From contig NZ_CP120997.1 in assembly GCF_030719295.1 (NCBI RefSeq), positions 2,418,001 through 2,482,000 on the forward strand: a stretch of 64,000 bases of DNA. Reading direction: 5' to 3'. This document shows positions 1-64,000 of this stretch, in pieces. Within the stretch, counting starts at the first letter, position 1, and every line of letters starts with the position of its first letter. The position numbers and the translations under genes were made by a program. This stretch comes from Streptomyces sp. Mut1. Lineage in GTDB: Bacteria > Actinomycetota > Actinomycetes > Streptomycetales > Streptomycetaceae. The notes beneath the pieces are model-generated. The model had not been told where the DNA came from. It did no database searches and was given only the letters and a program-made list of their open reading frames with translations.

Positions 1-77
1 GCGGGACAGAGCCCGCGGGCCCGGCACGATCCAGAGACAAGGCCCTGGGCCGTCCGGCCGGCGGTGGCGGCACTGAT

Positions 78-102
78 CCTGCCGGGCCCCCCGCCCGGCA
101 GG
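78..102 (+). terminator. Hairpin just upstream of the first gene
   Basis: A 10-bp perfect stem (78-87 with 93-102) with a 5-nt C loop sits between a possible stop codon of an upstream gene (TGA at 74-76) and the ribosome binding site of the next gene. It could terminate the upstream gene or act as an intercistronic stem-loop. There is no U-tract, which is usual for Streptomyces terminators. Whether bases 1-76 are really the end of an upstream gene cannot be decided here. Confidence 0.45.
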
Positions 103-121
103 GAGAGCGAAGAGGTGATCG

Positions 122-1456
122 ATGGGCGTCGCTGGTCCCTTCCCCAGCTACGCGGCCCGGCCCCCCGGCCCTGTCATGGACCGGGACGAGGCCGACCGCG
201 CGCTGGCCCGGCTCGGCGCGGAGCACGAGGCGATCGAGACCTCTCTCCTGGCCCTCCAGGACCACGCCGGCCGCCGGCTCCTGGAGGGCGCCGAGCTGAC
301 CGGTGTCACCCGGGAGCGGTGGACCGTCACCGAGCGGTCGATCACGCTGCTGTGGAGCTACTTCGACGCGTACGCGGGTGTGCTGAACGAGGCGCGCGAG
401 GTGCGGGCCAGGCGCCGCCACCCCAACCGGGAGGACCTGGCGACCCTGACCGAGCTGCTGCGCGGCCAGGGGGTCACGGTGGCGCACGCGGCGGCCGGGC
501 ACGACCCGTCGGTCAGCGGCCCGGCCCGGCTCTCCGAGCGGTTCACGCTGGAGGAGCTGGTCTCCCGGATGAACGGGCTGTACGCGCGCGCCCTCGACAT
601 GGTCGTCGCGTCCGACGCCGTGTGGTCGGCGATGCCCGCCCGCATAGACCTCCTCGCCGCCGAGCTGCGCCGTACCCACTCGCTGGCGCACTCGGTGGGC
701 GTGCGGCCCGGGGAACACCCCGCGGGCGACGACCTGGAGTCGATCACCCAGGAGCTGACGACGCTGCGGGCGCAGGTGATCTCGGACCCGCTGGCGTTCT
801 GGCTGCCGGGGCCCGGGAGCGCGGCGCCCGGCGGCGGGCGTCCGGACACCACACGCTACGACCGGGCGGCGCAGGCGCTGGAGGAGGTGCGGCGCGAGGT
901 CGAGGCGGTGCTCGCCGTCCGGCAGGACGCCGAACAGCGCCTCGTGCACCTGCGCGACGTGCTCTCCCGGGCCGACCGCACACTGGCCGAGGCCCGCACG
1001 GCGCGCGGCGAGGTGCTGGCCAAGATCGCCGCGTCCGAGGTGCCCGTGGTCAACGGCCCGCCGACCGTGCTCCAGGAGCGCCTGGCGGCAGCGTCGGAGT
1101 ACCGCAGGCACGCCCGCTGGCACCGGCTCTCGCCGCTCCTGGAGACCCTGGAGCGGGAGGCCGAGGAGGAGTTGCTGCGGGCCCGGGAGCAACTGACGGC
1201 GGTCACCGCGCCGCTGGCCGTCCGGGCGGAGCTGCGCGGCCGGCTCGACGCGTACAAGGCGAAGGTGGCCCGGCACGGCCTGGCGGAGGACCCGGTCCTC
1301 ATCGAGCGCTACGACGCGGCGCGCCGGATGCTGTGGAGCGCCCCGTGCGATCTGCGGGTGGCCGCGCAGGCGGTGCAGCGCTATCAGGACGCGGCGCTGG
1401 ACCAGCTGAGCGGCCGGGGCGGGTCCGGCCCGCGGGACCGGCGGGGGCACCCGTGA
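122..1456 (+). CDS. Coiled-coil protein of the PknG-like kinase locus
   Basis: A 444-residue protein rich in Ala, Arg, Glu and Leu. Long heptad-like stretches (about residues 30-120 and 235-420) suggest a mainly alpha-helical, coiled-coil cytosolic protein. I see no signal peptide, membrane segment or catalytic motif. The ATG at 122 is preceded by AGAGG at about 111-115, so it is preferred over the in-frame ATG at 176. It is the first gene of a same-strand series followed by a PknG-like kinase, PP2C phosphatase, VWA protein and FHA protein, so it may be a scaffold or regulatory partner of the kinase. That role is inference from position only; no family is recognised with confidence. Confidence 0.8.
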   Translation: MGVAGPFPSYAARPPGPVMDRDEADRALARLGAEHEAIETSLLALQDHAGRRLLEGAELTGVTRERWTVTERSITLLWSYFDAYAGVLNEAREVRARRRHPNREDLATLTELLRGQGVTVAHAAAGHDPSVSGPARLSERFTLEELVSRMNGLYARALDMVVASDAVWSAMPARIDLLAAELRRTHSLAHSVGVRPGEHPAGDDLESITQELTTLRAQVISDPLAFWLPGPGSAAPGGGRPDTTRYDRAAQALEEVRREVEAVLAVRQDAEQRLVHLRDVLSRADRTLAEARTARGEVLAKIAASEVPVVNGPPTVLQERLAAASEYRRHARWHRLSPLLETLEREAEEELLRAREQLTAVTAPLAVRAELRGRLDAYKAKVARHGLAEDPVLIERYDAARRMLWSAPCDLRVAAQAVQRYQDAALDQLSGRGGSGPRDRRGHP

Positions 1457-1550
1457 GACGGACCGGGTCCGGGGAGCGCGCAGCGGGCATGAGCAGGAGT
1501 GACGGACCGTCGAGGCCGCCGAGGCGGCGGGGCGAAGAGGGGGAACGAAC

Positions 1551-4316
1551 ATGAGTACGCAGTGCCAGCGCCCCGCGTGCGAGGGCGGTTACGAGGACAT
1601 GGGCGGCGGTGAGCTGTACTGCGACACCTGCGGTCTGGCGCCGGTGGTATCGCCCAATGGCCTGGTGAGTTCGCCGGCGACGGGGATCACGGGCGGCGGG
1701 CGGGCGAGCGGCCGGAGCAGCGGCAGCTCCTCCGCCCGCAGCAGTTCGCAGTCCTCGTCGCGGGCGTCGTCCCGGGCCTCCTCGCGTTCGTCGACCTCGC
1801 GGCGTTCGGTCTCGGGGCGGCTGTCGCGCTCGCTGTCCGGCCGGACCGGCTCGCATTCGGTCTCGGTGCGCTCGTCGGCCAAGTCGACCAACGCCTCGGG
1901 CCGCAACCGGCTGGGCGCGGGTCTGGTGCAGGTCCCGGACGTGCCGCGCCCCGATCCGCGTACCGCCGTGATGGAGAACCCGGAGGTGCCCGAGCGCAAG
2001 CGGTTCTGTTCGCGTTCGGACTGCGGGGCTCCGGTGGGCCGGTCGCGGGGCGAGCGGACGGGCCGCACCGAGGGGTTCTGCACCAAGTGCGGCCACCCGT
2101 ACTCCTTCGTGCCCAAGCTCCAGGGCGGCGATGTCGTCCACGGGCAGTACGAGGTGGCGGGCTGTCTGGCGCACGGCGGGCTCGGCTGGGTCTATCTCGC
2201 GGTGGACCGCGCGGTCTCCGACCGGTGGGTGGTCCTCAAGGGCCTGCTCGACACGGGTGACCAGGACGCCATGGCGGCGGCCATCTCGGAGCGCCGGTTC
2301 CTCGCCGAGATCGAGCACTCGAACATCGTGCGCATCTACAACTTCGTCGAGCACCTGGACCAGCGGACCGGTTCGCTGGACGGGTACATCGTCATGGAGT
2401 ACGTCGGCGGCAAGTCGCTCAAGGAGATCGCCAACGAGCGCCGCACGCCGGCCGGGAAGCGGGACCCGCTGCCGGTCGAGCAGGCGTGCGCGTTCGGCAT
2501 CGAGGCCCTGGAGGCGCTGGGCCACCTGCACAGCCGCAACCTGCTGTACTGCGACTTCAAGGTCGACAACGCGATCCAGACCGAGGACCAGCTGAAGCTC
2601 ATCGACATGGGCGCGGTCCGCCGGATGGACGACGACGAGTCGGCGATCTACGGCACGGTCGGCTACCAGGCGCCGGAGGTCGCGGACCTGGGCCCGTCGG
2701 TCGCCTCCGACCTGTACACGGTGGCGCGCACGCTCGCGGTGCTCACCTTCGACTTCCAGGGGTACACGAACGTCTTCGTGGACTCGCTGCCGGACCCGGA
2801 CAACATCGAGGTGTTCCGGACCTACGAGTCGTTCTACCGGCTCCTGGTGCGGGCCACCGACCCGGATCCGGCCCGCCGGTTCGCCTCGGCGGCGGAGATG
2901 GCCGAGCAGCTGACGGGTGTGCTGCGGGAGGTGGTGTCGCTCCAGACGGGGCGCCCGCGTCCGGCGCTGTCGACGCTGTTCGGCGCGGAGCTGCGGGTCA
3001 CCGACACGGAGCTGTTCGCCGCCCCGACGGGCGAGGTGTCGCGGCTGGGTGTCCGCAGGGCCGAGCCCGGCGGCTCCGGGTTCCTGGGGCGCCGGCGGGG
3101 CGGGGCGGCGAGATCGGCACTGCCGCCCGCCGCGGTGACCCCGCCCGGGGGTGTTCCGGGGGCGCTGCCCGCCGGTCCGCCGCCCGCCTCCGCGACGGGC
3201 GCCGCCCCGGTGCCCTCCGTCGCCACCCATGTCCGTGCCCCCGGCGGGCCCGGCACCGGCTCCGGCCCCCTGCCGCACACGCCGGCCACGGCGAGCGTCC
3301 CCGCCCCCCGCAGTCCGGTGCCCGTGCCGGCCGCCCCGCAGACGCCGCCCGACGCGCCGGCGCCCCGGCTGGCCGGGCTGGACGTGCGCGGGACCTCGCT
3401 GGCGCTGCCGGTGCCCCGGGTCGACGCGAACGACCCCAACGCGGGTTTCCTGGCCGGGGTGATGGCGTCGGCGCCCGCCGAGCTGATCGCCGCGTTGCAG
3501 GCGGTTCCGGCGGCCTCGCTGGAGACCCGGCTGCGTGAGCTGCGGGCGTATCTGGAGATGGGCGACCTCGACGCGGCCGGGAAGACCCTGACGGAGCTGG
3601 AGAGCCGGCACCCGGACGACTGGCGGGTGGTCTGGTACCGGGGCCTCACCTCCCTGGTGACCGGCGACAGGGAGAACGCGGCGCTGTCGTTCGACGCGGT
3701 GTACGACGCGTTTCCCGGGGAGCCGGCGCCGAAGCTGGCCCTCGGTATCTGCGCGGAGGTGCTGGGTCAGCTGGACAACGCCGCCGAGTACTACCGGCTG
3801 GTGTGGCTGACCGATCCGAGCTTCGTGAGCGCCGCGTTCGGCCTGGCCCGGGTGCAGCTCGCCGCCGGGGACCGGAACGCCGCCGTCCGGTCGCTGGAGT
3901 CGGTGCCCGAGGCGTCGATCCACTTCACGGCGGCCCGGGTCGCCTCGGTCCGGGCGCGGCTGCGCGAACGGGCCCCGGGCGAACCGCTGCTGACGGACCT
4001 GACGGCCGCTTCGGCGCAGGTGTCGGGGCTCGCCGGTCTCGGGCTCGACGCGGTGCGGCGGGAGCAGTTGTCGACCGAGGTGCTGGGCACCGCGCTCGAC
4101 TGGGTACTCTCCGGTAGCCCTTCGGGCCCGCAGCAGTCCGCGCACGGCGGGCCGCAGGGCCCGGGGACGCTGCTCGGCAGCGAGCTGGACGAGCGCGGGC
4201 TGCGTTTCGGTCTTGAGCGCGCGTACCGGATGCTCGCCCGGCTCGCGGAGCCCGGCGCCGAGAGGATCGAACTGGTGGAGCGGGCCAACCGCTTCCGCCC
4301 CCGAACGTGGGTGTGA
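1551..4316 (+). CDS. PknG-like serine/threonine kinase with zinc ribbon and C-terminal repeats
   Basis: A 921-residue soluble kinase. It opens with a Cys4 site (C5, C10, C24, C27), then a Ser/Arg-rich linker (about 45-120), a second Cys-rich rubredoxin-like site (FCSRSDCG ... FCTKCG, about 150-180), the kinase domain (about 195-465) and a helical TPR-like region (about 630-870). Kinase landmarks are the glycine loop AHGGLGWVYLA, Lys230 in VVLKG, Asp335 in the catalytic loop CDFKVDN, and Asp352 in DMG, which replaces DFG as the magnesium motif. The order rubredoxin-kinase-TPR matches mycobacterial PknG, which phosphorylates an FHA protein that controls glutamate metabolism. The phosphatase gene follows with almost no gap and an FHA protein lies two genes on, so both are natural partners. 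Substrates here are not known. The start has a good GAGGGGG ribosome site. Confidence 0.93.
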   Translation: MSTQCQRPACEGGYEDMGGGELYCDTCGLAPVVSPNGLVSSPATGITGGGRASGRSSGSSSARSSSQSSSRASSRASSRSSTSRRSVSGRLSRSLSGRTGSHSVSVRSSAKSTNASGRNRLGAGLVQVPDVPRPDPRTAVMENPEVPERKRFCSRSDCGAPVGRSRGERTGRTEGFCTKCGHPYSFVPKLQGGDVVHGQYEVAGCLAHGGLGWVYLAVDRAVSDRWVVLKGLLDTGDQDAMAAAISERRFLAEIEHSNIVRIYNFVEHLDQRTGSLDGYIVMEYVGGKSLKEIANERRTPAGKRDPLPVEQACAFGIEALEALGHLHSRNLLYCDFKVDNAIQTEDQLKLIDMGAVRRMDDDESAIYGTVGYQAPEVADLGPSVASDLYTVARTLAVLTFDFQGYTNVFVDSLPDPDNIEVFRTYESFYRLLVRATDPDPARRFASAAEMAEQLTGVLREVVSLQTGRPRPALSTLFGAELRVTDTELFAAPTGEVSRLGVRRAEPGGSGFLGRRRGGAARSALPPAAVTPPGGVPGALPAGPPPASATGAAPVPSVATHVRAPGGPGTGSGPLPHTPATASVPAPRSPVPVPAAPQTPPDAPAPRLAGLDVRGTSLALPVPRVDANDPNAGFLAGVMASAPAELIAALQAVPAASLETRLRELRAYLEMGDLDAAGKTLTELESRHPDDWRVVWYRGLTSLVTGDRENAALSFDAVYDAFPGEPAPKLALGICAEVLGQLDNAAEYYRLVWLTDPSFVSAAFGLARVQLAAGDRNAAVRSLESVPEASIHFTAARVASVRARLRERAPGEPLLTDLTAASAQVSGLAGLGLDAVRREQLSTEVLGTALDWVLSGSPSGPQQSAHGGPQGPGTLLGSELDERGLRFGLERAYRMLARLAEPGAERIELVERANRFRPRTWV

Positions 4317-4318
4317 AC

Positions 4319-5599
4319 ATGTCGCAGAACCGCCAGGAGTCGGCGTTGCCGAGGTGCCCCGGCTGCGAGGAGCCGTTGGAGCAGGGCGACCTGTTCTGCG
4401 GTGCGTGCGGGTACGACCTGTCCGCCGTGCCGGAGCCGCCGCCGGACCGCCCGACGGTCGCCATCGCCACGCCGGGCCCGGGTACGGGCGCGCCGCCGGC
4501 CGGTGCGCCCGGCGCGGGTGCGCCGCATGCCGGGGCGCCGCGCGCCGCCGCGCCTTCCGGGGCGCGCCTCGACGGCCCGGCCCGCTCCGGGGACTTCGAG
4601 CTGGCCGCCCCGGGGGCGGCCGCGCCCGATCCGCGGCTGTCCCCGAAGCCGGCGCAGGCCGTCGCGACGGCCCCCGCGGCCGGCGCCAAGCTGTGTGTGG
4701 CCTGCCGGGCCGGCCGGGTCGACGGCGACGGCTACTGCGAGAACTGCGGCCACGCGCAGCCGCGCGAGCGCGACCACATGGAGCAGGAGCTCGGTTCGGT
4801 CGCCGCGGTCAGCGACCGGGGGCTGCGCCACCACCGCAACGAGGACTCGTTCGCGGTGTCCACGACCGCCCTGCCGGACGGCTCGGCGGCCGTGGTGGCG
4901 ATCGTGTGCGACGGGGTGTCGTCGGCCAGCCGGCCGGACGAGGCCTCGGCCGCGGCGGCGAGCACGGCCAACGAGTCCCTGCTGGAGGCGCTGCCGCGCG
5001 GCACGCATCCGCAGCAGGCGATGCACGAGGCGATCGTGGCGGCCTCGGAGTCGGTCAACCGGCTGGCCCAGGAGCCGGACCGGGGGCGCGAACCGCACCG
5101 CCATCAGAACGCCCCGGCGTGCACGCTGGTCGGCGCGGTGATGGCGAGCGGTCTGCTGGTCGTCGGCTGGGTCGGCGACAGCCGCGTGTACTGGGTGCCC
5201 GAGGACCGCTCCACGGCGCCCGCCCGGCTGACCGAGGACGACTCCTGGGCCGCGCAGATGGTCGCGACGGGCCTGATGAGCGAGGCGGAGGCGTACGCGG
5301 ACGAGCGCGCCCACGCCATCACGGGCTGGCTCGGCGCCGACGCCTACGAACTGGAGCCGCACACCGTCTCGTTCAAACCGGACCGGCCCGGCCTCGTGGT
5401 GGTCTGCACGGACGGCCTGTGGAACTACGCGGAGTCCGCGGCCGAGATGGCCGCCGCGGTCCCCGAGGACGCGTACGAACGACCGCTGCACGGCGCACGG
5501 GTGCTGGTGGGTCACGCCCTCGACGGCGGGGGCCACGACAACGTAACAGTGGCCCTGCTGCCGTTCGCCGTGTCACCGCAGGGGGCAGGCTCCGCCTGA
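4319..5599 (+). CDS. PP2C-family protein phosphatase with two zinc ribbons
   Basis: A 426-residue phosphatase expected to reverse phosphorylation by the preceding kinase. Two CxxC...CxxC ribbons come first (CPGC/CGAC at about 13-30 and CVAC/CENC at about 125-142), separated by an Ala/Pro/Gly-rich linker. The PP2C domain spans about 150-420 with the metal motifs RNEDSF, VCDGVS, GDSRVYW, CTDGLW and GHDNVTVAL. No membrane segment is seen, unlike PstP-type phosphatases. The start is uncertain among GTG 4307, GTG 4313 and ATG 4319. I use ATG, which lies 2 nt after the kinase stop codon, so translation is probably coupled. The zinc ribbons resemble those on the kinase and the FHA protein and may serve a shared docking role (inference). 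Confidence 0.93.
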   Translation: MSQNRQESALPRCPGCEEPLEQGDLFCGACGYDLSAVPEPPPDRPTVAIATPGPGTGAPPAGAPGAGAPHAGAPRAAAPSGARLDGPARSGDFELAAPGAAAPDPRLSPKPAQAVATAPAAGAKLCVACRAGRVDGDGYCENCGHAQPRERDHMEQELGSVAAVSDRGLRHHRNEDSFAVSTTALPDGSAAVVAIVCDGVSSASRPDEASAAAASTANESLLEALPRGTHPQQAMHEAIVAASESVNRLAQEPDRGREPHRHQNAPACTLVGAVMASGLLVVGWVGDSRVYWVPEDRSTAPARLTEDDSWAAQMVATGLMSEAEAYADERAHAITGWLGADAYELEPHTVSFKPDRPGLVVVCTDGLWNYAESAAEMAAAVPEDAYERPLHGARVLVGHALDGGGHDNVTVALLPFAVSPQGAGSA

Positions 5600-5686
5600 A
5601 CCGGGCGGTTCACCCTGCCCACCTTTGATGCCTTTGTCCGTACATCTGTCTTCATCTGACACGTGGAGCCTCAAGGAGCCGATCAG

Positions 5687-7030
5687 ATGGCCAACTTCTC
5701 CAAGTCGAACGTGCCGCAGTTCTCCGTCGAGGTGTACCAGAACGAATTCCTGCCCGAGGGCGGCCGTGAGGTCAACGGCATCATCACGGTCACTTCGACC
5801 GGGGGCGGCACCACCGGGGGCGTGCCCCTGGCGGGCGCGTCCGGGCCGGGGCGGGCCACCGGCGCCGCCGTGGTGATCATGGTGGACTGTTCGGGTTCGA
5901 TGGACTACCCGCCGACGAAGATGCGCAACGCCCGCGACGCGACGGCGGCGGCGATCGACACCCTGCGCGACGGCACCTCGTTCGCCGTGGTCGACGGTAC
6001 GCATGTGGCCAGGGAGGTCTACCCGGGCAACGGCCGGCTCGCCGTCGCCGACGCCCGGACCCGGGCCCAGGCCAAGGAGGCCCTGCGCCGGCTGAGCGCG
6101 GGCGGCGGTACGGCGATCGGGACCTGGCTGCGGCTGGCGGACCGGCTGCTCGGCTCCGCCGACGTGGACATCCGGCACGGCATCCTGCTGACGGACGGGC
6201 GCAACGAGCACGAGTCGCCGGAGGACCTGCGCGCGGCGCTGGACGCCTGCGCGGGGCGGTTCACCTGTGACGCCCGCGGGGTCGGCACCGACTGGGAAGT
6301 GAAAGAAGTCACAGCCATCGCCTCGGCGCTGCTCGGCACGGCCGACATCGTCGCCGACCCGGCGGGGCTCGCGGCGGACTTCACGCAGATGATGGAGAAC
6401 GCCATGGGCAAGGAGGTCGCGGACGTCGCGCTGCGGCTGTGGACCCCGGTCGGCGTGGAGATCCAGTACGTGAAGCAGGTGGCGCCGACGGTCGCCGACC
6501 TGACCGACCGCCGCACCGAGGCGGGCCCCAGGGCCGGGGACTACCCCACGGGTTCCTGGGGCGACGAGTCCCGCGACTACCACGTCTGCGTCCGGGTCCC
6601 GGAGGCCGGAATCGGTCAGGAGATGCTCGCGGCCCGGGTCTCCCTGATCCTTCCCGACCCGGCCGGCGGGGCGCCGCAGACGCTTTCGCAGGGCCTGGTG
6701 CGGGCGGTGTGGACGGACGACATGGTGGCGTCCACCTCGATCAATCCGCAGGTCGCGCACTACACGGGTCAGGCCGAACTGGCACAAGTCATCCAGCAGG
6801 GTCTTGATGCCCGCAAGTCGGGAGACTTCGACGGCGCCACGGCCAAACTGGGTCGTGCGGTACAGCTGGCATCCGCGTCCGGGAACGAGGACACTGCGAA
6901 ACTGCTTTCGAAGGTGGTAGACGTCGTCGACGCGGCGACGGGTACTGTGCGACTGAAGGCGAAGGTCGCGGAAGCGGACGAGATGACCCTCGAAACCCGC
7001 TCCACGAAGACGGTACGCGTCAAGAAATAG
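5687..7030 (+). CDS. VWA-domain protein of the kinase/phosphatase/FHA module
   Basis: A 447-residue cytosolic protein. A beta-rich N-terminus is followed by a von Willebrand A domain (about 60-240) with a MIDAS motif DCSGS at residues 67-71, a later Thr in TAIGTWL and Asp in LLTDGRN. The C-terminal half continues with a beta-rich region and a helical tail (about 365-447). There is no signal peptide or anchor, so it probably acts inside the cell as a metal-dependent adhesion or assembly protein. The ATG at 5687 is chosen over GTG 5663 because AAGGAG lies 8-14 nt upstream of it. It sits between the phosphatase and FHA genes. VWA proteins beside FHA and PP2C proteins are common in bacterial phospho-signalling loci; the exact job here is unknown. 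Confidence 0.9.
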   Translation: MANFSKSNVPQFSVEVYQNEFLPEGGREVNGIITVTSTGGGTTGGVPLAGASGPGRATGAAVVIMVDCSGSMDYPPTKMRNARDATAAAIDTLRDGTSFAVVDGTHVAREVYPGNGRLAVADARTRAQAKEALRRLSAGGGTAIGTWLRLADRLLGSADVDIRHGILLTDGRNEHESPEDLRAALDACAGRFTCDARGVGTDWEVKEVTAIASALLGTADIVADPAGLAADFTQMMENAMGKEVADVALRLWTPVGVEIQYVKQVAPTVADLTDRRTEAGPRAGDYPTGSWGDESRDYHVCVRVPEAGIGQEMLAARVSLILPDPAGGAPQTLSQGLVRAVWTDDMVASTSINPQVAHYTGQAELAQVIQQGLDARKSGDFDGATAKLGRAVQLASASGNEDTAKLLSKVVDVVDAATGTVRLKAKVAEADEMTLETRSTKTVRVKK

Positions 7031-7136
7031 CCACATATCCACACCGATCAGCAGCCCGCCGGTTCAGGTCCGCCGGGCCGCGGAGCAAGACGAATAACGG
7101 CCTGCGGGCCGGACAAGGAGAGGGGGAAGCGCCGAC

Positions 7137-8399
7137 ATGCCGACCTGCCCGAACGGACACCAGTCGGGTTCCGAGGACTGGTGCGAGGTCTGCGGCCACC
7201 GCATGACCGGGCCGGGCGCGCCTGCGGGTGCGGTTCCCCCGCCGCCTCCTCCGCCGCCCGCGCGGGGTTACGGATATCCGCAGCCCCACGACCCGAACGC
7301 GACGGCCCAGGCCGAGCTGTGCCCGCAGTGCCGCACGCCGAGGGAGGCGATGGCGCCGTTCTGCGAGGAGTGCCGCTGGAACTTCCTCACGAGCACCGCG
7401 ACCTCGTACACCCCGCTGGCCCCGCAACACGGCGGCCCCGGTCCCGGTCCCGGGCACAATCCGCCGCAGGGCTTCCCCTCCCAGCAGCAGCAACCGCCGC
7501 AGCAGCAGCGCGACCCGTTCGACTACCAGGGCTCGCGGCCCTCGCAGATGAACCGCTCGGCCGAGCCGCTGTCCGCGGGGCCCGGCCAGTCCGGTCCTCC
7601 CGCACCGTTCGGGCAGGGCCCGCAGGGCACCCCGCCGCCGTACCAGCAGGGACCGCCCGGCCAGCCCGGACAGCAGGGCCGGCAGGGTCCGCCGCCTCCG
7701 CCCCCGTACCAGCAGGGGCCTCAGGGCGGCCAGCAGGGCGGACCCCCGCCGTCGCCGTTCCAGCAGCAGGGCCAGCAGCAGGCGCCGCACGCCTTCCAGC
7801 AGACGGCTCCCCCGCAGGCCCCGCCGCGCTCCGACGGGGACGACTGGCTGCTCTCCCCGCCGTCCCAGACCGCCCAGGGCCCGCAGACGCCGATGCAGCA
7901 GCCGCCCTTCCCGGGCCAGCAGCACGGCCCGGGGCCGCAGGGCCCGGGTCAGCAGCACGGACCCGGGCAGGGGCACGGGCAGGCTCCGCTGTCCAACAAC
8001 TGGACGGCGTTCATCGCCCCGGACCGTGACTACTTCCTGGCGATGATGCAGCGCAGCGGCCCCGAGGCCACCGGGCTCAACCTGCCCGCGTACTCCCCGG
8101 AGCAGCAGCTCGCGCTCACCGGCAGCCAGATCACGATCGGCCGCCGCCGGCACAGCACGGGCGAGTCCCCGGACATCGACCTGTCGGTGCCGCCGGAGGA
8201 CCCGGGCGTCTCCCACCAGCACGCGGTGCTCGTCCAGCAGCCCGACAGCAGCTGGGCCGTGGTCGACCAGAACTCCACCAACGGCACCACGGTCAACGGC
8301 GCCGAGGATCCGATCCAGCCCTACGTCCCCGTTCCGCTCCAGGACGGCGACCGGGTGCACGTCGGGGCGTGGACGACGATCACGGTCCGCCGGGACTGA
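7137..8399 (+). CDS. FHA-domain protein with zinc ribbons and a Pro/Gln-rich linker
   Basis: A 420-residue phosphothreonine-reader protein. Residues 1-21 form a CPxGH...CxxCGH zinc site and residues 62-79 a second Cys4 site (C62, C65, C76, C79). Residues about 95-285 are a low-complexity Pro, Gln and Gly linker. The FHA domain (about 320-418) keeps the signature residues: GR in ITIGRRR, SHQH, and NSTNGT. In mycobacteria an FHA protein is the target of PknG; here the FHA protein ends the operon that begins with a PknG-like kinase, so it may be its substrate or adaptor (inference). The linker has no obvious TxxE substrate motif at its N-terminus as in GarA/OdhI. A strong AAGGAGAGGGGG ribosome site precedes the ATG, and a terminator follows. 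Confidence 0.93.
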   Translation: MPTCPNGHQSGSEDWCEVCGHRMTGPGAPAGAVPPPPPPPPARGYGYPQPHDPNATAQAELCPQCRTPREAMAPFCEECRWNFLTSTATSYTPLAPQHGGPGPGPGHNPPQGFPSQQQQPPQQQRDPFDYQGSRPSQMNRSAEPLSAGPGQSGPPAPFGQGPQGTPPPYQQGPPGQPGQQGRQGPPPPPPYQQGPQGGQQGGPPPSPFQQQGQQQAPHAFQQTAPPQAPPRSDGDDWLLSPPSQTAQGPQTPMQQPPFPGQQHGPGPQGPGQQHGPGQGHGQAPLSNNWTAFIAPDRDYFLAMMQRSGPEATGLNLPAYSPEQQLALTGSQITIGRRRHSTGESPDIDLSVPPEDPGVSHQHAVLVQQPDSSWAVVDQNSTNGTTVNGAEDPIQPYVPVPLQDGDRVHVGAWTTITVRRD

Positions 8400-8411
8400 C
8401 GCCGCCGGGCA

Positions 8412-8456
8412 CAGAGCGGCCGGTGAAAGACGGAAAGCCTCTCACCGGCCGCTCTG
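8412..8456 (+). terminator. Strong hairpin terminator of the signalling operon
   Basis: A perfect 15-bp stem (8412-8426 with 8442-8456) with a 15-nt loop lies 13 nt after the FHA stop codon. It is GC-rich with no T-run and ends the five-gene operon just ahead of the marR regulatory region. Confidence 0.8.
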
Positions 8457-8467
8457 CCGTGCGGATA

Positions 8468-8526
8468 GTTCGCGCCGCGAATGTCCGTCCCGGGCGGGGC
8501 CGTACCGTCACCACCTGCCGTATTCT
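8468..8526 (+). promoter_or_regulatory. marR promoter region with GTTCG-N5-CGAA operator and leaderless -10
   Basis: GTTCG-N5-CGAAT at 8468-8482 matches the two operators in front of the neighbouring oxidoreductase gene (10185-10220), including the flanking ATA. TATTCT at 8521-8526 is a good -10 hexamer and ends 6 nt before the marR ATG at 8533, which predicts that transcription starts at or next to the ATG (leaderless mRNA). No convincing -35 is seen. Confidence 0.6.
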
Positions 8527-8532
8527 GGGCGA

Positions 8533-9018
8533 ATGCGAAAGGCCGAAGGCGAACAGATGGGGATCGCCACCGCATTGGTGCGCTCCGCATTTCTGGTGAA
8601 CGCCGTGTACGCCGATTCCGGCCGCGAGCACGGCATCACCGCCCAGCAGGGCCAGCTGCTCTGCGTCCTGATGCTCAAGCCGTACGGCATGCGCGAGCTG
8701 GGCACCGTGCTGGGTCTGGCCAAGTCCAGCCTCACCGGACTGGTGGACCGGAGCGTGCAGCGCGGCCTGGTGTGCCGCGAGGCCGATCCGGAGGACGGGC
8801 GCGCCGTGCGGGTGGCGCTGACCGGGGCGGGAAGCAAGCTGGCCGAGGTGTTCTACGAGGAGACCAGCCGACGGGTGGAAGCACTCGCGGACGGCGTCGA
8901 CGCCCCCGACCGCGCGCTGCTGGCCGCCCTCCTCGGCCGCCTGGTGCTGGACAACAAGGTGCCGGTGGTCTTCCGCGGTCCCTGCGAGAACGCGCCCACG
9001 GACACCCCCGGCTGTTAG
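8533..9018 (+). CDS. MarR-family transcriptional regulator
   Basis: A 161-residue winged-helix repressor. The MarR fold is visible: an N-terminal helix, the recognition region RELGTVLGLAKSSLTGLVDRS (about 55-76), and the wing with the conserved DPEDGRAVRVALT segment (about 85-97). A C-terminal helix carries dimerisation residues. It converges on the FAD oxidoreductase gene and overlaps its 3' end by 4 nt. Three matching palindromes, one ahead of this gene and two in the oxidoreductase promoter, suggest that it controls itself and the oxidoreductase. The ligand is unknown; MarR proteins of this type often respond to phenolics or redox stress. The ATG is probably used without a leader. Confidence 0.9.
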   Translation: MRKAEGEQMGIATALVRSAFLVNAVYADSGREHGITAQQGQLLCVLMLKPYGMRELGTVLGLAKSSLTGLVDRSVQRGLVCREADPEDGRAVRVALTGAGSKLAEVFYEETSRRVEALADGVDAPDRALLAALLGRLVLDNKVPVVFRGPCENAPTDTPGC

Positions 9019-10136
9019 GCCGTGCCCTCGTCGCGGGTGATTCCGAAGAGTTCGGCGAAGCGGCCGGTGAACAGGTCCTTGCCCTTGTACGCGCTGACCT
9101 GCGCGGCCGGCAGGACGGCCGGGCCGTCCGGGGTGGGCACCTGCCCCACCCCGCCGCCGGGGCCGAGCGGCAGCAGCGCCGAGGGCGGCGACGGCCGGTA
9201 GGTGCCCGTCGGAACCTCGCCGCGCACCTGGGCCAGGACGTTGCCCGCCACCACCTCGGCGTGCTTCATGGCGTACCCGGCCATCTTGGCCTCGGCCAGG
9301 CCGGTGAGGTCGCCGAGGGCGTAGATGTGGTCGTGGCCCACGACGTTGAGGCGTTCGGTGACCGGGACGCGGCCCTGCGCGTCGCGGGCGGCGACCCGGC
9401 CGTCGGCGAGGTAGCCGCCGTTGGAGCGCACGCCGTAGCAGCGGAACCAGAGGTCGGCCTCGATCGCGTCGCCGCCCGTCGTGGTCACCGTGAACGGCTT
9501 CAGGCGCCCCGGCTCGGCCGGCGGTTCCCCGGCGAGCGCGGTACCGAGCCGCAGCTCCACGCCGATCCCGTCCAGCTGGCGCAGCAGTTCCTCGCGGAAC
9601 TCCGGCAGGAAGCCCGGCATCAGCTCATCGGCCGGGTCGGTCACGATCACGTGCTTGCCGGGCCAGACCGCCTTGATCTCGCCGGAGAGTTCGAGGCCGA
9701 CCGGTCCGGCGCCGGCGATCAGCACTCGCCCGGCGGCGGCGAGTTCCGCGTGGGCTTCGCGTATCCGGGCCAGCGCGTCGCCGGAGAGGTCGGTGTCCGT
9801 CTTGGCGGGGAACGGGTAGTCGGAGCCGGACGCGAGCACCAGGTAGTCGGCGGCGATCCGCTCGCCGGAGGCCAGGGTGACGCCGCCCGGGTCGACGGCG
9901 ACGGCCCGTTCGCGGCGGAAGGTGCCGCGCTTCAGGAGGGTGTCGTACGGGAAGAAGATGTTCTCCGCCCAGTCGGGCCTGACCAGGGCCCGAAGTGATC
10001 CCGCCGCGTGGACGAATGCGTCCTTGGGGTCGATGAGCACCACATCGGTTTCCTCGTCGAGCGCTTTGGCGACCGCCGATCCGCCGTATCCCCCACCGAT
10101 GACCACAACCGTGCGACGGGCCGTTCCGTTTGCCAT
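9015..10136 (-). CDS. NAD(P)/FAD-dependent oxidoreductase (NDH-2/AIF-like)
   Basis: A 373-residue pyridine-nucleotide-disulphide oxidoreductase fold protein. The N-terminal FAD-binding motif VVVIGGGYGG is followed by a Glu/Asp-ending second strand. A second Rossmann motif, VLIAGAGPVGLELSGEI (about 145-160), binds NAD(P)H. The C-terminal FAD motif is HIYALGDLTGL. No redox-active CxxC pair is seen, so it resembles single-component NADH:quinone oxidoreductases and FSP1/AIF proteins rather than thioredoxin reductases. The longer reading frame would start at 10256, but the ATG at 10136 has GGGG 6 nt upstream and places the GxGxxG motif at the usual distance from the N-terminus. Its promoter carries paired operators matching the one at marR, so it is probably the main target of that repressor. 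Confidence 0.88.
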   Translation of the reverse strand: MANGTARRTVVVIGGGYGGSAVAKALDEETDVVLIDPKDAFVHAAGSLRALVRPDWAENIFFPYDTLLKRGTFRRERAVAVDPGGVTLASGERIAADYLVLASGSDYPFPAKTDTDLSGDALARIREAHAELAAAGRVLIAGAGPVGLELSGEIKAVWPGKHVIVTDPADELMPGFLPEFREELLRQLDGIGVELRLGTALAGEPPAEPGRLKPFTVTTTGGDAIEADLWFRCYGVRSNGGYLADGRVAARDAQGRVPVTERLNVVGHDHIYALGDLTGLAEAKMAGYAMKHAEVVAGNVLAQVRGEVPTGTYRPSPPSALLPLGPGGGVGQVPTPDGPAVLPAAQVSAYKGKDLFTGRFAELFGITRDEGTA

Positions 10137-10184
10137 GCCGATCCCCATCCCTGAATGAGCACGCATAAGTACGCGCATCATATA

Positions 10185-10226
10185 GTTCGCCACACGAACA
10201 TAATGGTTCGTGTCACGAACTGTAAA
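10185..10226 (-). promoter_or_regulatory. Oxidoreductase promoter with two MarR-type operators
   Basis: On the minus strand, TTTACA (10226-10221) and TATGTT (10202-10197) form a -35/-10 pair with an 18-bp spacer. The perfect palindrome GTTCGTG-T-CACGAAC (10206-10220) fills the spacer. A second copy, GTTCG-N5-CGAAC (10185-10199), overlaps the -10 and start region. The centres are 21 bp apart, two helical turns, which would let two dimers bind on one face. This is a classical repression layout. Confidence 0.72.
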
Positions 10227-10300
10227 GCGCTCATGCCGCTGCCCCGGCGGAGTCACCCGGGCCCTCTCCTCGCGGGCGGCGCGTCTGCGACCATGGACGG

Positions 10301-10705
10301 GTGACTGAGAATCCGCGCGACACGGTGCAGGAGCTGACCTTCTACGAGCAGGTCGGCGGCGAGGAGACCTTCAGGCGCCTGGTCCACCGCTTCTACCAGG
10401 GCGTCGCCGACGACCCGCTGCTGCGGCCGATGTATCCGGAGGAGGATCTCGGGCCCGCCGAGGAGCGGTTCGCGCTCTTCCTCATGCAGTACTGGGGCGG
10501 CCCGCGCACCTACAGCGACCGGCGCGGGCACCCCCGGCTGCGGATGCGGCACGCGCCGTTCCGGGTGGACCGCGCGGCGCACGACGCCTGGCTGGGCCAC
10601 ATGCGCGTGGCCCTGGACGAACTGGGCCTGGCACCCGAGCACGAGCGTCAGCTGTGGGACTACCTCACCTACGCCGCCGCCTCGATGGTGAACACGGACG
10701 GCTGA
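10301..10705 (+). CDS. glbO: Group II truncated haemoglobin
   Basis: A 134-residue globin of the truncated 2-on-2 type. The order FYEQVGG, FYQGVADDPLLRPMYP, and FLMQYWGGP is typical of GlbO proteins. The proximal haem histidine is in MRHAPF and the group II tryptophan is in AWLGHM. Such proteins bind oxygen or NO and are linked to redox and NO protection. The GTG at 10301 is taken as the start. Upstream is GACCAT at 6 nt distance, a weak -10 for a leaderless transcript. It is read divergently from the oxidoreductase, so the 164-bp gap holds both promoters, and the MarR-type operators could affect it too. Confidence 0.9.
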   Translation: MTENPRDTVQELTFYEQVGGEETFRRLVHRFYQGVADDPLLRPMYPEEDLGPAEERFALFLMQYWGGPRTYSDRRGHPRLRMRHAPFRVDRAAHDAWLGHMRVALDELGLAPEHERQLWDYLTYAAASMVNTDG

Positions 10706-10879
10706 GAAGCGGTCACAGGGCGAACATATACGTGCGGAATCCGGTGCTCTGCGGCCGGATACCGGTCACAATCCCATCAAGTTGTACCCGTAAGCGGTTT
10801 CCACACGCAGCGGCCGTCTGACAGCATCCAGGCAGCGCAGGGGGCGGGCGTTGCGTGAGTGGTGACTAGGGGGCCAGGT

Positions 10880-13800
10880 GTGACGGGGTTCGTCTTTCTG
10901 CGGGTGAGGGCGCACCGGCTCCTTCTCGCCGCGGCCGTGCTGGCCGTGCTCCTGACCACCTCGGTACTGGCCGCGCTCACCGCGTTCTCCGGTTCCATCG
11001 GGGACGCCGCGCTGCGCCACACCCTCACCCACCGCTCGGCCGTCCCCGCCGCGCTCCTGGTCTCCGCGCAACTGGAGCCCGGCGAGCGGGAGTCCGCCGA
11101 CACCGCGGCGCGCGAGGCCGCCCGGGAGTCCTTCGACGGCCTGCCGGTGACCGTGCGGAAGCTGGAGGCCTCCGGTCCGTACGCGCTGCCGCGCGGCCTC
11201 CAGGCCCCGGCCGCCCGGCGCGGTGACCCGGACCTCACCCACTTCGCCTCGCTGGACCGCAGCCGCGTCCGCCTCACCGCAGGCCGCATGCCCGTCGCCG
11301 GGGCGGGGAAGAGCGGCGGCCCCGTCGAGGTCGCCCTCCCCTCGACCGCCGCCGCTGCCCTGTCGCTGAAGCCCGGCGCGCGGCTGAAGGTCACCGACCG
11401 GCTGGGCGGCAAGCCGGTGCGCATCGTGATTACCGGGCTCTACAAGGCCGCCGACCAGGCCGACCCGTACTGGCAGTTGGACGCGCTCGGCGGTCGCGGC
11501 GTCCGCAAGGTCGTCTTCACGACCTACGGCCCGCTGCTCACCGACCCGGCGGTGCTCGGCTCGGGGCGGATCAGCTCGGGCGAGGTGTCCTGGCTGGCCT
11601 CCGCCGACTTCCGGACCGTCACCACCGGCCGTATGGAGGCCCTGCACGACGCGGCGACCACAGGCCCGAAGAAGCTGCTGGCCCGGCCCGAGTTCAAGGA
11701 CGGGGCGAGCGCGCGGACATCCCTGCCCACCGTGCTCGACCAGGTCGACCGCGCGCTGCTGGTCTCCCGCTCGACGCTGACGATCGTGGCCGTGCAACTG
11801 GTCCTGCTCGCCGGGTACGCCCTGCTGCTCGTGGCCCGGCTGCTCAGCAGCGAACGCGCCGGGGAGACCGAACTGCTGCGGGCACGCGGCGGATCGCGTG
11901 CCCGGATCACCTCGCTCGCGGCCGTCGAGGCGCTGCTGCTCGCGCTGCCCGCCGCCGTCGTCGCGCCGCTGCTCGCCGGCCCGCTGACCCGGCTCCTCGC
12001 CGACCGCGGCGAACTCTCCCGGATCGGTCTGCGCCTGGACACCGGGGTCACGGGACAGGTGTGGCTGATCGCCGCCGTCACCGCGCTGGCCTGCGCGCTC
12101 GCCGTGGTGGCGCCCGCGCTGGCCGCCAGCTCCGGGGGCAGGCGCTCGACGCGTTCGGCCGCGCTGCCCGCACCGGTCCGGGCGGGCGCGGACCTGGCGC
12201 TGCTGCTGATCGCGGCCGTCGCGTACTGGCAGCTGGACCGGCAGACCAAGGGCTCGGGGAGCGGCGCGCTCAGCGGCGACCGCTCGGGCGGGCTCGGGAT
12301 CGACCCGCTGCTCGTGGCCGCGCCCGCGCTGGCCCTGCTCGCCGGGACCGTGCTGACCCTGCGGCTGCTGCCGCCCGCCGCGCGCCTCGCGGAGCGCCGG
12401 GCGGCGGGCGGCCGGGGGCTCGCGACCGCCCTGGCCGGCTGGCAGTTCAGCCGCCGCCCCCTGCGGGGTGCCGGGCCGGTCCTGCTGCTGGTCCTCTCGG
12501 TGGCGATGGGCATGCTGGCGATCGGGCAGAGCGCCTCGTGGAACCGTTCGCAGAGCGACCAGGCCGACTTCAGGTCCGGTGCCTCGGTGCGCATGACGGG
12601 CGGCATCAGCGCGGACCCGGCCAAGTCCGGTGCGTACGAGGGGCTGCCGGGCGTACGCGAGGTGGCGCCCGCCTTCCGGACGACGGTGGACCTCTCCGAC
12701 GAGCGCACCGCCGACATCCTCGCGCTGGACACCACGCACGCCGACGAGCGGATGCTGATGCGCGACGACCTCGGCGGCGGCTCCACCGCCCGGCTGTTCG
12801 ACTCGCTCGCTCCGGAGAAGACCGCGCGCACCGGGCTGCCGCTGCCCGACGGCAGCACCCGGCTCCGCTTCGACCTGGCGATCTCCGTACCGGCCGCCGC
12901 CCACCAGACCTCGCCCTCCGGCATGGCCCCGCAGCTCACCGTGTTGCTGGAGGACCGCTACGGCCTCCCGTACCAGGTGGCCGCCGGGGCCGTGCCGGCC
13001 GACGGGAAGGTCCGCCCGTTCGAGATCAAGGTGGCCGCCGCCGGCGGGCTGGCCGTCACCGGCTTCGAACTGGACGACAAGCAGCCCGTCGCTCACGGCG
13101 AGTCGCACCGGCTCGCCGTCACCCAGCTGCGCACGGTCGGCGAGGACGGCGCCGAGCGGCCGGTCCCGCTGCCTTCCGGTTTCCGCTGGCAGGCCGCCGT
13201 GAGCGCCGACTCGTTCGGCGACGTGCAGCCCGGCGCGGCCGCCTTCCCCACCGCGTCGGCCGCCACCCCGCTGGGCGTCGACTACCTCACCGGCTCGGTC
13301 ACCTACGAGGACGCGGTGTACTCGGTGCCCGCCCTCAACGTGCGGATCACCGCGGAGCGGCCCAAGACCCCGGCCATGATCCAGGCGGTCGCCACGGACG
13401 CCTATCTCAAGGCCACCGGGGCGAAGACCGGGCAGGCCGTCGACGTCACGCTGGCCGGCGAACGGGTCCGGGTGAAGATCGCCCGGACCGTGCACCGGCT
13501 GCCGACGACCGGCCCCGGCGGCTCCGCCGAGGCGACCACGGAGTACCGGCGGGCCAGGGACGGCGGGGCGCTGCTGCTCGACCTCAGGTCCCTGGGCCAG
13601 GTCTTCGCCCAGCGGCCGAGCGCCCGGCTCACCGCCACCGAGTGGTGGCTGAGCACCGCCCCCGGCCGCACCGCCGAGGCCGCCGCCGCGCTGCGCGCCC
13701 TGCCCGACACCGACCCCGCGCAGGTGCTGGTCCGCGACGAGGTCGCCGACGAACTGGTCAGCGATCCGCTGGGGGCGGGCCCGCAGTCGGCGCTGCTCGC

Positions 13801-14200
13801 GGTGGCGGTCGTCGCGGCGGCCCTGGCCGCGGTCGGCTTCGCGGTGGCGGCGACCGGCTCGCAGCGGGAGCGTTCCGCCGAATTCGCCGTGCTGCGCGCG
13901 CTGGGCACCCCGCGCCGCCAGCTGGCCCGGATGACCGCGGCCGAGCAGGGCGTGCTGATCGCCATCGCCCTGCTGGTCGGGGGCGCGCTGGGGGCACTGC
14001 TCACCCGGGCGGTGGTGCCGCTGATCGTGCTGACCGGACAGGCGGCCCAGCCGGTGCCGTCGGTGCTGGTGCGACTGCCGGCCGGACAGGTCGCGCTGCT
14101 GCTGGCCGGGGTCGCGGCCCTGCCGCTGCTCATCGTCGCGGCCCTCGCCCTGCGCCGCGCCGACCCCGCGATTTCGCTGCGCCACCAGGGGGACCACTGA
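10880..14200 (+). CDS. ABC transporter permease, FtsX/MacB-like, first of two
   Basis: A 1106-residue membrane protein. An N-terminal membrane segment (VLAVLLTTSVLAALTAF) is followed by a large extracytoplasmic region. Two FtsX-type blocks follow: transmembrane helices around residues 295-460 and a last set of three at about 975-1095, ending in the usual EFAVLRALGTPRRQLARM signature. Between them lies a second large extracellular domain. The frame is open from GTG 10859, but GTG 10880 has AGGGGG 6 nt upstream and is preferred. The next permease starts 2 nt after the stop and the ATPase overlaps that one, so the three form one transporter operon. Such transporters usually work on extracytoplasmic lipids, lipoproteins or peptides; the substrate here is unknown. 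Confidence 0.9.
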   Translation: MTGFVFLRVRAHRLLLAAAVLAVLLTTSVLAALTAFSGSIGDAALRHTLTHRSAVPAALLVSAQLEPGERESADTAAREAARESFDGLPVTVRKLEASGPYALPRGLQAPAARRGDPDLTHFASLDRSRVRLTAGRMPVAGAGKSGGPVEVALPSTAAAALSLKPGARLKVTDRLGGKPVRIVITGLYKAADQADPYWQLDALGGRGVRKVVFTTYGPLLTDPAVLGSGRISSGEVSWLASADFRTVTTGRMEALHDAATTGPKKLLARPEFKDGASARTSLPTVLDQVDRALLVSRSTLTIVAVQLVLLAGYALLLVARLLSSERAGETELLRARGGSRARITSLAAVEALLLALPAAVVAPLLAGPLTRLLADRGELSRIGLRLDTGVTGQVWLIAAVTALACALAVVAPALAASSGGRRSTRSAALPAPVRAGADLALLLIAAVAYWQLDRQTKGSGSGALSGDRSGGLGIDPLLVAAPALALLAGTVLTLRLLPPAARLAERRAAGGRGLATALAGWQFSRRPLRGAGPVLLLVLSVAMGMLAIGQSASWNRSQSDQADFRSGASVRMTGGISADPAKSGAYEGLPGVREVAPAFRTTVDLSDERTADILALDTTHADERMLMRDDLGGGSTARLFDSLAPEKTARTGLPLPDGSTRLRFDLAISVPAAAHQTSPSGMAPQLTVLLEDRYGLPYQVAAGAVPADGKVRPFEIKVAAAGGLAVTGFELDDKQPVAHGESHRLAVTQLRTVGEDGAERPVPLPSGFRWQAAVSADSFGDVQPGAAAFPTASAATPLGVDYLTGSVTYEDAVYSVPALNVRITAERPKTPAMIQAVATDAYLKATGAKTGQAVDVTLAGERVRVKIARTVHRLPTTGPGGSAEATTEYRRARDGGALLLDLRSLGQVFAQRPSARLTATEWWLSTAPGRTAEAAAALRALPDTDPAQVLVRDEVADELVSDPLGAGPQSALLAVAVVAAALAAVGFAVAATGSQRERSAEFAVLRALGTPRRQLARMTAAEQGVLIAIALLVGGALGALLTRAVVPLIVLTGQAAQPVPSVLVRLPAGQVALLLAGVAALPLLIVAALALRRADPAISLRHQGDH

Positions 14201-14201
14201 C

Positions 14202-17011
14202 ATGAGCCCGCGTTCGAGAACCCCCCGCACGGCGGCCGCATCCGCCCCCTGGGTACGGACCCGGCTGCGGACCGCGCCCGGCGCCGCCTGCGCGTTCTTC
14301 CTGCTGGTGCTGGTGACGGCGTTCCTCGCCGCCGCCTTCCCCCGCTCCGTCGACCGCTACGAGGGCCAGGGGCTGCGCCACGACCTCGACGTCGTCGAAC
14401 CGAGGCGCAGCGTCCTGGAGGTGAGCGGCCCGCAGCCGGGACTGGAACTGCCGGCCGCCGCGCGCGAGGAGGCGGTGCGCGGGGCCACGATGGCCGCCGC
14501 GCAGCGCCGCATCCTGGACGCGCTGCCCGACCCGGTGCGGGCCGACGCCGCCCAGTCCGCCTACGGGGTCCGCACCTCGGACCCGGTCGCGGCGAAGGAG
14601 ACCTGGCTCCCCCGCCCGTACGGCATCGACCCGGCCCTGACCTACGTCACACAGTCCGCGCTGCCCGACCACGCCACCCTGCGCACGGGGTCGTGGCCGA
14701 AGGCGCGCGGCCAGGTGACGATGCAGACCCGCGAGGTCGAGGCGGCCGTGACCGAGGCGACCGCGAAGGCGCTGCGGATCGAGGCCGGTGCGACGGTCGC
14801 CGTCCCGACCCGGGGCGGCGGGAAGGTGACCGTACGCGTCACCGGCATCGTCGCCCCGAAGCACCCGAAGGCCTCCTACTGGTCGGCCGAGCAGCTGCTG
14901 CGCACCCCGTCGCTGGTCCCCATCCCCAGCAAGGACAGCCCGCGCTACTACTGGACGGCCGCGCTGCTGCTGCCCCCGGACGCCGGCCCGGCCCTGCTCG
15001 CCACGACGGGGCAGCCCGAGCTGTACTGGCGGCTCGCGCCGGACAGCTCCCGCCTGGACTCCCGCGACGTGGACCGGCTGCGTACGGCGGTCGCCTCGCT
15101 GGAGGGCGGCCCCGGACTGCTCACGATGCGCCAACTGGCCGGGGACACGGTCACCGTCACCACTGACCTGGACGAGATCCTGGCCTCCTACGACGGCATG
15201 CGCGCGGCGATCGAGCCGGTCGTCACGGTGGCCGCCGTCGGTATCGGGGCCGTCGCCGCCGTCGTCCTGCTGATGACGGGCGGCCTGATCGCGGGCCGCC
15301 GGCACGCCGAACTGGCCCTGCTGCGGGCCCGCGGCGGGTCCCTGGCCGGCATCGGGGGCCGGCTGCTCGCCGAGACCGCGGTGACGGCCGTACCGGCGGG
15401 TGCGCTGGGGCTGCTGCTCGCGGTCCTTGCCGTGGGCGAGGCCAGGATGCTGCCCGCCGTGGCCGGGGCCGGCGCGGTCGTCGTGCTGGTCTGCGCGGCG
15501 CTCCCGCTGCACACGGCCCTCCTGCACCGCAAGCACCAGCTGCACGGCGCCCGGGACGACCTGGCGACCGCCCGCCCGTCCCGGCGGCGTACGGTCGCCG
15601 AGCTGACCCTGCTGGTGCTGGCCGTCGGCGCCGTCGCGGCGCTGCGCCGGCGCGGCACGGACAGCGCGGGCGGCACCGACCTGCTGGTCAGCGCCGCGCC
15701 CGTGCTGGTCGCGCTGATCGCGGCCGTGGTCCTGGTCCGGCTCTACCCGCTGCCGCTGCGGCTCGCGCTGCGGTCCGTGGCCCGGCTGCGCGGTGCGGTC
15801 GGCTTCCTGTCGCTGGCGCGGGCGGGCCGCTCCTCGGCCTCCGGCACCCTGCCGCTGCTCGCGCTGCTGGTCGCGCTGACGACGGCGGCGTTCGGCGGCT
15901 CGGTCCTCGCGGGGGTCGCGGACGCCCGTGACGACGCGGCCGTGCTCGCCACCGGGGCCGACGCCCGGATCAGCGGTCCGGGCGACTCCGTACCGCTGCC
16001 CGCCGCCCTGATCCGCGCGGCCGGCGCAGCGGACGGCGTACGCGAGGTGGTGCGGGTCCAGATCGAGTACGGGGTCTCGCTGCCGCCCGCGGCCGGCGGG
16101 TTCGAGGACGCGAAGGGCGCGACGCTGATCGGCGTCGACCCGGACGTGTACGCCCGGCTGGCCCGTGCCGTCGGCCTCGGCTCCTTCCCGGCCGGCCGGC
16201 TGAAGGCCACCGACGCGCGGCCGGAGAAGGGGCGGCCCGCGTCGAAGGACCGGGTCCTGCCGGTGATCGCCTCGCCCTCGGTCGCCGAGCGGCTCGGGGA
16301 CGGGGCGCGCGATCTCCAGTCGCTGGCCGGTGACTTCAAGGTCAGGGTGGCCGGCACGGTCACCCGCACTCCGGCCGTCTCCGACACCTCCTTCATGATC
16401 GTCGACGCCTCCGCCCTCACCCACCGGCAGACCACCGCGCTCCTCCTCACCGGCGACCGCCCGGACGCCGCCGGGCTGCGCGAGGCCGCCGCCGACGCGG
16501 GCAAGGGGTTCTCCGTACAGCTGCGCTCCGAGCAGCGCGCCTCGTACGTCGACACCCCGATGCAGAACGGCGCCGAGCGGATCTACCTGGCGGCCATCGC
16601 GGCCGGTGCCGGGTACGCCCTGCTCGCCGTGCTCCTCTCGCTGCTGCGGACCGCCCCGGAACGCACCACGCTGCTGGCCCGGCTGCGCACCATGGGCCTC
16701 ACCTCCCGGCAGGGCGGGCGCCTCCTCGGCTTCGAGGCCATGCCGCAGGCCCTGCTCGCCGCCGTGGGCGGGCTGCTCGTCGGCCGGGCCACCATCGCAC
16801 TGCTCGCACCGGGCATCGACCTGGTGCACCTCGCGCTCTCGACCGGCCCCGGCTCCAGCCTGCTGGACACCGCACCGCTGCGCACCGACCCGTGGTCCCT
16901 GGTCCTGCCGGCGCTGGGCGTGATCGTCCTCGCCGCCGCGGTGGCCGGGGCGCAGGCCTGGTGGGCGGGCCGCCGCGGATCGATCACCGAACTCAGGGCA
17001 GGAGACTCCCG

Positions 17012-17015
<4 letters not shown>
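14202..17015 (+). CDS. ABC transporter permease, FtsX/MacB-like, second of two
   Basis: A 937-residue membrane protein with the same plan as its upstream neighbour: one N-terminal helix (FFLLVLVTAFLAAAFP), an extracellular region of about 300 residues, a cluster of helices (about 340-560), a second extracellular domain and a C-terminal cluster of three helices (about 790-925). The segment TTLLARLRTMGLTSRQGGRLLG is the cytoplasmic coupling region seen in FtsX permeases. Its ATG lies 2 nt after the preceding stop and its own stop overlaps the ATPase start (ATGA at 17012-17015), which implies strict co-translation. The two permeases probably form a heterodimer with the ATPase. Confidence 0.9.
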
Positions 17016-18004
<989 letters not shown>

Positions 18005-18049
18005 CGGCCGCGGGGTGACCGCAGCCGAGGCCGGCCGGTGAACGGCCGT

Positions 18050-18055
18050 TAGGAT
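18050..18055 (+). promoter_or_regulatory. -10 hexamer for a leaderless DUF2804 transcript
   Basis: TAGGAT lies exactly 6 nt before the ATG at 18062, and no Shine-Dalgarno sequence is present. Transcription is therefore predicted to begin at the start codon. Confidence 0.55.
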
Positions 18056-18061
18056 CCGGCC

Positions 18062-19111
18062 ATGACGACGTTCGAACGCGAGATCACCGAGCCGGTCGAC
18101 CTGTGTCTGCCCGACGGCACGCTCAATCAGGCGGCGGTCGGCTGGTCGCGGGTGCCGCTGCACCGCGCCAATCTGCGCGGCTGGGGCCGGACGAAGCGCT
18201 GGGAGTACTGGTGCGTGACGACGCCCACGCATCTGGTGGCGCTGACCGTCAGCGACCTGGACTTCCTCGCCCTGAACACCGTCTACCTGCTCGAATACGC
18301 GCCGGGCGGCCTGGAGTTGGAGCGGACCGCGATCATCCCGGCGGGCCGCGGAGTCCACCTCCCCGACACCGTGGCAGGCGCCCCCGGCTCCCCGGACGTG
18401 GTGACCGGCCCGGCGCGCCCCACGGGCGGCAAGGTGCGCGTCGAGATCCGCGACGAGCCCGGCGGCACCCGGCTGCGGGCGCGCTGCCTGACCCAGGAGC
18501 GGCTGCCGCTCGAAGTGGACCTCCTGGTCGCCCGGCCGCCGGGCCACGAGTCGCTCTCCGTGGTCGTGCCCTGGGACAGCCGGCGCTTCCAGTACACCTC
18601 GAAGCAGACCGCGCTGCCCGCGTCCGGCCGGGTCCGGATCGGCAGCGAGTTCCTGGAGTTCGACGGGGACGACACCTGGGCCGTCCTGGACCACGGCCGG
18701 GGCCGCTGGCCGCGTACGGTCGACTGGAACTGGGGCGCCGCCTCCGGGCGCACCGACGGGCACACCGTGGGCCTCCAGTTCGGCGGGCGCTGGACCCTGG
18801 GCAGCGGCTCCACGGAGAACGGGCTCTGTGTGGACGGCCGGCTCAGCAAGATCGGCGAGGAGCTGGCCTGGCGCTGGTCACCGGCCGATCCGCTCGCCCC
18901 GTGGACCATCCGCACCCCGCTGACCGGCCAGGTGGACCTGACGTTCACCCCGTTCCACAACCGCAGGGCCCGCACCGAGGCCGGCCTGATCGCCAACCGC
19001 ACCGACCAGTGCTTCGGCCACTACGACGGCCGTGTCCGCACCGACGACGGCAAGGAGATCGCGGTGGACCGCCTGCTGGGCTGGGCGGAGGACGTGCACA
19101 TGCGCTGGTGA
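18062..19111 (+). CDS. DUF2804 family protein
   Basis: A 349-residue soluble protein that I recognise as DUF2804 from its overall pattern: an N-terminal EITEPVDLCLPDGTLN segment, RTKRWEYWCV, the lipocalin-like beta region with VDWNWGAASG, and the C-terminal FGHYDGRV...LGWAEDVHMRW. No signal peptide is seen. The family is widespread in Actinobacteria and of unknown function; its fold is beta-rich and resembles lipid- or ligand-binding barrels (family knowledge). Its stop is 13 nt from the stop of the convergent gene, with no terminator between them. Confidence 0.85.
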   Translation: MTTFEREITEPVDLCLPDGTLNQAAVGWSRVPLHRANLRGWGRTKRWEYWCVTTPTHLVALTVSDLDFLALNTVYLLEYAPGGLELERTAIIPAGRGVHLPDTVAGAPGSPDVVTGPARPTGGKVRVEIRDEPGGTRLRARCLTQERLPLEVDLLVARPPGHESLSVVVPWDSRRFQYTSKQTALPASGRVRIGSEFLEFDGDDTWAVLDHGRGRWPRTVDWNWGAASGRTDGHTVGLQFGGRWTLGSGSTENGLCVDGRLSKIGEELAWRWSPADPLAPWTIRTPLTGQVDLTFTPFHNRRARTEAGLIANRTDQCFGHYDGRVRTDDGKEIAVDRLLGWAEDVHMRW

Positions 19112-19124
19112 CCGGGGCGGCGGG

Positions 19125-19817
19125 TCAGCCGCGTACGGAGACCGCGAGGTTCCCGAGGCCGCCGGCCGCGCCCGCCCGGCGCAGCGCGATGGAACCGTAC
19201 GGGGTGCGCAGCCTCAGCCAGCCACCGGCCGCCAGCAAGGCGACGGGGAAGCCGGGGGCGGCGCGCAGGAAGCCGAGAGCCTGCGCGGCGTGCACGGCGC
19301 GCAGCGGGAGCTCCGTGGCGGCGACGGTGCGCGACCAGATGTCGTGCCCGATGCGGTCCCGCTCGGCCCGGGTGCGCAGTTCCTCGGGCAGGGCCTCGTC
19401 GCGGGTCCTGAACTCGGTGACCGCGGCGTTCAGCGCGGCGCGCAGGGAGGCGGGGTCGGGCAGCCCGGGACGCTCGGCCCAGCCGCCGCGCGGCGGGAGG
19501 ACACCGGCCCAGGGCGGCCCGGTCACCGGGGCGGGCAGGACGCCGGTGCCGGCGTCCGGGCCCTCGGCGGAGAGGGACTCCAGGAGTTCCCCGGCCGACA
19601 CCGTGACGTCGAAGTCGTGCGCGTCCGCCAGCCGCGCCGCCCGGATCGCCAGCACGTCGAACGACGGTGGCCTGCCGAACACGGCGAGCGCGCCGCCGCC
19701 CGACTGGAGGCGTACGGCCGCGGCCCGGTCGTAGTGGAGCAGCCGTCCGAGGAAGGCCGCGAGATCCGCGGCCTCCCTCGCGTCGGCGAACCGCAGCGAC
19801 TGTACGGACACGGTCAT
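19125..19817 (-). CDS. Uncharacterised actinobacterial protein, third gene of the ettA operon
   Basis: A 230-residue protein with no family that I recognise. The N-terminal 60 residues (VQSLRFADAREAADLAAFLGRL) look like a compact alpha/beta unit, followed by a Pro/Gly-rich centre and a helical C-terminus. There is no signal peptide or membrane segment. Its ATG overlaps the thioesterase stop (ATGA at 19814-19817), so it is translated together with that gene, downstream of ettA. Function is unknown. Confidence 0.8.
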   Translation of the reverse strand: MTVSVQSLRFADAREAADLAAFLGRLLHYDRAAAVRLQSGGGALAVFGRPPSFDVLAIRAARLADAHDFDVTVSAGELLESLSAEGPDAGTGVLPAPVTGPPWAGVLPPRGGWAERPGLPDPASLRAALNAAVTEFRTRDEALPEELRTRAERDRIGHDIWSRTVAATELPLRAVHAAQALGFLRAAPGFPVALLAAGGWLRLRTPYGSIALRRAGAAGGLGNLAVSVRG

Positions 19818-20236
19818 ACCGCGGCGGGCTCCTCGGCGAGGTACTCCTGGAGGAACAGCTTCTCCTCCGCGGAGATCCGCCGGGGGCGCTCCTCGGCCAG
19901 GTTGTACGGCACGACGACGGTCGAGGCCCGTACGTAGACCTGCTCCGGGTCCTTGACCTCGTAGGCGATCGTCAGCGACGCGGCGCCTATCTTCGTGACC
20001 CAGGACTCGACGGTCACCGGACGGTGCCGGTGGACGAGGGGCCGCAGGTAGTCGATCTCGTGCCGCGCCACGACGGAGCCGCCGGCGAAGGACGGCGAGC
20101 CGTCCCCCGGCGCCAGCCGGAACATGAAGTCGATGCGCGCCTCCTCCAGGTAGCGGAGGAAGACCACGTTGTTGACGTGGCCGAAGGCGTCCATGTCCGA
20201 CCAGCGCAGCGGGCAGCTGTAGATGTGACGTGCCAA
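19814..20236 (-). CDS. Acyl-CoA thioesterase, 4HBT hotdog fold
   Basis: A 140-residue hotdog-fold thioesterase. The motif RWSDMDAFGHVNNVVFLRYLEEAR contains the catalytic Asp and the conserved HVNN turn of 4-hydroxybenzoyl-CoA thioesterases and YbgC/FadM-like enzymes. The open frame extends upstream into ettA, so the start must be internal. TTG at 20236 has GAGG about 9 nt upstream, lies 5 nt after the ettA stop codon and gives the usual short N-terminus. A TTG start is uncommon and is the least certain part. It is coupled to the downstream unknown gene by a 4-nt overlap. Its acyl-CoA substrate is not known. Confidence 0.85.
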   Translation of the reverse strand: MARHIYSCPLRWSDMDAFGHVNNVVFLRYLEEARIDFMFRLAPGDGSPSFAGGSVVARHEIDYLRPLVHRHRPVTVESWVTKIGAASLTIAYEVKDPEQVYVRASTVVVPYNLAEERPRRISAEEKLFLQEYLAEEPAAV

Positions 20237-20241
20237 GACGA

Positions 20242-21906
<1,665 letters not shown>

Positions 21907-22005
21907 GAGAAACCGTCCGGCAATCGATGTGTGGGCAGATACACCCCATCTTGCCTGACGGCCGCCTCTTGACGGAAACCGGTCCGGTGCGCGATACGCG
22001 GAATC

Positions 22006-22115
22006 CCGGCCCGCGGTACGCGCGACACCGGCCCGCGGCAGGCGCAGGACCCGCCCCTGGTACGCACGAGACCGGCCCGCGGTACGCGTAGGGCCGGCCC
22101 GCGGTACGCGAAGGC
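22006..22115. repeat. Five imperfect tandem repeats of about 22 bp
   Basis: Five units begin CCGGCCCGCGGTACGCG or a close variant at 22006, 22028, 22051, 22072 and 22094. Units 1, 4 and 5 are nearly identical; units 2 and 3 have diverged. The period is not a multiple of three, so they are not coding. They fill the gap between the terminator of the wall-protein gene and the ettA promoter. Confidence 0.85.
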
Positions 22116-22145
22116 CCCGGTGGGCCGATGCCTCGCCGGGGCCTT
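22111..22145 (-). terminator. Hairpin terminator after the thioester wall-protein gene
   Basis: AAGGCCCCGG (22111-22120) pairs with CCGGGGCCTT (22136-22145) across a 15-nt loop. It lies about 30 nt beyond the stop codon of the wall-protein gene on the minus strand, and the AA/TT ends give a short U-rich edge. Confidence 0.72.
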
Positions 22146-22177
22146 CATCAGCGGGTGTGACGGTGTGCTACCGCCGT

Positions 22178-23629
22178 TCACTCACCGGTGGACTGTCCCT
22201 TGCGCCGGCGGAGGAGGAAGACCGCGCCGCCGCCGATGACGACGAAGGCGATGGCGATGCCCGCGATGACCGGGGTGGCGTTGGAGCTGCCGGTCTCGGC
22301 GAGGTTGCCCCCGGGGCCCGCCGTGCCGCCGCCGGCCGTGGCGGTGGTCGTGGTGGGCTGGTCGAGGGTCTGGGTGTCGACGCCGCCCGTAGTGGTGCTG
22401 CCGCTGGTCCGGCAGTCCAGGACGCCCTTGAACGTCTTGGCGAACCCGCCGGGCCCGGTGACCGTGACGTCGTACGCCTGGTCCTCGGCGACGGGCACGG
22501 TGACGGTCAGGGACTTGCCGGCCTCGACGAGGTGCTCGGTGCCGTCGAGTTCGAAGGTGTACGCCTCGTCGCCCTTGTTGCCGACGGTGATGTCGACGCC
22601 GCCGCTCTCGCAGTTCTTCCTGGCGGTGGCCGCCGGGACCGCGCCCTTCTCGGCCCAGGACGCGGTGGCGCTCGCGGAGACCGTGGACTCGCTGGAGCCG
22701 GCCAGGATCTGGGTCTGGCTCCGGGTGACCCCGGCGAAGGCCCGGCCGACCGGGACGGAGGTGGTGGCCTGGACGGTCAGCGCGGCGGAGCCGTCCGGGG
22801 AGTCGGCGGGCACGTCGAAGTAGAGCCGGTCGCCGTCGGCGGCCGTGGTGACGGGCTTGCCCTTCTTGTCGGTGATCCCGATGCCGCTGGCCGAGTCGGC
22901 GGGCGGGGCCACCGAGACCTGGCCGGCGTTGGTGCGGACGGTGACCGGGCCGATCCGCTCGCCGGAGCGCCCGGACACCGCGACCGGGTCGAGCGCGAGG
23001 GACGCCTTGGGCTCGGCGCTGTTGGCGGCGTTCTTCTCCAGCCAGTCGGCGAGCTTCTCCGCCTGCTTGTCGGAGGCGGTCACCTCCGCCTTGTCGGAGA
23101 AGCGCCAGATGGCGACCTGGGTGCCGGCGGCCGCGGTCTTCTCGGTGAGCGGCCCGGTGCCGGCCTTCTCGGCGAGGTCCGAGAGGTCGTCGATCTGCGG
23201 GTAGGAGTGCTCCAGGATCCAGCGGATTCGGCCGGCGTCCTTGTTGCTGCCCAGCGAGGTCTGGTCCCAGGGGGTCTCCAGGTACTTCGCCTGGTCCTGG
23301 GTGGGGTTGTGGATGTCGATGCAGTACGTCTTGAGCTTGCCGCCGCCGTCGACGGTCATCTCGAACAGCCCGGCGGGCAGCTTCTGCTTCCTGCCGTCCA
23401 CGCGCAGGACGGCGGTGTCGTAGGTCTTCAGCCCGTCCAGCACGGCGGTCGCCCCGCCCTGGTGCGGGGGCGCCTCGTCGGCCGCCGCACCGCCCGCGCC
23501 GACGAGAACCCCGGCCACGGCGAGGCCGGACGCCACCACCGAAGCGGTCAGCCGGGCTATGCGCCGGCCCCGCCCGGAGCGGGCCGTCGCCGTGGATGAC
23601 GAGGCGGTCGCTGAAGAAGCAGAAAACAC
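22178..23629 (-). CDS. Thioester-domain surface protein with LAXTG sortase signal
   Basis: A 483-residue secreted wall protein. Residues about 1-50 form a long Ser/Arg-rich signal peptide ending in GAGGAAA. An N-terminal domain of about 160 residues carries the paired motifs TYCIDI (Cys) and GTQVAIWRF (Gln), which mark a thioester domain able to form an internal Cys-Gln bond and attach covalently to host or matrix amines (family knowledge). Beta-sandwich repeats follow. The C-terminus has a Thr/Gly-rich stalk, LAETG, a hydrophobic helix and an RRRRK-type tail, as expected for class E sortases. The open frame begins at 23698, but GTG 23629 has GGAGGGG 6 nt upstream and is the likely start. It is monocistronic, with a terminator behind it. 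Confidence 0.9.
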   Translation of the reverse strand: MFSASSATASSSTATARSGRGRRIARLTASVVASGLAVAGVLVGAGGAAADEAPPHQGGATAVLDGLKTYDTAVLRVDGRKQKLPAGLFEMTVDGGGKLKTYCIDIHNPTQDQAKYLETPWDQTSLGSNKDAGRIRWILEHSYPQIDDLSDLAEKAGTGPLTEKTAAAGTQVAIWRFSDKAEVTASDKQAEKLADWLEKNAANSAEPKASLALDPVAVSGRSGERIGPVTVRTNAGQVSVAPPADSASGIGITDKKGKPVTTAADGDRLYFDVPADSPDGSAALTVQATTSVPVGRAFAGVTRSQTQILAGSSESTVSASATASWAEKGAVPAATARKNCESGGVDITVGNKGDEAYTFELDGTEHLVEAGKSLTVTVPVAEDQAYDVTVTGPGGFAKTFKGVLDCRTSGSTTTGGVDTQTLDQPTTTTATAGGGTAGPGGNLAETGSSNATPVIAGIAIAFVVIGGGAVFLLRRRKGQSTGE

Positions 23630-23769
23630 AGATTTCCCCTCCGGGCGAGACCCTCGCGCCCGGTACGCGTGTGGGGAATGTCCCGCCTGCCTACTCAAGT
23701 GCCCTGTGAGTACGGGGAAATCCTATGGAGCGAGCCATGCACAGTCCCCCGTCATACCGTCGGACAACC

Positions 23770-23784
23770 ATTCCGACTCGGAAT
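23770..23784. promoter_or_regulatory. 15-bp palindrome upstream of the thioester wall-protein gene
   Basis: ATTCCGA-C-TCGGAAT is a perfect palindrome, 141 bp upstream of the GTG start of the wall-protein gene and within the 211-bp gap after ssb. It may be an operator. The binding protein is unknown. Confidence 0.4.
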
Positions 23785-23840
23785 CGTTATCCCTGGTAAC
23801 CCCAGGTCCCGGAGGGTCACCGTCCGTCCCGCACGCCTCG

Positions 23841-24455
23841 TCATGACGCGGTCACCAGATCGGACTCGGCCCGCCGAGGCGCGGCTCCCGTCTTCTGACG
23901 CGCCGTCCGCCGCCGCGCCGCCGGCCGCGCCACCGGGCGCTCGGGCCGCTCCTGCGGCGGCTCGTCGGACCCGCCCGGCTCCGCGCCCGCCACCGGCTCC
24001 TCGGCCCCGCCCCGCTCCCCCGGACCCTCCCGCACCGCCCACGGATCGGCCCCGGGGGCGGAGACCGGGCCGGACCGGGCGGCCGGCACCGGCTCCCCCC
24101 TCACCACCCGGCGGAATGCCGCCGTACCCCGCGTCAGGTCGTGCCCCACCGCCATCGCCTCGATGTCCACGAACGTCCGGCGCTGCCCGTCCTTTTCCTC
24201 CTCACGCACCTTCAGCCTGCCGTGCACCACCAGGGGCTCCCCCACCGCGACCGAACCCGACAGATTCATCGCCAGCGTGCGCCACGCCCACACGGTGTAG
24301 AAGCTGGTGTGTCCGTCGGCCCAGAGTTCCTTCACCCGGTCCCACCGTCGCGGCGTCACCGCGAACCTGAACCGGGCCATCCCCCCGGTCGCCGTGTCCC
24401 GGAACTCCACGGCCGTCGCCGCGTTGCCCACCAGCGTCACCAAGGTCTCGTTCAT
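23841..24455 (-). CDS. ssb: Single-stranded DNA-binding protein paralogue
   Basis: A 204-residue SSB. Residues 1-110 form the OB fold (NETLVTLVGNAATAVEF, RFRFAVTPRRWD, WAWRTLAMNLSGSVAVGEPLVVHGRL). The rest is a disordered Pro/Arg/Glu tail. The tail ends in SDLVTAS and lacks the acidic DDxPF tip that housekeeping SSBs use to bind partners, so this is probably an accessory paralogue, used in sporulation or DNA uptake in other species, not the main SSB. The ATG at 24455 has GGGGAGGCGGAG just upstream. That ribosome site can pair with an upstream sequence (see 24460-24531). It follows the dynamin-like gene pair on the same strand. Confidence 0.9.
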   Translation of the reverse strand: MNETLVTLVGNAATAVEFRDTATGGMARFRFAVTPRRWDRVKELWADGHTSFYTVWAWRTLAMNLSGSVAVGEPLVVHGRLKVREEEKDGQRRTFVDIEAMAVGHDLTRGTAAFRRVVRGEPVPAARSGPVSAPGADPWAVREGPGERGGAEEPVAGAEPGGSDEPPQERPERPVARPAARRRTARQKTGAAPRRAESDLVTAS

Positions 24456-24459
24456 GACT

Positions 24460-24531
24460 CCGCCTCCCCTTCGCCCGGTCTCCGTGACCGCCGTGTGCGC
24501 GGTCACTGATCCCATGCTGGAGGGGAGGCGG
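24460..24531 (-). promoter_or_regulatory. Leader hairpin that can hide the ssb ribosome binding site
   Basis: On the minus-strand RNA, CCGCCTCCCCT (24531-24521) is complementary over 11 bp to AGGGGAGGCGG (24470-24460), which is the ssb Shine-Dalgarno region. An inner hairpin, GTGACCGC/GCGGTCAC (24484-24491 with 24499-24506), lies in the loop. The nested fold would block ribosome entry unless opened. Coupling to the upstream gene or feedback by SSB are possible controls (inference). Confidence 0.5.
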
Positions 24532-24553
24532 AAATCCCGCTGGGGGCTGTGGA

Positions 24554-26494
24554 CTAACGGCCCGTTGTGGAAAACTCCGTCACCGCCACGTACCTTTCGC
24601 GCACTTCGCGGTAGCGCACCAGCTCGGCCGACACCGGGTCGAGCACCCGGGCCCGCCCGCAGGCCGCCGCCGCCTCGCGCAGCCGCCGTTCGGCCTCCTG
24701 GCCGTACCGCCGCGCGGGCCCCCTGGCCGCCGCCGCGCACGACCACTCCACCAGCGGGCCGCCGATGATCCCCGCCAGCATCACCAAAGCGGGCGTCAGC
24801 AGCCCCGGCTCCAGCACCCCGATGATCTGACCGGCCAGCCACAGGCCGCCGAAGATCTGCAACAGAGTCATCGCCACCTGCGCCAGGACGGCCGCCGGCC
24901 ACCAGGCGGGACGCGGCGGCCGCCCGGCCCCGCGCCCGCTTCCCGCCCCCGGCGCCGCCCCGGCGCTGCCGCCCCGCTCCTCGGCTCCCGCTGCGCCCGC
25001 GCCCGCCTCCCGGCCCTCAGCGGCCCCGGCCCGTCCGGCCAGTTCGTCCAGCGCGTCCGGCAGTCCCTGTGCTCCGTACACCGCCGCCTCGCGCACCGCC
25101 TGCGCCCAGGGTCCCGGCAGTCCGGCCGCGGCGTCGTCGGCCACCGTGCGCACGGCCTGCTCGACCCGCTGACGTGCGGTGAGCCGTTCCTCGGGCGGGG
25201 CGGCCAGGGGCGCGCGGTCCCGGCTTCCGGGCTGCCGCGCGGCCTCGTACCAGCGCCACAGCCGCAGCCACGGCGTGCCGCAGGCCCGTCCGGCGTTGCG
25301 GCGCCACTCGCGCTCGGCCGCCTGTCCGGCCGCCGCCGCGCCCACGGCCTCCGCGAGGCGGTCGGCGAACTCCTCGCGAGCCTGCTCGCCGAGCCCCGGC
25401 CGTCCCTCGGCGACGTACACCGGGCGCAGCCTGGCCGCCGCCGCGTCCACGTCGGCGGAGAGCCGCCGGGTGGCCGCCGTGCGGTCCTGGACGAACCGGC
25501 CGAGCAGCTCGCGCAGCTCGCCCACGCCGTCGCCGGTCAGCGCGGACAGGGGCAGCACGGTCGCCCCGGGATCGCCGTGTTCACCGAGGGCCATACCGTC
25601 CTCGTCCAGCAGCCGGCGCAGGTCGTCCAGGACCTGGTCGGCGGCGTCCCCGGGCAGCCGGTCGATCTGGTTGAGAACGACGAAGGTGACCTCCGCGTGG
25701 CCGGCGAGCGGCCGCAGGTAGCGCTCGTGCAGGGCCGCGTCCGCGTACTTCTCCGGGTCCACCACCCAGATCACCGCGTCGACCAGCGCCAGCACCCGGT
25801 CCACCTGGTCGCGGTGGCCCCTCGCCGCCGAGTCGTGGTCGGGCAGGTCGACCAGGACCAGGCCCTGGAGCGCCTCGTCCGCCGCCGCACCGCCCGGCTG
25901 CGGCCTGCGCCGGAGCCGTCCGGGCACGGCCAGCCGGTCGAGCAGACCGGCGGCCCCGTCCGTCCAGGAGCAGGCCAGGGGCTGGGAGGTGGTGGGCCTG
26001 CGCAGGCCGGTCTCGGAGAGCTGGGCGCCGGCGAGCGCGTTGAAGAGGGTCGACTTGCCGCTGCCGCTCGCCCCGGCGATGGCGACGACGGTGTGCCGGG
26101 AAGAGAGCCGCTGCCGGGCGGCCGCCTCGTCGAGCACCCGGCCCGCCTCCGCGAGGGCGGAACGGTCGAGGCGGGCCCTGGAGAGTCCGACGAGTTCGCG
26201 CAGGGCGTCCAGGCGGTGCCGGAGCGGGCTGCCGGACGACACGTACGCCTCGACCTGGGGCCGGCCGTCGTCCTCCGCCGCTGCCACGGCTTCGGAGGTG
26301 GTCTCGGGGGTGGCCTCCTCGCGGGCGGCCTGAGCCCGGCGGGCGATGAGCCCGTCGTCCCAGCCCGTCCCGGCGCCGTGGCCCGCGTCGGGTCCGGCGG
26401 CCTCGCGCGGGTGCCCCGCCGCCTCGGTGCGGCGGCCGCGGCCGCGGGTCCTGCCCCGGCCCTGTCCCGGATTTTCGTCAGTGACGGCAGTCAT
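24554..26494 (-). CDS. dynB: Dynamin-like GTPase with C-terminal membrane helices, probable DynB
   Basis: A 646-residue GTPase. Motifs are G1 GASGSGKST (about 140-148), G2-type Thr-rich [11 protein letters not shown]3 DLPDHDS and G4 NQID. A helical region follows. Two hydrophobic segments lie near the C-terminus ([20 protein letters not shown] and [19 protein letters not shown]), and the protein ends in a short helical tail. Streptomyces encode a paired dynamin operon, dynA-dynB, that stabilises FtsZ rings in sporulation septa; this adjacent pair, with membrane helices in the second member, fits that description. The name is inferred from that pattern, not from a search. ATG 26494 overlaps the upstream stop (ATGA), which fixes the start. 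Confidence 0.75.
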
Positions 26495-28152
26495 CGCTGC
26501 CACCTCTCCTTCTGCAGTAGGGACAGTGCGGCGATCAGTTCGGCCTGCGGTTCGGGGGCCACGTCGAGGGCGTCCAGGGGCGCGAGCCGCCGGTCGCGTT
26601 CACCGTTCAGCACATGGTCGAGATAGGTGGTGAGCAGCGCGCCGCCCTTGTCGCGCAGCCGCAGCGCGCCCTGCGCCCCGATCCGTTCGGCGAGCTGCTC
26701 ACCCGCGGTCCGGGCCCGGCGTCCGCCGAGCAGGGCGGCGGCCAGCAGGGTGGCGACGGTCTCGGGGTCCGGGGCGGTGTTGCGCTCCATCAGGCGCAGC
26801 TCTTCCTCGGCCAGTTCCTCCAGAATCCGGCGCCAGCGTCGTACGGTCATGGCGATCCGGCCCCGGATGTCCTCGGCCGGACCCCATCCGCCTTCCTCCC
26901 GGCCCGCCGCCTCGAAGGCGAACGCCGCCGCGGCCGGTTCCCGCCGCCAGGTGGTGCGGATCTGCTCGTCGGCGGCGGCGACGGCGCACTCCAGGAGCGC
27001 GGCCAGGCTCTCCACCAGCGCGTCGAGCACTTCCTCCGAGGTGCTGTACAGCGGGTAGCCGCGCCACCGGGTGCGGGCGTCGCCGGCGAGCGCGCCGCCG
27101 TTCTTCACCCTGCGCCGCACCCGGGCGCCCTCCTTCCCGTACGCGTCCTCCACCACACCGGTCAGCCGCACGGCTGCCGCGTACTGCGCGGCGACGGCGC
27201 CGGCGAGTGCGGGCATCCGGACGTCCAGGGAGTCGATGACCCCGGCGGCGGTCCGGCCGACCGCCTGCTGACGGGCGGCCGGGTCCTGGGCCCGGTGGGT
27301 GAGCCAGGCGCGCAGCGGGGCGACGGCGGTGGTGGGCAGCAGTCCCCTGCCGCCGCCGGCCGATTCGGGCAGTTCGGGGATGGTGAAGCGCGGCACCTCG
27401 CCGAGGCCGGCCTTGGTGAGAAGGGCGCCGTACTGCCGGGAGACCTCGGCGATCACCTGGTGCGGGACCCGGTCCAGGACGGTGACGAGCGAGGCGTTGT
27501 ACTCCTTGGCCGTGCGCAGCAGGTGCCAGGGGACGGCGTCGGCGTACCGGGACGCTGTGGTGACCATCACCCAGATGTCGGCGGCGCAGATCAGTTCGGC
27601 GGCCAGGACGCGGTTGCGTACGACGAGGGAGTCGATGTCGGGGGCGTCCAGCAGGGCGAGGCCGCGCGGCAGGCCCATGGCCGTCTCGACGCGCAGCGCG
27701 GTGCCCCTCTCGGCCGCGTGCCCGTCGGGTCCGTCGAGGTCGTCGCACTGGCCGGGGTCGGCGTACTCGTCGGGCGACAGCCAGACCCGGGTGAGCTGCG
27801 GCAGCACCCGTACGCCCGCGAACCAGTGCTGGTCGTCGGGGTGGCAGACGAGGACGGGCGTACGCGTGGTCGGGCGCAGCACCCCCGCCTCGCTGACCCG
27901 GCGCCCCACGAGGGAGTTGACGAGCGTCGACTTGCCGGCGCCGGTCGATCCGCCGATGACGGCGAGCAGGGGCGCCTCGGGATCCTTCAGCCTGGGCAGC
28001 AGGTAGTCGTCGAGCTGGGCGAGCAGCTCGGTCCTGGTCTGCCTGGCGCGGGGGGCCCCGGGGAGCGGAAGTGGGAGACGCACGGCAGCGACACGGTCGC
28101 GCAGGGCGGAGAGTGCGTCGATGAGCTGAGGCCGTACGTCCAAGGTCACCAC
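26491..28152 (-). CDS. dynA: Dynamin-like GTPase, probable DynA
   Basis: A 553-residue GTPase without clear membrane helices. G1 is [10 protein letters not shown] (about 67-76), followed by [12 protein letters not shown]3 DAPDIDS and a long helical C-terminal half. The expected N/TKxD G4 motif is replaced by TVLDRV. It is translated directly before the membrane-bound partner, with a 4-nt overlap. The frame is open to 28269, but GTG 28152 is preferred: CATTCT lies 6 nt upstream, fitting a leaderless start, and gives the N-terminus [10 protein letters not shown]. Assignment to DynA of the sporulation-septum dynamin pair is inferred from order and architecture. It could otherwise be a generic YfjP/Era-like GTPase. 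Confidence 0.72.
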
Positions 28153-28460
28153 ATGCGAAGAATGCCCAATTTTGGCGCCTTTTTGAAGCGTATAGCCACC
28201 TCTGCGCGCCGGTTCCTCCGTCCGGACAGAGGGGATGAGTGGGACGCAGGCATAACGAGTGCACAACACCCGGGGCGCGAGGCGTCAAAAGCGGTGCACG
28301 GCTCGCACCTACCTGCGATTATCGTCTCGCTTCACTGAACCTCCACATCGTGCCACGCAGGTGAAGCAACCGGGTCGAGCCATTCGGAGCCCTATCCTTG
28401 TCCCGGCAAGGTCACGGACCGCCCGGGTCCCGGGGCTCCAGACCACCGCAGCCACCACCG
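28153..28460. other. Divergent intergenic region between dynA and tRNA-Arg
   Basis: No gene is seen in these 308 bp. The left end holds the probable dynA promoter; CATTCT ends 6 nt before the GTG. Toward the right, TATCCT at 28393-28398 is a possible -10 for the tRNA. No convincing -35 for either was found. Confidence 0.5.
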
Positions 28461-28533
28461 GCCCCCGTAGCTCAGTGGATAGAGCAGGTGCCTTCTAAGC
28501 ACTTGGCCGCAGGTTCGAGTCCTGCCGGGGGCG
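28461..28533 (+). tRNA. tRNA-Arg (anticodon TCT)
   Basis: A complete cloverleaf of 73 nt. The acceptor stem is GCCCCCG (28461-28467) with CGGGGGC (28526-28532) and discriminator G28533. The D stem is GCTC/GAGC. The anticodon stem is GGTGC/GCACT around loop CTTCTAA with anticodon TCT at 28494-28496, and the T arm contains GGTTCGAGTCC. It reads AGA codons, which are rare in this GC-rich genome. CCA is not encoded. A hairpin terminator follows. No integrase lies beside it. Confidence 0.96.
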
Positions 28534-28552
28534 CCTCTGCCCAGCCCGTGCC

Positions 28553-28574
28553 AGGCCCTCCCCCGGGAGGGCCT
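28553..28574 (+). terminator. Hairpin terminator after tRNA-Arg
   Basis: AGGCCCTCCC and GGGAGGGCCT form a perfect inverted repeat 19 nt after the tRNA 3' end, followed by CCGTCTTGTG. It is placed to end the tRNA transcript. Confidence 0.75.
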
Positions 28575-28670
28575 CCGTCTTGTGCGGCGGCGCGTCTGTG
28601 CGCGGCGGGTCCGAGCACGGTAGCGAGGACCGCGTAGTGACGGCGTAAACCTGCCCCCCGCCTGCCCGTT

Positions 28671-29132
28671 TCAGGTCGCGGCGACCGCCAGCAGGACGAA
28701 CGCCAGGAGCGAGAGAGCGGTCCGGACGTAGTGGAGGGTGTTCCAGCGGGATTCGAACGCCGTGCGGGCCGCGGTGTCGTCGTCGCCCTCGGAGCCGGCG
28801 AGCGCGTTGTTCAGCGGGATGTTGCCGGCGATCGTGACCAGGTGGGAGGCGACGGCGCAGGCCGAAGCGCCGATCAGCAGCCACCAGGACTCCTCGCCGG
28901 CCTGTGTGAACACCGCGACCACCGGGAACGCGACCGCGCCGAGGAAGAGCAGGAGGAAGGCGGGTCCGGGGACCTTCTCGTTGATACGGCGCATCGCCGC
29001 GGTGAAACCCTCGTCCGGGAGTGCGGCCAGGCCGGGCATCACCGCGATGAGGAACGTGAGCAGAAAGCCCGCGTAGAGGCCGTTCATGAGCACGGCGAGG
29101 GTCAGGAACAGAGAGGCCATGGCGCCCATCAT
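28671..29132 (-). CDS. DUF1772 (anthrone oxygenase-like) membrane protein
   Basis: A small integral membrane protein of 153 residues (149 if ATG 29120 is used). Four hydrophobic segments lie at about 6-33, 57-77, 84-104 and 134-151. The pattern LMNGLYAGFLLTFLIAVMPGL, INEKVPGPAF and IPLNNAL...WNTLHYVRTAL is typical of DUF1772, a family that includes anthrone oxygenase-like proteins of antibiotic pathways. Here it stands alone beside a tRNA and a VWA lipoprotein, with no biosynthetic genes nearby, so a pathway role cannot be inferred. Start choice among 29132, 29129 and 29120 is uncertain. Confidence 0.82.
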   Translation of the reverse strand: MMGAMASLFLTLAVLMNGLYAGFLLTFLIAVMPGLAALPDEGFTAAMRRINEKVPGPAFLLLFLGAVAFPVVAVFTQAGEESWWLLIGASACAVASHLVTIAGNIPLNNALAGSEGDDDTAARTAFESRWNTLHYVRTALSLLAFVLLAVAAT

Positions 29133-29199
29133 GGCCTGCGGGAAGCGGCCGCACAGCCGGATTTCGCTGATGCGTGCGAGCCGCTTCCCGGAGCCGCGC

Positions 29200-30786
29200 T
29201 CAGTCCATCTCGCCCTCCTGGACCGTGCTCCCGTCGTCCCGGTCGCCGCTCTTGAGCCGGTCCGCCTGGGTGATCGCGGTGGCCAGCTTCGTCACCGAGG
29301 CGTCCTCCGTGGCCGTGGCCAGCTTCCGTGCGCGGGAGGCGAGTTCGGCGAGGGTGGGGGTGCCGGGCAGGCTGGTGCCGCGCAGGGTGTCCGCGAAGTA
29401 GGCGGCGACGGCCGTCACCTGGAGCCGGGTGCTCCTGCCGCCCCACAGCTTCCCGCCGATCGCGCCGGTCTCCACGGCGGCGGACTTCTCGTGCGGGGTG
29501 CGGGTCCTCGGGTCGAGCCAGCGCACGGTCGCGGTGGCCACATGGCCGGACACGCCGTCCCGCAGGCGCACCGCGTACAGGGCGGTGACCGTGTGGCCGG
29601 GGCCGACCTCGCCGCCGTCCACGCTGTCGTCGCGGAAGTCCTCGTCGGCGACCTTGCGGTCCTCGTAGCCGACCAGCCTGAACTTCTCGACGGTCTTCGG
29701 ATCGAAGGCGACCTGTGCCTTGGCGTCGCGGGCCGTCAGTTCGAGGTGGGCGGGGAGCTGGTCGACGAAGACCTTGCGGGCCTGTTCCTCGTCGGCGATG
29801 TACGTGGTGTGGCCGTCGCCCTTGTTGGTCAGCCGCTCCATGAACGCGTCGCCGTAGTCGCTGCCGACGCCGACACCGAACAGGGTGATGCCGTAGTCGC
29901 GGCGGGCCGAGTCGATCCGTTCGAGGATGGTGTCGGCGTCGGTCTCGCCGGTGTTGGCCAGCGCGTCGGAGAGCAGGACGACCCGGTTGTTGGCGCCCTT
30001 GCGGCGGCCCTCCACCGCTTCCTCGTAACCGCGCTCGATGCCCGCCCCCACATTGGTGGAGTTGGCGGATTTCAGCGAGTCGACGGCGTCGTGGATCTTG
30101 CCGCGCCCGCCGCTCAGCCGGGTCATGGGCAGGACGGTCGTCGCCTCGTCGCTGAAGGTGACCAGGGAGACCGAATCGTCGTCCCGCAGCTCGTCGGTGA
30201 GGATGCCCAGCGAACTCTTCACCAGCCCGAGGCGGTCCGGGGAGTTCATGGAGCCGGAGATGTCTACGACGAAGGTGAGGGCGGCCGGGGTTCGTTCGGC
30301 GGTGGCGGGAGCCGCCTTGGTGGCCAGGCCGACCCGGACCAGCGACCAGTTGTCGTCATCGCCGCCGGCCCGCGCCCCGTCGACCGAGACCGAGAAGCCG
30401 TTGTCCGACGGGCGGTGGTAGCCCTGGCGGAAGCTGTTGACGAACTCCTCCGGCCGCACGGTCTCCGGGCCCGGCAGCCGGCCTTCGCCCAGGGTGCGGC
30501 GCGCGTAGCCGTACGAGGCGGTGTCCACGTCCAGGGCGAAGGTGGAGAGGTAGTCCGGCGGGGCGGTCTCCTTCAGCCCGTCCGCCTTGTCCGCCGCCTC
30601 CTTGCCCTTCGCGCCGTCCTCGGCCGTCCCGCCGGTACGGGCGGGTGCGGGCGCGGGTGCTCCGCCACGCTGCTGGGACGACGCCTTGTCCCGTTGGCCC
30701 GTCTCCCCCGAGCAGCCGGTGAGCAGCACGCCGGCCGCGAGCAGCAGCCCCAGCGCGCCTCGGTATGTGCGTGTGCGGCGTTCCAT
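29200..30786 (-). CDS. Secreted VWA-domain lipoprotein (YfbK-like)
   Basis: A 528-residue lipoprotein. The signal peptide ends in the lipobox LLTGC, so Cys25 should be lipid-modified and the protein anchored outside the membrane. After a Gly/Ala linker comes a conserved N-terminal domain (TFALDVDTASYGYARR, PETVRPEEFVNSF), then a VWA domain (about 165-345) with an intact MIDAS motif VVDISGSM and later LLSDALANTG. A C-terminal domain of the DUF3520 type (TVEKFRLVGYEDR, GHTVTALYAV) ends the protein. This architecture matches the YfbK family, whose role is unknown. A GGGGGG ribosome site precedes the ATG. It is separated from the hydrolase-ABC genes by 133 bp. Confidence 0.92.
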   Translation of the reverse strand: MERRTRTYRGALGLLLAAGVLLTGCSGETGQRDKASSQQRGGAPAPAPARTGGTAEDGAKGKEAADKADGLKETAPPDYLSTFALDVDTASYGYARRTLGEGRLPGPETVRPEEFVNSFRQGYHRPSDNGFSVSVDGARAGGDDDNWSLVRVGLATKAAPATAERTPAALTFVVDISGSMNSPDRLGLVKSSLGILTDELRDDDSVSLVTFSDEATTVLPMTRLSGGRGKIHDAVDSLKSANSTNVGAGIERGYEEAVEGRRKGANNRVVLLSDALANTGETDADTILERIDSARRDYGITLFGVGVGSDYGDAFMERLTNKGDGHTTYIADEEQARKVFVDQLPAHLELTARDAKAQVAFDPKTVEKFRLVGYEDRKVADEDFRDDSVDGGEVGPGHTVTALYAVRLRDGVSGHVATATVRWLDPRTRTPHEKSAAVETGAIGGKLWGGRSTRLQVTAVAAYFADTLRGTSLPGTPTLAELASRARKLATATEDASVTKLATAITQADRLKSGDRDDGSTVQEGEMD

Positions 30787-30919
30787 GCCGTACCCCCCTG
30801 TGTCGTCATGTCAGCACTGGTGAATGTGACGTGCGAGCGGGGGACGCGGACCGGTCGAAAGCGTTGCGGAACGGTTTCGATGCGGCAACGGCGGGCGGCC
30901 GGCGGGCGGAATGTCAACC

Positions 30920-31798
30920 TCAGGACACGATGTCCTTACGACTGAATCCCCGGAAGGCGAGAGCGAACAGGATCAGGGCATAGGTCACCGATACGGCAGC
31001 GCCCTTCACCATGCCGCCCCACTCGATGCCGGGCTGGAGCGCGTCCGCCCACGCGAACTGCCAGTGGGCGGGCAGGAACTCGCGCCAGGAGCCGAGCGCG
31101 GTGACCGCGTCCAGGACGTTGCCGACGATGGTCAGCCCGACCGCTCCGCCGACCGCGCCGAGCGGGGCGTCGGTCTTCGTCGACAGCCAGAACGCCAGAC
31201 CCGCGGTCACCAGTTGGGACACGAAGACGAACGCGACGACGAGCGCGAGGCGCGGCACCGCGTCCCCGGCCGCCAGCGCGCCCCCGGTGGGCAGTTCCAG
31301 CGGCCCCCAGCCGTACGCGGCCGCCCCGGCGGCGAGGGCGACGAGCGGCAGCAGCACCATCGCGGCGAGGCTGAAGCCGAGCGCGACGACGAGCTTGCTC
31401 CACAGCAGCCTGGCCCGGGGCACGGGCGCGGCCAGCAGGTAGCGCAGCGAGGACCAGCTCGCCTCGGAGGCCACGGTGTCGCCGCAGAACAGCGCGACCG
31501 GGATCACGAGCAGGAAGCCCGCCGAGACGAAGAGGCAGGTCGCGGCGAAGTTCGCGGCGGACGCGGTCGCGGTGTCCATCAGCGTGACACGGTCGGCGCC
31601 CCCGGGTCCGCCGTCGGGGGTGCCGCCGATGGCGAAGGCGGTGATCAGGATGAACGGCAGCGCGGCCAGCACCCCGCCCATGAGCAGGGTGCGCCGTCTG
31701 CGCAGCTGCCGGACGGCCTCGACGCGCAGCGGGAGCGTGCGGCGGGCGTGGTAGCCGGGGGCCTCGGGGGCCGCGGCGAGGTCGGCTGCGGTACTCAT
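30920..31798 (-). CDS. ABC-2 type permease partnered with the hydrolase-ABC fusion
   Basis: A 292-residue membrane protein with six hydrophobic segments (for example LLMGGVLAALPFILITAFAI, FAATCLFVSAGFLLVIPVALF and LALVVAFVFVSQLVTAGLAFWL). The N-terminal RVEAVRQLRRRRT coupling segment and SLRYLLAAPVPRARLLWSK loop are typical of ABC-2 exporters. The open frame continues upstream inside the partner gene, but ATG 31798 overlaps the stop of the fusion gene (ATGA), which fixes the start and implies co-translation. It supplies the membrane channel missing from the fusion protein. Confidence 0.9.
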   Translation of the reverse strand: MSTAADLAAAPEAPGYHARRTLPLRVEAVRQLRRRRTLLMGGVLAALPFILITAFAIGGTPDGGPGGADRVTLMDTATASAANFAATCLFVSAGFLLVIPVALFCGDTVASEASWSSLRYLLAAPVPRARLLWSKLVVALGFSLAAMVLLPLVALAAGAAAYGWGPLELPTGGALAAGDAVPRLALVVAFVFVSQLVTAGLAFWLSTKTDAPLGAVGGAVGLTIVGNVLDAVTALGSWREFLPAHWQFAWADALQPGIEWGGMVKGAAVSVTYALILFALAFRGFSRKDIVS

Positions 31799-34497
31799 GC
31801 GGAGCCTCCGGAGATCAGGGTGAGGAAGGCGTCCTCCAGGCGGCGGTGCGGTCCGACCCCGGTGAGCGGTACGTCGAGGCGTACCAGTTCGGCGATCAGC
31901 TGCGGCGAGGTCGCCCCGTCGAGCCGGACCAGCAGCCCGTGCCCGTCGTCGGTGCGGACGGCGGAGCCGATGCCGGGCAGGGCGGCGATCTTCTCCACGA
32001 GGGGTTCGGTGAGCGGGTCGGCCGCGGTGACCAGGAGCATGTCGCCGGAGCCGGTGATCTCGGCGACCGGTCCCGCCTGGACGAGCCGGCCGCGGTCCAT
32101 GACGACCAGGTGGGTGCAGGACTGCTCGACCTCGGAGAGGAGGTGGCTGGAGACGATGACGGTGCGGCCGCCGGCCGCGTAACGGATCATCACGTCCCGC
32201 ATCTCGCGGATCTGCGGCGGGTCGAGCCCGTTGGTCGGCTCGTCCAGGATGAGCAGGTCCGGCATGCCGAGCATGGCCTGGGCGATGGCCAGGCGCTGCC
32301 GCATGCCCTGGGAGTACGTGCGCACGGCACGGGCCAGGGCGTCGCCGAGGCCGGCGATCTCCAGGGCCTCGTCGATGCGCGCGTCCGCGTCGGGGCGTCC
32401 GGTGGCCTTCCAGTACAGCTCCAGGTTGGCGCGGCCGGACAGGTGCGGCAGGAATCCGGCGCCCTCCACGAAGCAGCCGACCCGGGACAGCACGGGCGCG
32501 CCGGGGCGGATGGCCCGTCCGAAGACGCGGATCTCGCCGTCGTCGGGGGTGATGAGCCCCATGAGCATGCGCAGCGTGGTGGTCTTGCCCGCGCCGTTGG
32601 GCCCGAGGAGGCCGAGCACCTGGCCCTTCTCGACACGGAAGGAGAGGTCCCGGACGGCGAATCGGGTCTCCTCCGCCCGAACGAAGCCGAGGGCTTGGGG
32701 AAGGTTGGCGGACCTGGCGTACTTCTTGGACAGGCCGGTGATCCGGAGCGGTACGTCGAAGAGCGCCGGGTCGGGCGCGGGGGGCGCGGTACGGCGCCGG
32801 GCGGTGAGCAGCAGGGCGGCGGCGATCAGGACGGCGGCGGCCGGGAGGCCCCAGGTCCACCAGGGCAGCGCGGCGGACGCGGTTTCCAGGCCGGGCGCGG
32901 TGGGAACGGTGAGGGGCCCGTCGAGGGAGACGGTGTACGTGGCGGACTCGGCCGGGGATGCGTAGCCGAGGTCGGTCGCGGAGAGGACGAGGCGCAGCCG
33001 GTGGCCCTTGTCGAGTGCGTGGTCGACGGCGGGCAGGGTCAGCTCCAGGGGCTTGCCCTGCTCGGCGGGGGTGATCCGGTAGGGGGCGGCGAGCTGGGCG
33101 GGCAGCACCTGCTTCTTGCCGTCCGGGGGCACGTCGTACACCTTGCCGAACAGCACCGCGTCGCCGTGGTCGGCCTTGACGGTCACCCGCACGGTGGGTG
33201 AGCCGGTGATGCGGCGCGAGGTGGTCAGCGGGGCGGAGTCGAAGCGGGCGTACTGGCCGGGGAAGTCGAGGGAGAGGCCGCCGACTCCGAGGGTGGACAG
33301 CTGGGCGAGCGAGCCGCCGATGCCGGGGACGGCGGAGATGGCCGGCGGGTCGCCGCCCGGCGGGCTGGTCACCTTCTGGGTGCGGCCGCGCAGTTCGACG
33401 GTTTCCCCGCCGCTGTGCAGGCCGGGGTAGGTGTCGCTGCTCGCGCCCCGGGTAAGGGCCGCGCCGTCGGTGGAGTCGATGCCGCCGGTCCGGGTGACGC
33501 GGAAGGCGGGGCCGGTGTCGGCGCCCTCTTCCCCCTTCAGATAGCGGTCGAACCAGTTCCCGATCCTTTCGTGTACCCGGCCGGTCTCCATGTCACCCCC
33601 GTCGTGGCCGCCGGCGATCCAGTCGACGGAGACGGGGGCGCCGTTGGCCTTGATGGCCTTGGCCATGGCGTCGGCCTGGCCGAGCGGGAAGAGGGAGTCG
33701 GTCTGGCCCTGGACGATGAGCGCGGGGACCTTGATGCGGTCGGCGACGGCGCTCGGGGACCGTTCGGTGAGCAGGGTGCGCGCGGCGGTGTCGGGCTTGC
33801 CGCTGACGGCGACCCGTTCGTACAGGTCGCACAACTGCTTCTCGAAGTTCCCGCAGCCGCCGCCGCTGTTGACGAAGATTCCGGTCCAGAGTTTCTTGAA
33901 CACCCCGTCGGGGAAGAGCGCGTCGGCGAGGTTCCAGTAGGTGATCTGCGGGGCGATGGCGTCGACGCGGTGGTCGTACCCGGCGGCGAGGAGCGAGACG
34001 GCGCCGCCGTAGGAGGCCCCGGTGATGCCGACGCGGGGGTCGCCGTCGGCGTCGAGCCGCACCTCGGGACGCGCGGCGAGCCAGTCGATCAGCCGGGAGA
34101 CGTCCTTGACCTCGCGGTCGGGGGCGTTGAGCCCGATCGTGCCGCCGGACTTGCCGAAGCCGCGCGCGGACCAGGTGAGCACGGCGTACCCGTCGGCGGC
34201 CAACTGCTCGGCCTGGGCCCGGGTCTCCGCCTTGCTGCCGCCGAATCCGTGGCCGATGAGCACGGCGGGGCGGCGCCCGGTGCCTCCACCGGTGAAGTAC
34301 GAGGTGTCCAGGGACACCCCGTCGACGCGCAGCATCCGGTCCTCGCGGTGCACGGCCGGCGCGCTGTCGTCGGCCACCGCGGTCCAGGTGCCCGCACCGG
34401 CCAGCACGAGGAGCGCGGCCGCGGCCGCCGCCCACCGGCCTCGGGTACGGGGCAGCAGGCGCCGCCACCGGGACGTACGCGCAACAGGGGTCTCCAT
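31795..34497 (-). CDS. Extracellular alpha/beta hydrolase fused to an ABC ATPase
   Basis: A 900-residue chimera. Residues about 21-43 form a membrane anchor. Residues about 55-330 are an alpha/beta hydrolase of the CocE / X-prolyl dipeptidyl peptidase (S15) type, with oxyanion HGFGG, nucleophile Ser in GASYGG, acid Asp in QTDSLFP and His in GGHDGGD. Residues about 335-540 form the jelly-roll domain usual in this peptidase family. A second membrane helix follows (TWGLPAAAVLIAAALLLT, about 550-567), then a complete ABC ATPase (about 590-890) with GPNGAGKTTT, YSQGMRQRLAIA, LLILDEPTNGLD and VSSHLL. The topology puts the hydrolase outside and the ATPase inside. The next gene is the permease. Export coupled to hydrolysis, or hydrolase-gated transport, is a reasonable inference; the substrate is unknown. 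Confidence 0.92.
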   Translation of the reverse strand: METPVARTSRWRRLLPRTRGRWAAAAAALLVLAGAGTWTAVADDSAPAVHREDRMLRVDGVSLDTSYFTGGGTGRRPAVLIGHGFGGSKAETRAQAEQLAADGYAVLTWSARGFGKSGGTIGLNAPDREVKDVSRLIDWLAARPEVRLDADGDPRVGITGASYGGAVSLLAAGYDHRVDAIAPQITYWNLADALFPDGVFKKLWTGIFVNSGGGCGNFEKQLCDLYERVAVSGKPDTAARTLLTERSPSAVADRIKVPALIVQGQTDSLFPLGQADAMAKAIKANGAPVSVDWIAGGHDGGDMETGRVHERIGNWFDRYLKGEEGADTGPAFRVTRTGGIDSTDGAALTRGASSDTYPGLHSGGETVELRGRTQKVTSPPGGDPPAISAVPGIGGSLAQLSTLGVGGLSLDFPGQYARFDSAPLTTSRRITGSPTVRVTVKADHGDAVLFGKVYDVPPDGKKQVLPAQLAAPYRITPAEQGKPLELTLPAVDHALDKGHRLRLVLSATDLGYASPAESATYTVSLDGPLTVPTAPGLETASAALPWWTWGLPAAAVLIAAALLLTARRRTAPPAPDPALFDVPLRITGLSKKYARSANLPQALGFVRAEETRFAVRDLSFRVEKGQVLGLLGPNGAGKTTTLRMLMGLITPDDGEIRVFGRAIRPGAPVLSRVGCFVEGAGFLPHLSGRANLELYWKATGRPDADARIDEALEIAGLGDALARAVRTYSQGMRQRLAIAQAMLGMPDLLILDEPTNGLDPPQIREMRDVMIRYAAGGRTVIVSSHLLSEVEQSCTHLVVMDRGRLVQAGPVAEITGSGDMLLVTAADPLTEPLVEKIAALPGIGSAVRTDDGHGLLVRLDGATSPQLIAELVRLDVPLTGVGPHRRLEDAFLTLISGGSA

Positions 34498-34671
34498 AGG
34501 TCGAGCCTATGCGGCCCGCCGCCCCGCCCCGCCTGCCGTCAGGCGGAGGTCCCGGGCCTCCTCAAGGCGTACGGCACGCGCCCCGCGTACTCCGCACGCG
34601 GTATGCGGCGAGGGTTCCGTGCCCGCGTAATCGCGTCGCGTACCGCCCGGCGTCTCTGGAACGCTGCCGCC

Positions 34672-35208
34672 ATGAACCGACCAGAGGTACTGCTGATAGG
34701 CGGGCGCGCGGGCGTGGGGAAGACGACGGTGGCCTGGGAGGTGTCGACGCTGCTGCGGGAGGCCGGGGCGGCGCACGCCGTCGTGGACGGCGACTTCATG
34801 AGCGCGGTGCACCCGGCGCCCGAGGACGATCCGCACCGCTCGCGGATCACCGAGCGCAATCTGACGGCGGTCTGGTCCCACTACGCGGACCTGGGCCACC
34901 ACCGCCTCGTCTACACCAACACGGTGTGCGTGCTCGCCGAGTCGGCGCCCATGTTCGAGCGCGCGATGGGCGACGGCCCGCGGATCGTACGGGTCCTGCT
35001 CACCGCGACGGACGCGACGGCCGCCCAGCGGCTAACCGGCCGCGAGATCGGTTCCGAGCTGGAGAGCGAGCTGCGCGGCAGCATGCGCAAGGCCCGGCTG
35101 CTCGACGCCCACGCACCGGCCGACACCGTGCGGGTGGCGACGGACGGGCGGACGGTGGCGGACATCGCGCGGGAGATCGTGACCGTGACGGGGTGGGCCC
35201 GTGCCTAG
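34672..35208 (+). CDS. Small P-loop NTPase, kinase-like
   Basis: A 178-residue protein with Walker A GGRAGVGKTT at residues 10-19, a Asp in VVDGDFM typical of nucleotide or small-molecule kinases (adenylylsulphate kinase-like), and a lid region with ESELRGSMRKARLLDAHAP. Many reading frames overlap here; this one has the conserved motif and normal codon bias. There is no Shine-Dalgarno sequence; AACGCT lies 6 nt upstream of the ATG, so a leaderless start is possible. The stop codon lies inside a palindromic terminator shared with the convergent DUF4291 gene. The phosphate acceptor is unknown. Confidence 0.85.
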   Translation: MNRPEVLLIGGRAGVGKTTVAWEVSTLLREAGAAHAVVDGDFMSAVHPAPEDDPHRSRITERNLTAVWSHYADLGHHRLVYTNTVCVLAESAPMFERAMGDGPRIVRVLLTATDATAAQRLTGREIGSELESELRGSMRKARLLDAHAPADTVRVATDGRTVADIAREIVTVTGWARA

Positions 35209-35235
35209 TGCCTGTCCGGCGGACAGGCACTAGGC
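35203..35235. terminator. Bidirectional terminator that contains both stop codons
   Basis: A 15-bp perfect stem (35203-35217 with 35221-35235) with a 3-nt loop. The TAG at 35206-35208 ends the NTPase gene and the TAG read at 35232-35230 ends the DUF4291 gene, each inside one arm of the same palindrome. It should terminate both convergent transcripts. Confidence 0.85.
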
Positions 35236-35841
35236 GGTAGCCGGCGCCACCGGCAGCGGGGTGCCCTGCGGGAGGGGGTACGGGGACTCCCCGGGCAGGA
35301 GTGCGGCCGCCGCGTCCGTGCGGCCCGCCCGGACCAGCTCGTGGATCTCCCGGGCCAGCGGGGTGACATCGCGGATCGCGACCGTCCACTCGTCCGCGTA
35401 CCGCCGCGACGCCTCTCCCGCCAGGCCGAGCTGGAGGGAGCGGTAGGGAAGCCGGTCCAGGTGGAGGTCGCGCTCCGGGTCCCACTGGACGCGGGCGGGC
35501 GCGCGGCGCAGGTCGTGCTGCCAGGTGGCGCGGTCGGGGTGCACGCCTCTTTCGTAGTGCGAGAGTTCGGCGTGGCCGAGGGCCCAGTCGAAGCCCTCAC
35601 GGGTGATCTCGACGGCGAGGACGGTCTCCTGGCCCTCCTTCGCACCCCAGCCGCAGCGGTACATCATCCACAGGAAGCTCGGCTTGATCCAGGTCATGCG
35701 GTCCCGTTTCCAGGCGGGCGGGAAACGCCCGTCGCGGGCCGCGGGCAGCCCGAGCGACGGGGCGTAGGCCTGGTAGACCGTCACGGTGGTGGCGGTGTGG
35801 AGCGCGCGGATCTCGTGCTGCGGCGGGGTCGATGCGGTCAT
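35230..35841 (-). CDS. DUF4291 family protein
   Basis: A 203-residue soluble protein. The pattern VYQAYAPSLGLPAARDGRFPPAWKRDRMTWIKPSFLW, MMYRCGWG, and ITREGFDWAL marks DUF4291, a family of unknown function found in many bacteria and fungi. The open frame extends upstream, but ATG 35841 gives the family N-terminus; TGGGAT lies 6 nt before it and may be a leaderless -10. The stop codon is inside the shared terminator. Confidence 0.86.
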   Translation of the reverse strand: MTASTPPQHEIRALHTATTVTVYQAYAPSLGLPAARDGRFPPAWKRDRMTWIKPSFLWMMYRCGWGAKEGQETVLAVEITREGFDWALGHAELSHYERGVHPDRATWQHDLRRAPARVQWDPERDLHLDRLPYRSLQLGLAGEASRRYADEWTVAIRDVTPLAREIHELVRAGRTDAAAALLPGESPYPLPQGTPLPVAPATA

Positions 35842-35897
35842 TCGGACATCCCAGCACCGGGCGTGGGCGGAGGGCGACCGAATTTCCGCCGGGTTCT

Positions 35898-36707
35898 CTA
35901 CCTCGCCGCGTGCATCACGCGGACGCCGGACCACACGATGACGTGGTCCCCGCTCGACGCCTTCGCGCCGGAGGTGGAGTTGCCGTAGTAATTCCACCGC
36001 CAGGTGCCCGACTCGGCGGCCTTCACCGTGGTCTTGAGCGCCCCCGTCGAGCTGGACGTCACCTTCTTGACCGTGGTGTACGCGGACGCGCCGTCCGCCT
36101 TGAACTGGAGACTGACCGTGCGGCCCCCGTACCCCTGGTACGTGTGGGTCGCCCAGTTCGCCCGGGTGACCTTGCCCGTCACGGTGATCGTCTTGCCCTT
36201 CACGACGGGCTCGGGAGCGGCGTTGACGGTGACGCGGGTGGCGCGCTGGACCTGGAGGGGGAGGTTCAGGTCGTTGAGGACATGGTCGCCGCCGGGCAGT
36301 GGGAGGTCGGCGGCCGTCTTCCAGGTGCCGGCGTCCCCGTTCCCGTCGATGGCGTACTTCGGGTTGATGTACAGCTTCGCGTCGAAGTCGCAGCCCGTCT
36401 TACCCACGGGCCGGCAGCCGTTGGTGGAGAAGTCGCTGTACAGCATGTCCGAACTCACGAGGTCGAGCTTCCCCCGGTAGGGGTAGACCATCGGAGGCCA
36501 GTCCCACGTGCGCGTGGTCGTCATCCGGAAGGTCACGGGCACCGCGACCTCCTCCTGAGTCCCGATCACGATCGGCTTCCCGCCGTTGACCGAGACCTGG
36601 GAGTAGGAGACCCCGCCCTTCGCCGCTCCGGCCGGCGCCGCCGCCATCACGGTGAACACGGCTGCCGCTCCCCCGGCCACCGCCGCGTTCCACATTCTCT
36701 TCGCCAT
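35898..36707 (-). CDS. Secreted beta-rich protein
   Basis: A 269-residue exported protein. The signal peptide (AKRMWNAAVAGGAAAVFTVMAAAPAGAA) ends at about residue 29. The mature part is Thr/Val/Gly-rich and appears to contain two beta domains: one at about 35-155 with a Cys pair (NGCRPVGKTGCDF) that may form a disulphide, and a C-terminal Ig-like domain at about 165-265 (GKTITVTGKV, YGGRTVSLQFKADG, SGTWRWNYYGN). Similar Streptomyces proteins are often labelled calcium-binding, but I see no EF-hand, so I leave the function open. It is divergent from the VC0807-like gene. Confidence 0.82.
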   Translation of the reverse strand: MAKRMWNAAVAGGAAAVFTVMAAAPAGAAKGGVSYSQVSVNGGKPIVIGTQEEVAVPVTFRMTTTRTWDWPPMVYPYRGKLDLVSSDMLYSDFSTNGCRPVGKTGCDFDAKLYINPKYAIDGNGDAGTWKTAADLPLPGGDHVLNDLNLPLQVQRATRVTVNAAPEPVVKGKTITVTGKVTRANWATHTYQGYGGRTVSLQFKADGASAYTTVKKVTSSSTGALKTTVKAAESGTWRWNYYGNSTSGAKASSGDHVIVWSGVRVMHAAR

Positions 36708-36955
36708 GTGTGTGCAAGCCCCTCTCCTGGAAAACCGGACCGCCTGTGGGACCAGGAAGACCCGCGCACGGTTGTACGCGGCACGGCAACGATCCGGTCA
36801 CGCGCTCGGAGCCGTACAACTGCACGTCAGGACACTGACATTCGTCATACGGAGGTGAGTACACGCGGCTCTGCCGGGAAGGGGGGTCGGGCCGACAGTC
36901 TGTACGTGTCGAGAGCGGGAGCCGCGAGGGCGCCGCCGATACGGGAGGAACCGAC

Positions 36956-37678
36956 ATGAGCAGCCCGGCCGCCACACTCACCGCCCCTGTCGCCGCCCCT
37001 GTCGCCGCCCCGGCCACCGTCGCTCCGATCGCTCCCCGCAAGGCCCTCCTGGACAGCCTGATGCCGCTGCTGATGGACGTCGGGGTGCCGCTCGCCTCCT
37101 ACTACGCGCTGAAGGCGGCGGGGCTCTCCACGTTCGGGGCGCTGGCCTGGAGCAGCCTGGTGCCGGCGGTGCGGACCGTGTGGGGCGTGGTGCGCGAGCG
37201 GCGGCTCAACGCGCTCGCCGCGCTGATGGTGTCGGTCAACGTGGTCTCGCTGCTGCTGGGCCTGGTGGCCGGTGATCCGCGGCTGCTGCTCCTCAAGGAC
37301 AGCGCGGTGAGCAGCACCATCGGCCTGGCGTTCCTGCTGACCGCGTTGCGGGGGCGGCCGATGATGACGGCAGCCCTGCGCCCGTGGCTGACGCGAGGTG
37401 AGACGGCCAAGACGGCGGCCTGGGAACGGCTTTCTGCCGGTTCGCCGGCGTTCCGGGCCGCCGAGACGCGGTTCTCGGCGGTGTGGGGCGGGGCGCTGCT
37501 CGCCGAGTGCGCGGTGCGGGCCGTGGGCGCGTACACCGTGCCGGTCGAGACGATGGTGTGGGCCGGGACCGTGATCCTGGTGGCCTCGATGGTGCTGGCG
37601 TTCGTCGTCTCGGGCCGGATCGCGGTCGCGCCGATGGAGCGGATGATCGAGGACGAGGCGCGTACGGCCGGGAGCTGA
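36956..37678 (+). CDS. VC0807-like integral membrane protein
   Basis: A 240-residue membrane protein with about six hydrophobic segments after an Ala/Pro-rich cytoplasmic N-terminus. The core LLDSLMPLLMDVGVPLASYYALK, LSTFGALAWSSLVPAVRTVW and AVSSTIGLAFLLTALRGRPMM resembles the VC0807 / intracellular septation protein A-like family, common in Streptomyces and of unknown function. GGGAGGAACC lies just upstream of the ATG. A hairpin follows the stop. Confidence 0.8.
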   Translation: MSSPAATLTAPVAAPVAAPATVAPIAPRKALLDSLMPLLMDVGVPLASYYALKAAGLSTFGALAWSSLVPAVRTVWGVVRERRLNALAALMVSVNVVSLLLGLVAGDPRLLLLKDSAVSSTIGLAFLLTALRGRPMMTAALRPWLTRGETAKTAAWERLSAGSPAFRAAETRFSAVWGGALLAECAVRAVGAYTVPVETMVWAGTVILVASMVLAFVVSGRIAVAPMERMIEDEARTAGS

Positions 37679-37699
37679 CCGTCTCCCACAGTTTTCGCA

Positions 37700-37726
37700 G
37701 GGCCGCTTCCGGGGGGGGAGCGGCCC
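37700..37726 (+). terminator. Hairpin terminator after the VC0807-like gene
   Basis: GGGCCGCT (37700-37707) pairs with AGCGGCCC (37719-37726) across an 11-nt loop that contains a run of eight G. It lies about 20 nt beyond the stop codon. Confidence 0.65.
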
Positions 37727-37802
37727 CACGGTCGCGTTGACGTCGCCGGACGGCCGGCAAACGCCGCGAAATGCGGTTGCCCACGTGTTCTACCGTCTTG
37801 GC

Positions 37803-38273
37803 ATGACGACTTCGCTCAGGCTGGCCAAGGTCACCGCCGACAACCTCGACGCCGCGATCGGCCTGAAGGTCCGCGCCGACCAGGAGCATCTGGTGGACCC
37901 GGTCGTGAAGTCCCTCGCCGAGGCGTATCTGCACCCCGAAGCCGCCTGGCCTCGCCTCGTGTTCGACGGTGGCCGACTGGTCGGCTTCCTCATGGCCTTC
38001 CTGGGCATCGATTTCGCGGACGACGGCACGGGCCGCGACATCCGCTCGGGGCTCTGGCGCCTGAACATCGCGGCCGGTGAACAGGGACGCGGCTACGGCC
38101 GCTTCGCGGTCGAGTCCGTGGCCACCGAGATACGCAGGCGCGGCGGCACTCGCATGTACGTCACCTGGCACCCGGGCGACGACGGCCCCGAGGGCTTCTA
38201 CCTGGGGCTCGGTTTCCGGCCCACGGGCGAGACGAGCGGGGACGAGACGGTCGGCGAGCTGGAGTTGGGGTAG
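37803..38273 (+). CDS. GNAT-family N-acetyltransferase
   Basis: A 156-residue acetyltransferase. Acetyl-CoA binding motif A is visible as WRLNIAAGEQGRGYGRFAV, and the last strands, RMYVTWHPGDDGPEGFYLGLGFRPTGE, give the usual motif B. The N-terminus (LRLAKVTADNLDAAIGLKV) and overall pattern are closest to BltD/SpeG-like polyamine acetyltransferases, but the acceptor cannot be assigned. TACCGT at 37791-37796 lies 6 nt before the ATG and no ribosome site is seen, so the mRNA is probably leaderless. Confidence 0.88.
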   Translation: MTTSLRLAKVTADNLDAAIGLKVRADQEHLVDPVVKSLAEAYLHPEAAWPRLVFDGGRLVGFLMAFLGIDFADDGTGRDIRSGLWRLNIAAGEQGRGYGRFAVESVATEIRRRGGTRMYVTWHPGDDGPEGFYLGLGFRPTGETSGDETVGELELG

Positions 38274-38286
38274 GGACGTGTGAGGT

Positions 38287-38314
38287 ACGGGCCGGGGCGT
38301 CGGCCCCGGCCCGT
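38287..38314. terminator. Bidirectional terminator between GNAT and mmsA
   Basis: A 12-bp perfect stem (38287-38298 with 38303-38314) and a 4-nt loop in the 49-bp gap between convergent genes. It is flanked by TA-rich bases on the left and fits termination in both directions. Confidence 0.82.
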
Positions 38315-38322
38315 GATGTGCG

Positions 38323-39822
38323 TCAGTGGTTCCTGGGGAAGCCCAGGTCCACGCCCGCCGGGGTGTCGGCCGGGTCGGGCCAGCGGGTCGTGGTGACCTT
38401 GCCGCGGGTGTAGAAGTGCACGCCGTCGTTGCCGTAGATGTGGTGGTCGCCGAAGAGGGAGTCCTTCCAGCCGCCGAAGGAGTGGTAGCCCACCGGGACC
38501 GGGATCGGCACGTTGACGCCGACCATGCCGGCCTCGATCTCCAGCTGGAAGCGGCGGGCCGCGCCGCCGTCGCGGGTGAAGATCGCGGTGCCGTTGCCGA
38601 ACGGCGAGGCGTTCATGAGGGCGACGCCCTCCTCGTACGTGCCGACGCGCAGCACGCACAGGACCGGGCCGAAGATTTCGTCCTTGTACGCGTCGGAGCC
38701 GGTGGAGACGTGGTCGAGGAGCGAGAGGCCGATCCAGTGGCCGTCCTCGAAGCCGTCGACGGTGAATCCGGTGCCGTCGAGGACGACTTCGGCGCCCTGG
38801 GCGGCGGCGCCGGTCACGTAGGAGGCGACCTTGTCGCGGTGGGCGGCGGTGATCAGCGGGCCCATCTCGGAGGCCGGGTCGGTGCCGGGGCCGATCTTGA
38901 TCCTCTCGGCCCGCTCCTTGATCCGGGCGACCAGCTCGTCGCCGATCGCGCCCACGGCGACGACCGCGGAGATCGCCATGCAGCGCTCCCCGGCCGAGCC
39001 GTACGCGGCGGAGACCGCGGCGTCGGCGGCGGCGTCCAGATCCGCGTCGGGCAGGACCAGCATGTGGTTCTTCGCGCCGCCGAGCGCCTGGACGCGCTTG
39101 CCGTTGGCGGAGGCGGTGGCGTGGATGTGGCGGGCGATGGGGGTCGAGCCGACGAAGGAGACGGCGGCGATGTCCGGGTGGTTCAGGAGGGCGTCGACGG
39201 CAACCCTGTCGCCGTGCAGGACGTTCAGCACGCCGTCCGGCAGACCGGCCTCGGCGGCCAGCTCGGCCAGCAGGTTGGCGGCGGAGGGGTCCTTCTCGCT
39301 GGGCTTGAGCACGAACGTGTTGCCGCAGGCGATGGCCAGCGGGAACATCCACATCGGCACCATGGCCGGGAAGTTGAACGGGGTGATGCCCGCGACGACG
39401 CCGATCGGCTGCCGGATCGATGAGACGTCGACCCGGTTGGAGACCTGGGTGGACAGCTCGCCCTTGAGCTGGGTGGTGATCCCGCAGGCCAGTTCGACGA
39501 TTTCCAGGCCGCGCGCGACCTCGCCGAGCGCGTCCGAGTGCACCTTGCCGTGCTCGGCGGTGATGAGCGCGGCGATCTCGTCCCGGTGGGCGTCCAGCAG
39601 CGCGTGGTAGCGGAACAGGATCCCCGTGCGGGCGGACAGCGACGAGGAGCGCCACGTCGTGTACGCGTCCTTCGCTGCGGCCACCGCCGTGTCGACCTCG
39701 TCCGGGGAGGCGAACGCGACCCGGGTGGTGACGGCACCGGTGGCCGGGTCGGTCACCGGGCCGTACGTGCCCGACGTGCCCTCGACGGTCTTGCCACCGA
39801 TCCAGTGGTTCACGGTCTTCAT
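38323..39822 (-). CDS. mmsA: Methylmalonate-semialdehyde dehydrogenase (acylating)
   Basis: A 499-residue CoA-dependent aldehyde dehydrogenase (also called IolA) that turns malonate semialdehyde into acetyl-CoA at the end of inositol breakdown, and methylmalonate semialdehyde into propionyl-CoA in valine breakdown. Motifs include PFNFPAMVPMWMFP (NAD binding), KPSEKDP, FVGSTPIA and the catalytic Cys in GSAGERCMAIS. The usual ELGGK Glu is replaced by QALGGAKNH, a hallmark of this subfamily, which uses CoA instead of water for deacylation. It is the last gene of the iol operon, 12 nt after iolD, and is followed by a bidirectional terminator. Confidence 0.95.
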   Translation of the reverse strand: MKTVNHWIGGKTVEGTSGTYGPVTDPATGAVTTRVAFASPDEVDTAVAAAKDAYTTWRSSSLSARTGILFRYHALLDAHRDEIAALITAEHGKVHSDALGEVARGLEIVELACGITTQLKGELSTQVSNRVDVSSIRQPIGVVAGITPFNFPAMVPMWMFPLAIACGNTFVLKPSEKDPSAANLLAELAAEAGLPDGVLNVLHGDRVAVDALLNHPDIAAVSFVGSTPIARHIHATASANGKRVQALGGAKNHMLVLPDADLDAAADAAVSAAYGSAGERCMAISAVVAVGAIGDELVARIKERAERIKIGPGTDPASEMGPLITAAHRDKVASYVTGAAAQGAEVVLDGTGFTVDGFEDGHWIGLSLLDHVSTGSDAYKDEIFGPVLCVLRVGTYEEGVALMNASPFGNGTAIFTRDGGAARRFQLEIEAGMVGVNVPIPVPVGYHSFGGWKDSLFGDHHIYGNDGVHFYTRGKVTTTRWPDPADTPAGVDLGFPRNH

Positions 39823-39834
39823 GCTGCGGCTCCT

Positions 39835-41799
39835 TCAGAGGTGACGGCGTCGGCCGGCGCTGTGGCGTTCGTACTCTTTCCGTGCTGCGACCGCCGCGGG
39901 GCGGGTGGCCGTCTCGGCCACGGGGACATCCCACCACGCCTGTGCGTCCGGGGGCCCCTGTCCCGCACCAGGTGTTTCGGTCTCCACATGCACACAGACG
40001 GGCCGGTCCGCCGCGCGGGCCTCGGCCAGGGCCTCGCGCAGCTCGCCCACCGTCCCGGCGCGCAGCACCCGCATGCCGAGCGAGGCGGCGTTGGCGGCGA
40101 GGTCGACGGGGAGCGGGGGCCCGGTGAAGCGGGTGTCGGCGGCGCGGTGGCGGTAGGCCGTACCGAAGCGTTCGCCGCCGGTGGACTCGGAGAGGCCGCC
40201 GATCGACGCGTATCCGTGGTTCTGGAGGACGACGAGCTTGACGGGCAGGTCCTCCTGGACGGCGGTCACGATCTCGGTCGGGTTCATGAGGTAGGTGCCG
40301 TCGCCGACGAGCGCCCAGACGGGGCGGCCGGGGGCGGCGAGCTGGACACCGATCGCGGCCGGGATCTCGTAGCCCATGCAGGAGTAGCCGTACTCCACGT
40401 GGTACTGGCGCGGGGAGCGGGTCCGCCAGAGTTTGTGCAGGTCACCGGGGAGGGAACCGGCCGCGTTGATGAGGATGTCGTCGTCGGTGACCAACTCGTC
40501 CAGGAGGCCGAGGACCTGGGTCTGGGTGGGGCGGGCCCGGGGGTCGGGGGTGGCGTAGACGGTGTCGACGCGCCGCTCCCAGCGGTCCTTGGCCCCGGTG
40601 TACTCGGCCTCGTACGCGGGGTCCGTGCGGTGCCCGGCCAGGGCGGCGGTGAGGGCTTCCAGGGCGGTGCGGGCGTCGGCGACGAGCGGGAGCGCGGCGA
40701 GCTTGTGGGCGTCAAAACCGGTGATGTTGACGCCGAGGAACCGGACGTCCGGGTTCTGGAAGAGGGTCGCGGAGGCGGTCGTGAAGTCGGTGAAGCGGGT
40801 GCCGGTCCCGATGACGAGGTCGGCGGTGCGGGCCAGGTCGTCGGCGGTGGCGGTGCCGGTGTGGCCGATGCCGCCGATGTCGGCGGGGTGGTCGTGGCGC
40901 AGGGAGCCCTTGCCCGCCTGGGTGGAGGCGACGGGGATGCGGGTGGCGTCGGCGAACGCGGCGAGTGCCTCCTCGGCGGCGCTGTGGTGGACCCCGCCGC
41001 CCGCGACGATCAGCGGCCTGCGGGCGGCACGCACCGCCGAGGCAGCCCGGTCGAGTTCGTGCGGGTCGGGGGCGGGGCGGCGTACGTGCCAGACGCGCTC
41101 GGCGAAGAACTCCTCCGGCCAGTCGTGCGCCTCGGCCTGCACGTCCTGGGGCAGCGCGAGCGTGACCGCGCCGGTCTCCGCCGGGTCGGCGAGGACCCGC
41201 ATGGCGTGCAGCGCGGCCGGGATCAGGGCCTCGGGGCGGGTGACGCGGTCGAAGTAGCGGGAGACGGGGCGCAGGCAGTCGTTGACGGAGACGTCGCCCG
41301 CGAACGGCACCTCCAGCTGCTGGAGCACGGGGTCGGCGGGGCGGGTCGCGAAGGTGTCACCGGGCAGCAGCAGGACCGGCAGGTGGTTGACGGTGGCGAG
41401 GGCGGCGCCGGTGACGAGGTTGGTGGCGCCGGGGCCGATGGAGGTGGTCACGGCCTGCGCGGACAGCCGGCCCGACTGGCGGGCGTATCCGACGGCCGCG
41501 TGCACCATGGACTGCTCGTTGCGGCCCTGGAGGTAGGGCATGGCGGGGCCGGTCTCCAGGAGCGCCTGGCCGATGCCCGCGACGTTGCCGTGGCCGAAGA
41601 TGCCCCAGGTCGCGGCGATCAGCCGATGGCGGTGGCCGTCGCGCTCGGTGTACTGGCGGGCGAGGAAGGCGATCAGTGCCTGGGCGGTGGTGAGCCGCCG
41701 CGTGGGCGCCCCGGTGGTTCCGGGCGTCGCGGTGGATCCGGGCGCGCCGGTGGATCCGGTCCCGCCGGTCGTTCCGGTCGTTGCGCTGCGCTCTGTCAT
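39835..41799 (-). CDS. iolD: 3D-trihydroxycyclohexane-1,2-dione hydrolase
   Basis: A 654-residue thiamine diphosphate enzyme of inositol catabolism; it opens the ring of THcHDO to give 5-deoxy-glucuronate. ThDP features are the catalytic Glu in RNEQSMVHAAVGYAR, the central FAD-like fold and the ThDP/Mg motif GDGTYLMNPTEIV...QNHGY. The first 33 residues are a low-complexity Gly/Ala/Thr/Pro run made of short repeats (TTGGTGSTGAPGS), absent from normal IolD and apparently an expansion. ATG 41799 overlaps the iolB stop (ATGA), which fixes the start. mmsA follows after 12 nt. Confidence 0.95.
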   Translation of the reverse strand: MTERSATTGTTGGTGSTGAPGSTATPGTTGAPTRRLTTAQALIAFLARQYTERDGHRHRLIAATWGIFGHGNVAGIGQALLETGPAMPYLQGRNEQSMVHAAVGYARQSGRLSAQAVTTSIGPGATNLVTGAALATVNHLPVLLLPGDTFATRPADPVLQQLEVPFAGDVSVNDCLRPVSRYFDRVTRPEALIPAALHAMRVLADPAETGAVTLALPQDVQAEAHDWPEEFFAERVWHVRRPAPDPHELDRAASAVRAARRPLIVAGGGVHHSAAEEALAAFADATRIPVASTQAGKGSLRHDHPADIGGIGHTGTATADDLARTADLVIGTGTRFTDFTTASATLFQNPDVRFLGVNITGFDAHKLAALPLVADARTALEALTAALAGHRTDPAYEAEYTGAKDRWERRVDTVYATPDPRARPTQTQVLGLLDELVTDDDILINAAGSLPGDLHKLWRTRSPRQYHVEYGYSCMGYEIPAAIGVQLAAPGRPVWALVGDGTYLMNPTEIVTAVQEDLPVKLVVLQNHGYASIGGLSESTGGERFGTAYRHRAADTRFTGPPLPVDLAANAASLGMRVLRAGTVGELREALAEARAADRPVCVHVETETPGAGQGPPDAQAWWDVPVAETATRPAAVAARKEYERHSAGRRRHL

Positions 41800-42677
41800 C
41801 CCTGGTCCTCCGGCCCGTAGAGCGGCAGCCGGGGGTCGGCCGGCTGGGACGGCCAGGTGTCGCGGATCCAGCGGTGGTCGGGGTGGTCGCGGATCAGCCA
41901 CTCCCGCTTCTCGCCGGGGCCCGCCATGACGTTGAGGTAGTAGAGGGTGCGGCCGGGCGGGGCGATGGAGGGGCCGTGCCAGCCGTCGGGGATGAGGACG
42001 GTGTCACCGCTGCGGACCTCGGCCAGAACATCGGTGCCGCCGGGCCGGGACGGGGACACCCGGTGGTAGCCGAGGCCTCCGTCTGCCACCTCGAAGTAGT
42101 AGATCTCCTCCAGGACGGATTCCTCGCCGGGGTGGTGCTCGTCGTGTTTGTGCGGCGGGTAGGAGGACCAGTTGCCGCCGGGCGTGAGGACTTCCACGGC
42201 GATCAGCCGGTCGCAGTCGAAGGCGTCGGCGGCGGCGAAGTTGTTGACCTGTCGGGAGCAGTTGCCGGAGCCGCGAAGCTCCACGCGTACCTCCGGCGCG
42301 GGGCCGTAGCGAGCGGGGAGTCGTCGCTCGCACTTCGCTCCTGCCAGGGCGAAGCGGCCTCCTGCGCCGGAGGCGATCTGTGCGTGGGCGTCGCGCGGTA
42401 CATAGGCGAAGTCGGATACGCCGCTGAACACGCTCTTACGGCCCAGCAGTTCAAAGATCTCATCTGAGATGTGCACCGTACAGCTGCCGGTCAACGGCAG
42501 TACGATCCACTCGCTCTCCCCGGTGACAAGTGTGTGAACTCCTCCCGGTTCCAGTTCCACCACTCGTAGGCTCGACCGCTCCCAGCCGGCCTGTTCCGGG
42601 CCGATGTCGAGGGCGTAGGGGCCGTGGGCGGTGCGGCCCGCGGGCAGGTGGTACGTCGGTTGTCCTCGCATACTCAT
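41796..42677 (-). CDS. iolB: 5-deoxy-glucuronate isomerase
   Basis: A 293-residue bicupin enzyme that isomerises 5-deoxy-D-glucuronate to 2-deoxy-5-keto-gluconate. The metal site shows in SSYPPHKHDEHHP with the following EEIYYFEV, and the C-terminus has DGWHGPSIAPPG. The length fits IolB. It overlaps the upstream aldolase gene by 4 nt (ATG 42677; an internal ATG at 42671 is possible) and the downstream iolD by 4 nt, so translation of all three is coupled. Confidence 0.95.
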   Translation of the reverse strand: MSMRGQPTYHLPAGRTAHGPYALDIGPEQAGWERSSLRVVELEPGGVHTLVTGESEWIVLPLTGSCTVHISDEIFELLGRKSVFSGVSDFAYVPRDAHAQIASGAGGRFALAGAKCERRLPARYGPAPEVRVELRGSGNCSRQVNNFAAADAFDCDRLIAVEVLTPGGNWSSYPPHKHDEHHPGEESVLEEIYYFEVADGGLGYHRVSPSRPGGTDVLAEVRSGDTVLIPDGWHGPSIAPPGRTLYYLNVMAGPGEKREWLIRDHPDHRWIRDTWPSQPADPRLPLYGPEDQG

Positions 42678-43591
42678 GTCCCTTCCCCGGCCGTGGTGTC
42701 CGGACCGAGCAGTGATACGGCCGTGTCGACGGCGGCGGCCACCTCCCCGTCTGCGGGATACAGCAGTGAGCGCCCCACCACCAGCCCCCGGACGGTCGGC
42801 AGGCGCAGCGCGGCCCGCCATTTCTCGTACGCCGCGTCCTGCTCGTCGCCGACCTCGCCACCGAGGAGCACGGCGGGCAGCGTCGAACTCTCCATGACCC
42901 GGGCCATCTCGTCGGGTTTCTCCGTGACGGGGACCTTGAGCCAGGTGTACGCGGAGGTGCCGGCCAGTCCCGAGGCGATGGCGATGGCGGTGCTGACGGC
43001 GGCGGCGCTCAGGTCGTTGTGGACCCGGCCCGCGGCGCGGCGGCAGAGGAAGGGTTCGACGAAGACGGGCAGCCGGTGGGCGGCCATGGCGTCGATGGCG
43101 CGGGCGGTCGTGTGCATCGTGTCGAGGGAGCCGGGGTCCTGGTGGTCGATGCGCAGCAGGAGCTTTCCGGCGTCGAATCCGAGGCGGGCCAGGTCCTCGG
43201 GGCGGTGTCCGGTGAAGCGGTCGTCCAGCTCGAAGGAGGCGCCGACCAGTCCGCCCCGGTTCATCGAACCGATGACCACCTTGTTCTCCAGGGCGCCCAG
43301 GAGCAGCAGGTCGTCCAGGATGTCGGCGGTGGCGAGCACGCCGTCGACGCCGGGCCTGGAGAGGGCGAGGCAGAGCCGTTCCAGCAGCTCGAAGCGGTTG
43401 GCCATGGCCAGTTCGCGGCCGCCGACCGCTAGCGAGCCTCGGGCGGGGTGGTCGGCGGCGACGATCATCAGCCGGCCGCGCCCGGTGACCAGCGGGCGCC
43501 TGGCGCGGCGGGCGGCGGCCTCGGCGACGGCTTCCGGATGGTGCACGCGCAGGTCGACCAGGTCGGAGACGCGGGAGGCGGCCGGGCTCAT
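42674..43591 (-). CDS. Class I aldolase-like (beta/alpha)8 protein of the iol operon
   Basis: A 305-residue TIM-barrel protein. Segments such as RLMIVAADHPARGSL, VDGVLATADILDDLLLLG, LLRIDHQDPGSL and AYTWLKVP resemble the Cgl0159-type family and class I aldolases, with a candidate Schiff-base Lys in TWLKVPV. By position between iolC and iolB it probably splits 2-deoxy-5-keto-gluconate-6-phosphate to malonate semialdehyde and DHAP, the step done by class II aldolase IolJ in Bacillus; no IolJ is present in the window. That assignment is inference. ATGA overlaps join it to both neighbours. Confidence 0.85.
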   Translation of the reverse strand: MSPAASRVSDLVDLRVHHPEAVAEAAARRARRPLVTGRGRLMIVAADHPARGSLAVGGRELAMANRFELLERLCLALSRPGVDGVLATADILDDLLLLGALENKVVIGSMNRGGLVGASFELDDRFTGHRPEDLARLGFDAGKLLLRIDHQDPGSLDTMHTTARAIDAMAAHRLPVFVEPFLCRRAAGRVHNDLSAAAVSTAIAIASGLAGTSAYTWLKVPVTEKPDEMARVMESSTLPAVLLGGEVGDEQDAAYEKWRAALRLPTVRGLVVGRSLLYPADGEVAAAVDTAVSLLGPDTTAGEGT

Positions 43592-44853
43592 CGGGCCGCT
43601 CCGGGGGCCCGGGCGGTGACGGCGCCTTCGGCGAGAGCGGCTTCGACCTCGTGCGGGAAGGGCATGGCGGAGGAGCAGGCGAGCCGGGAGGCGACGATGG
43701 CGCCGGCGGCGTTGGCGTAGCGCATGGTGCGGGCGGTCTCCCAGCCGGCGAGCAGCCCGTGGCAGAGCGAACCGCCGAACGCGTCGCCCGCGCCGAGGCC
43801 GTTGACCACGTCGACGGGCAGCGGTGGCACATCGGCGACGGTGCCGTCCCGGTGGACGGCGAGAACGCCCGCCGGGCCCCGCTTCACGACGGCCAGCTCG
43901 ACGCCCGCGTCGATGAGGGCGCGGGCCGCCGCGTACGGTTCGCGCTCGCCGGTCGCGATCTCGCACTCGTCCAGGTTGCCCACGGCGACGGTGGCGTGCG
44001 CGAGGGCCTCGCGGTAGCGGGCGGACGGGGAGACCACGCCGGACGCCCCGGCGGGGTCTCCGGCCGTCCCGGCGGGTGCCCTGGCCGTCCCGGCGGGTGT
44101 CCAGGCCGTCGTCCCGGCCGTCGGGCCGACCGTTGCGCCGTCCGTCGGGCCGGCCGTCGTCGCGGTCGCCGCGCCGGTCGCCGCGCCGGTGTTCGCCCCG
44201 GCGGGTGCCCCAGCCGTGACCCCGGTGTTCGCCCCGGCCGTCGGGCCGTCGGCCGGGGCGCCGGTCGGGGCGCCATTCGGGCCGGCCGCGGGTCCGGCCG
44301 CGGGTCCGGCCCCTTCGCCGGCCTGCTCCCAGAACATCGGGCGCCAGTCGAGGTCGAAGACGGTGATGCCGGACCGGTCGCGGGCGCGCAGCGCGGCGAG
44401 CGTCGCGGTCCGGCTCGGCTCGGCGCACAGCCCGGTACCGGTCATCCAGAACACCCGGGCGGCCCTGATCGCCGCCAGGTCGAGCTCCGAGGCGTGGATC
44501 TCCAGGTCCGGGGCCTTGGGCTGCCGGTAGAAGTAGAGCGGGAAGTCGTCGGGCGGGAAGACCTCGCAGAAGGTGACCGGGGTCGGGTAGGCGGCGACGG
44601 GGGTCACCCATCGGTCGTCCACGCCGAATTCCCGCAACTGGTCGTGCAGGTAGGTGCCGAAGGGGTCCTGCCCGGTCCGGGTCACCACGGCGGTGCGCCG
44701 GCCGAGGCGGGCCGCGGCGACGGCGACGTTGGCGGGAGAGCCGCCGAGGAACTTCCCGAAGGTGTCGACCCGGGCCAGCGGCACGCCGGTCCTGAGCGGA
44801 TAGAGGTCCACCCCGATCCGCCCCATGGTGATCACGTCGTACGGCTCAGGCAT
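43588..44853 (-). CDS. iolC: 5-dehydro-2-deoxygluconokinase with a low-complexity insertion
   Basis: A 421-residue PfkB sugar kinase that phosphorylates 2-deoxy-5-keto-gluconate. The N-terminal signature GGSPANVAVAAARLG and the C-terminal catalytic motif VNGLGAGDAFGGSL (Asp base) are intact. Family members are about 320-340 residues. The excess is one insertion at residues 179-272, made only of Gly, Ala, Thr, Pro and a few Asn/Asp in short repeats, placed between FDLDWRPMFWE and SARYREALAHATVAVGN. The reading frame is preserved, so the enzyme may still work with a long disordered loop. It is the first gene of the operon, with a sigma-70-like promoter 72 nt upstream. Confidence 0.93.
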   Translation of the reverse strand: MPEPYDVITMGRIGVDLYPLRTGVPLARVDTFGKFLGGSPANVAVAAARLGRRTAVVTRTGQDPFGTYLHDQLREFGVDDRWVTPVAAYPTPVTFCEVFPPDDFPLYFYRQPKAPDLEIHASELDLAAIRAARVFWMTGTGLCAEPSRTATLAALRARDRSGITVFDLDWRPMFWEQAGEGAGPAAGPAAGPNGAPTGAPADGPTAGANTGVTAGAPAGANTGAATGAATATTAGPTDGATVGPTAGTTAWTPAGTARAPAGTAGDPAGASGVVSPSARYREALAHATVAVGNLDECEIATGEREPYAAARALIDAGVELAVVKRGPAGVLAVHRDGTVADVPPLPVDVVNGLGAGDAFGGSLCHGLLAGWETARTMRYANAAGAIVASRLACSSAMPFPHEVEAALAEGAVTARAPGAAR

Positions 44854-44924
44854 TCAGCGTCCCTTCGGCTGGGCGCCCTTCGGGCTACCGGTGGGGCGGC
44901 TGCCGCAACGGCGGCCGGTACCCG

Positions 44925-44953
44925 GTTCTAACCCTTCCCCCGATCACTGTCAA
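44925..44953 (-). promoter_or_regulatory. Promoter of the iol operon
   Basis: On the minus strand TTGACA (44953-44948) and TAGAAC (44930-44925) are separated by 17 bp, close to the vegetative consensus. The transcript would start about 65 nt before iolC. Confidence 0.7.
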
Positions 44954-44960
44954 TCATTTG

Positions 44961-44987
44961 TACGGACATACGGACGTATCCTTGACA
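44961..44987. promoter_or_regulatory. Possible operator in the divergent iol control region
   Basis: TACGGAC occurs twice in tandem (44961-44967 and 44969-44975), and ATACG-GA-CGTAT (44968-44979) is a perfect short palindrome. TTGACA at 44982-44987 on the plus strand is a possible -35 for the IolE-like gene, although no good -10 follows. The elements lie just upstream of the iolC -35 and could serve both directions. Confidence 0.45.
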
Positions 44988-45017
44988 TGTGCGCCCCCGC
45001 GTGGTGAGGGTGGGCCC

Positions 45018-45947
45018 ATGGCCTCCTCCTCCGCTTCCGCCCCGGCCGGTATCCGCATCGGCTCAGCGCCCGACTCCTGGGGAGTGTGGTTCCCCGACGA
45101 TCCGCGCCAAGTGCCCTGGCGGCGCTTCCTCGACGAGGTCTCCACCGCGGGCTACGAGTGGATCGAGCTGGGCCCCTATGGCTACCTCCCGACCGATCCG
45201 GCCCGCCTCGCGGACGAGACCCGCAGCCGCGGGCTCTCCGTCTCGGCGGGCACCGTTTTCACCGGATTGCACCATGGCCCGGAGGTCTGGGACCGGACCT
45301 GGGCGCATGTCGCCGACATCGCGGCACTCACCCGGGCGATGGGCGCCGCCCATCTCGTGGTCATCCCGTCGTTCTGGCGCGACGACCGGACGGGCGAGGT
45401 GCTGGAGGACCGCGCGCTCACCGCCGGGCAGTGGCGCCATCTCACCTCCCAGACCGAGCGGCTGGGGCGCGAGGTCCTGGACCGTTACGGGCTGCGCATC
45501 GTCGTCCATCCCCATGCCGACACCCATATCGACACCGAGGAGAACGTCAGCCGCTTCCTCGACGCCACCGACCCGGACCTCGTCTCGCTCTGTCTCGACA
45601 CGGGCCACTACGCGTACTGCGGCGGCGACAGCGTCGAGCTGATCGAGACCTACGGCGAGCGGATCGGCTACCTCCACCTCAAGCAGGTCGACCCGGAGAT
45701 CCTGGCCGATGTGGTGGCGAACGAGGTGCCGTTCGGGCCGGCCGTGGCGCGCGGCGTCATGTGCGAACCGCCGGGCGGGGTCCCGGCCCTGGAACCGGTC
45801 CTCGCCGCCGCCCGCCGGCTGGACGTCGACCTGTTCGCGATCGTCGAGCAGGACATGTACCCGTGCCCGCCCGACCGCCCCTTCCCCATCGCCCGCCGCA
45901 CCCGGGAATTCCTCCGCTCCTGCGGCACCCCGCGCCGGGCTCCCTGA
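45018..45947 (+). CDS. TIM-barrel sugar isomerase/epimerase, IolE-like
   Basis: A 309-residue AP-endonuclease-2/xylose isomerase-like barrel. Metal-binding residues are suggested by EWIELGPYG, RIVVHPHADTHID, LCLDTGHYAYC, GYLHLKQVD and a late Glu in FAIVEQD. It is divergent from the iol operon, so a step such as inosose dehydration (IolE) or inosose isomerisation (IolI/IolH) is likely. Which one cannot be told from motifs. The frame is open from 44958, but ATG 45018 with GAGGG upstream gives the family N-terminus. No inositol dehydrogenase (IolG) gene is in the window. Confidence 0.85.
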   Translation: MASSSASAPAGIRIGSAPDSWGVWFPDDPRQVPWRRFLDEVSTAGYEWIELGPYGYLPTDPARLADETRSRGLSVSAGTVFTGLHHGPEVWDRTWAHVADIAALTRAMGAAHLVVIPSFWRDDRTGEVLEDRALTAGQWRHLTSQTERLGREVLDRYGLRIVVHPHADTHIDTEENVSRFLDATDPDLVSLCLDTGHYAYCGGDSVELIETYGERIGYLHLKQVDPEILADVVANEVPFGPAVARGVMCEPPGGVPALEPVLAAARRLDVDLFAIVEQDMYPCPPDRPFPIARRTREFLRSCGTPRRAP

Positions 45948-46342
45948 CACGCCGGACGGACCCGGGCAGTGACGTCGGGCCGGTACTTGCTGTCGCCCTC
46001 GGTGAGACCGGGCCCCCGGGCCCGCCCCGTTGGCCGCCACCCACCCCGCAGGCCGGCCGGTGCTGGTCCGTCCAACCGGCGCCACCCACCCGGTGGGCCG
46101 AGCCGGCCGCCACCCACCCCGTGGCACAAAAGCCGCCCGCCGCCCCGCCGACGGCTCGCCGAGATCACCCCCTCGTCACGCATATCTCCGTTCTGCGGGT
46201 CTTCCGTCACAGCCGCTCGACAGGCCCCGCCCCCTCCCGCCTCCCGTCGTTCACCCCACACAGGCTGAGCGATCGTCAGTGACCGCGGCGCAGTTCCCCC
46301 GACGGCCCCCAGGCCGCCGCCGCGGTGCAGAGAGGTGGCACC
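45948..46342. other. Intergenic region with a short repeated motif
   Basis: No convincing gene is found in these 395 bp. The 17-mer GGCCGCCACCCACCCCG occurs twice exactly (46032-46048 and 46105-46121), with a shortened copy at 46078-46092. The right end carries AGAGG as the ribosome site of the next gene. The low-complexity CA/CG composition suggests slippage-derived sequence. Confidence 0.6.
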
Positions 46343-46540
46343 ATGACGGACAGAGGGCTCTGGTCCTACAAGGACATCGCCGCGCACATCCGGGTTCAGC
46401 CGGACACGGTCCGCTCCTATCGCAAGCACGGCCTCCTGCCGGCGCCGGATCACGTGGAGAACGGGAAGCCCTACTGGTACGCGGACACGGTCCGCGCCTG
46501 GGTCGCCGCCCGCCCCGGCAACCGGGGCCGCCGCGGCTGA
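46343..46540 (+). CDS. Small helix-turn-helix DNA-binding protein
   Basis: A 65-residue protein. The segment YKDIAAHIRVQPDTVRSYRKHGLLPAPD is a helix-turn-helix of the MerR/excisionase type, followed by a short wing (YWYADTVRAWVAARP). It has no sensor domain. ATG 46343 has AGAGG 7 nt upstream. It is convergent with the MmpL gene, with a hairpin behind the stop. Similar tiny HTH proteins are common in Streptomyces; the target is unknown. No phage or plasmid genes are nearby to support an excisionase role. Confidence 0.85.
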   Translation: MTDRGLWSYKDIAAHIRVQPDTVRSYRKHGLLPAPDHVENGKPYWYADTVRAWVAARPGNRGRRG

Positions 46541-46550
46541 CGGGGCCGAC

Positions 46551-46584
46551 CGGGGGCCGTACGCCGTCCGCCGTCCGGCCCCCG
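46551..46584 (+). terminator. Hairpin terminator after the small HTH gene
   Basis: CGGGGGCCG (46551-46559) pairs with CGGCCCCCG (46576-46584) across a 16-nt loop, 10 nt after the stop codon. Confidence 0.65.
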
Positions 46585-46667
46585 CCCGACCGGCCACCCG
46601 CTCGTCCGGCCCCCGCCTGCCCCGCACCCCACGTCCCGGAACGCGCCCGTCCCGCGCCCCGCCCCTT

Positions 46668-48914
46668 CTACGCCCCGCTGGATATCCGCTCCGGCTCGGC
46701 GGACGGCTCCGGCACGGCCCCGACCCCGACCCCGGCCCCGGCCCCGGCCTCCGGTCGCACCGATTCCCCCTCGCTCAGCCCGAACCGCTGGTGGAACCGG
46801 CGCAGCGGCGCCGGGGCCCACCAGGTCGCGCGGCCCATCAGCTTCATCACCGTCGGGACCAGGAGGCTGCGGACCACCATCGCGTCCATCAGCACGGCGA
46901 GCGCGATGCCGAGCCCCAGCATCTTGGTGTTGGTGACCCGTGAGGTGCCGATGGCGACCATCACGACCGCCAGGATCACTGCCGCCGCGGTGATCAGTCC
47001 GCCGGTGTGCCGCAGCCCGTAACCGACCGCGTGCTCGTGGTCCCCGGTGCGGTCGTACTCCTCCTTGATCCGGGAGAGCAGGAACACCCCGTAGTCCATG
47101 GAGAGACCGAAGGCGACACAGAACATGAGCACCGGCAGTGTCGTCTCTATGTCCCCCGTGCTGGTGAAGGAGAGCAGCCCGGACAGGTGCCCGTCCTGGA
47201 AGACCCAGACCACCGCCCCGAACATCGCGGTGAGGCTCAGGGCGTTGAGCACGACGGCCTGGACGGGGATCAGCACGCTTCCGGTCAGCAGGAACACCAG
47301 CAGCAGCGTCACCACGGCGATGATGCCCACCGCCCACGGCAGGCGGTCGCCGATGGCGGCCTTGGAGTCGACCAGTACCGCCGCGGTCCCCGTCACGGTG
47401 GTGTCGAAGGGGGCGGGCTCCGCCCGCAGGTCCTTCACCAGCCGCTGCGTCTCCTGCCCGACCGGCTCGCCCTTCCCCAGCACGCTGAAGTAGGCCGCCT
47501 TCCCTTCCGTGACCGGGCCGTCGACCCGCAGGACCCCCGGGAGCGCGGCGATCCGGCTCCGGTAGTCGGCGTACTGGGCGGGTGTCGCCCCGCCCTCCGC
47601 GAAGATGTCGAGGCCGCCACCCGGGCTGCCGGGGAAGCCGTCCCGCAGATGCTGCTGCACCACGTGCGACTCGGAGGACGCGGGCAGCTGCCGGTCGTCC
47701 GCCGTACCGAACTCGACGCCCAGGAAGGGCAGCCCCAGCAGGACGAGTCCGACGCTCGTGACGATGGCGAAGACGGGCGCCCGGCGCATCACCAGCGCCG
47801 TGAACCTGCCCCAGCCCGCACCGGCCGCCGCATCGGGCGACTTCGCGCGCCCCCGCCTCAGCAGCTTCCTGAGGTCGAGGGAGTTGACCCGGTGGCCGAG
47901 CAGCATCAGCGCGGCCGGCAGGAGGATCAACGCGGCCGCGGCGGCCAGCAGCACCACGGCGATTCCGGCGTACGCGAAGGAACGCAGGAAGTACTGCGGG
48001 AAGACCAGCATCGCGGCCAGCGAGACCGCGACGGTCAGCGCCGAGAACAGCACGGTCCGCCCGGCGGTGCGCAGCGTCGTACCCACCGCTGTCCGGGTCG
48101 GGGCCCCGGTCGCCAGCTCCTCGCGGAACCGGCGCACGATGAACAACGCGTAGTCGACGGCGAGTCCGAGGCCGAGTGCGGTGGTGAGGTTCTGGGCGAA
48201 GACGGAGACATCGGTGAGCTCGGTGATGCCGCGCAGCACGGCGTTGGTCCCCAGGATGGCGACGATGCCGACGCCCAGGGGCAGCAGGGCCGCGATCGCG
48301 CTGCCGAAGACCATCACGAGCAGGACCAGCGTCACCGGCAGGGCGATCATCTCCGCCCTCAGCAGGTCCTCCTCGATGAGTGTCTGCATCTCGTGCTGCA
48401 CGGCGACCGGGCCACCGATCGAGACGCGCACCGGCCCGTGTGTCCCCCGGTAGGCCGGGGCCATCCGGTCCAGCACTTCCCCCGTCGCCTTGTCGTCGCC
48501 CTCGATCCGGGCCGCGATCAGCGCTTCCTTGCCGTCCTCGGCGCGCAGCGCGGGCGCCTTGTCCTGCCAGTAGGAGCGCACCCCCACGACATCCGCCTCA
48601 CCGGAGAGCCGCTCGGCCAGGCGTGCGGCCTCCGCGGCCACGGCGGGGTCGTCGACGGAGGCGCTGCCACTGTCGATCAGCAGCAGGAGATTCGGCTGGG
48701 AGGCGGGGAACTCGCGCTCCAGCGCATTGGTCGCGTAGGTCGACTCGGCGTCCGGGGCCTGCCAGCCGCCGCTGCCCATCCGGTCGGCGACCCCGCTGCC
48801 CGCGAAGACCGCGAGCGCCGTGATCACCAGAGCCGCCAGCAGCGTGAGCCGGGGGCGCGCGGTGACGAAGCGCGTCCAGCCCCCCAATCGCTGCGGGCCG
48901 TTGACTTCAGACAT
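46668..48914 (-). CDS. MmpL/RND-family membrane exporter
   Basis: A 748-residue transporter. One N-terminal helix (LTLLAALVITALAVFAGSGVA) is followed by an extracellular domain (about 45-175), a bundle of about six helices with the MmpL signature TTALGLGLAVDYALFIVRRFREE, a second extracellular domain (about 400-520) and a second bundle with FGLSMDYGVFLLSRIKEEYDRT. Asp residues in the two GL(A/S)xDY motifs would carry protons. The C-terminal tail is low-complexity Gly/Ala/Val. Such proteins export lipids or drugs. ATG 48914 has GGGGAC 8 nt upstream. The divergent TetR gene and the large dyad between them suggest substrate-induced expression. Confidence 0.93.
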   Translation of the reverse strand: MSEVNGPQRLGGWTRFVTARPRLTLLAALVITALAVFAGSGVADRMGSGGWQAPDAESTYATNALEREFPASQPNLLLLIDSGSASVDDPAVAAEAARLAERLSGEADVVGVRSYWQDKAPALRAEDGKEALIAARIEGDDKATGEVLDRMAPAYRGTHGPVRVSIGGPVAVQHEMQTLIEEDLLRAEMIALPVTLVLLVMVFGSAIAALLPLGVGIVAILGTNAVLRGITELTDVSVFAQNLTTALGLGLAVDYALFIVRRFREELATGAPTRTAVGTTLRTAGRTVLFSALTVAVSLAAMLVFPQYFLRSFAYAGIAVVLLAAAAALILLPAALMLLGHRVNSLDLRKLLRRGRAKSPDAAAGAGWGRFTALVMRRAPVFAIVTSVGLVLLGLPFLGVEFGTADDRQLPASSESHVVQQHLRDGFPGSPGGGLDIFAEGGATPAQYADYRSRIAALPGVLRVDGPVTEGKAAYFSVLGKGEPVGQETQRLVKDLRAEPAPFDTTVTGTAAVLVDSKAAIGDRLPWAVGIIAVVTLLLVFLLTGSVLIPVQAVVLNALSLTAMFGAVVWVFQDGHLSGLLSFTSTGDIETTLPVLMFCVAFGLSMDYGVFLLSRIKEEYDRTGDHEHAVGYGLRHTGGLITAAAVILAVVMVAIGTSRVTNTKMLGLGIALAVLMDAMVVRSLLVPTVMKLMGRATWWAPAPLRRFHQRFGLSEGESVRPEAGAGAGVGVGAVPEPSAEPERISSGA

Positions 48915-48997
48915 GGTGCGATGTCCCCTTTTTCCCCGGATCCGGGTGCGCCGGGCGGCAGCACGAAGCAGCCGCGCAGGGCAGCATGGATCAGTCG

Positions 48998-49068
48998 TTG
49001 CCACATACACTGGCAAACACGAGTCCCCGCTCGCGTTTCATAAGAATGCGAGCGATCACTCGTGTTTG
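48998..49068. promoter_or_regulatory. Nested dyad-symmetry operator region between mmpL and tetR
   Basis: CAAACACGAGT (49014-49024) and ACTCGTGTTTG (49058-49068) are perfect inverted arms. CGCTCGC (49028-49034) and GCGAGCG (49048-49054) are inner arms centred on the same base, 49041. Each side can also be read as one palindrome of the form AAACACGAG-N6-CTCGCGTTT. A further palindrome, TTGCCA-N7-TGGCAA, lies at 48998-49016. This fits cooperative binding of two TetR dimers. Confidence 0.65.
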
Positions 49069-49098
49069 TCAACTGCTCGCGAAAGCTGGGGATTCACC

Positions 49099-49833
49099 GT
49101 GTCGCAGGCCAGAGCGGAGAGCACCGGGGACACCGGGGCCGCGGAAGCCGCCACCAAGAAGCCGGGGACGGCAGCCGGCCCCGCCCGGCCGCGCCGGCGG
49201 CAGGCCCGGGGCGAGGCCCGCATCGCGCAGCTGCTCAAGGCCGCCGCCGACGTCTTCTGCACGACGGGCTACACCGCCGCGAGCACCAACGCCATCGCCC
49301 GCGAGGCCGGGGTCTCGCCCGGCACGCTCTACCAGTTCTTCCCGAACAAGGAGGCCATCGCGGTCGAGCTGGGCGACCGGCTCCTGACCCGCTGGCAGGA
49401 GACCTACGGGGCCGCCCTCCAGGCTGTCCGGCGGGATCAGCCGCTGGACCGGGTCCTCGACGCCACCCTCGACCCGCTGATCGAGTTCAACTGCGCCAAC
49501 CCGGCGTTCACGGTGCTGATGCACGGCTCCGAGATCCCCGGAATGCCCGCGAAGGATCATGACGCGGTGCACGTCACGATGCTCGCCCGGGTCGAGACGA
49601 TCATCGCCGGATACCTGCCGGACGCGCCGCCCGCCGACGTCACCCGCGTCGCCACGATGATCTTCAACCTCGTCAAGGCCGGACTCGACGTAATCATGGC
49701 GTACGAGGGGGACGAGCGGGAGGCGTACATCCGGGAGCTGAAGACGATCCTGTACCGGTACCTGGAACCGATGGTCCGCGACGGCGCGCACGCACGGCCC
49801 GACCCGGCGGACGCTCCGCCGAACGGTGGATAA
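49099..49833 (+). CDS. TetR-family transcriptional regulator
   Basis: A 244-residue repressor. After a disordered Ala/Thr/Arg-rich N-terminus of about 35 residues comes the TetR HTH (IAQLLKAAADVFCTTGYTAASTNAIAREAGVSPGTLYQFFPNKEAIAVELGDR, about 42-95). The C-terminal ligand domain is helical, with DPLIEFNCANPAF and FNLVKAGLDVIMAY. The start is taken as GTG 49099, with GGGG about 7 nt upstream; the frame is open further back but only that start clears the operator. It is divergent from the MmpL exporter, which it probably represses. Confidence 0.9.
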   Translation: MSQARAESTGDTGAAEAATKKPGTAAGPARPRRRQARGEARIAQLLKAAADVFCTTGYTAASTNAIAREAGVSPGTLYQFFPNKEAIAVELGDRLLTRWQETYGAALQAVRRDQPLDRVLDATLDPLIEFNCANPAFTVLMHGSEIPGMPAKDHDAVHVTMLARVETIIAGYLPDAPPADVTRVATMIFNLVKAGLDVIMAYEGDEREAYIRELKTILYRYLEPMVRDGAHARPDPADAPPNGG

Positions 49834-49876
49834 CGGCCCAGGACCGGCGGACAGCGGCCGGGCGACGACTCGCGTC

Positions 49877-49896
49877 ATACCCCCTAGGGGTATAAA
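49877..49896 (+). promoter_or_regulatory. CsoR-type copper operator and -10 of copZ-copA
   Basis: ATACCCC-CTA-GGGGTAT (49877-49893) has perfect 7-bp arms and the TACCCC/GGGGTA core of CsoR sites. TATAAA (49891-49896) overlaps its right arm as the -10. Cu(I)-free CsoR would block this promoter. The csoR gene itself is not in the window. Confidence 0.75.
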
Positions 49897-49965
49897 GTGA
49901 AGAGTGTGGCGGCGCCTCCGTGTGCGCCCGCCCACCCCTGTGTGCCCGTCGAAGAGGAGAATGTG

Positions 49966-50274
49966 ATGACCGCCGAGACCCAGCTCCCCCAGGCGACCGG
50001 CTCCTGCTGCTCGCCCAGCGGTTCCTGCCACGACAGCGCGGGTACGGACGCCGCCCCGGCCGGCGTGACCACCACCTACCAGGTGACCGGCATGACCTGC
50101 GGACACTGCGAGGGCGCGGTCTCCGAGGAGATCTCCGCCATCGAGGGTGTCACCTCGGTGAAGGCCGTGGCGTCCACCGGCCAGGTGACGGTGGTCTCCG
50201 GCGCCGCCCTGGACGACGAGGCCGTACGCGCCGCCGTCGACGAGGCGGGTTACGAACTCGCCGGGCGCGCCTGA
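49966..50274 (+). CDS. copZ: Copper chaperone (CopZ-like heavy-metal-associated domain)
   Basis: A 102-residue metallochaperone. An N-terminal extension carries a second Cys cluster, SCCSPSGSC, followed by the ferredoxin-like HMA domain (about 35-102) with the Cu(I) motif GMTCGHC. It would hand Cu(I) to the P-type ATPase encoded next. ATG 49966 has GAGGAG 6 nt upstream. The promoter has a CsoR-type operator, so induction by copper is expected. Confidence 0.93.
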
Positions 50275-50381
50275 CCGCCTCGGGAACCATCCCTTCCCCG
50301 CACCACCCCGTTCCGCCGGGCCGGACCGACCAGCAGACACTGGTGGGGGTACGGCCCGGTCGGCGTTCCAGGAGTTCGGAC

Positions 50382-52748
50382 ATGCACAGCGCAACAGAGG
50401 CCGGGACCGCGGCGGCGGCGAGTTCGGAAGCCGAGTTCGTGATCGGCGGCATGACCTGCGCCTCCTGCGCGGCCCGCGTCGAGAAGAAGCTCAACCGGAT
50501 GGACGGCGTCACCGCCACCGTCAACTACGCCACCGAGAAGGCCCGCGTCAGCTACCCGGCCACCGACGTCTCCGTACAGGACCTCATCGCCACGGTCGAG
50601 AAGACCGGCTACACCGCGAAGCCGGTGCCCCGGCCCGCCCCGAAGGCCGCCGCGCAGACCGCCCCGCAGACCGCCGGAGCGACCGACGCGCTCTCCGAGG
50701 CCGCCCGCGCCGAGCCGCACACGACAGAACCGGAAGCGGAACCGGAGGGGCCGCTGCGGCCCGAGACCGAGGCCGCGCCCGAGCTGGTCCGCCTCCGGCA
50801 GCGGCTCATCGTCTCCGCCGTGCTCGCCGTCCCCGTCGTCGCCCTCGCGATGATCCCGGCGCTCCACTTCGACAACTGGCAGTGGCTCTCGCTCACCCTC
50901 GCCGCTCCCGTCGTCGTCTGGGGCGGACTGCCCTTCCACCGGGCCGCCTGGACCAACCTGCGCCACGGCGCGGCCACCATGGACACCCTCGTCTCCGTCG
51001 GGACCCTGGCCGCCTTCGGCTGGTCCCTGTGGGCGCTGTTCCTCGGTGACGCCGGGATGCCCGGCATGCGGCACGGCTTCGATCTCACGGTCTCCCGCGC
51101 CGACGCCTCGGACACCATCTACCTGGAGGTCGCGGCGGGCGTCATCACCTTCATCCTGCTGGGCCGCTATCTGGAAGCGAAGTCCAAGCGGAGGGCAGGT
51201 TCGGCGCTGCGCGCCCTGATGCATCTGGGCGCCAAGGACGTGGCCGTCCTGCGGGGCGGCGCCGAGGTCCGCGTCCCCGTGGGCCGGCTCGTCGTGGGCG
51301 ACCGCTTCGTCGTCCGGCCGGGCGAGAAGATCGCGACCGACGGGACGGTGGTGGAGGGTGCGTCGGCGGTGGACGCGTCCATGCTCACCGGCGAGTCCGT
51401 CCCGGTGGACGTGGGCGCGGGCGACCAGGTCACCGGCGCCACCGTGAACGCCTCCGGCCGGCTCGTCGTGGAGGCCACCCGGGTCGGCTCCGACACACAG
51501 CTCGCCCGGATGGCGAAGCTGGTCGAGGACGCGCAGAACGGCAAGGCCGAGGTGCAGCGCCTGGCCGACCGGATCTCCGCGGTGTTCGTCCCCGTGGTCC
51601 TGCTCATCGCCCTCGGCACGCTGATCGTCTGGCTGCTCACCACGGACGACGTCACGGCCGCGTTCACGGCGGCGGTCGCGGTCCTGATCATCGCCTGCCC
51701 CTGCGCCCTGGGCCTCGCGACACCCACCGCCCTCATGGTCGGCACCGGACGCGGCGCCCAGCTCGGCATCCTCATCAAGGGCCCCGAAGTCCTGGAATCA
51801 ACCCGCCGCGTCGACACCATCGTCCTCGACAAGACCGGCACCGTCACCACCGGCCGCATGACCCTCCAGACCATCCACACCACCCCCACCACCACCGAAA
51901 CCGACGTCCTCCGCCTCGCCGGAGCACTCGAACACGCCTCCGAACACCCCATCGCCCAAGCCATCGCCACCGGCGCCACCGACCGCACCGGAGCCGCCCT
52001 CCCCACCCCCGAGGACTTCACCAACATCCCCGGACTCGGCGTCCAGGGCACCGTCGACGGCCACGCCGTCCTCGTCGGGCGCCCCCGGCTGCTCACCGAC
52101 GCCGGAATCGACCTCCCCGGCACGCTGACCGCCGCACTGACCGAGGCCGCCACACAGGGTCGTACGGCCATCGCGGTCGGCTGGGACGGCGAGGCGCGCG
52201 GCGTTCTCGAAGTGGCCGACGCGGTCAAGGACTCCAGCGCGGAGGCCATCACCGCGCTCCGGGCACTCGGCCTGACCCCGATCCTGCTGACCGGCGACAA
52301 CCGGGCGGTGGCCGAATCCGTGGCCCGCGAGGTCGGTATCGAGGAGGTCCGCGCGGAGGTACTTCCGGAGGAAAAGGCGCACGTCATCGAGGGTTTGCAG
52401 GCCCAGGGACGGGTAGTCGCCATGGTCGGTGACGGGGTCAACGACGCCGCCGCGCTGGCCACCGCCGACCTCGGCCTGGCCATGGGCACCGGCACGGACG
52501 CGGCGATCGAGGCGAGCGACCTGACCCTGGTTCGTGGAGATCTCAAGGTGACCGCAGACGCCATCCGGCTCTCCCGGCGCACCCTCACCACGATCAAGGG
52601 CAACCTGTTCTGGGCATTCGGCTACAACGTTGCCGCTCTACCCCTTGCGGCATTTGGCCTGCTCAACCCTATGATTGCTGGAGCGGCGATGGCCTTCTCA
52701 TCGGTCTTCGTCGTGACGAACAGCCTGCGCCTGCGGTCCTTCACGTAA
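50382..52748 (+). CDS. copA: Copper-exporting P1B-type ATPase
   Basis: A 788-residue copper pump. It has one N-terminal HMA domain (GMTCASC, about 24-90), a Pro/Ala/Glu linker, eight expected membrane helices, the CPC motif in IIACPCALG, the actuator TGES, the phosphorylated Asp in DKTGT, HP in SEHPIA, and GDGVND. These are the marks of a Cu(I)-ATPase. AGGAG lies 7 nt before the ATG. Base use changes inside the gene: about 51781-52086 uses C or A at nearly every third position and avoids G, and the last 150 bp use more T, unlike the flanks. This hints at recombination with another copA-like gene. Confidence 0.95.
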
Positions 52749-53297
52749 TATCCACAATGAGATTCAGATCACATCGGTTTCAGGGTAACCATTCGATGGG
52801 TTCGCGAGTCTTAGAGTGCGATGCCAAGGATGTCTTGGGGGACGTCCGGCGGAGCGTCTTGGGGGATGCTCCGGGCAAGCGTGGGCCGGGGCACGTACAC
52901 CGGGGAGCTTTGAGCGGCCCTCCCGTCGGTACGTACCCCGGCAGACCACAGGAGCAGGTGGAAGAAGAGCAGGACAAGCAGTACCGAGGAACAACCCAGG
53001 AGCTTCGGCTCCCACAGAACGCCCGGCCGGATCCCGTGGGGGGAATCCGCTCCGGGATATGGGAAGCGCCTCGCTGTCGGCCCGTGGGGGGATCGATGGC
53101 GGGGCGCTTCTCGCTTTCACGGGAGCGCTCCCGTAGGCGGCGGGCGGGCCCCCGACAAACCCACATCGGCGTCGCACCCCCGAAAAACGCGCATCGCCCC
53201 GGACTCCGCGCTCGCTCGGGGCGAGGGCGCGGCAGTCAGGGGCGAAGGAATCCGGCGTCAGTCAGGGCCGGGGTGAAGCGAAGAGCCGGTCAGGCGG
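52749..53297. other. Intergenic region between convergent copA and citA, no confident gene
   Basis: These 549 bp contain open frames but none with convincing codon bias or a recognisable product. Present are an 11-bp direct repeat, GTCTTGGGGGA, at 52832-52842 and 52856-52866 (24-bp period), a 16-bp palindrome at 53119-53134, and CGCC/GGCG-rich sequence. A short frame beginning ATG 52821 (30 codons) spans the direct repeat, but its reality is doubtful. The region may be the remnant of a lost gene. Confidence 0.55.
53119..53134. promoter_or_regulatory. LacI-family (CebR-like) palindrome without an obvious target gene
   Basis: ACGGGAGCGCTCCCGT is a perfect 16-bp palindrome. Its core GGGAGCGCTCCC equals the inner 12 bp of the Streptomyces CebR site (TGGGAGCGCTCCCA). 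It lies downstream of both flanking genes, so no normal promoter is nearby. Confidence 0.5.
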
Positions 53298-54596
53298 TCA
53301 GCGGCCCTCGACCGGGACGAAGTCGCGCAGGACCTCACCGGTGTAGATCTGGCGCGGGCGGCCGATGCGGGAACCCGGCTCCTTGATCATCTCGTGCCAC
53401 TGGGCGATCCAGCCCGGGAGACGGCCGAGTGCGAAGAGCACGGTGAACATCTCGGTCGGGAAGCCCATGGCGCGGTAGATCAGGCCCGTGTAGAAGTCCA
53501 CGTTCGGGTAGAGGTTGCGCGAGACGAAGTACTCGTCGGAGAGCGCGTGCTCCTCCAGCTTGAGCGCGATGTCGAGCAGCTCGTCGGACTTGCCGAGCGC
53601 GGACAGCACGTCGTGGGCGGCGGCCTTGATGATCTTGGCGCGCGGGTCGAAGGACTTGTACACCCGGTGGCCGAAGCCCATCAGGCGGACGCCGTCCTCC
53701 TTGTTCTTCACCTTGCGGATGAAGGAGTCGACGTCGCCGCCGTTGGCCTGGATGCCTTCCAGCATCTCCAGCACGGACTGGTTGGCGCCGCCGTGCAGGG
53801 GGCCCCACAGCGCCGAGATGCCGGCGGAGATCGAGGCGAACATGTTCGCCTGCGAGGAGCCGACCAGACGCACGGTGGAGGTCGAGCAGTTCTGCTCGTG
53901 GTCCGCGTGCAGGATGAGCAGCTTGTCGAGCGCCGAGACGACGACCGGGTCCAGCTCGTACTCCTGGGCGGGGACCGAGAAGGTCATCCGCAGGAAGTTC
54001 TCGACGTAGCCGAGGTCGTTGCGCGGGTAGACGAACGGGTGACCGATCGACTTCTTGTACGCGTACGCGGCGATGGTCGGGAGCTTGGCGAGCAGCCGGA
54101 TCGTCGAGAGGTGGCGCTGCTCCTCGTCGAACGGGTTGTGGCTGTCCTGGTAGAACGTGGACAGCGCGCTGACGACCGAGGACAGCATGGCCATCGGGTG
54201 CGCGTCACGCGGGAAGCCGTCGAAGAACCGCTTGACGTCCTCGTGCAGCAGGGTGTGCTGGGTGATCTCGTTCTTGAAGGCCGACAGCTCGTCGACCTTG
54301 GGAAGATCACCGTTGATGAGCGTGTACGCGACCTCCAGGAACGTCGAGCGCTCGGCGAGCTGCTCGATGGGGTAGCCGCGGTACCGCAGGATGCCCTGCT
54401 CGCCGTCGAGGTAGGTGACGGCCGATTTATAGGCAGCGGTGTTGCCGTATCCGCTGTCCAGCGTCACCAGGCCGGTGTTCGCCCGGAGCTTCCCGATGTC
54501 GAAGCCCTTGTCGCCGACGGTGCTGTCGATCACCGGGTAGGTGTACTCGCCATCGCCGTACCGCAGTACCACAGCGTTGTTGGTGTGCTCGCTCAC
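53298..54596 (-). CDS. citA: Citrate synthase
   Basis: A 432-residue type II citrate synthase that condenses oxaloacetate and acetyl-CoA in the TCA cycle. Catalytic residues are visible: His in PLHGGANQSV, His in GFGHRVYKSFDPRA and Asp in NVDFYTGLIY. The conserved N-terminus VVLRYGDGEYTYPVIDST and C-terminus SRIGRPRQIYTG are intact. The frame is open to 54650; GTG 54596 is preferred because GAGGG lies 5 nt upstream and the resulting N-terminus fits other actinobacterial enzymes. Two palindromes lie 76-127 bp upstream. Confidence 0.96.
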   Translation of the reverse strand: MSEHTNNAVVLRYGDGEYTYPVIDSTVGDKGFDIGKLRANTGLVTLDSGYGNTAAYKSAVTYLDGEQGILRYRGYPIEQLAERSTFLEVAYTLINGDLPKVDELSAFKNEITQHTLLHEDVKRFFDGFPRDAHPMAMLSSVVSALSTFYQDSHNPFDEEQRHLSTIRLLAKLPTIAAYAYKKSIGHPFVYPRNDLGYVENFLRMTFSVPAQEYELDPVVVSALDKLLILHADHEQNCSTSTVRLVGSSQANMFASISAGISALWGPLHGGANQSVLEMLEGIQANGGDVDSFIRKVKNKEDGVRLMGFGHRVYKSFDPRAKIIKAAAHDVLSALGKSDELLDIALKLEEHALSDEYFVSRNLYPNVDFYTGLIYRAMGFPTEMFTVLFALGRLPGWIAQWHEMIKEPGSRIGRPRQIYTGEVLRDFVPVEGR

Positions 54597-54671
54597 GTCA
54601 TCCCTCACCGACGTAGTGCCTCTTCTTCGAGGTTCCCTGACTGTCTCCACCCTCCCCCATTTGGCTCAGGA

Positions 54672-54723
54672 GAGTGCACTCGGGGTCGTCCATTGGACCT
54701 ACTCGCGGCACTGAGTGCCGCGA
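54672..54723. promoter_or_regulatory. Palindromes between recD2 and citA
   Basis: TCGCGGCACT-G-AGTGCCGCGA (54703-54723) is a perfect inverted repeat with a 1-nt centre, 6 nt beyond the recD2 stop codon. GAGTGCACTC (54672-54681) is a perfect 10-bp palindrome nearer to citA. AGTGC is shared by both. The first may terminate recD2, and either may bind a regulator of citA. A 1-nt loop favours an operator over a terminator, but this is not decided. Confidence 0.5.
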
Positions 54724-54729
54724 ACTTAT

Positions 54730-57045
54730 TCATCCTGCCCCCTTGACTGCGGTTCCGGAAGACCCCCGTGATGTTTCCCACCGATTTGATCGATCATTTT
54801 TTTCCGAGGATCCTCCTTCGGGGCCTCCACCCAGCCGGTAATCCAGCGCCGTACACCGTCTGCCTGCGGAAACCGTGCGGACCGCCTGGCCGATCGCCTG
54901 CCGGGAGCCGACCAGCACGACGAGCTTCTTGGCCCGGGTCACCGCGGTGTACAGCAGGTTCCGCTGGAGCATCATCCAGGCGCTCTTCGTCACCGGGATG
55001 ACCACGGCGGGGTACTCGCTGCCCTGGGAACGGTGGATCGTCATGGCGTACGCGTGGGCCAGCTCATCCAGCTCGTCGAAGTCGTAACCGATCTCCTCGT
55101 CCTCGTCGGTGAGGACCGTCAGCCGCTGTTCGTCCAGGTCAAGGGCGGTGACGACGCCGACCGTGCCGTTGAAGACGCCGTTCTCCCCCTTGTCGTAGTT
55201 GTTGCGGATCTGGGTGACCTTGTCGCCGACGCGGAACACCCGGCCGCCGAACCGCTTCTCGGGCACCCCGGGCCTCCCCGGGGTGATCGCCTGCTGGAGC
55301 AGCCCGTTGAGATGGCCCGCCCCGGCCGGGCCCCGGTGCATCGGGGCGAGGACCTGTACGTCCCGGCGCGGGTTCAGCCCGAACTTGGCCGGAATACGAC
55401 GGGCCGCGACGTCCACCGCGAGCACCCCGGCGTCCTCCGTCTCGTCCTCGACGAAGAGGAAGAAATCGCTGAGCCCCTGAGTGAGCGGCGGTACGCCGGA
55501 GTTGATCCGGTGCGCGTTGGTGACGACACCCGACTGCTGGGCCTGGCGGAAAATGGTGGTCAGCCGGACCGCGGGGACCGGTCCGCCGTCCGCGAGCAGG
55601 TCCCGCAGCACCTCCCCCGCCCCCACCGACGGCAACTGGTCCACGTCGCCGACGAGCAGCAGGTGGGCACCCGGTGCCACCGCCTTGACGAGCTTGTTGG
55701 CGAGGAGCAGATCGAGCATCGACGCCTCGTCCACGACGACCAGGTCGGCGTCCAGCGGACGGTCCCGGTCGTACGCCGCGTCACCGCCGGGCTTCAGCTC
55801 AAGCAGCCGGTGCACGGTGGACGCCTCGGCCCCGGTCAGCTCCGAGAGCCGCTTCGCCGCCCGCCCGGTCGGCGCGGCCAGCACCACTTTCGCCTTCTTC
55901 GCGCGGGCCAGCTCCACGATGGACCGGACCGTGAACGACTTGCCGCAGCCCGGCCCGCCCGTCAGGACGGCGACCTTCCGGGTCAGCGCGAGCCGTACGG
56001 CAGCCTCCTGCTCGGGCGCCAGCTTGGCTCCGGTCCGCCCCGCGAGCCACTTCAGGGCCTTGTCCCAGTCCACGTCCGCGAAGGCCGGCATCCGCTCGTC
56101 GGGCGTCCGCAGCAGCCGCCGCACCTGGGCGGCGAGCGCGATCTCGGCCCGGTGGAAGGGCACCAGATAGACGGCCGTCACCGGCTCCCCGCCCTCGGGC
56201 GACGGCACCTTCTCCCGTACGACGCCCTCCGGTTCCCCGGCCAGCTCGGCCAGGCAGTCGATGACGAGCCCGGTGTCCACCTGGAGGAGCTTCACCGCGT
56301 CCGCGATCAGCCGCTCCTCGGGCAGGAAGCAATGCCCCTGGTCGGTGGACTGCGACAGCGCGTACTGGAGCCCGGCCTTGACCCGCTCCGGGCTGTCGTG
56401 CGGGATGCCGACCGCCTGGGCGATCTTGTCGGCGGTGAGGAAGCCGATGCCCCAGACGTCGGCGGCCAGCCGGTAGGGCTGGTTCTTCACGACGGAGATC
56501 GAGGCATCCTCGTACTTCTTGTAGATACGGACGGCGATGGACGTCGAGACGCCGACGCCCTGGAGGAAGACCATGACCTCCTTGATCGCCTTCTGCTCCT
56601 CCCAGGCGGCGGCGATCATCTTCGTCCGCTTCGGCCCGAGCCCGGGGACCTCCACGAGCCGCTTCGGCTCCCGCTCGATGATGTCGAGGGTGTCGACACC
56701 GAAGTGGGTGGTGATCCGGTCGGCCATGACCGGGCCGATGCCCTTGATCAGCCCGGAGCCGAGATAGCGGCGGATGCCCTGGATGGTGGCGGGGAGGATC
56801 GTCGTGTAGTTCTCCACGGTGAACTGCTTGCCGTACTGCGAGTGGGAGCCCCAGCGCCCCTCCATCCGCAGCGACTCCCCCGGCTGCGCCCCGAGCAACG
56901 ACCCCACCACGGTGAGCAGATCCCCGGCCCCGCGCCCGGTGTCGACGCGGGCGACGGTGTACCCGTTCTCCTCGTTGGCGTACGTGATCCTCTCCAGGAC
57001 CCCTTCGAGGACGGCCAGGTTGGGTGCGTGTGGCGTGACGGACAT
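54730..57045 (-). CDS. recD2: RecD2-type ATP-dependent DNA helicase
   Basis: A 771-residue SF1B helicase. The N-terminal domain and helix-hairpin-helix motifs (VPGLGPKRTKMI, DVWGIGFLTADKIA) identify RecD2, which acts without RecBC in DNA repair. The helicase core has Walker A GGPGCGKSFT, Walker B VVVDEASM, motif III GDVDQLPSVGAGEV, the SH3-containing domain 2B region and motifs V/VI THxxQG-like HRSQGSEYPAVV and YTAVTRAKK. ATG 57045 is preferred over GTG 57075: TACCGT lies 7 nt upstream with no ribosome site, which fits a leaderless mRNA. The charged tail after about 745 is probably disordered. Confidence 0.93.
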   Translation of the reverse strand: MSVTPHAPNLAVLEGVLERITYANEENGYTVARVDTGRGAGDLLTVVGSLLGAQPGESLRMEGRWGSHSQYGKQFTVENYTTILPATIQGIRRYLGSGLIKGIGPVMADRITTHFGVDTLDIIEREPKRLVEVPGLGPKRTKMIAAAWEEQKAIKEVMVFLQGVGVSTSIAVRIYKKYEDASISVVKNQPYRLAADVWGIGFLTADKIAQAVGIPHDSPERVKAGLQYALSQSTDQGHCFLPEERLIADAVKLLQVDTGLVIDCLAELAGEPEGVVREKVPSPEGGEPVTAVYLVPFHRAEIALAAQVRRLLRTPDERMPAFADVDWDKALKWLAGRTGAKLAPEQEAAVRLALTRKVAVLTGGPGCGKSFTVRSIVELARAKKAKVVLAAPTGRAAKRLSELTGAEASTVHRLLELKPGGDAAYDRDRPLDADLVVVDEASMLDLLLANKLVKAVAPGAHLLLVGDVDQLPSVGAGEVLRDLLADGGPVPAVRLTTIFRQAQQSGVVTNAHRINSGVPPLTQGLSDFFLFVEDETEDAGVLAVDVAARRIPAKFGLNPRRDVQVLAPMHRGPAGAGHLNGLLQQAITPGRPGVPEKRFGGRVFRVGDKVTQIRNNYDKGENGVFNGTVGVVTALDLDEQRLTVLTDEDEEIGYDFDELDELAHAYAMTIHRSQGSEYPAVVIPVTKSAWMMLQRNLLYTAVTRAKKLVVLVGSRQAIGQAVRTVSAGRRCTALDYRLGGGPEGGSSEKNDRSNRWETSRGSSGTAVKGAG

Positions 57046-57131
57046 GAGTGTGACGGTATCGGGCGGGGGTGACACCGGGCCCGGGTCCCGGGGCGGCAGG
57101 ACTCTCGCCGGTCCGGCCGTCGCCGGGGCCG

Positions 57132-57530
57132 TCAGGGTGTCGGCCGGTCACCGCCGCTGGGTGCGTGGCTCAGGTCCACGACGCAGAAGATGTTGTCGTC
57201 CGGGTCGGCGAGAACAACGAAGTCGGGATCGGGCGGGTAGTGGTCCCAGTCGACGGTTCGCGCGCCGAGACCGACCAGTCGCCGGACCTCCGCCCGCTGT
57301 TCCTCGGCCGTGTCCGTGAAGAGGTCCAGGTGGAGACGGGGGTGCGGCTCCGCCGGCGAAGCGCTGCGCAACAGGCCAAGGGCTCGGCCGGAACCGTCGC
57401 GGTAGGTGAGCGTCCGCCACGTATCGGTCTTCCACTCCTCGGCGGGGACCAGGTTCAGGGCGGCGGTCCAGAAAGCCTCCGCGCGGGGAACGTTCGTAAC
57501 ACCGATGACGGGGATTCCTAGTCTCAGCAT
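57132..57530 (-). CDS. VOC (glyoxalase/bleomycin-resistance fold) protein
   Basis: A 132-residue single-domain VOC protein with two beta-alpha-beta-beta-beta units (residues 1-60 and 65-125). Candidate metal or ligand residues are in RLHLDLFTD and the final ADPDDNIFCVVD, a pattern shared with glyoxalase I-like proteins and antibiotic-binding proteins. The substrate cannot be assigned. TAGGCT lies 7 nt before the ATG with no ribosome site, so the mRNA is probably leaderless. It lies between recD2 and the secreted EEP hydrolase, all on the same strand but widely spaced. Confidence 0.88.
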   Translation of the reverse strand: MLRLGIPVIGVTNVPRAEAFWTAALNLVPAEEWKTDTWRTLTYRDGSGRALGLLRSASPAEPHPRLHLDLFTDTAEEQRAEVRRLVGLGARTVDWDHYPPDPDFVVLADPDDNIFCVVDLSHAPSGGDRPTP

Positions 57531-57629
57531 GAAAGCGAGCCTAAGCCTTGTCCGGTGCCGGTCCTTGGAGTCGTCGCCGGGGCCGGGACTCGTCGTCCGC
57601 TCCCCGCAGGCCGCCCGGAGAACACCTCG

Positions 57630-58472
57630 CTACGCCGGCCTCAGGTCGGCCCGCACCAGATCGTGGTCGGAGTGCGGAGTGAGATGCGCACCGTGGTCGA
57701 GCGGGGTGAAGCCGCGCAGAAAGATGTAGTCGAACTTGCGGCGCCAATCGGTGGTCGGCTCGCACGTACGGGCCGCCGAGGGATCGCACCCGGGGTCCGC
57801 GTCCGCGGCCAGGCCCCACATCACGGCGAGTTCGGCGGCATCCGGCACGGCGTTGAAGTCGCCGAGAACGATCGTGCGGTCATGCCGGGCGACCGCCTTC
57901 GCCAGCACGCCGGTCTGCCCGGCGCGGACCGAGGCCTGACTCCACTGGGCCAGGTGCGTGTTGAAGACCCGGACGGGCGAGCCGTCCACGAGGGTGGTGA
58001 CGGCCATGTACCCGCGGTCCTCGGAACCGCCGTCGGGGTACTCCACGTTCACGGGGTCGGTCATCGGAGCGGCCGAGAGGATCGCCTGGCCGAAGCCCCC
58101 CGGACTCCACGGCAGACCCCCGCAGCGGCTCCAACTCCGCAGCACGGAGCCGTACTCGACGTGGTAGACCAGCCCGTACAGGTGCCGGAGATGATCCCGG
58201 ATCCTCTCGACATCACCCACGCACGCTTCTTGCAGGCCGATGACCTGAGGCGCGTACGTGGCGATCTCCGCCGCCCGGCCGATGTTCCGGCCGTTCCCCT
58301 TGCAGGGGTTGCAGATGTTCCACGTCATGACGCGGTTCGGCACGACTTCCTGGGGGGCGTCGGCCGGCAGCGGCTTGGCGATGTAGGCGCCGTCCGGCGC
58401 ACTGGGGCCGGCCAGCAGCACGCAGGCCACGATCAGCGCCCCCACGAGCCACCGCGCGCCGGTTCCGGTCAC
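57630..58472 (-). CDS. Secreted endonuclease/exonuclease/phosphatase-fold hydrolase
   Basis: A 280-residue exported protein. A signal peptide or anchor (ARWLVGALIVACVLLAGPSAP) is followed by an EEP (DNase I-like) domain with MTWNICN, Glu in IGLQEAC, His in FNTHLAQW, Asp/Asn in VLGDFNAVPD and the final HSDHDLV. It may be a nuclease, a sphingomyelinase-like or an inositol-phosphate-type phosphatase; the motifs do not separate these. The frame is open to 58598, but GTG 58472 has GAGGAGG 5 nt upstream and places the signal peptide at the N-terminus. A hairpin lies about 30 nt upstream. Confidence 0.9.
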   Translation of the reverse strand: MTGTGARWLVGALIVACVLLAGPSAPDGAYIAKPLPADAPQEVVPNRVMTWNICNPCKGNGRNIGRAAEIATYAPQVIGLQEACVGDVERIRDHLRHLYGLVYHVEYGSVLRSWSRCGGLPWSPGGFGQAILSAAPMTDPVNVEYPDGGSEDRGYMAVTTLVDGSPVRVFNTHLAQWSQASVRAGQTGVLAKAVARHDRTIVLGDFNAVPDAAELAVMWGLAADADPGCDPSAARTCEPTTDWRRKFDYIFLRGFTPLDHGAHLTPHSDHDLVRADLRPA

Positions 58473-58845
58473 CTTCGCCTCCTCGGGTCGGAGGAACACG
58501 CCCTCATGCGGGACCTCCGCGCATGAGGTTATGTGACTGGTTGTACGCGGCACTTGAGATGCCCTGCGTCCCGTCTCGTGGGGAGGGCGGCACGACATCG
58601 GTCAGGGCTTCTCGACCCCCCTGGCCCCGCCCCGGAACGCCGTGCGTTTCCACCGCCCGTAGCGTCACGCCCGGATGATCGTTACTCCAGGCACGGGCGG
58701 GCGCCCACGGCGAGGAATCCCACGAATCCACTCACGCCGACCGGCCGGTACGGCACGGTTCGGCCGCAGGATCTCGCCTTCGCCGTGGCACCACTTCACC
58801 GGGAGTACGCCGACCGCCCACAGGTGCCAGAGAAACGAAACGTCG
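58473..58845. other. Divergent intergenic region between the EEP and PASTA genes
   Basis: These 373 bp hold no gene that I can support. CCTCATGCG (58502-58510) and CGCATGAGG (58520-58528) form a 9-bp inverted repeat with a 9-nt loop in the leader of the EEP gene; it may be an operator or an RNA hairpin. The rest is ordinary GC-rich sequence presumably containing the promoters. Confidence 0.55.
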
Positions 58846-60078
58846 ATGAACCCGTACAACGTCCCGTCCCCACCCCCGCCTCCGCCCTCGCCTGCGCCTT
58901 CGCCTGCGCCTCGGCCTCGGTCTCGGTGGAGGTCCACTCCGGTCGCGCTGGGGCTTCTCCTGCTTGTCGCCCTCACCGGCGCACTCAATCTCTACCTCGG
59001 CGTCATTTCGATGATGGCCGCGATGGTGGCGATGTGGACCGTTCCGCCGTGGCGCTGGTTCGCCAAGCTCGGCGCGACGTTCGGCGCCTTCCTGCTGTTC
59101 GCCATCGGCGGGGGTGTCGGTGGCCAACTCGACGACGGCAGCGCGGACAAGGCCAACGCGAAGGCTCCCGCGGCGGCTGACGAGCGGCATACACCCGCGT
59201 CGTCCGCCACCGCGTCCGCGCCTCCGGTGATCGCCGACTACACCGGCAGGTCACTGGCCGAGGCCGAGAAGGGGACCCGGTCCGTCGGTTTCACCCCCGC
59301 CCGTCACGACGCGTCCACGGAGAACCGCGCCATCCAGAACAGCGCGAACTGGAGCGTGTGTTTCCAGGACGCCGACACGGCCAGGATGACGATCGACTTC
59401 GCGGCGGCCAAAAGCGGCGAGCCGTGCCCGGAGGAGGACGGGGGCCCGCTTGCGTGGCCGATGATGCCGGACGTCGTCGGCGCCACCTACGCCTCGGCGG
59501 TCAAGTCCCTGACGCACGCCGGCATCCCGCTCGGCCGCGTCACGCTGGACGACGTCTACCTCGATGTCGACGCCCCCACCGTCGAGGAAGCGGCGGAGAA
59601 CGGCAACGAGTGGCATGTCTGCTTCCAGTCGCCGGACGACAAGAGGCAGGTGGACTCCACCACCGAGGTCCGACTCGATCTGGGGCGGTGGACCGACGAG
59701 AGCAGCGTGCGGAGTTGTCCCGAGTCCAAGGACACCACCTACGAGGACCCGGCCAACGCTCCCGGCAGCCAAGACGACGGGGACGAGGTCGGAAGCGGAA
59801 GCGCCTCGGGTGGGGACGGGCATTCATCCGGCGCCGCCCGGTCCGAAAGCTCCGGGGGCGGCGGGAGTCCTCCGGGCGGAAACCCCCCGGGCGACGGCTC
59901 CTCCGGCGGGTCGTCCTCCGGCGGCGGTTCCTCGGGCGGAGGCACTTCGGGCGGCAGCGCCGGAACCGTGCACCCCGGGGCGTTCTGCTCTCCCCCCGAC
60001 ACGGGCGTCACCGCCGCCGGCACCCCGATGGTCTGCGGCCCCGCCGCCGACGGGCGCAACCGCTGGCACCACGCCTGA
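58846..60078 (+). CDS. Membrane PASTA-domain protein without a kinase
   Basis: A 410-residue protein. A Pro-rich N-terminus (about 6-28) precedes two to three hydrophobic helices (TPVALGLLLLVALTGALNLYLG, MMAAMVAMWTVPP and ATFGAFLLFAIGGGVGG). Two PASTA-like repeats follow (PPVIADYTGRSLAEAEKGTRSVGF at about 125-190, and MMPDVVGATYASAVKSLTHAGIPLG at about 205-300). A Gly/Ser-rich linker (about 325-375) leads to a C-terminal motif, VHPGAFCSPP...GTPMVCGP, with two Cys. PASTA repeats bind muropeptides or lipid II in cell-wall kinases and PBPs (family knowledge); here no kinase or PBP domain is present. The ATG at 58846 is chosen because upstream residues lack coding bias. Confidence 0.85.
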   Translation: MNPYNVPSPPPPPPSPAPSPAPRPRSRWRSTPVALGLLLLVALTGALNLYLGVISMMAAMVAMWTVPPWRWFAKLGATFGAFLLFAIGGGVGGQLDDGSADKANAKAPAAADERHTPASSATASAPPVIADYTGRSLAEAEKGTRSVGFTPARHDASTENRAIQNSANWSVCFQDADTARMTIDFAAAKSGEPCPEEDGGPLAWPMMPDVVGATYASAVKSLTHAGIPLGRVTLDDVYLDVDAPTVEEAAENGNEWHVCFQSPDDKRQVDSTTEVRLDLGRWTDESSVRSCPESKDTTYEDPANAPGSQDDGDEVGSGSASGGDGHSSGAARSESSGGGGSPPGGNPPGDGSSGGSSSGGGSSGGGTSGGSAGTVHPGAFCSPPDTGVTAAGTPMVCGPAADGRNRWHHA

Positions 60079-60120
60079 CCGCCCCCTCCGGCCGCTACCC
60101 GGCCTTGGGCGCGGCCGGCC

Positions 60121-60304
60121 ATCTGCGCTTGCCTTGACGTTGCAGGCGGCCACCCCGTAGTCCCCGTCCGCGACAGCAAGACCCCTCCGGCCCGCCATCA
60201 CCTTCTCCCCCGCCGGCTGGTCCTCCTTCATCACCGCGGTCAAGGGCTGCACCTCTGCGCCTGATCATCCGGGAGTGGCCGTCGCGGGCGGCGGCGACCG
60301 GTAG
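60121..60304 (+). pseudogene. Remnant of a DUF397 gene with a frameshift
   Basis: Read from 60121, the frame gives CLDVAGGHPVVPVRDSKTPPA, the central part of a DUF397 domain. The rest of the domain (AITFSPAGWSSFITAVKG) continues one base later, from 60194, and ends at TAG 60302-60304. One extra C near 60193 explains the break. The 5' part of the gene is missing. DUF397 proteins normally pair with an XRE-family HTH gene; none is found here. The stop codon overlaps the promoter of the MurG-like gene. Confidence 0.78.
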
Positions 60305-60307
60305 CGT
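60302..60307 (+). promoter_or_regulatory. -10 hexamer for the MurG-like gene
   Basis: TAGCGT ends 7 nt before the ATG at 60315, with no ribosome binding site, so the mRNA is probably leaderless. The promoter lies on the stop codon of the decayed DUF397 gene. Confidence 0.5.
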
Positions 60308-60314
60308 GCCCCGA

Positions 60315-61490
60315 ATGAACAGTGCTTCCCTCACTCTTCGCGCCTTCCGTCTCATCGTCACGGGCGGAGGCACAGGCGGCCACACATACCCCGCCCTGAC
60401 CGCGATCCGTACTCTCCAGGAGCGGCTGGCCGGTGAGGGGCGAGGGCTCGACGTGCTGTGGATCGGGACGCCCGGCGGCTTGGAGGCCAGGGTTGCCCCG
60501 GCGGAAGGGATCCCCTTCACCACGGTCGCCACCGGCAAGATCCGGCGATCCAGCAATCCGCTGAAGATGCTGAGCCCGGCCAACGCGAAGGACATGGCCC
60601 GTGTACCGCTCGGGGTGGCACAGGCCCGGAAGATCATTTCGGATTTCCGGCCGGATGTAGTGCTTGCCACGGGCGGGTACGTGGCGGTTCCCGCCGGTCT
60701 GGGGGCCCGCTTGTGCAAGCGTCCCCTGGTGCTCCATGAGCAGACCGTGCGGCTGGGACTGGCGAACCGGAAGCTTGCGGGCTCGGCGGCGAAGATCGCG
60801 GTGTCTTCGGAGTCGACCGTTCCGCTGCTGCCGGAATCAGTTCGCGGCGCGGCAGTCGTGACCGGCAACCCGGTGCGGGCAGAGGTCTTGTCGGGGCACC
60901 CGGACAAGGCAGTGACGGCCCTGGGTCTGCACGGCTTCGACCGGCGGTTGCCGACCGTGTACGTCACCGGTGGCGCGCAGGGCTCGCAGCAGATCAACGA
61001 GGTCGTGGCAGGGGCTCTGCCATGGTTGCTGGAGCGGGCGAACGTGATCCACCAGTGCGGTCCGGCGAACGTGGAGGAGCTGCGGCGCCGTGCCGCGGGC
61101 CTCGCGGCCGAGCCGGCGAGCCGCTACCACCTCGCTGGATTCATGGGTCCGGAACTCCCCGACGTGCTGGCTCTCGCCGACGTGGTGGTTTCCCGCAGCG
61201 GTGCCGGCACGCTCGCCGAACTCACCGCCTTGGGCAAGCCGGCCGTATTCATTCCGCTCGCGACGTCCGCCGGTAACGAGCAGGCCCACAACGCCCGGCA
61301 CCTGGCGGAGGCCGGTGCCGCTGTCGCGCTGCTCGGAGAGGTGACGGCGGCGGGCCTCACCGAAGCGGTCGGCCCGCTCCTGACGGACCCCGCCCGTCGC
61401 AACGCGATGGCGGACCGGGCTCGGGCACACGGCAGGCCGGACGCGGCATCCAGGCTCGTGGATGTGATTCTGTCCGCCGCGTCCGGCTGA
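60315..61490 (+). CDS. MurG-family glycosyltransferase paralogue
   Basis: A 391-residue GT-B (family 28) glycosyltransferase. The N-terminal GGGTGGHTYPAL loop, LHEQTVRLGLANR, VTGGAQGSQQINEV, SRSGAGTLAELTALGKP and [16 protein letters not shown] follow MurG, which adds GlcNAc to lipid I. Several positions differ from housekeeping MurG: HEQT for HEQN and HTYPALT after the glycine loop. It does not lie in a dcw cluster. It is therefore probably a second enzyme for a related lipid-linked or natural-product glycosylation (inference). The ATG is chosen by the -10 at 60302. It converges on the phosphatase/DegT/ATP-grasp operon, with 16 bp between stop codons. Confidence 0.87.
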   Translation: MNSASLTLRAFRLIVTGGGTGGHTYPALTAIRTLQERLAGEGRGLDVLWIGTPGGLEARVAPAEGIPFTTVATGKIRRSSNPLKMLSPANAKDMARVPLGVAQARKIISDFRPDVVLATGGYVAVPAGLGARLCKRPLVLHEQTVRLGLANRKLAGSAAKIAVSSESTVPLLPESVRGAAVVTGNPVRAEVLSGHPDKAVTALGLHGFDRRLPTVYVTGGAQGSQQINEVVAGALPWLLERANVIHQCGPANVEELRRRAAGLAAEPASRYHLAGFMGPELPDVLALADVVVSRSGAGTLAELTALGKPAVFIPLATSAGNEQAHNARHLAEAGAAVALLGEVTAAGLTEAVGPLLTDPARRNAMADRARAHGRPDAASRLVDVILSAASG

Positions 61491-61506
61491 TGGCTGATGC
61501 GCGGCG

Positions 61507-61935
61507 TTATAGCCGGCGGCCGAGGTGCAGCGCCGTGCCGGCCTCGATCAGCACGGCGCAGTCGTTGAAGACCGCGTCGTCCTGGCCCATCGGATCGGGA
61601 ACGTCACGGTCTCCCAGGTAGAGGGCGAGCTTGCGCACGTTGCCCTCGGTGCAGATCACGCGCAGCGTTTGCAGGATGGCGGTGTCCATCGCCAGAACGG
61701 TGTCGGCCCAGTCCAGCGCCTCCAGCGTGATCTGCTGGGCACGGTGGGCGCTGAGGTCGTGGCCGAACCGGGCGGCTGCCTTGATCATGGCCGGGTTGGC
61801 GGGCTGGTCCTGCCACTTGCCGATCAGTCCGGCTGATCGGACCTGTACGTCCCACCCGCCGCGGCGGGCAAGTGCGGCAGCCGCGAACGGGGAGCGGCAA
61901 TAGTTCCCCAAGCACACCGTCAGGATGTTCTTCAT
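61507..61935 (-). CDS. Low-molecular-weight protein-tyrosine-phosphatase-like protein
   Basis: A 142-residue phosphatase. The active-site loop CLGNYCRSP (C8, R14) at the N-terminus is the CX5R motif of low-molecular-weight tyrosine phosphatases and arsenate reductases. The general-acid Asp is in DVPDPMG near residue 115. The length fits the family. No tyrosine kinase is nearby. It is the last gene of an operon, coupled by ATGA to the DegT aminotransferase. It might dephosphorylate a protein or a small phosphorylated intermediate of that pathway; this is not known. Confidence 0.9.
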   Translation of the reverse strand: MKNILTVCLGNYCRSPFAAAALARRGGWDVQVRSAGLIGKWQDQPANPAMIKAAARFGHDLSAHRAQQITLEALDWADTVLAMDTAILQTLRVICTEGNVRKLALYLGDRDVPDPMGQDDAVFNDCAVLIEAGTALHLGRRL

Positions 61936-63071
61936 TGCGCGGCCCTCGCAGTCTCGACGGCCTGGCCGAGGGCGGCCACCACGTGGTTGATGTCATCGTC
62001 GGTCAGGTGCTGGTGAAACGGCAGACTGAGGATCTGCCGCCCCGCTTGTTCGGTGACGGGCAGCGCCCGCCGCCATGCCGCGAACGCCGGCTGAAGGTGG
62101 TTCGGTGGGTAGTGGACCCCTACGCCGACCCCGTGAGCGCGCATCTCGGTGAACACCTGGTCGCGGCGAGGGACCCGGATCTGGCAAAGGTGCGGTACGG
62201 CCGTCTCGAGGCCGACGTCAACCAGAGTCACGCCCCGCAGGTGCCTCAGAAGCTCACGGTAGGTGCGCCACTGGTGCCGTCGGGTGTGCACGGTGTCTTC
62301 GAAGTGGTCGAGTTGAGCCAGTCCGATGGCTGCGTTGATGGCCGACAGTTGGTAGCGCAGCCCGAAGGAGTCGACCTGGTAGCAGGTGCGGTTCGCGCGT
62401 TCTCTCTGGGACTGGGTGACTCCGAGGAGTCGCAGCCGGCGCATCGTGTCGGCTTCCTTCTGGGTACGTGGGATGACCATGCCGCCCTGGCCACAGGTCA
62501 GGTTCTTGATCGGCCCGAACGAGAAGCAGGTGAGTGCGCCTGTCGCGCCCACACGGCGGGCTCCGTTGTAGGACCCGAAGGCGTGCGCCGCGTCCTCGAT
62601 GACGCTGATGCCACGTTCCTGAAGCTCGCACTGGATGGGGCCGAGGTCTACCGCCCGGCCTCCGAAGAGGACGGGTAGGACTGCGACCGTGTTCGCGTTG
62701 ACCGCGTCGAGGACCAGTTGGTGGTCGACGCACAGAGTAGAGGGGTTGATCTCGATAAACCGCGGGGTAGCGCCGACAGCCAGGATGGCCTGGACTGTTG
62801 CGCAGAACGTCATGGAGGGGACGACCACCTCGTCACCGGCGCCAACCCGGGCGGCAAGCAACGCCGTGTGAAGGGCCGCGGTTCCCGATGTGACTGCTAC
62901 AGCGTCACTGACCCCAAGGAACTCGGCGATCCTCTGCTCGAACTCCTCCGTAACGGCCGTATGTCCGTACTGGCCGCTCTCCAGGACACGGGTGACTGCC
63001 GCCGCTTCCTTGCCGTGAAGGTAAGGGCTTGCGTTGCGCTTCATGTCGGGCCTTGGGGAAGCGGTGGTCAC
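61932..63071 (-). CDS. DegT/DnrJ/EryC1/StrS-family PLP aminotransferase
   Basis: A 379-residue enzyme of the sugar aminotransferase fold. PLP features are TSGTAALHTAL, Asp in VIEDAAHAFGS and the Schiff-base Lys in SFGPIKNLTCGQGG. The C-terminal half keeps LSAINAAIGLAQL and HYPPNHLQPAF. Family members usually aminate nucleotide-linked keto-sugars, cyclitols or amino-sugars. The GTG at 63071 overlaps the ATP-grasp stop (GTGA) and has GGGAGG 6 nt upstream, so it is preferred over ATG 63044. The neighbouring ATP-grasp ligase and phosphatase suggest a small biosynthetic pathway. Confidence 0.9.
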   Translation of the reverse strand: MTTASPRPDMKRNASPYLHGKEAAAVTRVLESGQYGHTAVTEEFEQRIAEFLGVSDAVAVTSGTAALHTALLAARVGAGDEVVVPSMTFCATVQAILAVGATPRFIEINPSTLCVDHQLVLDAVNANTVAVLPVLFGGRAVDLGPIQCELQERGISVIEDAAHAFGSYNGARRVGATGALTCFSFGPIKNLTCGQGGMVIPRTQKEADTMRRLRLLGVTQSQRERANRTCYQVDSFGLRYQLSAINAAIGLAQLDHFEDTVHTRRHQWRTYRELLRHLRGVTLVDVGLETAVPHLCQIRVPRRDQVFTEMRAHGVGVGVHYPPNHLQPAFAAWRRALPVTEQAGRQILSLPFHQHLTDDDINHVVAALGQAVETARAAQ

Positions 63072-64000
63072 CGGAGTCCTCCCTCCGGATCGGTAAGTGT
63101 TGCGGCGTCGCCGACGGCCAGGGTCTCGACGTAATTGGTCAGGTACATTCCCGCCCGGTAGGTGAGCCGGTCGTGGTCGACCGGCTCCCCGAACAAGCCG
63201 TGCACCATCTGACCGACGAGGTCGGCGCCAGCAGCCTCGGTCAATGGAAACCCTCCAGCAGCTCTGACGTTCAGTTCGGTGATCGTGACGGTGCCCCGAT
63301 CGGTAATAAACCCCTGTACGCAGGACAGGCCGGTGGCACGGACGGCGGAGAGCGTCCTCTCGACGAGGGAGCACACCGTGGAGTCGTGGAACGTGGTGGA
63401 GACGGCGGAGAGTCCCGCCTTCACCAGGTCCCGGCGCCGCAGGATCACCGATGCCCGCCCGGTGCGGTCCACCAGGCAGTCGGCGGTGAACTCTCGGCCT
63501 CGGACCCGCGCCTGCACCAGGGCATCCGGTACAAGTTCACACAGGACGCGTGCCTGCTCTCGCCGCTCGCAGAAGTGAACGCCCTGCGCCCCGTGGCCGC
63601 GTCTCGGTTTGACGACCAGCTCCGTACCGTCGGGCACCTGGTCGATCTCGTCGGGACGGTAGGTGCGAGGGGTGTCGATACCGTGTTCGGTGAGCACATC
63701 GTGGAATTCGGCCTTGTCGATGCAAGTTCGCACCGAAGCGGCGTCCGGAAGCCATAGGCGCACACCGGACGCCTCCAGGCCGGGCGCCATCGTCACAAGC
63801 GGTGGGATGTCGTTCTCGATGCCGGCTACCACCGCATCCACGGCCAGTTCGCGGCAGAGTTCAGCGACGGCCTCGGGGTAGTCGGGCTCATCGGCGCGGG
63901 GGATCACCCTGGGCTGGGTGCCGGGCAGAAGGAGCCCCGGCGCGAGGGGGTGCGCGTCGGTCGCGATGACTCGGTGGCCGAGCCGCTGGAGACTGCGTGT
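63068..64000 (-). CDS. ATP-grasp enzyme, truncated by the window edge
   Basis: At least 311 residues of an ATP-grasp ligase; the frame remains open to base 64000, so the N-terminus lies outside. The visible start RLGHRVIATDAHPLAPGL looks like the pre-ATP-grasp fold. The ATP-binding part is PDGTELVVKPRRGHGAQGVHF (Lys in VVKPRRG), and a later metal-binding Glu/Asn pair is in ITELNVRAAGGFPL. It resembles carbamoyl-phosphate-synthase-like and amino-acid ligases, which join a carboxylate to an amine or amino acid with ATP. Its stop overlaps the DegT start (GTGA). The substrate is unknown. Confidence 0.85.
   Translation of the reverse strand, partial: TRSLQRLGHRVIATDAHPLAPGLLLPGTQPRVIPRADEPDYPEAVAELCRELAVDAVVAGIENDIPPLVTMAPGLEASGVRLWLPDAASVRTCIDKAEFHDVLTEHGIDTPRTYRPDEIDQVPDGTELVVKPRRGHGAQGVHFCERREQARVLCELVPDALVQARVRGREFTADCLVDRTGRASVILRRRDLVKAGLSAVSTTFHDSTVCSLVERTLSAVRATGLSCVQGFITDRGTVTITELNVRAAGGFPLTEAAGADLVGQMVHGLFGEPVDHDRLTYRAGMYLTNYVETLAVGDAATLTDPEGGLR

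Follow-up and report, generated by a model that had tools for sequence, protein, structure and literature searches.

Why should a streptomycete keep a second gene of the MurG type next to a small sugar operon? MurG-like extras are found in 38% of Streptomyces and Kitasatospora genomes (PMC8092295), and a strict genetic partner with readable chemistry would make the reason for them testable. The end of the window, which is the whole stretch of 64,000 nucleotides analysed here, offers such a partner. A MurG-like glycosyltransferase of the MglA type is encoded on the forward strand at 60306..61490 (394 aa from a GTG, or 391 aa if translation begins at the ATG at 60315). On the reverse strand lie genes for a low-molecular-weight (LMW) phosphatase (61507..61935; 142 aa; PF01451), a DegT-family PLP sugar aminotransferase (61932..63071; 379 aa; PF01041, E 4e-97) and an ATP-grasp ligase (63068-64072, with 63068..64000 in the window and the start outside it; 334 aa; PF02655, PF15632 and a PylC-like N-domain). 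The preliminary description gave 4-nt overlaps for these three genes, which are present at both junctions, and the MurG-like gene converges on them as described, with a 16-base gap between.

Reading beyond position 64000 added a fourth operon gene, encoding a dTDP-glucose 4,6-dehydratase (TIGR01181; 64062-65090 in window numbering, beyond the window end) and overlapping the ATP-grasp gene by 11 nt. The operon order is RmlB, ATP-grasp ligase, DegT aminotransferase and LMW phosphatase. Because the upstream gene is a dTDP-glucose 4,6-dehydratase, the first steps, earlier assigned to no characterised pathway, fall in the known dTDP-deoxyaminosugar route. The low G+C that had been suspected is real: G+C is 67.0% in region 61507-64000 and 72.4% in the window as a whole, and a value as low occurs in 2.4% of 616 windows of the same length. 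A preceding pseudogene is not confirmed: the gene directly upstream (58675-60078) has an open reading frame encoding a PASTA domain, and its homologue is kept at the same called length in a genome of the same species (L086). A sigma-70 promoter scan found no promoter.

The dehydratase scores 376.9 bits with TIGR01181, above the cut-off of 365.1 bits, and presents both the DEVYG and the YxxxK motifs; RmlA is encoded elsewhere in the source genome. RmlC-family genes (PF00908), present in two loci, support a dTDP route; the operon is here called the cassette. For the operon DegT, the nearest profiles are PseC and ArnB, both below cut-off (best PseC, 259.8 against 423.5); no curated cut-off is exceeded among the PseC, ArnB, WecE and DesI equivalogs, so the profiles name no substrate. 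Among solved structures, ArnB (185 bits) outscores WbpE (173 bits), and for this reason amination at C4 is likely. All 25 cassette DegT proteins have the PLP lysine (FSFGPIKN) in the alignment, which restored the protein of locus L149, missed by a strict motif search.

The acylating enzyme differs between loci, while RmlB and DegT are constant. Three kinds occur beside this same pair (a CarB-like ATP-grasp enzyme, an ATP-grasp enzyme with an L-amino-acid-ligase C-domain, and a formyltransferase), which supports N-acylation. The AlphaFold model of the ATP-grasp ligase (pLDDT 90) has 2pn1, the L-amino acid ligase 3vot and PylC among its PDB neighbours. The ligase has the fold and the conserved E, N and R of CarB-like/PylC-like ATP-grasp ligases (2pn1, 4ffl) and L-amino acid ligases (3vot), but identity to solved structures is at most 23% among the 50 matches listed. 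The E, N and R of the metal/ATP motif are kept in 17 of 17 ATP-grasp proteins by alignment, although a strict motif search missed six of the 17 type A loci; a pattern scan of genome contigs for this enzyme gave no usable match. The type C enzyme (L155) has a Formyl_trans_N domain (77.3 against a cut-off of 26.1). Its best NCBIfam profile, fmt, is below cut-off (73.8 against 201.5), as is the dTDP-4-amino-4,6-dideoxyglucose formyltransferase profile (40.4 against 238), and sugar formyltransferases top its solved-structure matches.

The N-acyl pathways for dTDP-4-amino-4,6-dideoxyhexoses of O-antigens and S-layers use RmlA, RmlB, an aminotransferase of the DegT or WecE type and a formyltransferase of the VioF or FdtF type. 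The cassette shares with them RmlB and DegT followed by N-acylation, and the L155 variant has a formyltransferase. Unlike in those pathways, N-acylation mostly falls to an ATP-grasp ligase, the glycosyltransferase that accompanies the operon is a MurG paralogue, and no further gene family goes beyond 9 of 59 loci. Judged from the encoded enzymes, the operon product is most likely a dTDP-(N-acylamino)-dideoxyhexose. We consider it highly probable that RmlB converts dTDP-glucose to the 4-keto-6-deoxy sugar, that DegT aminates this sugar, most likely at C4, and that the ATP-grasp enzyme acylates the sugar amine with a carboxylic acid, which is probably an amino acid. An aminated, ligated sugar or cyclitol had been foreseen; support for a sugar that is both aminated and acylated is good, and the cyclitol falls away, since the upstream dehydratase points to a dTDP-hexose as substrate. 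The resulting dTDP-4-(N-acylamino)-4,6-dideoxyhexose would bear a distant likeness to N-acyl-aminosugar nucleotides such as UDP-GlcNAc.

The phosphatase presents the CLGNYCRS loop (CX5R(S/T)) and the catalytic DP Asp, with DPM where DPY is usual (VPDPMGQ against VPDPYRR in 5z3m). The DPY tyrosine is a feature of the phosphotyrosine pocket in LMW protein tyrosine phosphatases. This enzyme is dispensable to the cassette, because it has no match in eight of eight type B and C loci and none is annotated in a Nocardia plasmid copy. A capsule system with a Wzb-type phosphatase was set aside, given that the phosphatase has no match in types B and C and that no further gene family recurs nearby in more than 9 of 59 loci.

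The MurG-like protein carries PF03033 and PF04101 and scores 246.3 bits with the murG equivalog (TIGR01133), below the canonical MurG cut-off of 250.25. It is 32-34% identical to the MurG of the same genome, which is encoded by a second MurG-type gene at G000:C1:1780868-1781938 (34% identity). The altered MurG residues reported earlier proved invariant. The acceptor-loop Asn, in a motif given as HEQN in the literature and read as HEAN in streptomycete MurG, is replaced by T, and the Ser of GGS by A, in 65 of 65 MglA-type proteins. Canonical MurG has N and S at these positions in 10 of 10 proteins. A Glu that we take to be the residue binding the UDP ribose is kept in all 65 MglA-type proteins.

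MglA of Kitasatospora viridifaciens (BOQ63_RS12640), which substitutes for MurG and yields wild-type peptidoglycan, shares with the locus protein the two domains, a gene apart from murG and about 31% identity to canonical MurG, and is sporadic in Streptomycetaceae; S. coelicolor M145, for one, has no mglA (PMC8092295). Both termini of the locus protein (RLIVTGG...RLVDVILS) resemble those of this MglA deduced from published primers (RLIVTG and RLVDV; only the ends were compared) and are unlike those of MurG (VHVVLAGG...LVGMVYEA). The C-terminal end in L149 is DRLVDVLLSVVGR, against DRLVDVLLSVVDR deduced from the primers. By these predicted ends, the paralogue matches the published MglA, an alternative lipid II synthase (PMC8092295). 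One published primer fits only the DegT gene of L149, the best match in the other 24 cassette DegT genes having 7-10 mismatches, and this one primer, on which the neighbourhood rests, suggests the same DegT gene downstream of the K. viridifaciens mglA that was studied. The main text of PMC8092295 mentions neither an aminotransferase nor an ATP-grasp enzyme and does not discuss neighbouring sugar genes. A 5′ pattern scan for MglA in genome contigs gave five stretches, none from K. viridifaciens.

The preliminary description made conservation as a unit the point to check in other genomes, and there the set does behave as a conserved unit: cassette loci found via cassette genes adjoin an MglA gene in 19 of 19 cases, three of them damaged. 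In the genus, 47 of 295 genomes contain 51 MglA matches; the cassette accompanies 11 of these, 10 have only its leftovers beside a full-length MglA, 24 show no trace of it and six are partial MglA genes. In a genome of the same species, 52 codons of the phosphatase gene are left, with a TnpB-type gene near and MglA at 98% identity. No RmlB-type cassette was found in the 22 MglA loci retrieved from outside the family, and MglA therefore has a life of its own. As a rule MglA does not belong to the operon but converges on it, in 23 of 25 cassette loci, and the flanking genes are mostly unshared. Across 59 loci with partly annotated neighbours, the commonest further gene family reaches nine, and no exporter, release step or second glycosyltransferase was seen to recur. 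Three plasmid matches (among the best 10 of 116 records) cover at least 58% of the operon, all beside MglA; one is from Nocardia, and two adjoin integrase or relaxase genes. A quick MglA tree requires at least 17 changes of cassette state, with 21 of 64 inner branches weakly supported; its starred branches alone force nine changes for type A, and different cassette types recur on the same side of MglA. The locus is an accessory module: RmlB, DegT and an N-acylating enzyme, joined in some loci by the phosphatase, make up a sugar-nucleotide operon that stands beside a putative alternative lipid II synthase of the MglA type.

Target-paralogue self-resistance occurs in antibiotic clusters, and its one-way pattern is seen here (cassette with MglA in 19/19 loci, MglA with cassette in 11/51). 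We tentatively propose, as our leading reading but one that may well be wrong, that the operon product or a derivative disturbs the MurG step and that MglA is an insensitive bypass keeping the producer alive. MglA would make ordinary lipid II despite its altered acceptor and donor loops, and once the operon is lost it would persist on its own, for bypass or resistance. Selection on MglA agrees with this: dN/dS is 0.08-0.17 in eight cassette-free pairs, 0.11-0.15 in three cassette pairs and 0.13-0.23 in three mixed pairs, so purifying selection is similar with or without the cassette, and the retention of MglA under such selection counts in favour of a bypass. So do its usual position outside the operon and the absence of any constraint on MglA that is tied to the cassette. 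PMC8698665 describes murG-like genes beside vanHAX resistance genes; there, as here, a second wall-enzyme gene copy adjoins a biosynthetic or resistance operon. The present locus differs from such clusters in having no known product or exporter, and the insensitivity of MglA, like inhibition of MurG by the product, is putative. The bypass is weakened in that no exporter, release step or second glycosyltransferase was seen to recur among the partly annotated neighbours, so that the route from nucleotide sugar to antibiotic is hard to see. Among the matches listed from open-licence papers on MurG or MglA with these genes, or on MurG-linked self-resistance, no description of the unit or of a link between MglA and the operon was seen.

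The recurrence of the cassette beside MglA hints at why the spare enzyme exists and at a natural compound that may act on the MurG step. A bypass would imply natural MurG-directed chemistry and account for the second lipid II synthase of streptomycetes; the product, if it acts on MurG, would offer a natural lead against an enzyme whose inhibitor development is at a plateau, according to a review (PMC5039524).

The main alternative, which we consider rather unlikely, makes MglA the glycosyltransferase of the pathway, placing the dTDP-4-N-acylamino-4,6-dideoxyhexose on lipid I or a similar carrier to give an altered lipid II; having no 4-OH, the sugar could sit only at the start of a glycan chain, as a cap. 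MglA is the sole glycosyltransferase in the recurring unit, the cassette never occurs without it in the 19 loci, and genome G354 has two cassettes (L054 and L055), each with its own MglA. The variation in stereochemistry (RmlC, two loci) and in acylating enzymes resembles surface-glycan diversification; with cassette types this varied, no single shared target is obvious, which speaks against a bypass. The independent occurrence of MglA outside the family also weighs against it, and the one-way pattern would likewise be expected if MglA were useful alone and the cassette needed it as a transferase. In two loci a different, unrelated operon (radical SAM, UGM-like, WbqC, DegT and nucleotidyltransferase) runs co-directionally into an MglA-like gene, fitting a glycosyltransferase role at least as well as a bypass.

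Against such a transferase, the presumed UDP-ribose Glu is kept in all 65 proteins and the key motifs of MglA are identical with and without the cassette. The 65 proteins show no fixed site differences between cassette-linked and cassette-free MglA that would signal changed donor use. Of 380 columns, 142 are invariant in the 24 cassette-linked proteins, and a mean of 153 in samples of equal size drawn from the 41 others; conservation is, if anything, slightly lower in the cassette-linked proteins. Moreover, the probably cassette-linked MglA of K. viridifaciens yields wild-type peptidoglycan (PMC8092295), and E. coli MurG is reported without activity on TDP-GlcNAc (PMC5039524). Since a member of the MglA family makes the ordinary precursor, E. 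coli MurG is reportedly inactive with TDP-GlcNAc, and MglA looks the same with or without the cassette, mounting of the cassette sugar on a carrier is not favoured. A wider proposal, to which we give slightly less than an even chance, is that the interchangeable products of a mobile cassette family, N-acylated 4-amino-4,6-dideoxyhexose nucleotides, are directed at the MurG step, for which MglA provides the built-in bypass, or, in a twin version, are mounted by MglA on lipid I so as to cap glycan chains.

It is improbable that some glycosyltransferase from another part of the genome uses the sugar nucleotide to build a wall polymer or secondary metabolite, with MglA a neighbour through shared envelope stress and no shared step: the operon often faces a divergent regulator and MglA stands alone in many genomes, but the adjacency holds in 19/19 loci and on plasmids, including that of Nocardia, and no other family is comparably frequent. 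Co-transfer of functionally unlinked genes on a mobile island, suggested by the plasmid copies, their integrase or relaxase neighbours and the unshared flanks, is very improbable, given that cassette state has changed repeatedly and that one side of MglA is where cassettes of different types recur, and hitch-hiking should leave cassettes without MglA, of which the 19 loci hold none.

Phage matches to MurG (best 10 of 17, un-annotated, at most 36.6% identity) were judged to be host MurG genes and were not used. The divergent regulator is of the HTH type in the source genome, L217 and L216, and of the NsdA family in L024, L026 and L030; it was not counted in the unit, its own family being confined to three compared loci and L217, with NsdA-family genes elsewhere.

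Past position 64000 of the window, a piece of the chromosome (G000:C1:2418001-2482000), the sequence adds an RmlB gene to the three overlapping genes of the preliminary description, giving a four-gene operon on the minus strand. RmlB (64062-65090 in window numbering, beyond the window) is the first gene, followed by the ATP-grasp ligase (63068-64072, running past the window end), the DegT aminotransferase (61932-63071) and the LMW phosphatase (61507-61935); in this order, neighboring genes overlap by 11, 4 and 4 nt. A MurG paralogue of the MglA type (60306-61490) converges on the operon, its stop codon lying 16 bases from that of the phosphatase; a divergent HTH regulator (65308-66606, beyond the window; L003:7309-8607 in the stretch running past its end) comes after RmlB. 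Two TTA codons in this regulator suggest bldA-dependent control; the five other genes have none. The lower G+C ascribed to the block was borne out (67.0% for 61507-64000 vs 72.4% for the whole window). The pseudogene said to precede it is unsupported, as the PASTA gene at 58675-60078 has an open homologue in L086, a locus of the same-species genome G155. This PASTA-domain gene, directly upstream of the MurG-like gene, has a long Ser/Gly-rich tail.

RmlB scores 376.9 bits, above the curated dTDP-glucose 4,6-dehydratase cut-off (365.1); elsewhere the genome encodes an RmlA above cut-off and two more RmlB-like proteins. The DegT protein passed none of the substrate-specific profile cut-offs; since it is closest to the PseC and ArnB types, amination at C4 is likely, although the WbpE type is only slightly further off. 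Many ATP-grasp enzymes match the predicted structure of the ATP-grasp ligase (pLDDT 90), the CarB-like 2pn1, PylC and the L-amino acid ligase 3vot among them. In the phosphatase the CX5R loop is retained; phosphotyrosine is a doubtful substrate, because DPM stands in place of the DPY found in 5z3m.

Sequence assigns the MurG paralogue to the MglA type. At 246.3 bits it falls just short of the murG equivalog cut-off (250.25), and it shares 32-34% identity with the canonical MurG of its own genome. In Kitasatospora viridifaciens, MglA substitutes for MurG, yields wild-type peptidoglycan and is functional in S. coelicolor (PMC8092295). The comparison with that protein covers its two ends, as deduced from the primers printed in PMC8092295: the N-terminus is MRLIVTG and the C-terminus, from two primers combined, DRLVDVLLSVVDR. 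The corresponding ends of the window protein are RLIVTGG and RLVDVILS, and the MglA-type protein of L149 (Streptomyces sp. CB02056), which has a full cassette adjoining, ends in DRLVDVLLSVVGR; canonical MurG has VHVVLAGG in place of RLIVTGG and a dissimilar C-terminal end. A cassette DegT gene is probably also present downstream of K. viridifaciens mglA, as judged from one primer, that for the downstream flank of the mglA deletion, which fits the L149 DegT gene with 4/22 mismatches, in the correct strand and frame. Codon shuffles of the 2-kb L149 region never reached 4 mismatches (0/2000), and the best matches to the 24 other cassette DegT genes had 7-10.

With the ATP-grasp protein as query (E 1e-30), matches were found in 15 of the 295 genomes of the genus: ten, the own genome included, at 51% identity or more, all with the complete five-gene set, and five at 41% or less, without any of the other four genes. 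The DegT query (E 1e-90) matched in 9 of 197 genomes of the order, in 10 places, all adjoining MglA. Combined, these searches gave 19 distinct cassette loci, 19 of 19 next to MglA; the gene set of the preliminary description is kept as a unit. Three of these loci are damaged: L051 has truncated MglA and RmlB, L048 a ligase split into two parts 1.3 kb apart, and L055 a phosphatase in two pieces. The MglA query matched in 47 of the 295 genomes of the genus, in 51 places, comprising 10 with a type A cassette, 1 with type B, 10 with full-length MglA and cassette leftovers only, 24 where a full-length MglA stands without any sign of a cassette, and 6 where the MglA match is incomplete; matches at 45% identity or less were left out of this tally, full length means a match above 1000 bases, and the absences are upper bounds, as contigs sometimes end close to the MglA match. 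Conservation is one-directional: the cassette is tied to MglA, and MglA is not tied to the cassette. When 65 MglA proteins are placed on a quick tree, of whose 64 inner branches 21 are weakly supported, at least 17 changes of cassette state are required. In L086, where MglA is 98% identical, a phosphatase remnant of 52 codons and an adjoining IS605-type gene for TnpB, of an RNA-guided nuclease family, occupy the operon's place (7076-9009).

Three cassette types are told apart by the putative N-acylating enzyme. Type A has the CarB-like ATP-grasp; type B (L048, L050, L052, L056, L087, L151 and L152) has in its position an ATP-grasp with an L-amino-acid-ligase C-domain, and no phosphatase match was found in these loci; type C (L155) has neither kind and carries a formyltransferase-family gene after DegT, in the position of the type A phosphatase. 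The top matches of this protein among solved structures are mainly sugar N-formyltransferases; it passed no NCBIfam cut-off, the best profile being methionyl-tRNA formyltransferase. A fragment of an L155-type formyltransferase adjoins a truncated MglA in L159. Because RmlB and DegT stay while the acylating enzyme changes, the enzyme families suggest that an aminosugar nucleotide would be the constant product and the N-acyl group the variable part. Two type A loci have an extra RmlC-family gene, above the PF00908 cut-off and below the rmlC equivalog cut-off.

Among the 10 plasmid records listed of 116 with a match, three cover at least 58% of the operon, all with MglA adjoining. Two are type A, from Streptomyces sp. 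NBC_01343 and from Nocardia asteroides, the latter with no phosphatase annotated; the third, from Streptomyces sp. 769, is type B and retains 33 residues of a phosphatase. The divergent regulators differ between loci: the own genome, L217 and L216 (the Nocardia plasmid locus) have one of the HTH type, while in L024, L026 and L030 one of the NsdA family is near the same position. The HTH regulator of L216 (7352-8710) also matches a peptide deformylase profile (27.6 vs cut-off 22.8 bits). In the class, the MglA query (E 1e-60) matched in 33 of 394 genomes, and no RmlB-type cassette was found in the stretches around the 22 MglA matches outside the window's family. One of these 22, L215, has a different sugar operon next to its MglA-like gene.

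The family of each enzyme is already known and MglA is published; no description of the unit, the interchangeable acylating enzymes or the one-way tie to MglA was found among the matches listed in the open-licence literature. Two readings can explain the one-way dependence. Tentatively, we propose that the cassette product disturbs the MurG step and that MglA would be the way round it. Counted in favor are that the tested MglA of K. viridifaciens makes ordinary lipid II (PMC8092295), that TDP-GlcNAc gives no activity with E. coli MurG (PMC5039524), and that vanHAX is accompanied by murG-like genes (PMC8698665). MglA is also outside the operon and convergent in 23 of 25 loci; selection on it is about equally strong without the cassette, and 24 cassette-linked MglA proteins have 142 invariant columns of 380, vs a mean of 153 in cassette-free samples of the same size. 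A conserved Glu, which we take to be the ribose ligand, is present in 65/65 MglA proteins and counts likewise for the bypass.

Only slightly less likely, in our view, is the second reading, in which MglA is the transferase for the cassette product. In its favor, the annotated neighbors include no second glycosyltransferase that recurs, nor any recurrent exporter or release step, and a second, unrelated sugar operon is likewise next to MglA-like genes. The altered MurG residues reported earlier are indeed there, the acceptor loop HEQN (named in PMC8256705) being HEQT and the donor loop GGS being GGA in 65/65 MglA proteins; either change could be compatible with both readings. Table 1 of PMC8092295 includes an unidentified muropeptide (peak 13, m/z 1055.50), at 5.76% in the murG-lacking strain and 0% in the two other strains.

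The second sugar operon (L215 9275-16250; L220 1-7143, S. vietnamensis pSVL1), whose two bearers belong to different families, is co-directional into an MglA-like gene and encodes two radical SAM proteins, a UDP-galactopyranose-mutase-like protein, WbqC, DegT and a nucleotidyltransferase.
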